From IMG/VR virus record IMGVR_UViG_3300046476_000278, positions 1-31,540 of that record: a stretch of 31,540 bases of DNA; one strand, 5' to 3'. The notes below the pieces were generated by a model. That model was given only the letters and a program-made list of their open reading frames with translations, was not told the DNA's origin and made no database searches. Position numbers and translations under genes: made by a program. Positions 1 to 31,540 of the stretch are shown piece after piece (within the stretch, counting starts at the first letter, position 1; each line of letters starts with the position of its first letter). Source of the stretch: a virus.

Positions 1-104
1 GCGCTGGCCAGCTTGGTCTCAGCCGCCGCCGCCGCATTGAGCGTTTGGAGATATTTATCGCCGCCCTCGGCGACGAGACTAACGCCGACTGGTTCGAGGG
101 CCAT
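1..104 (-). CDS. Tail tape measure protein, N-terminal fragment (partial)
   Basis: Only the first 34 codons lie in the window; the gene runs off the left edge. It starts at ATG 104 and reads MALEPVGVSLVAEGGDKY, followed by an alanine-rich helix, which resembles the opening of many siphophage tape measure proteins. These are long helical proteins that set tail length and are threaded through the tail tube. Position supports the call: it follows the tail tube and the frameshifted tail chaperone, the usual order in siphophages. It overlaps the end of the chaperone extension frame (stop 79-81) by 26 bases. The identification is an inference from order and a short N-terminus; the full reading frame would settle it. 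Confidence 0.6.
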   Translation of the reverse strand, partial: MALEPVGVSLVAEGGDKYLQTLNAAAAAETKLAS

Positions 105-357
105 GATGGGCCTTTAGACTCTGCGCGTAGCTATCGACCGCCTGAAACCGCATCTCGATCCGGTACTCCGCGACGACGCGCGCCTGGCTGTCGCTGTCGA
201 GTGCGTCGAACTGCTCCCATCGGTAGCCGCGCCAGCGCGCAGCGCGCAGCAGCTCGTACTCGGCCGCAAATCCCAGCGCGCCGGATGGCGGATCCAGGCT
301 GGGACTAAACAGATCCCGCTGCTGGTAGGTCGGCTGGAAAGGCGGCGATATGCGCCG
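79..357 (-). CDS. Tail assembly chaperone extension frame, no start codon (probably reached by frameshifting)
   Basis: An open frame of 92 codons runs from just after a TAG (358-360) to a TAG at 79-81. No ATG, GTG or TTG lies near its beginning; the first ATG comes only deep in the frame. It nevertheless reads like a real protein (PTYQQRDLFSP, then GFAAEYELLRAARWRGY and EQFDALDSDSQARVVAEYR), with an acidic, aromatic helical texture typical of gpT/GT extensions. It overlaps the 3' end of the 305-856 gene by 53 bases in the frame one base ahead, so a +1 or -2 shift joins them. A TTT-C at 340-337, read by the phenylalanine tRNA that pairs with both TTT and TTC, is one possible +1 site and would give a fusion of about 258 residues. 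The shift site is inferred. Confidence 0.65.
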   Translation of the reverse strand, partial: RRISPPFQPTYQQRDLFSPSLDPPSGALGFAAEYELLRAARWRGYRWEQFDALDSDSQARVVAEYRIEMRFQAVDSYAQSLKAHHGPRTSRR

Positions 358-856
358 CTATCGCCGCCTCCTGCGGCGCCGAGCGTTCGAAGATCGCTTT
401 CAGCAGATCCGTCCAGTCATCGTCGCTCCCGACGCACACGAACGCGACGTAGACGTAGTGGTCGTCAAAGCCGGCGAGATCGACCCCTTCGGCCAGCATA
501 TCCGCTTTCACCGACGCCACCGCTATCTCGTCCACGTCGCACACCACGCCGCGCCGGATGGCCAGCCGCTTCAGCCGCGCGCCGGTCTCCTCGTTGACCT
601 TCTCGTTCCAGGCCCGTTTCAGCTCCTGATAGACCGGGTGCTGCGGGTTGGGGATGGTCACATTGCCGTCGCCGTAGTCGACCGTGGACTGCGGCGGCCG
701 CGGCTCCTCAAACCCCGCCGCCTGCGTGACCTGGCGGCGCGTCTCGGCGCGCAGCAGGCTTGAGACCTTGCGGATCTGAACGCTGCGCCCGGTGTCCTGA
801 AAGGTGTGGTCGTAGAGCGTTTCCGGCGGCGGCATTCTCCCGTTCTTTTGCGCCAT
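305..856 (-). CDS. Putative tail assembly chaperone (gpG-like), 183 aa
   Basis: The gene starts at ATG 856 with a clear Shine-Dalgarno (AAGGGG five bases upstream) and ends at TAG 305-307. The N-terminus is basic and polar (residues 1-60). The middle (about 70-140) is helical, and the C-terminus is Ala-rich and ends within the overlap with the start-less frame at 79-357. No enzyme motif is visible. Between tail tube and tape measure, siphophages encode tail assembly chaperones made as a short and a frameshifted long form, and this pair fits that layout exactly. The short form would be this 183-residue product. No sequence-level family match can be claimed; the call rests on position plus the overlapping frame. 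Confidence 0.6.
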   Translation of the reverse strand: MAQKNGRMPPPETLYDHTFQDTGRSVQIRKVSSLLRAETRRQVTQAAGFEEPRPPQSTVDYGDGNVTIPNPQHPVYQELKRAWNEKVNEETGARLKRLAIRRGVVCDVDEIAVASVKADMLAEGVDLAGFDDHYVYVAFVCVGSDDDWTDLLKAIFERSAPQEAAIAAHIAAFPADLPAAGSV

Positions 857-865
857 GCGTGCCCC

Positions 866-2416
866 TTATAGGATCGGCGCTTGCCCGATCAGAATAATGC
901 CATCGACCAGGCCGCCGCCCAGACCGGAGATCGCGATCGTGTTACTAGCGACTTGCACATCCGGCACGCGCGGCAGGGCCAGGCGGTTCGCGCGCCCAAA
1001 GGTCGGCAGATTGCCGGGCAGCCGGCTGGTGTTGCTCTCGCCCCACAGCGCGCCGCCCATGATCGTCGCAAAGATCGCGGCGGTCGGCCCGGTGCGGGTG
1101 GCCGCGATGTAGCCGGCCTCGGCCGTACCCCAGACGATATCCTGGATCGCGGCCACGGCCGCGCCCGGCAGCTGCTGCTGCGTCCACGACGCGCCGCCGT
1201 CGAGCGTGTACCAGACCTTGCCGCTGGTGTCTAAGGTGCCAACCCAGTACTCCAGCACGGTCTTGACCGCCACCGCCGAGTGCGCGCCCGTGACGCCGGC
1301 GGATGTCGCGGCCCAGGTCGCGCCGCGATTGACCGACTTGATCACGGTGTTCGACGCGCCGACCGCCAGCAGCACGCCCGCGCCGCCGTGGATGCGATTG
1401 AGGTTATTGGTGGTCGTGCCGCCCGCGCTCAGCACGCTTACGCCGGACAGGATATCGGTCGACAGATAGATGTAGCCGCCATCGGCCACGAAGTACACCC
1501 GCGTGGGGCTCTCGACAAACATGTCGTTGGGGGTTTTCGCGGCCACGAAGCCGGTACTCACCTTCGTCCACGTCCCTGGCACGCCGGTGAGCTGATTGAT
1601 CTGTGACACGTAGTAGGCGTTCTCGGTTTTACTGACCACCACCAGATACTGGCCCACGATGTCGATCGCCGTGACCAGGCTGCCGACCGCCAGCCCGGTG
1701 ATCGCGCTCGACGCCCAGGTGCGGCCGCCATTGGTCGTGTACTCGACCACGCCGTTCACGGCTGACGAGCCGCCCGCCGTCTGCTGCAGCTGGTAATTCC
1801 AGAGCGTGCCGTCGTTGCCGGGGCCGCAGTCGCTGCACTGCGCGAAGCCGCCGTAGACGCCGTCGACCACCTCGGTGGTCACCTCCACGCTGGCCACCTC
1901 GCCGATCGCGATGCCGCCGACCGAGTACACATCGCCCAGCCAGGAGAACTGCACGGCAGCGGTCGACTCGTCCGAGCCGTCAAACGGCGTGCGGCCGGCG
2001 TAGGTCTTGTCGCTCGACAGGCCGCGGCTCAATATATTCATCGTCAGCCAGCCGTTGAGCGGGTCGGCCGGGTCGTTGCACAGCCCCTCCGACTCGTAGA
2101 TATTGACCGGGCAGTTGAGCCGGAACTTGTACCAGGGGATGCCGCCGTACTTCTGCTTGAAGGTCACCTCGGCCGAGGGGATATCCGGCGCGTCGATCGT
2201 GATGCCAGTCATCTTGAACAGTCCGCGCACCTGCGGATCGTTCACGTTGATCGCGTTGATGCCGCCGCGATCGGGCCGACTGATATCGCCGACCATCAGA
2301 TACTGCTCATCCATCCCGGCGAAGCGGTAGGGGTTGTTGGGCGCTGGGCCGCCGCGCTGGGTGAACGCCCTGATAAAGTTCTGGGTAAGATTCTCATTCG
2401 TTTGCGTGACCGGCAT
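866..2416 (-). CDS. Major tail tube-like protein with an Asp-box beta-propeller, 516 aa
   Basis: ATG 2416 is preceded by AAGGAG at good spacing. Residues 1 to about 190 look like a tail tube subunit: an N-terminal arm, beta-rich stretches and GLFKMTGITIDAPDI. Residues about 200-470 are a repeat region with three Asp-box motifs, TTNGGRTW (227-234), SVNRGATW (361-368) and TLDGGASW (404-411). This pattern is known from sialidase, Ycf48 and BNR beta-propellers. The protein closes with a short beta-rich tail (487-516). Cysteines pair up at 102/113 and 194/197. Asp-box propellers often bind or display carbohydrate contacts, so the domain may decorate the tail surface and touch the host envelope. 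Position just before the tail chaperone supports the tube assignment, but a separate decoration or adhesin protein is possible. At 516 residues it is much longer than a plain tube protein. Confidence 0.6.
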   Translation of the reverse strand: MPVTQTNENLTQNFIRAFTQRGGPAPNNPYRFAGMDEQYLMVGDISRPDRGGINAINVNDPQVRGLFKMTGITIDAPDIPSAEVTFKQKYGGIPWYKFRLNCPVNIYESEGLCNDPADPLNGWLTMNILSRGLSSDKTYAGRTPFDGSDESTAAVQFSWLGDVYSVGGIAIGEVASVEVTTEVVDGVYGGFAQCSDCGPGNDGTLWNYQLQQTAGGSSAVNGVVEYTTNGGRTWASSAITGLAVGSLVTAIDIVGQYLVVVSKTENAYYVSQINQLTGVPGTWTKVSTGFVAAKTPNDMFVESPTRVYFVADGGYIYLSTDILSGVSVLSAGGTTTNNLNRIHGGAGVLLAVGASNTVIKSVNRGATWAATSAGVTGAHSAVAVKTVLEYWVGTLDTSGKVWYTLDGGASWTQQQLPGAAVAAIQDIVWGTAEAGYIAATRTGPTAAIFATIMGGALWGESNTSRLPGNLPTFGRANRLALPRVPDVQVASNTIAISGLGGGLVDGIILIGQAPIL

Positions 2417-2428
2417 AGCGTTTCTCCT

Positions 2429-3697
2429 TTAGGCGATGAAGCCCCGGCGTAAAATGTTATCGCTCGACATCTTCCAGGCCTGAATATGCCCTAGGCGTGT
2501 GCCGAAGGGATTATCAAGATCCTTCTGGCTGCGCTGGTAGCGCTCGGTCTCGGTGGCCTGCAGCGCCATATCCAGCTGCAAATCGTGCAGGCGCTCATTC
2601 GTCTCGCGACAGGCGACGATCCGCCGCTTGACCTCGGCCGCCGCCAGCATCGTGACCACCTGCTGCCACTTCTTTGCCATCTGCCCGCGCTCCAGGGGGT
2701 AGCCGGCGAGATACCTGAGTATCACCCGATCGGGCTCGGCGTAGCAGCAACCGCTCGACCACACGCCCGTGCTGGCGTTGTAGGCCGCCTGCGCCGGGGT
2801 GAGTAAGCCCAGCGTGCGGTCGCGGATGCCTGACCTGGCGATCACCCGCCCGACCGTGCCGGGGTCGGTCGACCCGTTGATCGGATCGCAGCAGAAGCCC
2901 GCGCCCCAGCCGCCGCAGTCGGCGGTCTCGTACTCCAGCAGCGCCTGGCAGTCGTCCACGGTCACGCCGCCGCCGTTGGTCGTCCTTTGGCAGACATCCA
3001 GGCCACTCACGAAGTTGCCCGCCACGGTCGGGTTGAGCGCGTTCAAGGTCGGCGCTTCGTACAGGATGGGCCGTACCACCAGCCACCTCCTCCCCACGAT
3101 CGTGACGGCGCCGCCGCTGATGGAGACCTGGATCGGCTCGATCCGCCAGCGGTCGAAGGTGCGCGTGTCGTCGAAGCGATCCGCCGCGCTGAAGTAGACC
3201 GCGATCTCGCTGATGTCGGTCACACTCGTCGGCAGCGTGATGGTAAAGGTATCGTCAAAGCCGGTCGAAAACACATCGCTATAGACCAGCGTCCCGCCGC
3301 CCACGCTGGCCGTGCCGATCAGCGTTAATTGCTCGACGCCCATGGCCTGAATATGAAACTCGGGCGCTAAGAGCGCCACGCGCCTGCCGGTCGCGTCGAC
3401 AGTGCGGTAGCGCACCTGGCTCGCGTCATTGAACCGTGGCCATGCGAGTGGCTCGGTCTCGACATACTGCGGCGCAACGCGGTAGTTCAAATAGTCAAAC
3501 AGCATCTGTTCGGCCCGCTCGATTGCCCTGCGCAGATCGTCGCGCCCGGCGGTGTCCGAGCCCTGCCAGGAATATTCGCGCAGCAGCCCCGAGCACTTAG
3601 ACTGGTCGATAATCACGCGGTTATCGGCCAGGCCCCAGTAGAGCCACGGATTAAGACCTATTTCCGCTCTCCAGATGTCGAGTGGCAGGAGATTCAT
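2429..3697 (-). CDS. Putative head-tail adaptor/connector protein, 422 aa
   Basis: The start at ATG 3697 overlaps the upstream stop in ATGA. The N-terminal 90 residues are helical (RRAIERAEQMLFDYLNYRV), resembling the gp6-like adaptor fold that sits under the portal. The middle (about 110-220) is beta-rich. Residues 230-320 hold many cysteines (GFCCDP, SGCCYAEPDRV), and the C-terminus is helical and basic (VKRRIVACRETNERL). At 422 residues it is several times longer than gp6-type adaptors, so it may be a fusion or an expanded connector. It lies directly before the tail tube gene with a 12-base gap, consistent with a neck or connector role. No motif proves it, so the function is inferred from order and N-terminal texture. 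Confidence 0.45.
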   Translation of the reverse strand: MNLLPLDIWRAEIGLNPWLYWGLADNRVIIDQSKCSGLLREYSWQGSDTAGRDDLRRAIERAEQMLFDYLNYRVAPQYVETEPLAWPRFNDASQVRYRTVDATGRRVALLAPEFHIQAMGVEQLTLIGTASVGGGTLVYSDVFSTGFDDTFTITLPTSVTDISEIAVYFSAADRFDDTRTFDRWRIEPIQVSISGGAVTIVGRRWLVVRPILYEAPTLNALNPTVAGNFVSGLDVCQRTTNGGGVTVDDCQALLEYETADCGGWGAGFCCDPINGSTDPGTVGRVIARSGIRDRTLGLLTPAQAAYNASTGVWSSGCCYAEPDRVILRYLAGYPLERGQMAKKWQQVVTMLAAAEVKRRIVACRETNERLHDLQLDMALQATETERYQRSQKDLDNPFGTRLGHIQAWKMSSDNILRRGFIA

Positions 3698-4122
3698 GCA
3701 TCCCCCCAGGCGCCCGCGTTGAGCTTCAGATAGGCCAGCACTTCGGCGTTGCTCTGCTGGATCGTCCCGCCCGGCGAGGCGAACAGGATGAATCGCATCT
3801 GATTCACGCCGGATATACTCATCAGCACGATCTGGCTCGGGAGTGTCCCAAAGGTCTGCCGTGACGTTGTCGCGGTGATGGTCGCAACATTCACGCCCAG
3901 TGCGGTGGCCAGCAGTTGCTTCAGGCCAGCGGTGGTCAGGTCACTATCATTGAATAGCGCACGCATCAGCACCGCGTCGCCGTCGAGCCTTGTCCTCCAA
4001 TGCATCATCTCGGCGGTCTGCGGGTTGGACGCCGGCCCGATCGCCGCCAGCGTCACCCGGAATGAGTCCTTCTGCAGCTGGGTCAAGCTGATATTTTCCG
4101 CGCCCAGATAGGTCGAGATCAT
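3694..4122 (-). CDS. Hypothetical structural-operon protein, 142 aa
   Basis: ATG 4122 (MISTYLGAENISL) is preferred to a longer in-frame start at 4269. It follows a GGGGGG ribosome site and overlaps the stop of the 30-residue peptide gene (ATGA). The reading frame upstream has the Arg/Cys-rich look of an out-of-frame translation. The protein is polar with alternating beta segments, a helix around residues 65-80 (LTTAGLKQLLATALGV) and a hydrophobic stretch near 95-115. It has no signal peptide. It sits between the membrane peptide and the adaptor-like gene, so a neck, connector or tail-completion role is possible. The family is not recognised. Confidence 0.6.
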   Translation of the reverse strand: MISTYLGAENISLTQLQKDSFRVTLAAIGPASNPQTAEMMHWRTRLDGDAVLMRALFNDSDLTTAGLKQLLATALGVNVATITATTSRQTFGTLPSQIVLMSISGVNQMRFILFASPGGTIQQSNAEVLAYLKLNAGAWGDA

Positions 4123-4211
4123 GGCCAGACCCCCCAGAGTAGCGCGGCCAACAAGGTAGCGGCCAGACACCAGCAGATCACCGTCAACAGCAGCGGTATG
4201 CGCGACCTCAT
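4119..4211 (-). CDS. Tiny membrane protein, 30 aa
   Basis: The frame opens with an ATG at 4211 that overlaps the LamG gene's stop (ATGA). It closes with a TGA at 4121-4119 that overlaps the next gene's ATG. It begins MRSRIPLLLTVICWCLAATL and continues through a second hydrophobic half to GVWP: a basic N-terminus and a single membrane-spanning helix. Four-base overlaps at both ends match the coupling used throughout this operon and make a chance frame unlikely. Without this gene there would be an 85-base gap in an otherwise gapless stretch. Function unknown; a lysis or membrane-anchoring peptide is possible. Confidence 0.55.
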   Translation of the reverse strand: MRSRIPLLLTVICWCLAATLLAALLWGVWP

Positions 4212-5134
4212 GGCGTCGCCGCCGAAAGCATCTCAGCGCTTGACAGCGCGCGGGCGAACACCGCTCCATACGCCTCCGCGCCGCTCATGACGTTGGCCGG
4301 TATGAGCGACCCGGCGCCCACGATCATGAGCGTTGGCACGCCGGCCCACACGCCAAGCCCGGTTTGCGTTGCGCCCGACTGCGCGCCGCCCACATACGCT
4401 TTGACTGCATCGGCGCTCTTACCCCATGTCAGGCCGAAATGAATAAAGCCGAGCGAGGTCAGTCCGGTGGTGATCACGGTCTTCGTCACGCCGCCGGCGA
4501 GATACACCATATCAACACGGTTATTCGCGGTGCTTTTAAAGATGCTGAGCTGATTGCTCGCGTCGACGGTCAGGTGGAATAAGCGGCGTAGCACGCCGTC
4601 ACTCCACACGCCTGATCCGCTCACTTTCGCCCACAGCGCGATCGACCCTTCCGACCCATTAAACGCCGCCGCAAGGCTTGCGCCAAGCACGTTGTTGTAG
4701 CTGGTGGCGCCGTCGAAACCGGCGCTTGTGCGCCCGTCGACCCCCGGCTGCCCAAGCGCCACGCCTGTGTACGCGCCGTTGCGCCCGTTGCCTGAGCGGT
4801 CGAACGCCACACTGCCCGATGGCTCATCCATCGGCCAGAAGGCGATCGGGCCGAGCGCCGCGATCTTCGCGCCATACGCCGATCCGAGATAGCCGCTGAC
4901 CACCCGCACCGGCTGCGGCGGGCCGGCAAGCGTGAAGCCATTCCCGCGCGCGACCACGATCGGCAGCGGCTCATTGGCTTGCGTCGGGCGGTTGTCGAAC
5001 ACCTCGACCATCGGGCGCATCGGGCCGGCCTCGACGTTGCGACCGTCGCTCACGACCGCCACGCGCAGCGCCGGAGAGCCGTCGGGCGGCTGACTGGAGA
5101 CCACGACCGGAATGGCAGGCCCTGCTTGCGTCAA
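4208..5134 (-). CDS. LamG/concanavalin-like surface protein, about 308 aa
   Basis: The best start is TTG 5134, which overlaps the upstream stop (TTGA) eight bases after a GGGAG site; an in-frame GTG at 5149 is an alternative. The frame is open further up, but that part overlaps the DUF1360-like gene. Residues 1-100 are beta-rich and proline-rich (PIPVVVSSQPPDGSPALRV). From about 100 on comes a LamG/jellyroll domain: GPIAFWPMDEPSGSVAFDRS is the classic opening, followed by GRNGAYTG, SIALWAKV and a closing strand with ARALSSAEM. LamG domains bind glycans or proteins and are common in phage tail fibres, baseplates and capsid decorations. It is probably an exposed virion protein, encoded just after the sugar-modifying island. 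Confidence 0.65.
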   Translation of the reverse strand: MTQAGPAIPVVVSSQPPDGSPALRVAVVSDGRNVEAGPMRPMVEVFDNRPTQANEPLPIVVARGNGFTLAGPPQPVRVVSGYLGSAYGAKIAALGPIAFWPMDEPSGSVAFDRSGNGRNGAYTGVALGQPGVDGRTSAGFDGATSYNNVLGASLAAAFNGSEGSIALWAKVSGSGVWSDGVLRRLFHLTVDASNQLSIFKSTANNRVDMVYLAGGVTKTVITTGLTSLGFIHFGLTWGKSADAVKAYVGGAQSGATQTGLGVWAGVPTLMIVGAGSLIPANVMSGAEAYGAVFARALSSAEMLSAATP

Positions 5135-5409
5135 CGCTTGTTCTCCCACTTCCGTATAATCACGGTCACCCCCGACAGCGCCAGCCAGGTCAACGCCCAG
5201 TCGCCCTGATAGTCGATCCAGAGCGCGACCGGAAGTGCGATCCAGACCGACAGGCACAGGATGCAGGCCAGCCCGCGCCCGATCCAATTGGTTGCCGGCG
5301 CGAGATTGCGCAGCCAGGTAAACACCTCAAACGGCCCTTCTTCGTCGGCGATCATGCGGCTCAGGCGATAGACCGCCAGGCTGGCCAGCACAAACGTCAG
5401 CGGCTGCAT
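5131..5409 (-). CDS. DUF1360-like small membrane protein, 92 aa
   Basis: ATG 5409 (MQPLTFVLASLAVYRLSRMI) lies just inside the end of the isomerase gene (stop at 5397), giving a 13-base overlap. The pattern AVYRLSRMIADEEGPF, then a WLRNL stretch, then ACILCLSVWIALPVALW is characteristic of the DUF1360 (YjcA-like) family: a short N-terminal helix, a conserved Arg-Leu and acidic loop, and a Cys-containing membrane helix near residues 45-65. A further hydrophobic segment lies around 70-85, and the C-terminus is basic. The biochemical role of the family is unknown; it occurs in Firmicutes sporulation loci and in phages. Family assignment is from memory of the motif. Confidence 0.6.
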   Translation of the reverse strand: MQPLTFVLASLAVYRLSRMIADEEGPFEVFTWLRNLAPATNWIGRGLACILCLSVWIALPVALWIDYQGDWALTWLALSGVTVIIRKWENKR

Positions 5410-5897
5410 AGCGATTCCGTGAGCCAGTGCCCGATCGCGCCGAAGCAATCCTCGATCACGCCGGCGTGGGTATGCGGCACGTTCACCACCAGGTCAACCG
5501 GCGTCGGATAGACGTTCGCGCGCCCGGTCACGATCGCGCGCGGGATGTGCAGCAGCCAGGCTGACCGCAGCAGGGTGATAATGTTCTTGGACGTACCGCT
5601 ACAACTCAGGCAGATCAGCCGATCGTCCGTGCGTGCAACCGACTCGAGCTCGCGAGACAGCGCCGCGCCGTAGTCCTCGTCATTCGCCCACGCCGTCAGC
5701 ACCGCCGGATTACACCCCAGCGCCTGCACGCGTCGGCCTGCCGCTTTCGACAGGTCGCAGGCCCAGTGCTGCGCGGTTGACGCGCTGCCGCCGTTCCCAG
5801 CAAGCCACAGCGTGCCCTGGCAGGCCTGGACGAAGGCAAGCAGCGGCGCGATGTCGAGCTGCTGTATTGTTCGTGTGAGCTCGTCGCGGTAGTTCAC
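5397..5897 (-). CDS. gmhA: SIS-domain sugar isomerase, GmhA-like (sedoheptulose 7-phosphate isomerase), 166 aa
   Basis: GTG 5897 (VNYRDELTRTIQQL) overlaps the preceding stop as GTGA. A SIS fold is evident: GNGGSASTAQHWACDLSKA is the phosphosugar-binding loop, and CLSCSGTSKNIITLLRSA is the second SIS motif. The protein closes with VPHTHAGVIEDCFGAIGHWL, matching the GmhA C-terminal helix with its catalytic histidine. The acid aligned with the E. coli GmhA catalytic glutamate seems to be aspartate here (alignment from memory). GmhA converts sedoheptulose 7-phosphate to D-glycero-D-manno-heptose 7-phosphate, the first step to nucleotide heptoses. The GHMP kinase just upstream would be the next enzyme. 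Other SIS isomerases cannot be fully excluded. Confidence 0.75.
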   Translation of the reverse strand: MNYRDELTRTIQQLDIAPLLAFVQACQGTLWLAGNGGSASTAQHWACDLSKAAGRRVQALGCNPAVLTAWANDEDYGAALSRELESVARTDDRLICLSCSGTSKNIITLLRSAWLLHIPRAIVTGRANVYPTPVDLVVNVPHTHAGVIEDCFGAIGHWLTESLCSR

Positions 5898-6070
5898 GGT
5901 GTGATGCGCTCCCAATGGATGATCTTCCGCCCGTCGCGATACTCCCACGCGCCGACTTTCGCGCCGTGGATGGCGTCTTTTAGGCAGCGCGGCTGCCCAA
6001 AGGCATCCTGCGCTATGTGGCGACCGTAGCTCTTGACGCCCACCGCATACTCAGGAAGCGTAGACAACAC
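5894..6070 (-). CDS. Small hypothetical protein, 58 aa
   Basis: GTG 6070 has a strong GGAGGG site six bases upstream and overlaps the end of the kinase gene (stop 6051-6053). Its own stop overlaps the isomerase start (GTGA). The product opens LSTLPEYAVGVKSYGRHI and ends RDGRKIIHWERITP. It is basic, aromatic and probably a single small domain with a beta-hairpin (GAKVGAWEYRDGRKIIHW). No family is recognised. Its place between kinase and isomerase, with translational coupling on both sides, suggests it serves the same sugar pathway or is a small moron. Confidence 0.55.
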   Translation of the reverse strand: MLSTLPEYAVGVKSYGRHIAQDAFGQPRCLKDAIHGAKVGAWEYRDGRKIIHWERITP

Positions 6071-6977
6071 GGCAGCCCTCCACGCCGACTCTGATCGGCA
6101 CATGGCGCAGGCCCAGCGCCTGTACAATCGCCGCGTGCCGTTCTGCAGGAGCTAAAAACAATAAGAAGCCGCCGCCGCCCGCGCCGCAGAGCTTGCCGCC
6201 CCACGCGCCGGCCTGAATGGCGGCGTTGTACCATCCCTCAATCTGTGGCGTGCCTACATACTTGCGCTTGATCATCCATGCGCTATTCATCACGCTGCCA
6301 CACTCGTCCAGTTCGCCCCTGGCTAAGAGTGCTGCAAACTCGTGTGCGAATCTCGCCAGTGTGCGCACATCATCACGATCTTGGCGCTGCCCTTCCAGCA
6401 CTGCGCCCGCATCGCCCACTCGCGCCATGCCCGTGTCGAGCAGCAGGCACTGCGCGCTCAACTGCTCAAGGTCACAAGCGATTGGCTTGACCGTCACGCC
6501 ATTGGACGTAAAGCCCAGGAAGTTCAGCCCGCCATAGGCCGCCGTGTACTGGTCTTGCTTGCCGATCGGCTTGTCGCAGCGGTCGATCTCGATCTGACCG
6601 GCGATGTTCGCCGTCCAGTGCTGATCGCCATACGGATCCAGCGCAGCAAGCAGCCCGACCGTAAAGCTGCTGCTACTGCCGAGTCCGCTCCCACCAGGGA
6701 TGTCGGCGATGCTATGCACTTCGATCCCGCCGAGGCGCTGCTGGTGGCGCAGCGCCTCCCTGATCAGCTCGTGCTGGAGCTCACGCACGGTGGCGACATT
6801 TTCTGTCACACTGTACGCCGCCCGAATGCTGCCGTCGTATTTTGGATTGACCGCCACATAGACATACTTGTCGATCGCAGCCGCCACGCACGCGCCCGGC
6901 TCTTCCTGGTAGAAGCTGGGCCGGTCGCTGCCGCCGCCGACGAAGCTGATTCGGAGTGGGGTTTTGGTCAGAATCAT
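6051..6977 (-). CDS. hddA: GHMP-family sugar kinase, HddA-like (heptose 7-phosphate kinase), 308 aa
   Basis: ATG 6977 gives the family-typical N-terminus MILTKTPLRISFVGGGSDRP; a 14-codon longer start exists but is not family-like. GHMP motif 2, IPGGSGLGSSSSFTVGLLAA, is intact and binds ATP phosphates. The DKPIGKQDQYTAAYGGLNF segment is typical of heptose and L-fucose type GHMP kinases. Motif 3, KLCGAGGGGFLLFLAP, lies near the C-terminus. Length and motifs fit D-glycero-alpha-D-manno-heptose 7-phosphate kinase. Together with the SIS isomerase it supplies the first two steps toward GDP-heptose; a GmhB-type phosphatase and an HddC-type nucleotidyltransferase are not in this window and might come from the host. 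Substrate is inferred from the neighbour. Confidence 0.75.
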   Translation of the reverse strand: MILTKTPLRISFVGGGSDRPSFYQEEPGACVAAAIDKYVYVAVNPKYDGSIRAAYSVTENVATVRELQHELIREALRHQQRLGGIEVHSIADIPGGSGLGSSSSFTVGLLAALDPYGDQHWTANIAGQIEIDRCDKPIGKQDQYTAAYGGLNFLGFTSNGVTVKPIACDLEQLSAQCLLLDTGMARVGDAGAVLEGQRQDRDDVRTLARFAHEFAALLARGELDECGSVMNSAWMIKRKYVGTPQIEGWYNAAIQAGAWGGKLCGAGGGGFLLFLAPAERHAAIVQALGLRHVPIRVGVEGCRVVYAS

Positions 6978-6981
6978 CGTC

Positions 6982-7743
6982 TTACCATGTCTTGTGTGCG
7001 AAGAGGATCGGCTGTCCATCGAGCGTCGCCGTCTCCTTTACGCCCCAGCCGCCGTAGGGCGGCCCGAGCTCGCCCCAGTGGCCGTGCGTCGAAAACGATT
7101 GCGGCAGCACGATGCGCTCGAACCCCTCGTTGATGCACAGATTGAGTGTCCACTGCTGCACCGCGATATGCGCGAAGGAGGGCGCGGTGTCCATCCAGCG
7201 GCGCAGATACGCCTGCCAGAGCCTGAGCCAGGTCGACCTGGTGGCCACCACGCAGCCGGCGTTGCCGATCGGGTCGGCCGCGCTGGTGTGAAACTTTTGG
7301 CCGATCTCCTCGTCACTTAATAGCGGCTGAATGCGACACAGCTCATTGATCATGTTGTCGCCGCCCACCTTTGGCTCATTTGGCCCGATGCCGATCTGGC
7401 CATCCTGCCAGCCTTGCAGCCAGGCCCACTCGTCATCCGAGAACCGCCGCTGCATCTTCACGTCGCCGTCGATGCAGATGATCACTGCGTCGTCACTGGT
7501 CTCCAGATAGGGCAGCCAGTTGCCGTGCTGGATGCAGCCGTTGCCGGGATTGCCGAGTGACCGATCGAGCATCCCCTTGGGGATCGCGTAGCAGCTGACG
7601 CCCTCGGGGCACGCAGCCGGCGCGTCGCACCCCGCCAGGCCAAGCGCCACGCCGGCCGGCGCAGCGTGTTTCGCCAGCAGCTCCAGTGTCCCGATCTCTT
7701 CGAGCCGTGCGAGGTAGCCGTACGTCGCGATCGTCGTGATCAC
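6982..7743 (-). CDS. Glycosyltransferase-like protein, 253 aa
   Basis: The start chosen is GTG 7743 (VITTIATYGYLARLEEI), overlapping the methyltransferase stop as GTGA; the longer open frame upstream is the methyltransferase's shadow. The opening beta-strand with IATYGY and the later AVIICIDGDVKMQRRF, where DGD looks like a metal-binding DxD, fit a GT-A type glycosyltransferase. Asn/Trp-rich segments (GCIQHGNWLPYL) precede the DxD. The C-terminal part carries His and Trp residues (STHGHWGELGPPYGGWGVKE) likely to be near the acceptor. No specific family can be named. It probably adds a sugar to a virion or cell-surface acceptor together with its neighbours. Confidence 0.6.
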   Translation of the reverse strand: MITTIATYGYLARLEEIGTLELLAKHAAPAGVALGLAGCDAPAACPEGVSCYAIPKGMLDRSLGNPGNGCIQHGNWLPYLETSDDAVIICIDGDVKMQRRFSDDEWAWLQGWQDGQIGIGPNEPKVGGDNMINELCRIQPLLSDEEIGQKFHTSAADPIGNAGCVVATRSTWLRLWQAYLRRWMDTAPSFAHIAVQQWTLNLCINEGFERIVLPQSFSTHGHWGELGPPYGGWGVKETATLDGQPILFAHKTW

Positions 7744-8297
7744 GACCTCACGAACACCAGGCCCTGGCGTGTCGAGAACGGGTGCCCGCCGTTTTGTCGT
7801 ACCCACTGTGTCGTTTCTACGTCGAGCTTCCATCCGCGCTGCTCCAAGAGGCTAATCCAATACCCCTGCGGCTGGCAGTTGACGTGATGCCAGCCGGGAA
7901 AGCCCGGCGGCGCGGCGGTGAGAAACAGCACCTTGCCGCCATCGAACGTCGCCAGATAATTGTCCTGATACCGCGCCTCGACGTGCTCGACGAACTCCAT
8001 ACACCAGACCAGATCCCATCCATCAGACGGAAGCGGCCCTTCGGTGTAGTCGTGAATCTGGACGTTCGAGCGCTCCATATGCGGATCGCCGTCCACGCCG
8101 CCTGCCGTGAGTCCCAGGCCTGCCGCGACATCGAGCATCCCGCCCGGCCCGCAGCCGACATCGAGCATCGTCTGTATGCCGTAGCGCGCGATCAGGTACA
8201 GCAAGGTCGGGCGGTCGGTGTTCGAATTGCCGAAATGCCCGCCCAGGTGCGGCGGCAAGGTGCGCTCCAGGTCGGTTAAGGGCTGATCGTCGGCCAT
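7740..8297 (-). CDS. Class I SAM-dependent methyltransferase, 185 aa
   Basis: ATG 8297 follows GAAAGG at seven bases and overlaps the end of the previous gene by 22 bases. Motif I is clear: MLDVGCGPGGMLDVAAGLGL (about residues 44-63), followed by GVDGDP at the end of strand 2. DLVWCMEFVEHVEARYQ matches motif IV of the Methyltransf_11/23 type. The lack of NPPY, together with the short length, indicates a small-molecule or sugar methyltransferase rather than a DNA enzyme. Within the glycosyltransferase cluster it probably O-methylates a sugar, possibly to cap or protect a glycan. The exact acceptor cannot be read from sequence. Confidence 0.75.
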   Translation of the reverse strand: MADDQPLTDLERTLPPHLGGHFGNSNTDRPTLLYLIARYGIQTMLDVGCGPGGMLDVAAGLGLTAGGVDGDPHMERSNVQIHDYTEGPLPSDGWDLVWCMEFVEHVEARYQDNYLATFDGGKVLFLTAAPPGFPGWHHVNCQPQGYWISLLEQRGWKLDVETTQWVRQNGGHPFSTRQGLVFVRS

Positions 8298-8929
8298 CCG
8301 CGTGCCTTTCGTTCGTTAAAAAGCCGCTGATCGCGCTCGGCCTGGGCCCGGCCCTCCTGGTACACCGCATCGTCAGCCCCCCCGAAATACACATGATCGT
8401 GATAGAGCGTGGCCCAGGGCGCTTTGGCGTACAGGCCCAGCGCGATCGTGCGCTGACACAGCTCGGTGTCGCCAAAGTTGTGCTGATACCAGACCGGCCA
8501 GCCGCCGAGATAGGTCAGCAGATCGCGGTCAATCAGAAAGTGACAGCTATGATCGGTCTCGTGATGACCATCGTTGAAGCCCAGCAGGCCATACTGGTCG
8601 AACGTCTCCTGATACGCTGCGTAGGCGCGCGCCAGCCAGTGCTGGCCGGGTAGGAGGTCGTTCGCGAGATTGACGATCAGATCGAACTCGCGCCAGTAGT
8701 CGGTTGCTTGCGCCAGCGCGTTCCAGTAGCCGGGTCGCGTGGTCTCCATCCACCAGATCGGCAGATCGGACTGCGCCAGCGCGCCCATCACCGCCGGGTC
8801 ACGATCGACCATGCAGATCAGCTGCCAGGTCTCCGGCCCTTGCTCCATCCCCGCCGTCGCAAGCAGCCGCTTGACGTTGCGCACGGTCTGCTCCGCGCGC
8901 CCTCGGCATGGCATAATCGCGGCAATCAT
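8276..8929 (-). CDS. Glycosyltransferase-like protein (GT-A fold), 217 aa
   Basis: ATG 8929 opens MIAAIMPCRGRAEQTVRNVK, a typical first strand and nucleotide-binding loop of GT2-like enzymes. FDLIVNLANDLLPGQHWLAR occupies the place of the DxD region, with Asn-Asp rather than Asp-x-Asp. FGDTELCQRTIALG then resembles the conserved acidic ED/GD motif before the C-terminal helices. It overlaps the GT2 gene upstream by four bases and the methyltransferase downstream by 22 bases. It is shorter than most family members (about 250-300 residues). A sugar-transfer role is inferred from fold-like motifs and context; a degenerate or non-catalytic member cannot be ruled out. Confidence 0.6.
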   Translation of the reverse strand: MIAAIMPCRGRAEQTVRNVKRLLATAGMEQGPETWQLICMVDRDPAVMGALAQSDLPIWWMETTRPGYWNALAQATDYWREFDLIVNLANDLLPGQHWLARAYAAYQETFDQYGLLGFNDGHHETDHSCHFLIDRDLLTYLGGWPVWYQHNFGDTELCQRTIALGLYAKAPWATLYHDHVYFGGADDAVYQEGRAQAERDQRLFNERKARGWPTISP

Positions 8930-9978
8930 CGCTTCGGCCTCAATACCTTCGTCGCTGCGGCGTCCGGCGTCAGCACGTCGGTTGGTCGCAGGATCGGCAG
9001 CGGACTGGGCGGCTCAGGCCCATCGAACACCGGGATGACGCGGACGGGGATGCCGTGCTCGATCAACCAGTCGGCCTGGTCGCGCGTGACATCCTTGTAG
9101 CGGTCGATCGCATTATTCCCCAGCCGGATCGCATTTGTTCGATCGGGATAGTCGAAGGTCTGAGAACCCTTCTCATCGCCCAGATATTCCACCCGCACCT
9201 TGCCGCCCTCCATCTGGGCGGCCTCGGGGAACGGCGCGCCCATCGCCGCGTCGCGCGCGATACCCGCCAGGTCGGCGTCGCCGCCACAGCAGCTGCTCAT
9301 TGGAATTTCTCCCTTGCTATCGCGATAGCGCACTAACACCGCTTCCATCAAGGCCGGATCGCCGCCGTAGAAGCGGGTCATCCGATCGCCCTCGTGCACC
9401 CGGTAGGTAAAGATTGGCTGCGGCAGCCGGTAGCCGCAGATGCCCGCGATGGCCAGGCGGAGATGCCCCGACCAATCTTCCCATGCATCGACGCCCTCAT
9501 CCCACCCGCCGACCCGCCGCCAGTGCCGAGTTGGGGTGAGCGCGGTCACCACATGGATGTTGTGGTGGCGCATGTGATTCTGGACGTACTCCGGCGCCGC
9601 GCGGAGCATCAGGCGCCCGTCCCTTTCCAGGGTGTACGCATCCGCATAAATGTACCCGTGCGTGCCGCGCCCGTACTCGCGCAGCAGGTTTTCGACCGCG
9701 TGCGGCAGCAGATAGTCATCCGCGTCCAGGGGCAGGATGAACGCCCCGCGCGCGGCCGCGAGCGCCCGGTTGCGGGTATGCGCCGGCCCGCGCCGGATGC
9801 CGTCCGAGGGCAGGATGGTCACATTTCCCATCGGCGCGACATCCGCCCCGCCGTCGCACGCGATGATCATTTCGCAGCGATCGGCGAGGCTCTGCCAGGC
9901 CACGCTGGCGGCCGCCGTGCGGACGTGCTCCGCGTGGCGCGGCCCGACGGGTGTGATGATGCTGACGAGTGGGGTCAC
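8926..9978 (-). CDS. GT2-family glycosyltransferase with extra C-terminal phage domain, 350 aa
   Basis: GTG 9978 (VTPLVSIITPVGPRH) is the family-like start and overlaps the previous stop as GTGA; the longer frame to 10167 is Arg/His-rich shadow. GT2 signatures: SIITPVGPR (strand 1), GPAHTRNRALAAARG, then LPLDADDYLLP with the DxD, and the GWDEGVDAWEDW acceptor motif. Residues about 225-350 are not part of GT2. This part contains CCGGDAD, then GGKVRVEYLGDEKGSQTF and AIRLGNNAIDRYKDVT. It looks like a small beta domain met in phage head-associated proteins and may tether the enzyme to the virion or capsid. That reading of the tail is an inference. The enzyme likely starts or extends the glycan made by this cluster. 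Confidence 0.75.
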   Translation of the reverse strand: MTPLVSIITPVGPRHAEHVRTAAASVAWQSLADRCEMIIACDGGADVAPMGNVTILPSDGIRRGPAHTRNRALAAARGAFILPLDADDYLLPHAVENLLREYGRGTHGYIYADAYTLERDGRLMLRAAPEYVQNHMRHHNIHVVTALTPTRHWRRVGGWDEGVDAWEDWSGHLRLAIAGICGYRLPQPIFTYRVHEGDRMTRFYGGDPALMEAVLVRYRDSKGEIPMSSCCGGDADLAGIARDAAMGAPFPEAAQMEGGKVRVEYLGDEKGSQTFDYPDRTNAIRLGNNAIDRYKDVTRDQADWLIEHGIPVRVIPVFDGPEPPSPLPILRPTDVLTPDAAATKVLRPKR

Positions 9979-10253
9979 GTCGTCGCCTGCCTTCCGCGCG
10001 GCGTCGGCTGCGCGGCTAGGAGCTGCTGGGTGCGATAGCGATGCAGCTCGACTGTGCCGATCTGATCTAGCTCTTCCTGGAGGATGCGGCTGTGGTTTTC
10101 TTTGGCGGTGCCCTTGACTGTCCGTATGACGATCGTGTCGCCGATCAGCCAGGTCAACTCGGCGCAATCCGTTCGCCCATCTTCAAGCGCGCGAATATCA
10201 TCGGAGCGAACGATGAGTCCATCCCCGGTCTCGGTTGTGAAGGTACACAGCAT
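9975..10253 (-). CDS. Small hypothetical protein, 92 aa
   Basis: ATG 10253 (MLCTFTTETGDGLIV) has GGAG eight bases upstream; a 10-codon longer start at 10283 would place the ribosome site inside the gene. The N-terminal 55 residues look like a compact beta domain (LIVRSDDIRALEDG, TIVIRTVKGTAKEN), and the rest is a helix (ILQEELDQIGTVELHRYR). It sits directly after the major capsid gene and is coupled to the GT2 gene. Its place suggests a small capsid-associated or decoration-type protein, but nothing in the sequence proves it. Family not recognised. Confidence 0.6.
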   Translation of the reverse strand: MLCTFTTETGDGLIVRSDDIRALEDGRTDCAELTWLIGDTIVIRTVKGTAKENHSRILQEELDQIGTVELHRYRTQQLLAAQPTPRGRQATT

Positions 10254-10349
10254 GTTCGATCTCCTTTCGAACCTCCGAAGCATTGCGCGCGACGGGTAGC
10301 GGAGTCTCTACCTGTTCGGGCCGTCGCCCTAGCCGCGCGCAGTTCCGTC

Positions 10350-11765
10350 CTAGCCGTTGGGGTAGAAGTACGGCACTGGCGACGCTGGCAACCCGCCATT
10401 GACGTAGTAGCCCGACGCCGGATCCCACTCGCGCTCGTGAATGCTGTAGGTATACCTGAGATTCTGGAACCTGGCCGCCAGGAACGGCGTCAGCAGAATC
10501 AGCCGCGGCCGCTCGACGACCTCGACCTGGACGCAGGTGTGCGTCGGTGATAATCGGCTAAACAGGAAGCGGCCGTTGTCCAAGACCTCGAAGTACCCGC
10601 CCGGCGCCATCCGGCTGGCGGCCGCCACCGCCTCGGCGTTCATATCGAAGTACTCCCAGAACAGGGACGGCTGGCCGTTGACGGTGAGCGGCAGCATGTA
10701 GATATCGCTCTGGTACGTGCCCACCACGCCGCCGGCCGCGACGGTCTCGGTGATCGTGTCGTCGATGACCACCTCGTACTCCTTGCCCTCGATCGGCAGC
10801 ATGCGATTGGTGCGCAGCCGGTCGCGCATGTTGGTCTGCTCTTCGAGACTGGATGTGCGCACGATGCCGTAGCTGGTCGGGCAGCCGGTGGTCGCATAGA
10901 TGCACGGCCAGATCTGGGTGAGGGTCAGCCACGCGCCGTAACGCATCGTAAACACCCACTTAACCTCCAGGCCCAGCTGCTCACTCAGGCGCTCCATGTT
11001 GTTGATTGCGTTCGCGAGCAGCGCGTAGATCGTGCCGCCGGCGGTGTTGAGCGACGCGCCGTTGAAGTCGACGACTAAGCTATCGACCGCTGCGCAGAGC
11101 TGCCCAGTGCGCGCGTCGCGCTTGCTGGTCGCGATCTGCCGATCGAGGCCATTGAACTGCTGATAGCCAAGTGAGCCGGCGGTGGTGATCGCGTTGCCGG
11201 TGTAGACGTTTCGCGCGTAGTCGCGCGCATAGCCGTTGAACAGCTCGCCGATCTTGTACTCGTACTCGGTCTGGAAGACCTTCTGCCAATTGATCGGCCC
11301 GGGCGTCGGCACATCGCCGCCCGGCTGGCCCAGCAGCACGTTATCGCGGAACTCGCCGCGATTGATCGTCTGCCCGGCGTACTTGATGTTCAAGACCTGG
11401 CTCATCCGCCCCTGCTGGCCGAACGGGAAGGTCTGGGTGCAGGTTTTGAAGCTGCCCACGGTCGGCCAGTCGGAGCACGCGGCGGTCGGCTCGTTGCCGG
11501 TGGATGCGAGTTGCCCGGTGAGGATCGGGTACAGCTCGTTGGTGTTGACCGACTTCTGCACCGGGATGCGCCCGGCGATGCCCTTCGGCATGATCATCGC
11601 GTTGACGATCTGCTTGTTCAGACCGGGGTAGCCGAGCAGGCCGCCAGGGCCGTGCAGCGGCACGCCGGCCGCCGTGCCGGCGTCTTTGAGCGCGGGCGAT
11701 GCCGACGCCAGCCAGTTCAACAGCTGCATGGCGTCGGGTGACAGGGCTGGCGCGAGTCCAGGCAT
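10350..11765 (-). CDS. Major capsid protein, HK97-like, 471 aa
   Basis: ATG 11765 is preceded by AAAGGAG. Length, position after the protease and composition fit an HK97-fold capsid subunit. Residues 1-30 are helical, followed at 36-49 by PLHGPGGLLGYPGL, a motif also found at the N-terminus of the upstream protease. Residues 90-190 hold TFPFGQQGRMSQVLNIK and a long E-loop-like and spine-helix-like region. The segment near 265-290 (GLEVKWVFTMRYGAWLTLTQ) and the C-terminal P-domain and A-domain pattern (VVIDDTITETVAAGG, SDIYMLPLTVNGQP) are typical of large phage capsids. Cysteines at several sites could cross-link. A gap of about 97 bases follows before the next gene. The fold is an inference from texture and order. 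Confidence 0.8.
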   Translation of the reverse strand: MPGLAPALSPDAMQLLNWLASASPALKDAGTAAGVPLHGPGGLLGYPGLNKQIVNAMIMPKGIAGRIPVQKSVNTNELYPILTGQLASTGNEPTAACSDWPTVGSFKTCTQTFPFGQQGRMSQVLNIKYAGQTINRGEFRDNVLLGQPGGDVPTPGPINWQKVFQTEYEYKIGELFNGYARDYARNVYTGNAITTAGSLGYQQFNGLDRQIATSKRDARTGQLCAAVDSLVVDFNGASLNTAGGTIYALLANAINNMERLSEQLGLEVKWVFTMRYGAWLTLTQIWPCIYATTGCPTSYGIVRTSSLEEQTNMRDRLRTNRMLPIEGKEYEVVIDDTITETVAAGGVVGTYQSDIYMLPLTVNGQPSLFWEYFDMNAEAVAAASRMAPGGYFEVLDNGRFLFSRLSPTHTCVQVEVVERPRLILLTPFLAARFQNLRYTYSIHEREWDPASGYYVNGGLPASPVPYFYPNG

Positions 11766-11804
11766 AGCGTGTGCTCCTTTGTGTGCGATCGGTTAGGCGA
11801 TCGG

Positions 11805-14282
11805 TTAGGCGTTCGGCGGCGGCGTCCATCCGGCAAAGCCGCCATCGGGCGTGTTTTTGTACAGCGCGGGCATGGTACGCGCGGCGATCCCCGCGAACGG
11901 GCGATTGGGATCGTTCACAACCTCGACCGCGTTCGGATCGGGCGGCGTCTGCGGCCCGCTGCTCTTGAGCGCGGCGGCCACGTCGTCAGGCAGGATAGTG
12001 GCGGGCTGATCGCCCTCGATCTGGGCCAGCTTCTCTGCCAGCACCGCGATCTGCGACTTGATGGCGACGACCTCCTGTGTGCGCGCGTCGTCCTTCTGGG
12101 CCACCCCGCCGTACATGCCCTTGAGCTCCTGGTGCGCGTCGCCGATCGACTTGACCATATCCTGCATCTTGAGCACCGGCGCGAGCAGCGCGCCGAGTTT
12201 GGCGGCGAACTCGTCCCAGGACATATCGCCCAGATAGTCGCCCTGCATGTCGCCGCTGTCGCCCTCGCCGGCGGCCATTTCGGCGGCCTCATCCTCCGGC
12301 GACTCGGCGGCCTCCTCTTCCGGCGAGCCTTCGACCATCGCCGCACCGGCGGCCTTGACGGTGTAGACCACCCCGCCGATCGTGATCTCCTCGGGCGGCG
12401 CGGCAGCCTCCTTGAACGCGATCTGCTGCGCGCTGGCGTCCTTTTCGGTCGCGATCAGCTGCTGCCCCAGCTCCATCCCCTGCTCGGGGGTCAGCCCCAG
12501 CTCCTGATACATCGCCTTAAAGCGGCGCTCCATTTCGGCTAGTTCCATCGTGTGCTCCTTGACCGCAAAGCCAGTAAAGAGGTTTGAGGCGCGCGCGTAG
12601 CGGCGCGGCACCGGACTGCGCTCGAATGTGCGGATAGCGGAAAACACCCCGTCCTGATCGGGCTGCTCCGGCGTGTAGAGAAAGCCCGGCGACATCTCGT
12701 GCCGATCGGCCGCGCGGGCCATCTTCTCGGCGATGTGCGCGCTGCGAAACGTGCCGCTCTCGATCCGCGTGCGCCCGATCACCACGCTGTAGTCGCAGTC
12801 GCCGATGTCCAGCCCTGGCCCCCACGGCGCATCCAGGCTGGCCGGATCAGGCTGGCCAATATGCCAGTAGCGCAGCGGGCCGAATTGCTTGGTCGCCATC
12901 ATGCGCTGGCTGTCGGCATCCAGCGCCGCCTCGCTGATGATCTCGCCGTCGCGGTCGCGGTAGGCGGTGGTCGTGCGCGCAATCCAGCGCGGCTGGCCAG
13001 CGTGGTCTTTGAAGACGACAAAGCTCTTTTCGGCGGGCAGCTCCATCTTCTCGGCCGCATACAGGCGCTTCAGCTTGGCGAGCGCGTCGGTTTTGTTCGG
13101 CCCCGCATACGTGTTCCCGCGAAAGCCGCCATGCAGGGCGGCCCACGCGCTGCCCATCAGGCCATGATCGGGCCTGCCATTCCGCTTGACCTGGAGATGC
13201 CAGGTCGAGGGCTTCGCTCTATCTTCGACCACCAGATAATCGCCAGGGTCGCCGGCCTTGACCCGCCACATGCCGCTCGATTCATCGGCCATCCCCGCGT
13301 CGGTCAGCTGATTGCGCTGAACCTGGGTCAGCTTGACGCCCGCCTGCGCCTGGCGCTTCAGGCGATCGAGCACGCGCTGCTGCTTGGCCTGCCGATCGAT
13401 GATCGCCTGCTGTCTCCGCGCGTCGGCCTGCCCCCTGCGCAGATCGGCTGCGGCGCGCCGTGCATCGGCAGCCTGCTGGCGCGGCGTTGGCGCTGCACTC
13501 GTGGTCGCTGCGGGCTTCTTGCCGCCGCCGCCCCCGCTAGAGGCTTTGGGCTTTTTCGCCGCTGCGGCGGCTGCTGCTGCTGCGCGTTTGGCGTCCGCCT
13601 TCTTTTTGCGATCCGCCGCCGCGGAAACGCGTTCACCACGCGCCGCCCGGCGGTCGCGGGCGCTGCTGATGATCGCGCCGGCCCGGCCAGCGTCGCCGGA
13701 TGCCGCCGCCGCTAATGCCGCACGCCCGCTGGCGCTCAGCCGATAGCTGCCGTCTCTGGCCTGCTCGACCAGCCCCGCCTCGACCAGGCCGCCGCGTGCG
13801 ATCGCCGACGGGTCACGCGGCTGCTCGCCGTCGGCCAGATCACCTAATGCCGACTGGCCATCGGGCGCGATATTCATGCCTGACAGCACCTTCTGGCGGT
13901 TCTGGGCCTGCTCGGTGATGTGCGCTAATCGCTTCTGCTCCGGCGTCTGCGTCGGCTTCTTGGGTTTGGCGGCAGCGTGGCCCTTACCACCGCCGCCCTT
14001 CTTTGGTTTTAGTGTGCTGATGGATGGGCGCGCGGCGGGCTTGGGCTGCTTGCTCAGCACAAACCCGCGCTTGGGCGTCGCGCCCGCAGGCGTCCCGCCG
14101 CTCCCGGCCTGAAACTGGCCGGTGTCGCCCCGGTACAGATTGCCCTTGATCTGCTTGGCTTTGAGCCGCATGCCCCACTTGCGGCCGGTGCGCGTGCGCC
14201 GCACGCCGCCCAGCCCCGGCGTGCCGAGCAGGCCGCCCGGGCCGTGGAGGGGTGTTCCTGCTTGTGCGGGTGAATCGGACAT
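11805..14282 (-). CDS. Prohead maturation protease fused to a scaffold-like C-terminus and a long basic N-terminus, 825 aa
   Basis: Residues 11-24 (PLHGPGGLLGTPGL) repeat the capsid N-terminal motif. Residues 70-320 are Lys/Ala/Arg-rich low complexity, with a winged-helix-like patch near 160-190 (GGLVEAGLVEQARDGSYRLS). Residues 345-412 form a small domain (KPSTWHLQV, DALAKLKRLYAAE) often found in phage head proteases. Residues 418-575 are an S78-type prohead protease, with His474 in RYWHIGQ and Ser531 in HEMSPGFLY as the likely catalytic pair. Residues 580-825 are acidic and coiled-coil (SPEEEAAESPEDEAAEMAAG), like a scaffold. The ATG at 14282 has no visible Shine-Dalgarno and sits just after an intrinsic terminator; an internal start at the MRLKAKQIKG methionine is possible. 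The protein is far longer than HK97 gp4. Confidence 0.75.
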   Translation of the reverse strand: MSDSPAQAGTPLHGPGGLLGTPGLGGVRRTRTGRKWGMRLKAKQIKGNLYRGDTGQFQAGSGGTPAGATPKRGFVLSKQPKPAARPSISTLKPKKGGGGKGHAAAKPKKPTQTPEQKRLAHITEQAQNRQKVLSGMNIAPDGQSALGDLADGEQPRDPSAIARGGLVEAGLVEQARDGSYRLSASGRAALAAAASGDAGRAGAIISSARDRRAARGERVSAAADRKKKADAKRAAAAAAAAAKKPKASSGGGGGKKPAATTSAAPTPRQQAADARRAAADLRRGQADARRQQAIIDRQAKQQRVLDRLKRQAQAGVKLTQVQRNQLTDAGMADESSGMWRVKAGDPGDYLVVEDRAKPSTWHLQVKRNGRPDHGLMGSAWAALHGGFRGNTYAGPNKTDALAKLKRLYAAEKMELPAEKSFVVFKDHAGQPRWIARTTTAYRDRDGEIISEAALDADSQRMMATKQFGPLRYWHIGQPDPASLDAPWGPGLDIGDCDYSVVIGRTRIESGTFRSAHIAEKMARAADRHEMSPGFLYTPEQPDQDGVFSAIRTFERSPVPRRYARASNLFTGFAVKEHTMELAEMERRFKAMYQELGLTPEQGMELGQQLIATEKDASAQQIAFKEAAAPPEEITIGGVVYTVKAAGAAMVEGSPEEEAAESPEDEAAEMAAGEGDSGDMQGDYLGDMSWDEFAAKLGALLAPVLKMQDMVKSIGDAHQELKGMYGGVAQKDDARTQEVVAIKSQIAVLAEKLAQIEGDQPATILPDDVAAALKSSGPQTPPDPNAVEVVNDPNRPFAGIAARTMPALYKNTPDGGFAGWTPPPNA

Positions 14283-14296
14283 AGCAGATCAAAAAA

Positions 14297-14331
14297 GGAC
14301 GCTATCCCTCTGTGCAGAGAGACAGCGCCCC
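14297..14331 (-). terminator. Intrinsic terminator upstream of the protease gene
   Basis: On the minus strand a 15-pair stem (with G-U wobbles; arms 14317-14331 and about 14297-14310) closes a six-base loop and is followed at once by six U residues (14291-14296). It lies nine bases before the protease ATG. It would end transcription from the TerS-to-49-residue-protein block, or act as an attenuator controlling protease/capsid expression. Confidence 0.75.
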
Positions 14332-14336
14332 GACAA

Positions 14337-14349
14337 GTCACGTCGTGAC
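14337..14349. promoter_or_regulatory. Palindromic operator-like site
   Basis: GTCACG-T-CGTGAC is a perfect six-base inverted repeat around one base, between the end of the 49-residue gene and the terminator. Palindromes of this size are typical regulator binding sites. Nothing in the window identifies the protein. No convincing sigma70 promoter was found beside it. Confidence 0.35.
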
Positions 14350-14363
14350 GATATGGAAACTTT

Positions 14364-14513
14364 CTACTGCTCAGTATATATCATTTCGTCAAGCGCCGCT
14401 GTACGACAGCGGGGCGTCCAGCCGTAGCCTTCGAGCAGCGCCAGATCGAGCGCTTTAAGGAGCGCGATCATGGTTCCGCGAAACAGGAGCAGCGTTGAAA
14501 GGGAGATTCTCAT
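14364..14513 (-). CDS. Small hypothetical protein, 49 aa
   Basis: ATG 14513 (MRISLSTLLLFRGTMIALLK) overlaps the previous stop as ATGA. The first 30 residues are hydrophobic with scattered Arg and Lys, so an amphipathic or membrane-associated helix is likely. The C-terminus, GYGWTPRCRTAALDEMIYTE, is polar. It is the last gene before the terminator. A longer in-frame start at 14822 is rejected because that part overlaps the 118-residue gene and is Arg/His-rich shadow. No family recognised; a minor lysis or assembly peptide is possible. Confidence 0.5.
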   Translation of the reverse strand: MRISLSTLLLFRGTMIALLKALDLALLEGYGWTPRCRTAALDEMIYTEQ

Positions 14514-14866
14514 TTCGCGATCCTCAATGTCGTGCGGCTGTGCGCCGGGTCGTCCACAAAGCGCACGCGCCGACTCACGTTGATCTGCTCGTGATGGCCG
14601 CGCGCCGCCTGGCGCATCGCCTGCGCCAGCCAGGACGCCGCGCTGTTCCAGTTGGGGCGCATGGCCATCAGCAGCAACTCCAACAAGGTCGCGTTCCGCT
14701 CGACCAGGTCGGGCCGATCGGGCGGGAACAGCGCGGCGGCCTCCACGCGATCGGAGAGAATATCGAGAATGAAGCCCTCCGATGTGCCGATCGTGCGGCT
14801 TCCGTCCTCCGACGACGACCACACGAACGACGCCGGCGGCTTGCTGAAGAGCTCAACGAGATCCAA
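14510..14866 (-). CDS. Hypothetical protein, about 118 aa
   Basis: TTG 14866 has GGGAGG six bases upstream and is preferred; an ATG at 14896 is in frame but lacks a ribosome site. The product (DLVELFSKPPASFVWSSSED) is helical with a beta-rich centre (GFILDILSDRVEAAALFPPD), a long helix (ERNATLLELLLMAMRPNW) and a basic C-terminus (VSRRVRFVDDPAHSRTTLRI). It is soluble, with no cysteines. It lies between the gp10-like gene region and the terminator. Family not recognised; a head-completion or tail-terminator role is possible from position. Confidence 0.55.
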   Translation of the reverse strand: MDLVELFSKPPASFVWSSSEDGSRTIGTSEGFILDILSDRVEAAALFPPDRPDLVERNATLLELLLMAMRPNWNSAASWLAQAMRQAARGHHEQINVSRRVRFVDDPAHSRTTLRIAK

Positions 14867-15113
14867 GCACGTCCTCCCATAGTCGCGCCAGCGCATCCGT
14901 CAACGTCTCGTGTGTGTGATGAGATGGCGCGGGGTAGGGCGGCGGGTAGGCGCTATGGGGCGTCGGCGTCGACTCCATTTCGGGTGTTGCAGTCGGCGGC
15001 GCGGGCGTGAACGTCGCGCGCGGCGGCAGCGTCGGCGGCGTGATCGCCATCGGGCTGAACGCCAGCATGGCCATCAGGAACAGGACGGCGATCAGGACGA
15101 TCAGGATGCGCAT
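14853..15113 (-). CDS. Membrane-anchored proline-rich protein, 86 aa
   Basis: The ATG at 15113 follows the previous stop directly and has GAGG five bases upstream. Residues 1-22 (MRILIVLIAVLFLMAMLAFS) form a signal anchor with no clear cleavage site or lipobox. Residues 25-65 are Pro/Thr-rich (TPPTLPPRATFTPAPPTAT), which would span a periplasm or cell wall, and residues 66-86 form a short amphipathic helix (LTDALARLWEDVLGS). This anchor, extended linker and small head plan resembles spanin-like or wall-spanning phage proteins, but it is away from the lysis cassette. Function unproven. Confidence 0.55.
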   Translation of the reverse strand: MRILIVLIAVLFLMAMLAFSPMAITPPTLPPRATFTPAPPTATPEMESTPTPHSAYPPPYPAPSHHTHETLTDALARLWEDVLGSR

Positions 15114-15587
15114 TCAGACCTCACTATCAATGGCGCGCTGCATGATGGCGGCGAACTGCCGATCCCATTTATCAGCTATTACCTTGTCAAACGCGCGCGC
15201 CTCCGTGCCGGGATGATGGATCGGTTTCCGCGTGAAGACCACGCCTGCGCCCTTGGCCCCCGGCCCGCTGCCAATCGAGCGCGGCACGGTCTTCGATCGG
15301 AACGGCGTGCGAAAGGCCAGTGTGCCGCCTGGTCGCGGCGCGATGGTGTGCGGCGATGTGCCGGCGTTGAGCCGCGTGTAGTTCTCGTTATCCGTCCCGA
15401 TCGTGCGCGTGTAGGGCGTGGGCGACTCAATTGCGAACGCCGGCTTATCGTCGAACGTCTGGGCGGTGGTGCGAAAGTCGGTCTGGATCGCCAGCGCGGT
15501 CGCGTTCATCGTGTTCGTAATCGCGCGGGCCATCGCCGGCGGATTCACGGCGAGCTTGCGCGGTACAATGACCTTGCTTTTTCCCAT
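15114..15587 (-). CDS. HK97 gp10-like head-tail/tail completion protein, 157 aa
   Basis: ATG 15587 shares its A with the upstream TGA. The C-terminal third carries the family-like signature: HHPGTEARAFDKVIADK followed by a helix (FAAIMQRAIDSE). In HK97 gp10-type neck/tail-completion proteins the motif is similar (HPGT..RHFD). N-terminally there is a basic start (MGKSKVIVPRKLAV) and a long helix (MARAITNTMNATALAIQTDF). Length fits the family (about 120-160). It would join head and tail at the neck. Here it sits before the capsid gene instead of after it, which is a less common order. Confidence 0.65.
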   Translation of the reverse strand: MGKSKVIVPRKLAVNPPAMARAITNTMNATALAIQTDFRTTAQTFDDKPAFAIESPTPYTRTIGTDNENYTRLNAGTSPHTIAPRPGGTLAFRTPFRSKTVPRSIGSGPGAKGAGVVFTRKPIHHPGTEARAFDKVIADKWDRQFAAIMQRAIDSEV

Positions 15588-16150
15588 CAGATTTGTACCA
15601 CCCCATCCCTGACCCGGAGCGGCGCCCAGTCATTCGCGCGCTGTTTGCATATCTGGCAGTGGTCGGTCGCGCCCAGCGTCCAGGTACAATCGTAGTTGCC
15701 GTCTCCCGCGAGCTTGGTTACATCCCACATGCACGTACAGTTGGTCAGGCACCGGCTCGACCCATCTGCAGGCATGGCCGGCAGCGGCAGCATATCGACC
15801 GCGCCGCGCCAGTAGGGCGTTTTGATTGACCCGGCGTACATATTCGCGCGACTATTCCATCCATCCTGCCACTGCTTACCGTCCTGTACCTCGATCGCGA
15901 ATTTATCCAGGAAGCGCAGCTGCGTGGCCAGGTCGGTCGTGACCGCCGTCTCCATCGCCGGCGTGAGACTGGCCGCATCCGCGCCGGCCAGCATCGCGGC
16001 CCCGTGGTAGCGCGCGAGCTGGCGACTGAGCTCCTGCCGCCAGGCGTCCACGCCATCCGGGTACTGCGCCTCCAGACTGTCGGTCGCGGTGGCGATCAGC
16101 TTCGAGAGCCGCGCGATCAGCCAGGTGAGCGGGGCAGGGGGATCAGGCAT
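15587..16150 (-). CDS. Putative minor head protein with Cys-rich C-terminus, 187 aa
   Basis: ATG 16150 (MPDPPAPLTWLIARLSKLIA) is preferred over one five codons upstream; it lies inside the end of the portal gene. Residues 1-100 are helical. From about 125 on lies a cysteine-rich module (SRCLTNCTCMWDV, YDCTW, DHCQICKQRANDWAPL) that looks like a metal-binding knuckle. Many tailed phages encode, next to the portal, a minor head protein of the Mu gpF/SPP1 gp7 type whose C-terminal part has this Cys/Trp pattern. It is shorter than those proteins (250 or more residues), so it may be a reduced version. Role inferred from position and pattern. Confidence 0.55.
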   Translation of the reverse strand: MPDPPAPLTWLIARLSKLIATATDSLEAQYPDGVDAWRQELSRQLARYHGAAMLAGADAASLTPAMETAVTTDLATQLRFLDKFAIEVQDGKQWQDGWNSRANMYAGSIKTPYWRGAVDMLPLPAMPADGSSRCLTNCTCMWDVTKLAGDGNYDCTWTLGATDHCQICKQRANDWAPLRVRDGVVQI

Positions 16151-17804
16151 GCTTCCGCGCCTCACGCCCTAACCGCCTGGCCCAGCCCAGCTCCGACTCC
16201 AGCAGCGCGGCCGCGTCGTCGTCCGCCGCGTCCTTCGTGGCTTCCCTGGCTGCCTTCATCCGCTCGGTCATATACTCCATATTCGCGGTGACCATGCGCT
16301 CAATGATCAGCCGAGACTCGGCCGCAGCGTCCCAGTCCTTCAGCGCCGGCGGCGCTTTCGCCGGCTCCTGCGTCGGCGCGCTCGCGATCAGCGCCAGCGA
16401 CGCAGGGGTCGGATTCGGCGTGGCGCCCATCTTCTCATCGTCCGATATCTGCCCGCCGGCCGTGGCGTCTTGGGCCACCAGCTCCTGCGGTAAGTCTTCC
16501 GAGTCGACCGCCAGCTGGCGCGCCATCGCGGGCGAAATCTCGCCGCTGTCGATCTGCACCTTGCGGGTGTCGGCGCGGGTCTTCTGCACCTCCGCGCGCG
16601 CCTTCTGGTCGCGCATATCGTTCTCATCGGTGAATTGCAATTCGGTCGTCGATGGCAGCACGCGGTCGCTGACGGTCTGCTCCCACCACTTGATAAACGC
16701 CGGCAGCGCGCCCTGCCCTTTACTCGCGTCATCCAAGACCAGCGTCTGCGTGCCGGTGCCCAGGCCCTGCCCTGACAAGGGCTGAATCGATTGCACGGGT
16801 ACACCGATGTTATTGGCATAGATCAGGTAGCCGTTGTCGCGCTCGTCTTTCGGGATGAAGCTGGTTAATAGCTCTTTGAGCTTGACCTCGACCATCGAGA
16901 TCGGCGTGTCGCTGGGGATCGCGCCCAGGATCGTGCCCAGGTAGTAGACCAGTCCGCGAGATTGGGCGTCGGCCTCGCCGCTGCGGAGGATCGCCTGCAA
17001 GGTCGGGTCGTTGATGCCTTGCAGGAACACCAGCTTATTCGCGCCGCCGCCGGTCAAATTCTCGTACACCAGCTGCTCCATCGCGGCCAGCTTGGCGATC
17101 GTCTTGTAGGCGCGCCCGGCCGCGCAACTCCCGACCCCGAACAGCTCCGCGCGGGGCGATGGCTGATCGGCGTACATCAACACCTGATCCCAGCGAAATA
17201 TCTGCTGCGTGCCATTGATGGGCATATAGCGCAGCGGGTAGGCCAGGTTACCGGTGCGGATGCAGCGCAGGCTGTCGAGGTGGTACAGCCCGTCGATCTT
17301 GGCGCCGCTTTGCGCGGTCGTCACGCTGGCCTCGGCGAACGATCCGGTCTCGACGCCCATCACGGTCTGCGCCTTGACCTTGACCTTGACCACTTCTTCG
17401 CCCTGCCGCCGAATGCGGATGAACACGCCGTTATCGGTGGTGAGCAGGTCGCGCATCACTTTGAGCGCGAACGGAACCCAGCCCTCGCCGCCGTTCGCCC
17501 GCTTCAGCAGTTCCTGGCTGGCTGACACGCGGCGCGAGCTGTCCTTGCTATCCTTGATCACGTAGCCGTGCGCCGCGAACTTGGTACTAGCGGTGGCGAT
17601 CGCCGCCGCCCACATGTCCTCTTTGTGCGGCGTGTTACTGAGCACCCAGTCGCGCCGGGGGCTCCAGTATTGGGGCAAGTCGGTGTAGGAGGGTTGGAAG
17701 ATCGTGGCCATCCAGGGGAACGCCAGGCCGAACGCCGCCGGCGCGCTCGACGGGTAGGCCAGCGTGTCGCCTTTGATGGCGGATGGGGCGAGGGTGTCAG
17801 TCAT
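16143..17804 (-). CDS. Portal protein, 553 aa
   Basis: ATG 17804 overlaps the terminase stop as ATGA. Size and place (right after TerL) fit a portal. Recognisable features are an N-terminal core with WSPRRDWVLSNTPHKEDMW and GFLY-free beta segments, a central clip/stem area (DGVFIRIRR-like GVFIRIRRQGEE, residues 124-135) and a C-terminal helical crown with acidic and basic patches (MEYMTERMKAAREATKDAAD). DNERDN-like segments (FIPKDERDNGYLIYANNIGV) precede a glutamine-rich tunnel-loop region (GQGLGTGTQTLVLDDASKGQ). Twelve copies would form the DNA gate. The family call rests on order and overall texture rather than one motif. Confidence 0.75.
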   Translation of the reverse strand: MTDTLAPSAIKGDTLAYPSSAPAAFGLAFPWMATIFQPSYTDLPQYWSPRRDWVLSNTPHKEDMWAAAIATASTKFAAHGYVIKDSKDSSRRVSASQELLKRANGGEGWVPFALKVMRDLLTTDNGVFIRIRRQGEEVVKVKVKAQTVMGVETGSFAEASVTTAQSGAKIDGLYHLDSLRCIRTGNLAYPLRYMPINGTQQIFRWDQVLMYADQPSPRAELFGVGSCAAGRAYKTIAKLAAMEQLVYENLTGGGANKLVFLQGINDPTLQAILRSGEADAQSRGLVYYLGTILGAIPSDTPISMVEVKLKELLTSFIPKDERDNGYLIYANNIGVPVQSIQPLSGQGLGTGTQTLVLDDASKGQGALPAFIKWWEQTVSDRVLPSTTELQFTDENDMRDQKARAEVQKTRADTRKVQIDSGEISPAMARQLAVDSEDLPQELVAQDATAGGQISDDEKMGATPNPTPASLALIASAPTQEPAKAPPALKDWDAAAESRLIIERMVTANMEYMTERMKAAREATKDAADDDAAALLESELGWARRLGREARKHA

Positions 17805-19114
17805 TGCTCAAACCTTTGCGACCAAACACCATAACGTAAAGCGTCTATGCTGTGGTCGAATGCTTTGATGATCTTGCCGTTCGCGTCTTTGCGGTAGCTC
17901 AGCATCTCGGCGCGCAGATTGGTGCAGCGCGGATGCACCTTGACCCGGCGCCGGCCATTGCTATCGAGCGCGAGCGCCCGCCGCAGCTCTTTGATGCTTT
18001 CCTCAACATCGCTCGGACTGTTGCGCGTGTACACGCCGCCAGCGTGTAAGCGGCCCTTCAGCTCGGCCGCGCTCTTATCGACGACGGCATAGTCAGGATG
18101 CGGGTAGGGCAGCGCCAGAATGTCAGCCACATGGACATCCGAGAGCAGTCCCGCTTCGTCACTCTCGGCAAACACGTTGATCGTGCCGTCGTGCCGGATC
18201 TGCGCCAGCAGAAACACGCGCGGGTGACTGTCGGCCGTCCATTGTCCCGTCTGCGTGTCGCGCACGCCTACGTAGCCGTCGTCGACAAACCAGAGGACTT
18301 CGCCCGCGCCCGCCTCAAACTCGGCCGCCTCACTCACGTTGCCGTCGTTCGGCCCGTCGCTCCAGACCCCGAAGATCACGCCGGTCGCCTGCACCCACAG
18401 CCCGAGGCCCAGCCGCTGGTACTCCGTTCCCACACGCTCGCCGGTCTTGGCGTCGATGTGGCCTAGGCGTTCCAGCTTCGCTTTATAGGCGCGCCCCTCG
18501 GCCGTCCACTGGCCGCCCTGATACAGGCGCGGGTTGTCTTCGTGCCGGCTATGCAGCATCGTCACCGTGCTGGCCTGCGCCCGAATCCAGAGCCAGTGCG
18601 TCGGGGCGTCCGGGTTGCAGTCGGCCAGGAGCTGCTGGTAGGGCATCACGCCGTTGCGCAGCCGGGTGGTCAGCGCCAGCCAGGCGGCCAGCTCCAGCTC
18701 GGTCGCCTCCTGGACGTAGATCATATCATACTCGGTTGACATGATCTTGCCGGGCTTATCCAGGCCGCCGACCACGATCGCGCTGCGGTTCGGATAGTGG
18801 TAGGCCTGCCGGAAGTTGCGGCGCGGGCCGTCTTTGAGCGGATCGCCTGCCGGCAGCACCTTGTCCTCGAAGGTGACCAGCGCGGCCTCGGACAGGCTTT
18901 CCCTGGTCTTCCGAATAATCAGCCCGCGCATCCCAGCGTATTTCAACGCGCAGAAGTGCAGCTTCTCCAGGCATGCTCTCGACTTGCCCGTGCCGGCCGG
19001 GCCGCTGATCACGATCTCGGTCGCGTGTGAGCGCCACAAATCGGCAGCGGCGCCGTGGGCGCTGTAGCCGCGCGGCCGCGGTAGCGTGTTATGCGTCGTC
19101 GGGGTCGAAAGCAT
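17801..19114 (-). CDS. terL: Large terminase subunit (TerL), 437 aa
   Basis: ATG 19114 (MLSTPTTHNTLPRPRGYS) is preferred; the frame is open to 19330, but that stretch is Arg/Ser-rich shadow of TerS. Walker A is GPAGTGKS (residues 38-45), and Walker B with its catalytic Glu is MIYVQEA (131-137, E136). The nuclease domain shows acidic residues in FVDDGYVG, the AVVDKSAAEL strand and the closing FDHSIDALRYG motif. The motor pumps DNA into the prohead through the portal and cuts concatemers. It overlaps TerS by 26 bases. Features are complete and it is probably functional. Confidence 0.9.
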   Translation of the reverse strand: MLSTPTTHNTLPRPRGYSAHGAAADLWRSHATEIVISGPAGTGKSRACLEKLHFCALKYAGMRGLIIRKTRESLSEAALVTFEDKVLPAGDPLKDGPRRNFRQAYHYPNRSAIVVGGLDKPGKIMSTEYDMIYVQEATELELAAWLALTTRLRNGVMPYQQLLADCNPDAPTHWLWIRAQASTVTMLHSRHEDNPRLYQGGQWTAEGRAYKAKLERLGHIDAKTGERVGTEYQRLGLGLWVQATGVIFGVWSDGPNDGNVSEAAEFEAGAGEVLWFVDDGYVGVRDTQTGQWTADSHPRVFLLAQIRHDGTINVFAESDEAGLLSDVHVADILALPYPHPDYAVVDKSAAELKGRLHAGGVYTRNSPSDVEESIKELRRALALDSNGRRRVKVHPRCTNLRAEMLSYRKDANGKIIKAFDHSIDALRYGVWSQRFEQ

Positions 19115-19580
19115 CGGTTTTCTCGTAGACCTTGAACAGCGGTTGCCCGTCGGCGCCAGTGTGCTCGACCTTATCGGTGAACAGCTTGTGATGCTTGCCC
19201 AGCAGCGCGAGCGCGGCCTGGGCGTCGTGCACTTCGAAGCTGATCCCCTTGTCCGTGATGGATACTTTCTTGACCAGGTGCAGCGGGCGATCCGGCCCGA
19301 GATCAAAGCCGGTTGGCACGCCCGCGTCATTGGTCACGAGAAATGGCGCGACGCTACTCCGCGCGTGGTCAGTGATGCGCGCTAAGACTTCATCGGCGCC
19401 CATCTTCAGCTCGACGAGGCGCGCCTGGATGGCCTGGCTGATACCGTTATTTACCATCAGGCGATGCGCATTGCGGTTCGGGTCGGCATAGCCCGCGCGC
19501 CGCGCCGCCTCGGTCTCATTCCAGCAGGTGAGAAAATGCTCAACAAAGGCCTGCTGCTTGGGGGTCAGTGGCTTGTCCAT
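19089..19580 (-). CDS. terS: Small terminase subunit (TerS, terminase_2 type), 163 aa
   Basis: ATG 19580 (MDKPLTPKQQAFVEHFLTCW) is the family-like start; the open frame further up overlaps the 54-residue membrane gene. The N-terminal motif (LTPKQQAFVEHFL, NETEAARRAGYAD, then a NAHRLMVNNGISQAI helix) is the classic terminase_2 DNA-binding HTH. Later residues (MGADEVLARITDHARSS) form the oligomerisation helix, and the C-terminus is beta-rich and acidic (YEKTDAFDPDDA), likely contacting TerL. It recognises the packaging site and loads TerL; the next gene is TerL. Confidence 0.85.
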   Translation of the reverse strand: MDKPLTPKQQAFVEHFLTCWNETEAARRAGYADPNRNAHRLMVNNGISQAIQARLVELKMGADEVLARITDHARSSVAPFLVTNDAGVPTGFDLGPDRPLHLVKKVSITDKGISFEVHDAQAALALLGKHHKLFTDKVEHTGADGQPLFKVYEKTDAFDPDDA

Positions 19581-19600
19581 GATGGTAAATGACGGTATTC

Positions 19601-19765
19601 CTACCCGCCCAGCAAACGCGGCAGCAGCGCCGGCAGCACCAGCAGCAGCGCGCCGAACACGAACGCGCCGACAAAGGCGCGCGTGGCCCAGCCGACGATG
19701 AGCGTCCAGCAGCCGGCCGCGATCGCGGCGATAACTAACAGTAAGATGAACGTCGTCACAGACAT
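19601..19765 (-). CDS. Small membrane protein, holin-like, 54 aa
   Basis: ATG 19765 has a strong GGAGG-type site (GGAGGGAGGT) a few bases upstream. The product, MSVTTFILLLVIAAIAAGCW followed by a second hydrophobic stretch (AFVGAFVFGALLLVLPALLP), has two likely membrane helices with a short loop (TLIVGWATR) and a tiny polar end. Two-helix proteins of about 55-70 residues next to an endolysin are typical class II holins or holin-like partners. It is shorter than most. It follows two further tiny membrane genes. Confidence 0.6.
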   Translation of the reverse strand: MSVTTFILLLVIAAIAAGCWTLIVGWATRAFVGAFVFGALLLVLPALLPRLLGG

Positions 19766-19767
19766 CG

Positions 19768-19875
19768 TTACCTCCCTCCAAAAAACCAGTAGATCAGACT
19801 GCCCACCCCGTACCAAATGCCGACCCACAGCAGCGCGCCGACGATCAGGATGATGATATGCGGCCGGCGCATCAT
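19768..19875 (-). CDS. Tiny membrane protein, 35 aa
   Basis: ATG 19875 overlaps the preceding stop as ATGATG. MMRRPHIIILIVGALLWVGI, then WYGVGSLIYWFFGGR, gives a basic N-terminus, one long membrane helix and a basic end. A longer start at 20022 lies inside the amidase frame and is rejected. Tiny one-helix proteins in this position can be holins, antiholins or pinholins. Tight coupling to the 30-residue gene before it and the 54-residue gene after it supports a joint role. Confidence 0.55.
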   Translation of the reverse strand: MMRRPHIIILIVGALLWVGIWYGVGSLIYWFFGGR

Positions 19876-19964
19876 AACGGCGGCGTCCCCCGCCAGACGA
19901 TCAGGAACATGATCAGCGCGAATACCACCAGAATGCCGATCAGGATGGCGGCGAAGAGCGTCAC
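19872..19964 (-). CDS. Tiny membrane protein, 30 aa
   Basis: GTG 19964 overlaps the amidase stop (GTGA), and its own TGA overlaps the next ATG. VTLFAAILIGILVVFALIMF, then LIVWRGTPPL, is one hydrophobic helix with a short basic C-terminus. It is the first of three small membrane genes right after the endolysin. The four-base overlaps at both ends and uniform hydrophobicity argue that it is translated. Confidence 0.55.
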   Translation of the reverse strand: MTLFAAILIGILVVFALIMFLIVWRGTPPL

Positions 19965-20668
19965 GCAGGCCTCGCGTAGCTCTGTGGTAAAAATCCAATT
20001 CCAGGGGGAGTATGCTCTCCATCGCTCACCCACAGCCAGCCGTCCTTAATCTGGCCGACCTGGATAATGTCGCCGACGTCCAGCCAGGTCATGCCGCTAT
20101 CTGGCCCGCTGGCCAGCGCGCTATCGGGGCGCCGGTCGGTAAAAACAGCCGATGGCGCGACAACCTGGTAGCGCCGGCTCGCGGGAATATACAGCGCATC
20201 GGCCCAGGCCGCGAACTGCGCGTCACTCACGTCTGTTGGATCTATTTTTCTGTCCGGCGCGATCTGGCGGTGCATCACGATATAGGTGCGCGTGATGGTC
20301 GGATAGGCGGCCAGCAGCTGCTTGCACAGCGCGGTGAGTGCGCCTTGTTGATTGGGGCCGAACGCATGGCCCTGCTGATGCGAGATTTCCACGCCGATCG
20401 AAAAGTTGTTGTAGTTGCTTTTGCCCGCATAGCTGCTCTCGCCGGCATGCCACGCGCGGTGGACGGGATCGACCAGCTGGTAGATCGTCCCATCGGGGCC
20501 AATCACGAAATGGGTGCTGACGCCGCTATTCGGATTACACAGCCATGTGGCGTCGCCATCGAACGCCCCTTCCGTCGTGTGGATCACCAGGCTGGCGATC
20601 GTCGTGCCGGGTGGGCGTTCGTTAAAGTTTTTGGAGACATATGTTGTTTTGTCGATCGTGATGGCCAT
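19961..20668 (-). CDS. Endolysin: N-acetylmuramoyl-L-alanine amidase (Amidase_2) with SH3-like C-terminus, 235 aa
   Basis: ATG 20668 follows GGGGGAG at good spacing; the longer frame to 21073 is shadow of upstream genes. Residues about 25-165 form an Amidase_2/PGRP domain: LVIHTTEG holds the first zinc histidine, VSTHFVIGPDGTIYQLV the second block and YIVMHRQIAPDRKIDP the C-terminal zinc His/Asp region. NFSIGVEISHQQG is the conserved central strand. Residues 175-235 look like an SH3-type cell wall binding domain (VFTDRRPDSALASGP, WLDVGDIIQVGQIKDGWLW). It cuts the amide bond between MurNAc and L-Ala, and with the following membrane proteins forms the lysis cassette. Confidence 0.85.
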   Translation of the reverse strand: MAITIDKTTYVSKNFNERPPGTTIASLVIHTTEGAFDGDATWLCNPNSGVSTHFVIGPDGTIYQLVDPVHRAWHAGESSYAGKSNYNNFSIGVEISHQQGHAFGPNQQGALTALCKQLLAAYPTITRTYIVMHRQIAPDRKIDPTDVSDAQFAAWADALYIPASRRYQVVAPSAVFTDRRPDSALASGPDSGMTWLDVGDIIQVGQIKDGWLWVSDGEHTPPGIGFLPQSYARPA

Positions 20669-20670
20669 TG

Positions 20671-20922
20671 TCACTCCCCCACGGCGCGCTCGACGAGCGT
20701 CGGCGCATGAACAACGTTGTATACCGTGCCTTCGCTCCAGCCGGTCGTGCGGGCGATCGTTCGCACGGACGCGCCGCGCCGCCGCAACTCGCACATGTAC
20801 GCCCGGTCGGCATCGGTCACGTAGCGCCGGTTCGGCCGCGTCTCGGCGAGCTTCCGCCGCAAGGCGAGAATCTTTTGCTCCAGACGCAGGCAACGCATCA
20901 GCAGATACTGCCGCTCGGTCAC
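20671..20922 (-). CDS. Small helix-turn-helix DNA-binding protein, 83 aa
   Basis: ATG 20922 overlaps the upstream stop by four bases (ATGA); the stop lies just before the amidase ribosome site. The N-terminus is a coiled-coil (QYLLMRCLRLEQKILALRRK). Residues about 38-70 are a resolvase/Hin-type HTH: ADRAYMCELRRRGASVRTI, then ARTTGWSEGTVYNVVH, the turn being TTGWSEGT. It may be a late-operon regulator or a terminase-like accessory. It is too short to be a recombinase. Function unproven. Confidence 0.65.
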   Translation of the reverse strand: MTERQYLLMRCLRLEQKILALRRKLAETRPNRRYVTDADRAYMCELRRRGASVRTIARTTGWSEGTVYNVVHAPTLVERAVGE

Positions 20923-21293
20923 CGCCCGACCGCCTGCTCGCGCGCGTCCAACAGCGCCTCGATCTCCGGCCAGCGCTCCCGCATCGCCTGGACGGCGTGG
21001 CGGACGTTCGCAAGGTCGGCGCTGACGTGCGCCAGGAGCGGCGCGCGCTCGTCAAACGATGTCTGGAGCGCATGCAGATCGGTCAACAAACTGGCGTCGA
21101 TCGCGTCGAGGCGGGCCTGCATATGCTCCTCGATCTGGATGATCGCCTGCTGGAGTCGGCTGGTCTTTTCTTCGCCGTCGCGGATGATGCGCGTGATCAG
21201 TAGCTCGATCGCGCGCTCTGGCACGTCGCATGCGCGCAGCTCGGCGATGCTCGTGCGAATATCCAGCGAGAGAAATTGGAGATTCTGGGCCAT
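20919..21293 (-). CDS. Coiled-coil hypothetical protein, 124 aa
   Basis: This is the first gene of the late operon, with ATG 21293 downstream of the promoter at 21328-21355. The ribosome site is weak. The product is almost all helix, with heptad-like stretches (SRLQQAIIQIEEHMQARLDA, ERAPLLAHVSADLANVRHAV) and no cysteine. Such proteins act as assembly helpers or regulators in many phages; none can be named. It overlaps the HTH gene by four bases, so the two are probably made together. Confidence 0.6.
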   Translation of the reverse strand: MAQNLQFLSLDIRTSIAELRACDVPERAIELLITRIIRDGEEKTSRLQQAIIQIEEHMQARLDAIDASLLTDLHALQTSFDERAPLLAHVSADLANVRHAVQAMRERWPEIEALLDAREQAVGR

Positions 21294-21327
21294 GCGCGCC
21301 TGGTAGCGCCGGAGGTGTGGTGCTATC

Positions 21328-21355
21328 AGTGTACACTATGTCAACACAATGTCAA
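21328..21355 (-). promoter_or_regulatory. Late operon promoter with tandem TTGACA boxes
   Basis: On the minus strand TTGACA (21350-21355) and TACACT (21328-21333) are 16 bases apart, a good sigma70 promoter about 35 bases before ATG 21293. A second TTGACA (21339-21344) lies 11 bases on, inside an 11-base tandem repeat (GTGTTGACATT, GTGTTGACATA, then GTGTACACT). The duplicated box one helical turn away may be an operator. On the plus strand TGCTACACT (from 21365) resembles an extended -10, so weak divergence is possible. Confidence 0.65.
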
Positions 21356-21455
21356 CACGTGTGTGCTACACTAGAGAGCAATCAGGCCGGGCAGGCGCCG
21401 GGGGTGTGGTAGCTGGTCGGCGTCAGCCCGGCCTGTGGCGTGGAGACAAACAATG

Positions 21456-21484
21456 GCCCTGGTTCTCACTCAGAGAACCAGGGC
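21456..21484. terminator. Perfect 12-bp hairpin (left cargo boundary)
   Basis: GCCCTGGTTCTC and GAGAACCAGGGC surround the loop ACTCA. The stem is perfect but no U tract follows on either strand, so it may be a bidirectional, factor-aided terminator or an insulator. It shares the GGTTCTC/GAGAACC core with the hairpin at 25418-25462; the two flank the restriction-modification cargo. Confidence 0.5.
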
Positions 21485-21802
21485 GATTGTCAGTCGTTCG
21501 GGCGGCCCGTGTCGTGTACCCACGGCTGAATCGGGCTCAGAGTGGTGCAGCATAGCGGCCTAGCCTGAGCTTGCGTTCTACTGCCGGTGGCCTCTGGCAT
21601 ACGCCTTCATCGACCCGCAAGCGCAACCCGTCCTCCTCTTCGCGCCGCCCTTTCATTTTGGGTATTGGTACGGGGGCTGCAAAGATGCCCCCGCGCCGCT
21701 AGGATAGCACAGGCGTGCGCGGTGGTCAAGGGTGCTGAGGCGGCGCGGCCGGCTTCGGCTTCTTCTCGGCCTGCTCGGGCCAAGGCGAGCTAGACTGGCG
21801 CA

Positions 21803-22162
21803 TTACTTGATAAAGCCAAAAGGGCGCGGTGTGGGCGGCGTTTCGTCCGTTGCTTCAATGGTACGAAGTGTGATTTGCACAGCAGAGACGTGCGACAAGA
21901 TCGCGCAGTCTGCTCCATCTGAATCTTTGCCATGCAGAACGACCAGATCCGGCGAGTTGAATCCGAGGCCAAAAAGCTCGATCAGTCCCAAGGTTGGATG
22001 GGAGGATGTTACAAGAACGGTCTTACCCTCTTGTGCGGCCTTCTCAAGCGCACCTTGAATTGTCTGAAGTAGATCCTTAACGAACCTTTCGTCCCGTTCT
22101 TTTTGCCATTTTTGGCGGATCTCCTCTGGACTGGGCGGGATAGGTGAAATGTAGCTGTTCAT
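21803..22162 (-). CDS. Hypothetical cargo protein, 119 aa
   Basis: ATG 22162 has GAGGAG at about five bases. The N-terminal 45 residues are strongly helical and charged (PSPEEIRQKWQKERDERFVK). The rest alternates strands and helices: TVLVTSSHPTLGLIELFGLG, then SPDLVVLHGKDSDGADCAIL, then SAVQITLRTIEATDE. It looks like a small soluble alpha/beta protein with an exposed tail. It has its own promoter candidate (22213-22240) and lies downstream of the MmeI-like gene in the cargo block. It may be an accessory or unrelated moron; no family recognised. Confidence 0.65.
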   Translation of the reverse strand: MNSYISPIPPSPEEIRQKWQKERDERFVKDLLQTIQGALEKAAQEGKTVLVTSSHPTLGLIELFGLGFNSPDLVVLHGKDSDGADCAILSHVSAVQITLRTIEATDETPPTPRPFGFIK

Positions 22163-22212
22163 ATGTGCTCCTCTGTGAGTGGCGCGCCTTGACAGCTACC
22201 GCCGCACATGCG

Positions 22213-22240
22213 ACAATAGCAACGCGCTCACGCGCAACAA
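22213..22240 (-). promoter_or_regulatory. Candidate promoter of the 119-residue gene
   Basis: On the minus strand TTGTTG (22235-22240) and TATTGT (22213-22218) are 16 bases apart, about 50 bases before the ATG at 22162. Fit is moderate. Independent transcription would be needed because terminators separate this gene from the MmeI-like gene. Confidence 0.4.
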
Positions 22241-22253
22241 AATGCATACACGG

Positions 22254-22290
22254 AAGCCGGCCCCCGCGTTCGCAAGCAGGGCCGGTTTTT
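22254..22290 (+). terminator. Intrinsic terminator, plus direction
   Basis: AAGCCGGCCC pairs with GGGCCGGTTT (one G-U) around a 15-base loop, and TTTTT follows at 22286-22290 on the plus strand. No plus-strand gene is recognised upstream, so it would stop antisense or read-through transcription toward the MmeI-like gene, or end an unseen plus transcript. The minus strand has no U tract here. Confidence 0.55.
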
Positions 22291-22337
22291 CGTTGGTGGC
22301 ATTCTAGCATACATGTTCCGACAGGTGGTCAAACGAA

Positions 22338-22365
22338 ACGCCGGCGGGATCGCTCCCACCGGCGT
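22338..22365 (-). terminator. Terminator after the MmeI-like gene
   Basis: Arms at 22338-22349 and 22354-22365 (CGCCGG then GGGA / TCCC then CCGGCG, one A-C mismatch) close a four-base loop. On the minus strand the stem is followed by TTCGTTTG. It lies about 20 bases past the stop at 22386, in the correct direction. Confidence 0.6.
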
Positions 22366-22385
22366 CGTACCTCTTGGTTGCAGAG

Positions 22386-25226
22386 CTAGTCGACTTCGAC
22401 CAATACCTCCAGTGCCTGCGCCTCCACCCCACCCTGCCCGGCCGCGCGCTCCAGGTTGAGCGCCAGCAGCCGCGCCAGGATATCCTCGTCGGCGATGTCG
22501 TGCGGCCAGCCATAGGCGTCGAGCACGGCCGCGTCGAGCTGGCGGTGCGCCGCGTCGAGCCAGTCCGGGCGCGCGTTGTACAGATTAGTCAGCGTGCGCT
22601 TCTCCAGCGGCAGATCGGGGTACGCAGCGCCCCCTAGCCAGGCATCACGCACGCTCACCAGGTCGCGCGCGGCGGCCGCGATGGCCTGGACGCGCGGGTC
22701 ATCTTGGCATTCGCTGCCAGGCGACCAAGGGAAGGGGAAGGTCTCGAAGGTGGTAGTAGGTGTGTAGCGAGGAGTAGGACCAAGTGATGTGCCAAGGCGC
22801 AAAGACCACAATTCGTGAGCGAGTGAGTGGAGTACTCCCAAAAAGTAGTCATCTTCGCGAGCAATAACAATAAGTTGTTGATCAGGAATAGTTGGATGTG
22901 CTAGCCATACAAAAGGCCGGTGTTTTGCAACAGCTGGCGTTACAATAAATCTTTGAAGTGGGCCAATTGCTCGCCGCATACCAGAGCGCGTTTCTTCAAA
23001 CAGCCACCATTTTCTACGTGTTCTCTCACGGCGTACTTTTTCTCGCTCCGGCTTTACGTGGTGATTGACATACTCAAACGGCCGATTATATTCTGCCGCT
23101 TCGTCGCAGGACATATCTACCCCAAAATCGATGATCCACATACCTCGATTTTTCTCTACAATGTCTGAACCATTTACCCAAGGTTTGACTACATCAATAT
23201 TGGAGCGATGATTAAGGTTGTCACTCGCTGCTATCAATGTGTTTGCTAGAGATTTGTCAATATCAAATGGACCGTATTTCTTAGTTCCAGCAAACGCTAT
23301 ATTACTATTCGCATGTAATCGCATTGCCTTCGTGAAATCCAATGCATCTGTGAGATCAGCATTAATCTCTTGCACTGCTTTACCATCCAAGTACCGTATC
23401 TGTTCGCTACCATTATCGAAACCGATCATTGATATGCGTACAGCAGCACCGTCCAATGTCCAAGGGCGATCACTCCAAGCCATGAAAATGTCGCCGGTCT
23501 GTTTTATTCGATCTAGGACACGCCGACTTGTGCCATTTCGAATTGAGTTAGTTGCTAATAGCCCTGCGCGGTTGATCTTACCCGCTTCTAGCATAGCTCG
23601 TGTTCGCTCAAACCAGTAGCAGACAAGGTCAGGGATGCCAGGAAAGCGACCGACGTACAACTCGCGCAGTGTTTCAACGTAAGCATCACCTAGTTCTGCT
23701 CGCATCTTACGATCACCCAAAAACGGCGGATTGCCGACAATCACATCCACATCCGGCCATACCGGCTCTGCTGGCCGCCCCTGCGCGTCAATCTCCAGAA
23801 TCGCATCACGGCACTGAATGGTATCGAGCGTCTGAAGAATCGGCTCCTGGGGCGGCGGCAAACCGTTCGCCTGAAGCCACTGGAGATACCCAATCCACAC
23901 CACCACCTGCGCCAGTTCAGCGGCAAAGGGATCCTTCTCGATGCCATAGAGCTGCGCCGGCGATACGCCGAGCTCGGGCGGCGTGAGTCCCACGCCATTG
24001 GCGTAGACCAGCACCTCCTTCTCCAGATCCTTGAGCGATTTCAGCGCGACGTAGAGGAAATTGCCCGACCCAGCGGCCGGGTCGAGCACCTTGACCTGGG
24101 ATAGCCGATCGGCGAAGTCGAACAGCGGGGCTTCCATACGGTTCTGGAGACGGAGCTTGGTTGTCCCGCTCGCCGTTTCCCACTCTGGGCGCACACGCTC
24201 CGCCTCACTCCGCACATCGATCCACTCGCGACGAAGCGGATCCATCAGCACGGGCTCGACGATCAGCTGAATATCGGAGGTGCTGGTGTAGTGCAAGCCG
24301 AGCTGTCCCCGCTTGCCCGGATCGATGGATCGCTCAAACAGCGTGCCGAAGATCGCCGGCTCGACCTCGCGCCAATCGAGCCGCGCAGCGGCGGCCAGGT
24401 ATTGGATCTCGTCAGCGGTGAGCGGCAGCACATCGTCGTTCGCAAACAGGCCGCCGTTGAAACGTGGCACGCGCGCCAGCCCGAAGTACCCGCCAGCATT
24501 CATGGTCTGAAACAGCGCCCGCATCCGGTCGGGGAACTCCAGCGGCGCAAAGATCGACGCCTCCAGATGCTGGGTCATGAGGTTCCCTGGCAGCAGGCGC
24601 ATGTCCTCAGCGAAGAAGGCGAAGACCAGCTTCATAAAGAACGGCGCGATCCGGCTAGGGGCAAAGCCGCGCCGCTCCAGCAGCTGGGCCACGGTGGCAA
24701 AGCGCGCAGCAGCCTCTTCGGTGACGCTCTCGGCGCGCTCAGCAGGGCGCAGCTGCTCCGGGTCGGTGAGAATGAGGTGCAGCAGCTCGCGCGTGCTAAC
24801 GGTGCGAATATCGGCGTTCGTGAAGCGCTCGACCCGCGTCTTGTAGCCCGTGAACGCCACATGGATCTCGAAGTTTTCGACATCGGTCGCGGCAAGGATC
24901 GGGGGGTTGTCCAGATCCTCTTTGTAGAGCAGCAGCTGCTCATACGCCTGGCGGAGATCGATGTAGCGGCCGCGCGTCTTGTACTCGAAGGCGAAGCGAT
25001 CCTTCCGCCACACGTCGGCGAAGCCAGCCTTGCCGCCAACCTTGGTCAGCGGCTTCTCGAAGCGATAGTACGTCCCATCGGGATCGGACTCGATCGGGCC
25101 TTTCTGGCCGAGCAGGTGACAGAGATCATTAAAGTGGGATTGCGCGACGGCGCGCTCATTCAGCGTAACCCGCTCCCATTTTTCAACAAACGCCTGGGCA
25201 GCGGCGGCAGTGGTGGATGGTGGCAC
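22386..25226 (-). CDS. MmeI-like Type IIL/IIG bifunctional restriction endonuclease and N6-adenine methyltransferase, 946 aa
   Basis: GTG 25226 has GAGG five bases upstream. With this start the nuclease residues GFADVWRKDRFAFEYK fall at D71, E81 and K83, close to MmeI's D70-E80-K82, which supports it (an ATG 23 codons earlier exists). Next are the helical spacer (VEPAIFGTLFERSIDPGKRG), SAM motif I LDPAAGSGNF (381-390), the catalytic NPPF (499-502), a target-recognition region (about 520-800) and a C-terminal helical end. One chain would both methylate and cut at a distance from its site. All key residues are present. The part from just after NPPF to about residue 815 (22780-23730) is visibly AT-rich against the GC-rich rest, pointing to an exchanged recognition domain. 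It probably protects the lysogen from other phages. Confidence 0.9.
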   Translation of the reverse strand: MPPSTTAAAAQAFVEKWERVTLNERAVAQSHFNDLCHLLGQKGPIESDPDGTYYRFEKPLTKVGGKAGFADVWRKDRFAFEYKTRGRYIDLRQAYEQLLLYKEDLDNPPILAATDVENFEIHVAFTGYKTRVERFTNADIRTVSTRELLHLILTDPEQLRPAERAESVTEEAAARFATVAQLLERRGFAPSRIAPFFMKLVFAFFAEDMRLLPGNLMTQHLEASIFAPLEFPDRMRALFQTMNAGGYFGLARVPRFNGGLFANDDVLPLTADEIQYLAAAARLDWREVEPAIFGTLFERSIDPGKRGQLGLHYTSTSDIQLIVEPVLMDPLRREWIDVRSEAERVRPEWETASGTTKLRLQNRMEAPLFDFADRLSQVKVLDPAAGSGNFLYVALKSLKDLEKEVLVYANGVGLTPPELGVSPAQLYGIEKDPFAAELAQVVVWIGYLQWLQANGLPPPQEPILQTLDTIQCRDAILEIDAQGRPAEPVWPDVDVIVGNPPFLGDRKMRAELGDAYVETLRELYVGRFPGIPDLVCYWFERTRAMLEAGKINRAGLLATNSIRNGTSRRVLDRIKQTGDIFMAWSDRPWTLDGAAVRISMIGFDNGSEQIRYLDGKAVQEINADLTDALDFTKAMRLHANSNIAFAGTKKYGPFDIDKSLANTLIAASDNLNHRSNIDVVKPWVNGSDIVEKNRGMWIIDFGVDMSCDEAAEYNRPFEYVNHHVKPEREKVRRERTRRKWWLFEETRSGMRRAIGPLQRFIVTPAVAKHRPFVWLAHPTIPDQQLIVIAREDDYFLGVLHSLAHELWSLRLGTSLGPTPRYTPTTTFETFPFPWSPGSECQDDPRVQAIAAAARDLVSVRDAWLGGAAYPDLPLEKRTLTNLYNARPDWLDAAHRQLDAAVLDAYGWPHDIADEDILARLLALNLERAAGQGGVEAQALEVLVEVD

Positions 25227-25508
25227 AGCGACCTCGGGATGTAGTGCGATGATGATAGTCAGATAGTCAATGCATACACCGACCATCATACCCATGCGTT
25301 ACGCGGGACGTATGCGCGATTCGGTAGCGAAACGAGAGCAACACCGTCATGGGTGATCGGGCCGAGGCGCTGGCGGTGCTCGTCGGCGCGCCGCGGTGAC
25401 GGGGTGGGCGGCCTGGACGCACGAACGCCGGTTCTCAATTCAAGAGAACCGGCGTTCGTGCGATGAGCGAACGTGCGTGCGGTAGGGGCAGTATAGCATA
25501 GGCGGGCG
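25227..25508. other. Non-coding stretch upstream of the MmeI-like gene
   Basis: It holds the long hairpin at 25418-25462 and the upstream region of the MmeI-like gene. TTGACT occurs at about 25261-25266 on the minus strand, but no good -10 stands 17 bases on, so the promoter is not settled. No gene is seen. Confidence 0.4.
25418..25462. terminator. Perfect 19-bp hairpin (right cargo boundary)
   Basis: Arms 25418-25436 and 25444-25462 pair perfectly around AATTCAA. The top half (CCGGTTCTC with GAGAACCGG) repeats the core of the hairpin at 21456-21484. There is no U tract on either side. It lies about 45 bases after the Rad52-like stop and is likely the end of the early operon, bidirectional in form. 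Confidence 0.6.
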
Positions 25509-26135
25509 CTACTCCTCACCTCTCGGCAGGCTCGCGTACATCTGTGCGACCACGCCGGCGGGGTCAATGACTTGTTTCTTCTGGGCGTTGTAATCGGCCC
25601 ACACGCCCGGCAGACTGTACAGATACCGCCCCAGCCCAAACGCGCTGCACGCCCGCTTGAAGCTCTGCGCGACCGCGCTGGTAGCCGCGTTCTCATCGGC
25701 CTGATTGCACTCGCCCACATCTTCGCGCGTGACCCCCAGGATCGTGAGGCGGCACAGCACCGCACGATCGGAGAGCGGGCGATACTCGACCGACCAACCC
25801 TCGGGGCCGACCACCCGATCGAGCCGGGTCTGATAGGCGCGGCTGTCGACGAACGGCATGCAGAGCGCCCGGCTTTTGTCCTGCGTGGTCGCGCCCGGCT
25901 TCAGCTCGACCAGGGCGGCCGCGAAGGGCTTGCAGAGCTTGGCGTGGATCGCGTTCAGCGTGAGGGGCGCGGCCGCCGGCGGCGCCTCGTCGAACAGCGG
26001 CGCGTCCTGGGGTGCGTTCAGCGCATCGGCCGAGCGCGCAGCGCGCTTGCGGGCCAGCTCGCGTTCGTTCAAGATCTTCTCTGCGGCCGGGGTGAGCACC
26101 TCGCGGCCGGCTTGTGTGGTGGTGGCGACAGGCAT
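25509..26135 (-). CDS. Rad52/DdrA-like single-strand annealing protein, 208 aa
   Basis: ATG 26135 starts MPVATTTQAGREVLTPAAEK. Residues 1-55 are flexible and Ala/Pro-rich. From about 57 on lies a Rad52/Rad22-like core: HAKLCKPFAAALVELKPGAT, FVDSRAYQTRLDRVVGPEGW, SVEYRPLSDRAVLCRLTILG, then ENAATSAVAQSFKRACSAFG and LGRYLYSLPGVWADY. The last two, an ATSAAQ..KRACA.FGLGRYLY pattern, mark this superfamily (DdrA, Sak-type phage recombinases). It forms rings on single-stranded DNA and anneals strands in phage recombination and repair. It is the last gene of the early operon, with the GTATAATCCT site just upstream. Confidence 0.8.
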   Translation of the reverse strand: MPVATTTQAGREVLTPAAEKILNERELARKRAARSADALNAPQDAPLFDEAPPAAAPLTLNAIHAKLCKPFAAALVELKPGATTQDKSRALCMPFVDSRAYQTRLDRVVGPEGWSVEYRPLSDRAVLCRLTILGVTREDVGECNQADENAATSAVAQSFKRACSAFGLGRYLYSLPGVWADYNAQKKQVIDPAGVVAQMYASLPRGEE

Positions 26136-26157
26136 CGTGATTCTCGCTTTCGTGATT

Positions 26158-26176
26158 ACAAAGGATTATACTGCTA
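26158..26176 (-). promoter_or_regulatory. Operator-like GTATAATCCT site before the Rad52-like gene
   Basis: On the minus strand GTATAATCCTTTGTAAT lies about 25 bases before ATG 26135 and contains a TATAAT -10. It nearly matches GTATAATCCTGTATAAT at the leftward early promoter and a related site at the rightward one. A -35 is poor (CTGAAG region), as for activator-dependent promoters. Confidence 0.45.
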
Positions 26177-26290
26177 CTTCGTTCGTTTCTTCAGCCAGCA
26201 CGCGGCGCAAATGGGCTGCTGCGTGCGCTCGTCGACCACATCGGCGGGCCGCTGGCAGCATGTGGTGCAAGGTGGCGGCGGGGTGGACAT
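26174..26290 (-). CDS. Tiny zinc-knuckle protein, 38 aa
   Basis: ATG 26290 follows a GAG-containing site at seven bases. The frame opens MSTPPPPCTTCCQRPADVVD and ends TQQPICAACWLKKRTK, giving CxxC-C and CxxC pairs about 17 residues apart, like a one-zinc ribbon or knuckle, with a basic end suited to nucleic acid. Its stop overlaps the operator-like site at 26158-26176. Short zinc ribbons of this type are common in phage early regions. Function unproven. Confidence 0.6.
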   Translation of the reverse strand: MSTPPPPCTTCCQRPADVVDERTQQPICAACWLKKRTK

Positions 26291-26353
26291 GGATGTGCTC
26301 GCTTTCTCAGTATCGTTTCAAACGTCGGGGTTGCGGAACTCAGTCCTCAGTCC

Positions 26354-26665
26354 TCAGTCCTCTCGTGTCCAGAGCATCCCCCATAGCCCGAAGCGCGCTT
26401 CGACCCATCCGGCCTCAGCGAGCGCCTGACGGAACTGCGGCTCAAGCTCGGCTTTGAGTGCGCGGGCCTTCTGCTTCTGGCGTGTGCCGAGTGGGCCGCG
26501 CGCCGCCTTCTCGCTACTCCACTCCATCTGGTAGCGCCATCCATCGGCAGCACGAATGGCCTGCTTGAGTGTCAGCCGCACGCGGATATCTGCGTCGGAA
26601 AGTGTTGCGTTGTAGGCGTATTTGTCGTCTTTCGTTAGTTCAGGGTCGATCCATACATTTGCCAT
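26354..26665 (-). CDS. Hypothetical early protein, 103 aa
   Basis: ATG 26665 (MANVWIDPELTKDDKYAYNA) has GAGGT six bases upstream. It is a small charged alpha/beta protein: TLSDADIRVRLTLKQAIRAA, then WRYQMEWSSEKAARG, then KARALKAELEPQFRQALAEA. The centre is Trp/Tyr-rich and the end is helical. It lies between the GIY-YIG and zinc-knuckle genes. A tandem CAGTCCT repeat (26341-26361) touches its 3' end. No family recognised. Confidence 0.6.
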   Translation of the reverse strand: MANVWIDPELTKDDKYAYNATLSDADIRVRLTLKQAIRAADGWRYQMEWSSEKAARGPLGTRQKQKARALKAELEPQFRQALAEAGWVEARFGLWGMLWTRED

Positions 26666-26755
26666 TGGTTGACCTCACTTCTTATTAATAAACGTCGTTT
26701 CAATTATTGTAGACAGCGCTAAAGTATTATCGACACCGTTTGCGCCGCGAGAGCA
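26666..26755 (-). promoter_or_regulatory. AT-rich gap with possible promoter for the 103-residue gene
   Basis: This is the only strongly AT-rich gap in the early operon (TTATTAATAA and TACAATAAT on the minus strand). TACAAT may be a -10, with a poor -35 about 18 bases upstream. It may provide separate expression of the recombination genes. Confidence 0.3.
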
Positions 26756-27232
26756 TCACAGCAAATCATCGTCTATCCCAGAGGGTGTCGGGATCCGCCG
26801 CGCGCGCCACTCCTGGTTGATCTTGATTTCGAGCCAGTCCATGCGGCCGAGCTCGATAGATGGCAGATCCTCCAGATCGAGGGTGAGCTGCGTTACCGCC
26901 GGCGGGATCGGCAGCGGCCGCGGCTTCCGGCCCGCAGCGGCGGCGCACGCGGGACAAAAGACGGCCGTCTCTTTGCGCCGCTTGACCAGCTTCTCCACGG
27001 CCAATGTCGCCGGCCAGTGGTAGAGCTCGAAGACCAGGCCCTGCTTGAGCGCGGCGGCCACCAGCTTGGCGCCCTTGCCGGCCAGCTGCTTGGCGATCCG
27101 GCTGTCCAAGTCCTCTGCGAAGCCACAGTAGTGCGAGGCCTGCGCGCGCGGATTGCTGAGGTTGCCCAGCGGCGCGTTGAAGTGGAAAATATAGCAATGT
27201 CCGCGTGTTTCGCTTGTCCAGTAGTTCGCCAT
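26756..27232 (-). CDS. GIY-YIG nuclease-like protein, 158 aa
   Basis: ATG 27232 (MANYWTSETRGHCYIFHFNA) has AGGACTGAG just upstream; the longer frame to 27367 overlaps the HNH gene. A GIY-YIG-like fold is suggested by CYIFHFNAPLGN (strand 1), HYCGFAEDLDSRIAKQLAG (with the conserved Arg of the second motif), a helix (AKLVAAALKQGLVFELYHW) and VEKLVKRRKETAVFCPAC with the conserved Glu and a CxxC. The first motif reads CYIFHF rather than GIY, as in several phage branches. The C-terminus (DLPSIELGRMDWLEIKINQ) is extra. It may process DNA, act as a homing enzyme or attack host DNA. The active site was matched by eye. Confidence 0.65.
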   Translation of the reverse strand: MANYWTSETRGHCYIFHFNAPLGNLSNPRAQASHYCGFAEDLDSRIAKQLAGKGAKLVAAALKQGLVFELYHWPATLAVEKLVKRRKETAVFCPACAAAAGRKPRPLPIPPAVTQLTLDLEDLPSIELGRMDWLEIKINQEWRARRIPTPSGIDDDLL

Positions 27233-27233
27233 C

Positions 27234-27794
27234 TCAGTCCTCAATGTGCTTCCATGAGATGCGGCGCACGATGTTCTTGACTTGCACATTGCTGATGGGA
27301 TAGCGGCGAGCAATAGCAACGAACGACTCGCCGGCGGCAGCCAGGACGCGGATCGCCCGCACATCATCGGGTGTCAGCTTGGCGGTGTTGACCCGCTCAC
27401 CATTCGCGCGCCCGGTTGCGTTAAAGCGACCTTTCGCCATACAGTCGTGAATATTGTCAGCGTGCGTGCCCCAGAACAGATGCTCAGGAAAAAGGCATGC
27501 CGGCGTGTCGCAACGATGGAGCACCAGCAGCGGGCTAGCGAGATCGAATCCGAGATACAGATGCGCCGCCAGTCGGTGAACATAGCGATTGCGACGCGAC
27601 ACGCAGATCACGCCGTAGCCCTTGCCGCCCGTTCCGCCTGTCCAGAGCCAGCAGCCGCGATCGGGGTCAATGGTGCAATGCGACTCCAGCCAGGCGATCA
27701 GCCGATCGCGTTCGTGGAGTTGAAGGTTGGGCTTCTGCGCGACGGCGGCAGCCGATCCGCGCATGCTCTCTTCGTGTGTGAATTGGCGTGGCAT
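27234..27794 (-). CDS. HNH endonuclease (HNH_3-like) with C-terminal HTH, 186 aa
   Basis: ATG 27794 shares its A with the previous TAA and has GAGG seven bases upstream. Residues 40-115 form the HNH domain: GCWLWTGGTGGKGYGVI, then RYVHRLAAHLYLG, VLHRCDTPACLFPEHLFWGT, and HADNIHDCMAKGRF. The Cys pair (DTPAC) and the His/Asn residues match the HNH_3 pattern of phage homing enzymes. Residues about 135-180 (LTPDDVRAIRVLAAAGESFV, AIARRYPISNVQVKNIVRRI) are a resolvase-type HTH seen in such proteins. Metal ligands are intact. It may be a free-standing homing endonuclease or a packaging-linked HNH. Confidence 0.8.
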   Translation of the reverse strand: MPRQFTHEESMRGSAAAVAQKPNLQLHERDRLIAWLESHCTIDPDRGCWLWTGGTGGKGYGVICVSRRNRYVHRLAAHLYLGFDLASPLLVLHRCDTPACLFPEHLFWGTHADNIHDCMAKGRFNATGRANGERVNTAKLTPDDVRAIRVLAAAGESFVAIARRYPISNVQVKNIVRRISWKHIED

Positions 27795-28480
27795 TATGCG
27801 GCCTCGCTGTAGCAGCGCTGGCGCGCCGCGCAGAGCCGCTGGCCCAGCTCGGCCGGCGTCGGCTCAACATCCCCATCGTCGAAGCGCTCCATGTCCTCGA
27901 ACGCCTGTTCGAGCCCAATCACCAGCGCGATCGGCCAGTGCATATTCGCGCCGGCGCAGCAGCTGCACACCCAATCGCCATCCATCGTGAGCAGGTGAGC
28001 CGGCTGGCCTGGTCGGCTACTCGGCACGAGCCGCGCGCCGCTCGGCAGTACATCGGGCCGGACGCCGGCACGGTACTGGGCGAGCGCGTTGGTGAACGCC
28101 GTGGCGGCCGCGCGCTCCGCCTTGCGGTGGGCCAGATCTCCCGTGGCGTCGGCCAGCCGGGCGGCGTCGCTGTGTTCGATCGCCAGCCGCTCCAAGGCGC
28201 CCTCGATCGCCGCGTCGAGTGGCCCGGCGGCCCACTTCTCATCGTAGCGGGCGATCCAGCCCTCGACATCACTGGGCATCCAGTCGCCCGTGATCGCGGC
28301 GAGCTGCCGCGCCACCAGGCGGTACTTGCTTGAATAGTCCAGGCCGCGCCAGCGCGCCGCCCGCGCCTCGCCTTTGAGCGACAGGAAGACGGTGAGGAAT
28401 TGCGCGTCGGCTTCGGCCAGGCGCTGGTCGGCGTCGGCGGTGTGGAGGGCGGTGGCGACGATGGTGTCGATGGTCTTCAT
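27794..28480 (-). CDS. SWIM-like zinc protein, first gene of leftward early operon, 228 aa
   Basis: ATG 28480 (MKTIDTIVATALHTADADQR) has AGGA seven bases upstream and lies about 45 bases after the leftward promoter; a start at 28522 falls in the promoter itself. It is helical and acidic up to about 140. Near 165-195 it has GDWVCSCCAGANMHWPIALV, a CxCC...H arrangement resembling SWIM zinc modules that bind DNA or proteins. The C-terminus is acidic (FEDMERFDDGDVEPT). Being first suggests an early regulatory or host-takeover role. Family assignment uncertain. Confidence 0.6.
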   Translation of the reverse strand: MKTIDTIVATALHTADADQRLAEADAQFLTVFLSLKGEARAARWRGLDYSSKYRLVARQLAAITGDWMPSDVEGWIARYDEKWAAGPLDAAIEGALERLAIEHSDAARLADATGDLAHRKAERAAATAFTNALAQYRAGVRPDVLPSGARLVPSSRPGQPAHLLTMDGDWVCSCCAGANMHWPIALVIGLEQAFEDMERFDDGDVEPTPAELGQRLCAARQRCYSEAA

Positions 28481-28520
28481 TGCGGTGTCCTGTGCAAATA
28501 TGCGCTTCCGAATTAACACC

Positions 28521-28549
28521 ATTATACAGGATTATACGGTGGTTGTCAA
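28521..28549 (-). promoter_or_regulatory. Leftward early promoter
   Basis: On the minus strand TTGACA (28544-28549) and TATAAT (28521-28526) are 17 bases apart, both perfect consensus. The -35 lies within the left arm of the 18-bp inverted repeat. It drives the 28480 gene and the early operon. Confidence 0.85.
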
Positions 28550-28605
28550 GCATATATCGCCAGATAACGATATATGCTTGACAACGATCCTATACAGGAC
28601 TATAC
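28523..28605. repeat. Paired TATACAGGAYTATAC repeats over both -10 regions
   Basis: TATACAGGATTATAC (28523-28537) and TATACAGGACTATAC (28591-28605) overlap the -10 and spacer of the leftward and rightward promoters. They differ at one base and run in the same direction. They are probably a second operator set apart from the central inverted repeat. Confidence 0.6.
28542..28585. promoter_or_regulatory. Divergent operator: 18-bp inverted repeat
   Basis: Arms 28542-28559 and 28568-28585 (GTTGTCAAGCATATATCG and its complement) pair perfectly around CCAGATAA. Each arm includes the -35 box of one of the two divergent promoters. A regulator bound here would block both, giving an obvious lysis-lysogeny or excision switch. 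The rightward HTH protein is the nearest candidate. Confidence 0.75.
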
Positions 28606-28606
28606 T
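28578..28606 (+). promoter_or_regulatory. Rightward promoter
   Basis: TTGACA (28578-28583) and TATACT (28601-28606) are 17 bases apart; the -35 is in the right arm of the inverted repeat. Transcription would begin near 28613 and reach the HTH gene at 28637. Confidence 0.85.
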
Positions 28607-28636
28607 GCGCATGACGACGTACATAAGGGGGTAGCA

Positions 28637-28885
28637 ATGGAAAAACTCTACACGGTTCAGGAAGCTGCCGAGTATCTCAAGGTCAAGAACCCGACCATGT
28701 ACAAGTACATGGATCGTGGGGTGCGCGGGGTGAAGCTCGCGTACGTCAATGTCGGTGGAACGCGCCGGATTGCGCAGAGCGCGATCGACACATTTATTCG
28801 TGAAAGCACGGCGGCAGGGGAGCTTGCCGACGATGCCAGAATACCCGCGCTCGACTTTGCGGCCCACACATCAGCACCGCAATAA
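28637..28885 (+). CDS. Excisionase-type helix-turn-helix protein, 82 aa
   Basis: ATG 28637 (MEKLYTVQEAAEYLKVKNPT) has AAGGGGG five bases upstream; a longer start at 28574 lies inside the promoter. YTVQEAAEYLKVKNPTMYKY is the HTH_17/excisionase opening, and GVKLAYVNVGGTRRIAQSAI, then DTFIRES, finishes the winged-helix fold. Family members control phage excision or act as small repressors. Its C-terminus ends AAHTSAPQ within a structured element shared with the methyltransferase gene. It is the closest gene to the divergent operator, hence the likely regulator; no CI-type repressor is seen elsewhere in the window. Confidence 0.75.
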   Translation: MEKLYTVQEAAEYLKVKNPTMYKYMDRGVRGVKLAYVNVGGTRRIAQSAIDTFIRESTAAGELADDARIPALDFAAHTSAPQ

Positions 28886-28944
28886 TCGAGCTGCCGTATT
28901 GTGTTCGGTTCACTGCCTACCGACCAAAGATAATCGGTGAACCG
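28849..28944 (+). ncRNA. Structured RNA element, copy 1
   Basis: Stem 1 has an outer six-pair helix (28849-28854 with 28886-28891) and an inner helix (28857-28862 with 28877-28882), around the loop CCCACACATCAGCA. A linker with TATTGTGTT follows, then stem 2 (28906-28913 with 28937-28944, eight pairs) around TGCCTACCGACCAAAGATAA. The HTH gene's stop lies inside stem 1. ACAC in loop 1 can pair with GTGT in the linker (possible pseudoknot). Copy 2 lies 1.25 kb downstream with compensating changes. Not recognised as a known class; could be a regulatory, antitermination or recombination element. Confidence 0.7.
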
Positions 28945-28966
28945 CCCAATTGCAAAGGAGTTTTTG

Positions 28967-29107
28967 ATGCGCGCTGCAATCAGTTTCCTGCCGCCACCTG
29001 ATCCCGATGACCCCGATCCGAACGATGAGCTTGACCCGCCGATGGAACCCGCCCAGGTGAAAGACCAATTCCCTGACGACTATCGAGACCCAGGTGAAGA
29101 CGAATGA
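28967..29107 (+). CDS. Tiny, highly acidic protein, 46 aa
   Basis: ATG 28967 has a perfect AAGGAG six bases upstream. The sequence opens MRAAISFLPPPDPDDPDPND and ends DQFPDDYRDPGEDE; it is very rich in Asp, Glu and Pro. Its stop overlaps the methyltransferase ATG (ATGA). Small acidic phage proteins of this kind can mimic DNA (Ocr- or Arn-like) or inhibit nucleases. This one is too short and Pro-rich for a known fold. It may modulate the fused methyltransferase or a host DNA-binding enzyme; that is inference. Confidence 0.6.
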   Translation: MRAAISFLPPPDPDDPDPNDELDPPMEPAQVKDQFPDDYRDPGEDE

Positions 29108-30141
29108 TCGCAGAACGATTCGATGTGGTCGCATTGATGAGCGCTGATGCTGCGCAGTCCGCAGTAGCGGCGATCAATCGCCACTTGCAGCACGCACGCG
29201 CGCTCCTGGTCGATCTGTATGAGCAGCGCGGCTGGGTGGCGCTGGGGTATACGAGCTGGCGCGACTGCGTGCTGTCTGAGTTCGATGTGAGCGAGCGTGC
29301 GTTGTATCGCGCGCTGAGCGCCGGCCAGATCGAGCGCGCGATCCGAGGGGTTTTGCCAGATTCGGCAAAGATCGTACCCGAATCGCAGTTGCTTGCGCTC
29401 GCTGACTTGTCCCCAGCGGCGCAGCCGATCGCCTGGGAGATGGCCCAGCGGGCCGCGCGCGATCAGGGGGAGCGCTTGACCACGCGCCATATTGCGGCGG
29501 CCGCGCGCGATTACACGCCCGATGCCAGCCTTCCTGAACAGAAAACAGAGGCTATGACCGACCGACCAACGCGCTTTACAAGTGGCATGCGTTCGAGCGA
29601 TTCGAACGAATGGTTCACGCCTGAGCGAATCTTGGCGCCCGTGCGCGCGGTGCTGGGGGGGATCGATCTCGATCCATGCAGTAACGACATCGCGCAGCGC
29701 GACGTGCAGGCGCGGCGCTACTACACCGAGGCCGCTGATGGACTTGCCCAATCGTGGCAAAGTGACAATGTGTTTATGAATCCGCCCTATGGCCGCTCGA
29801 TCGGACAGTGGACAGATCGCCTCATCCGCGCCTACACGTCAGGCGAAACACGCGCGGCGCTGGCGCTGCTGCCAGGGCGCACGGATACCGACTGGTTTAC
29901 GCCGCTGTTTTGTTACCCGATCTGCTTTGTCCATGGGCGGTTGACCTTCAGCGGCTACACGGCGGGGGCGCCGTTCCCAAGCGTGGTAGTGTACTTCGGG
30001 GCCGATCTGGCGCGATTTACACATGCGTTCGCGCCGCTGGGGCCGATCATGCTGCCGTTTGGTGGGGACACGTATTCAGCGTATAATCCGCGCGACATAC
30101 GAACGCCCGGCCATGCTGCCCACACTTCAGTAACAGCATGA
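29104..30141 (+). CDS. ParB-like domain fused to phage N6-adenine DNA methyltransferase, 345 aa
   Basis: ATG 29104 overlaps the acidic gene's stop. Residues 1-140 look like a DUF3102/ParB-like helical domain: NRHLQHARALLVDLYEQRGW, SWRDCVLSEFDVSERALYRA, then HTH-like TTRHIAAAARDY. Residues 155-330 are a Dam-type phage methyltransferase (DNA_N6-adenine-mtase family): NEWFTPERIL, GIDLDPCSNDIAQRDVQARR, then FMNPPYG with the catalytic motif IV and PSVVVYFG. The SAM pocket residues are intact. The fusion would load the enzyme onto DNA. It probably protects phage DNA, possibly at GATC. It ends in AAHTSVTA inside RNA element copy 2. Confidence 0.85.
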   Translation: MIAERFDVVALMSADAAQSAVAAINRHLQHARALLVDLYEQRGWVALGYTSWRDCVLSEFDVSERALYRALSAGQIERAIRGVLPDSAKIVPESQLLALADLSPAAQPIAWEMAQRAARDQGERLTTRHIAAAARDYTPDASLPEQKTEAMTDRPTRFTSGMRSSDSNEWFTPERILAPVRAVLGGIDLDPCSNDIAQRDVQARRYYTEAADGLAQSWQSDNVFMNPPYGRSIGQWTDRLIRAYTSGETRAALALLPGRTDTDWFTPLFCYPICFVHGRLTFSGYTAGAPFPSVVVYFGADLARFTHAFAPLGPIMLPFGGDTYSAYNPRDIRTPGHAAHTSVTA

Positions 30142-30199
30142 TCGGGCGTTCGTATTGTGTTCGGCGCACTGCCTACCGACCAAGATAATCAGTGTGCCG
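30099..30199 (+). ncRNA. Structured RNA element, copy 2
   Basis: Stem 1 has an 11-pair outer helix (30099-30109 with 30143-30153) and a seven-pair inner helix (30112-30118 with 30134-30140) around CCCACACTTCAGTAA. The linker ATTGTGTT follows, then stem 2 (30162-30169 with 30192-30199, eight pairs with one G-U) around TGCCTACCGACCAAGATAAT. Compared with copy 1 the helix sequences differ but pairing is kept, while both loops and the linker are conserved. The methyltransferase stop sits in stem 1. Confidence 0.7.
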
Positions 30200-30490
30200 C
30201 CCTAGGCCATCGCCATCCTCGCATCGCTACGAAGGGACCAGGCCATCTATGATGTTTCCGTTGTGACACTGAACGTCACAACTCCGTTATTCCGAACTAT
30301 TCCGACGAACGGCGCTGAAGCCAGCGACCGAGCGCGCACGTTTAAAAGTGAATAGATTGTAACCGACCATTTGTGCTACACACGTTAACAGCGTGTAAGA
30401 CTTTGGCGCTTACGAGTCAGAACGGACATTCTGACTCGTAAGCTGCCTGACTGTGAACAGGTTGGTTGAAAGCGAGAGACGGGATTCCCA
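30200..30490. other. Non-coding region 3' of the integrase; possible attP
   Basis: No gene is seen. It contains two inverted repeats, GTTGTGAC/GTCACAAC around ACTGAAC and a 15-bp one at 30408-30443, plus a weak ACACG/CGTGT pair near 30380. Phage attachment sites usually adjoin the integrase and carry such repeats, so attP may lie here. The core cannot be defined without a bacterial junction. Confidence 0.35.
30408..30443. repeat. Perfect 15-bp inverted repeat
   Basis: GCTTACGAGTCAGAA and TTCTGACTCGTAAGC flank CGGACA between the convergent methyltransferase and integrase genes. No U tract follows, so it is an unlikely intrinsic terminator; integrase arm or core sites, or a bidirectional terminator, are possible. 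Confidence 0.55.
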
Positions 30491-31420
30491 CTAGTCGCCA
30501 AACCGGCTCGGCAGCCGGTTAATCGCGGCGCGCTGGCGCGCTGGGATGAGCGCGGTGTACCCTTCCGTGGTGCGAATATCCGCATGGCCCAGCGTGGCCT
30601 GCACCTCGCGGATGTCGGCGCCGCTGATCAGCAACTCGGTCGCGCAGCTGTGGCGCAATTTATGTGCCGAGATGCGTAGCCCCAGATCATTCAGCCAGCG
30701 CTCAAAAATCAGGCCGATCGATTTGTGACTGAGGCAGCGGCCGTCCGGGTGGCCGGCCACCGCGCCGCGCCGCTGCGCCTCCGGCGTGGTCGCCAGTTCA
30801 TCCACTACGCGCGGATGCAGCGGTACGATTCGCTCATAGCCGCCCTTGGCGGTTTCGCTGCGCACGATGAGCCGCGCATCGGCCAGATACACATCGTCCC
30901 AGACCAGGCCGGCGATCTCCGCCCGTCGCAACCCCGTGTAGAGCAGCACGATGACAATCCGCCGATTGCGCAGCCAGATTCTTCTGGCGCGCACATCCAG
31001 TACGGGCGGCGACATACTCAAGATCGTCTCAAGCTGGCGCAGCTGCTCTTGTTTGAGCGGGCGTGGCAGCCGCTTGCGGCGTTTGGGAAACTCCATATCC
31101 AGCGTCGGATCATCGGCGCGCAGATGGGTGCGGATGCAGAAGCGGCAGTAACTTCTGAGCGCCGATAAGTCCTTGCTGATCGTCGCCGCTGCGAGTTTCC
31201 GCCTACTCAGCTGGTAGCGCCCGATCGAGTCGGCGCTGATGTCGGCTACCTGCGCCTCCTCCCCTAACCACGCGGCGAACCGTCGCACCGCGCGCGCATA
31301 GGTGTCCACCGTCCGATCGCGGGTCTTCTTCGCCGCCAGGTACGCCGCGAAACTCGGCAGCGTGCCGGCGATCGCTGGCGACGCGGCCAGCCGAACCTCT
31401 GTTCTGGTCTCAACAGTCAC
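30491..31420 (-). CDS. int: Tyrosine recombinase (phage integrase), 309 aa
   Basis: GTG 31420 has GGAGG seven bases upstream. Residues about 22-110 form the SAM-like core-binding domain (PSFAAYLAAKKTRDRTVDTY, SADSIGRYQLSRRKLAAATI). The catalytic domain has all six positions: R165 in TGLRRAEI, K192 in the AKGG beta-hairpin, H253 and R256 in HKLRH, H279 in TLGHAD and Y288 in TEGYTAL. It is short, without a clear N-terminal arm-binding domain, like XerC/D-type phage integrases. It would integrate or excise the phage through attP, probably next to its 3' end; the HTH_17 protein could be the excisionase. Confidence 0.9.
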   Translation of the reverse strand: MTVETRTEVRLAASPAIAGTLPSFAAYLAAKKTRDRTVDTYARAVRRFAAWLGEEAQVADISADSIGRYQLSRRKLAAATISKDLSALRSYCRFCIRTHLRADDPTLDMEFPKRRKRLPRPLKQEQLRQLETILSMSPPVLDVRARRIWLRNRRIVIVLLYTGLRRAEIAGLVWDDVYLADARLIVRSETAKGGYERIVPLHPRVVDELATTPEAQRRGAVAGHPDGRCLSHKSIGLIFERWLNDLGLRISAHKLRHSCATELLISGADIREVQATLGHADIRTTEGYTALIPARQRAAINRLPSRFGD

Positions 31421-31479
31421 AACACTTCCTCCCCACGATGCGCCGATCTGGCGCTCATGGCAACAACGTCACACAGCGG

Positions 31480-31516
31480 GCGATTGCGCAATGCGGACGC
31501 GGCAAAGCGCAATCGC
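31480..31516. repeat. 10-bp inverted repeat upstream of the integrase
   Basis: GCGATTGCGC (31480-31489) and GCGCAATCGC (31507-31516) surround 17 bases, about 60 bases before the integrase GTG. No sigma70 boxes are clear. It may be an operator or a weak hairpin; nothing more can be said at the window edge. Confidence 0.35.
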
Positions 31517-31540
31517 GCGGGGTGTGCCCGCGTGAAAGGA

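Follow-up and report, generated by a model that had tools for sequence, protein, structure and literature searches.

The put RNAs of phage HK022 are about 70 nt long and form two stem-loops; they are found downstream of early promoters, ahead of the terminators that they suppress, and bind the zinc-binding domain of the RNA polymerase beta' subunit (PMC9378689). Here we describe an element that is like put in forming two adjacent hairpins in an early transcript and in occurring twice in one phage, but that differs from it in length (about 105 nt, with a range of 95–107 nt) and in position, with copy 2 and the copies of relatives at gene or operon ends rather than after promoters. Like bidirectional intrinsic terminators at phage operon ends, the element has a GC-rich hairpin with a stop codon between converging genes and, in the related phages G041 and G004, T-tracts after the stem, with an A-rich 5' side that is the T-tail of the other strand; unlike them, it adds a second hairpin with a lineage-conserved loop, has weak T-tails in the phage studied here and is shared in frame by unrelated genes. 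Integron attC sites are also folded sites on either side of a gene cassette, but the present element comes without an integron integrase or R boxes, bounds one cassette, and has conserved loops rather than conserved stems. Lambdoid morons are extra genes that lie between conserved genes and carry their own terminator, and the HK022 record labels several genes as morons. The cassette described below resembles, by analogy, a moron insertion, being placed between conserved flanks with a terminator-like hairpin and absent from relatives; unlike a moron, it has no promoter of its own that we could see, and its hairpin module is common to the recipient site. A narrow literature search found no published work on such elements in Chloroflexota phages.

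The window, the whole stretch of DNA analysed, corresponds to an IMG/VR virus record 31,540 bases in length, from a phage of a soil bacterium. Most closely related to it are further virus records from metagenomes and, on the cellular side, the genome of Kouleothrix aurantiaca. The late genes, from tail to terminase (TerL at 17801–19330), are on the minus strand. Near-perfect divergent promoter sites precede a leftward gene (27794–28522) and a rightward operon, the latter with a promoter-like site, TTGACA-17-TATACT, at 28578–28606 on the plus strand. This operon encodes, in order, an HTH_17/excisionase-like regulator of 82 aa (28637–28885, tail DDARIPALDFAAHTSAPQ), a small acidic protein of 46 aa with 15 Asp/Glu (28967–29107) and a Dam-type DNA methyltransferase of 345 aa (29104–30141, tail RDIRTPGHAAHTSVTA), all on the plus strand. 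At the right end of the window a phage tyrosine integrase (30491–31420, minus strand), its stop facing left, converges on the second copy of the element.

Several neighbouring features were recorded. An 18-bp perfect inverted repeat, GTTGTCAAGCATATATCG (28542–28585), lies across the -35 boxes of both divergent promoters and is probably an operator. The leftward gene has a WVCSC..H pattern and is kept in G002, G004 and G041 (62–92% identity). The acidic protein, for which Pfam gave no match, lies directly ahead of the methyltransferase and might be a DNA-mimic anti-restriction protein. Just beyond the integrase stop is a perfect inverted repeat with core TTACGAGTCAGAA / TTCTGACTCGTAA (30408–30443), kept in G041 (L065 6197–6242) and possibly related to the attachment site. 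Elsewhere, a 969-aa MmeI-like protein (22386–25295, minus strand) combines a methyltransferase domain with helicase-spacer and target-recognition domains and has the look of a restriction-modification enzyme of type IIL. The Rfam int-alpA RNA (RF02996) lies among late genes, away from the integrase, both in the window (10272–10339, minus strand) and in the related phage G002 (L057 15415–15479, minus strand).

Two copies of a two-hairpin element

Copy 1 (28841–28944) and copy 2 (30097–30199) each consist of two adjacent hairpins on the plus strand, separated by the linker TGTGTT. In copy 1, the HTH gene has its stop codon (28883–28885) within hairpin 1 (28841–28899). The linker (28900–28905) comes next, then hairpin 2 with loop CCTACCGACCAAAGATAAT (28906–28944), and after it AAAGGAG, the ribosome-binding site for the acidic gene. 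In copy 2, hairpin 1 (30097–30155) has 22-nt arms and contains the methyltransferase stop codon, the linker occupies 30156–30161, and hairpin 2 (30162–30199) has loop CCTACCGACCAAGATAAT. The sequence-only reading that drew attention to the element had placed its start at 28849 rather than at 28841, and had rightly noted that each copy overlaps the 3' end of a gene and that the pair flanks the acidic-protein and methyltransferase genes.

The two copies lie 1,256 bp apart and are 76% identical over 87 nt without gaps; an alignment extended to 107 nt requires a single small shift, in loop 1. The loop-2 sequence TGCCTACCGACCAA is found at two places in the window and no more, against 0.15 occurrences expected at two mismatches. 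Both copies fold as two hairpins better than shuffled sequences do, with whole-element z values of -3.4 (copy 1) and -7.3 (copy 2) on the plus strand and of -4.7 and -7.8, respectively, on the minus strand. Among 26 pairs counted between the copies, five are changed on both sides, two on one side and none is broken. The changes reported earlier for stem 2, from T-A to C-G and from T-A to G-U, are present as claimed. The helices of stem 1 had been called entirely different, a description that does not hold: 12 of the 16 pairs counted there are identical, three are changed on both sides and one on one side.

Loops and linker are more conserved than the rest of the copies (3 of 39 positions differ, versus 21 of 65 elsewhere; Fisher p=0.004). 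In both upstream genes loop 1 (CCCACACxTCAG) is translated as AAHTS, and constraint on the protein could by itself be enough to preserve it. A pseudoknot between ACAC and GTGT, also proposed from the sequence, is possible in the two window copies and is not a feature of the family, since the linker is merely 1–2 nt in relatives. The covariation between the two copies was equalled in 20 of 500 shuffles; the pair by itself is thus only suggestive, and homologues matter.

Homologues and compensating changes

We built a covariance model from the two window copies alone (R1). In the related phage G005, a search with this model located the element precisely where the orthologous HTH gene ends (E=2.6e-4). 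The model also matched a contig of Kouleothrix aurantiaca, a member of the Chloroflexota, with the match at the 3' end of a gene for an XRE repressor (25 bits); the E-value of 0.028 applies to that genome and is marginal by itself, given the hundreds of genomes searched. Membership of the Kouleothrix element is supported by its in-frame tail (NIRAPGHA versus DIRTPGHA), by a hairpin-2 loop, CGTCGCCAAACT, and a pairing, CTCTG/CAGAG, that it has in common with phage G041, and by a divergent neighbour gene that weakly resembles the divergent gene of the window (profile match to 27794–28522 of 63.5% probability). Outside Kouleothrix and G041, the CGTCGCCAAACT pattern had no match with the same context.

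The elements of G041, G004 and Kouleothrix were identified by position and shape. In G041, a terminator hairpin of classical form, with ATTTTTATT, closes the orthologous HTH gene and precedes a hairpin 2 with the CGTCGCCAAACT loop, and in G004 an Arc-like gene has the same two-hairpin arrangement at its end. Hairpin 2 of both phages has an A opposite UG between two 5-bp helices, the helix sequences being different. A held-out model lacking G041 and G004 recovered neither, and their membership therefore rests on position, on the likeness of hairpin 2 (G041) and on shape (G004). The loops vary between lineages, those of G005 and G004 being unlike those of the window. A further tandem hairpin pair, CACACGAAGGCCCTGATC.. 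then ACAGCCAGGGCAACG.., lies between two genes of G041 (L065 10199–10329); its first hairpin is followed by TTCGTTGC, and its match to R1 is weak.

Wider searches added no members. Exact loop-2 patterns had no match in viral_contigs and genome_contigs, and a relaxed loop-2 pattern gave 24 matches, none in a hairpin context. BLAST against phages and plasmids returned chance matches only, as did a comparison of copy-2 DNA with 26 genomes of the Kouleothrix family (short matches, the Kouleothrix contig excepted). Covariance models run on 400 Chloroflexota and 158 Chloroflexia genomes found only Kouleothrix, and a model of the family of six (R2) found no additional elements in 42 phage records. 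Rfam searches gave no match in the region at E 5 save unrelated microRNA noise, and no match to the element in the relatives.

We aligned the six members (copies 1 and 2, G005, G041, G004 and Kouleothrix) by hand with N padding, because MAFFT alone misaligned hairpin 2. Pairing holds in 93% of the cells of this alignment, and both partners are changed in 23 of its 33 pairs, against a mean of 12.2 in shuffles; neither value was reached in any of 500 shuffles. Once the partners are slid by 1–3 columns, the number of such doubly changed pairs is at most eight. As the structure guided the drawing of the alignment, these counts lean towards structure. They bear out the earlier view of a covarying structured element as opposed to a simple repeat. 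Judged from these comparisons of sequence, the two-hairpin element is real and conserved, with compensating changes and a narrow distribution.

Gene ends and the site of the cassette

Hairpin 1 of each of the six copies encloses the stop codon of the upstream gene, which falls at position 28 or 43 of the element and always in one frame. Four unrelated families are represented among these genes (HTH_17, Arc/RHH, XRE and Dam methyltransferase), and the proteins share a tail that is roughly [D/N]-I-[R/K/E]-x-P..., with an -AA end in four cases. The -AA tail recalls degradation tags, a likeness that we merely remark on, since the GC-rich loop would encode Ala anyway. In the relatives the element is present in single copy, usually between converging genes; a converging gene lies beyond it in G005, G041 and G004.

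Comparison with these single-copy sites shows where the window differs. The promoters and the HTH gene, which precede copy 1, are orthologous to what precedes the one element of G005 and of G041, and the sequence to the right of copy 2 (AGGCCATC..GGCCATCTATGA) is orthologous to what follows that element. This right flank, AGGCCATCGCCATCCTCGC..GGCCATCTATGA (30204–30252), directly follows the lone element in G005 and G041, where a lipoprotein-like gene converges on the element and has this flank as its 3' UTR; in relatives the conserved block, AGGCCATCrCCATCCTCGC..GGCCATCTATGA, has the coordinates L061 18442–18490 and L065 near 7112–7160. The lipoprotein-like gene itself left no trace that we could find in the window, though its 3' UTR block is kept. 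Because the outer flanks of the pair of copies match those of the single copies, we conclude that a unit of 1,256 bp, comprising the acidic protein, the methyltransferase and one element, was inserted. Copy 2 and the G005 element have identical outer stems (CGACATACGAACGCCC/GGGCGTTCGTATTG), and together with the orthology of the flanks this makes copy 2 the original module and the unit of 1,256 bp the insert. Methyltransferase homologues elsewhere have no element at their ends, indicating that the element does not travel with the methyltransferase gene. A search for the right-flank motif GCCATCRCCATCCTCG in 158 Chloroflexia genomes gave 17 matches, all coding coincidences with no hairpin.

Possible roles of the element

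Hairpin 1 is GC-rich and stable in all six copies (-20 to -37 kcal/mol); on the plus strand copy 1 is weaker than copy 2 (-19.9 versus -35.0 kcal/mol). T-tracts directly follow the stem in G041 (score 4.4) and G004 (3.6), and the tails of the two window copies (2.6), of G005 (2.3) and of Kouleothrix (1.2) are poor. In G041 A/T tracts border hairpin 1 on its left and on its right (ATAAAAAT..ATTTTTATT), and hairpin 1 of G004 ends in GGGGTTTTC. A strict terminator scan of the window region found none, and with this and the poor T-tails it is orthology that points to termination at the window copies. Two further features sit less well with a terminator: hairpin 2 is positioned past the expected plus-strand stop point, and the loops of copies 1 and 2 are near-identical, more so than termination alone would require. 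Each of the six elements has its better fold on the minus strand, so that either strand may be the working one; the count of G-U versus A-C favours neither strand, and the converging (minus-strand) transcript may be the one that matters. GATAAT in loop 2 was considered as a simple promoter and rejected, there being no -35 at 16–18 nt.

On balance, we think that the element is probably a portable gene-end (terminator) module of a small Chloroflexota-type phage group, duplicated with the insertion of the methyltransferase cassette. Structure, homologues, shared position and frame, and the empty-site comparison come from the sequence itself, and termination, leakiness and the role of hairpin 2 are what we infer beyond them. 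The module would supply the last residues of the upstream protein, a stop codon in hairpin 1, and then hairpin 2. Hairpin 1 would most likely be an intrinsic terminator, probably bidirectional, between converging transcription units, and hairpin 2 a second structured barrier or 3'-end protector. The relatives have one module after the regulator gene, beside divergent promoters, and in the window, where the acidic-protein/methyltransferase cassette was inserted, there is a module on either side of it. Transcription has to cross copy 1 before the acidic protein and the methyltransferase can be made, since no promoter match was found between the regulator and the acidic gene; the simplest reading of copy 1, with its weaker hairpin 1, is a leaky terminator (attenuator) that would allow a fraction of transcripts to extend into the methyltransferase gene. 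The operon would then terminate at the stronger copy 2, facing the integrase that converges on it.

The element had been proposed to be a functional RNA or single-stranded DNA fold, perhaps a put-like antiterminator, a recombination site or an sRNA; the conserved structure stands, the proposed functions found no support, and relatives have a single-copy gene-end module. We regard it as unlikely that the element is a sequence-specific regulatory RNA, on either strand, whose loops bind a phage protein or RNA polymerase as a regulated terminator or put-like processive antiterminator. The conservation of loops and linker beyond the stems in copies 1 and 2 is in its favour, as are the put-like two-hairpin plan and the distance of copy 1 from the early promoter (roughly 230 nt, and about 270 nt for putR; PMC9378689). 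However, the loops differ between lineages, Rfam has no match, and the six-member model R2 had no match in HK022 (NC_002166) even at E 10. Copy 2 has no downstream same-strand gene to antiterminate, and the single copies of relatives lie at operon ends, where the element ends a regulator gene, in two cases with terminator-type T-tails, the opposite of an antiterminator after a promoter. Rather less likely, in our judgement, is a role in recombination, with the element either an integron-like site or a boundary prone to the exchange of modules, at which the cassette entered. One element in relatives versus two flanking the cassette in the window would fit such a site, as would the in-frame joining of four unrelated upstream genes to the module, but the pattern would follow just as well from ordinary recombination, homologous or illegitimate, at a boundary held in common. 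There is a single cassette and no array anywhere, and no integron integrase was found near the element, the only recombinase nearby being an ordinary one that matches phage integrase families. Read by eye, the GTT sites of the two copies (GTTCGGT, GTTCACT and GTTCGTA) differ from attC R boxes (RYYYAAC / GTTRRRY). What survives of the recombination-site proposal is its weak form, in which the element bounds a cassette insertion; neither an array nor site-specific machinery was seen. A transposon end was also considered and was not supported.

The better minus-strand fold of all six copies would also suit a small RNA derived from the 3' UTR of the converging minus-strand gene, or a stability element of that gene, as would the 3' UTR motif GATGGCC..GATGGCC, kept in the window although the lipoprotein gene was not detected there. 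We hold this to be very unlikely: copy 1 has neither a converging gene nor a GATGGCC flank, and G-rich minus-strand loops fold better through G-U pairs anyway. There is, in addition, a slim chance that the element represents a new structured-RNA or folded ssDNA family of Chloroflexota phages that combines transcription control at gene ends with a boundary for in-frame swaps of regulator and accessory genes, a portable "gene cap" read by a phage factor.

As a gene-end module, the element offers a concrete, testable case of a phage adding a gene cassette to a conserved early operon, the join falling at a reusable 3'-end module in which tail, stop codon and hairpins come in one piece. If the reading as a terminator is true, the two copies would be a natural set of strong and leaky terminators in Chloroflexota phages; if a loop-specific role is true, they would belong to a new RNA family.
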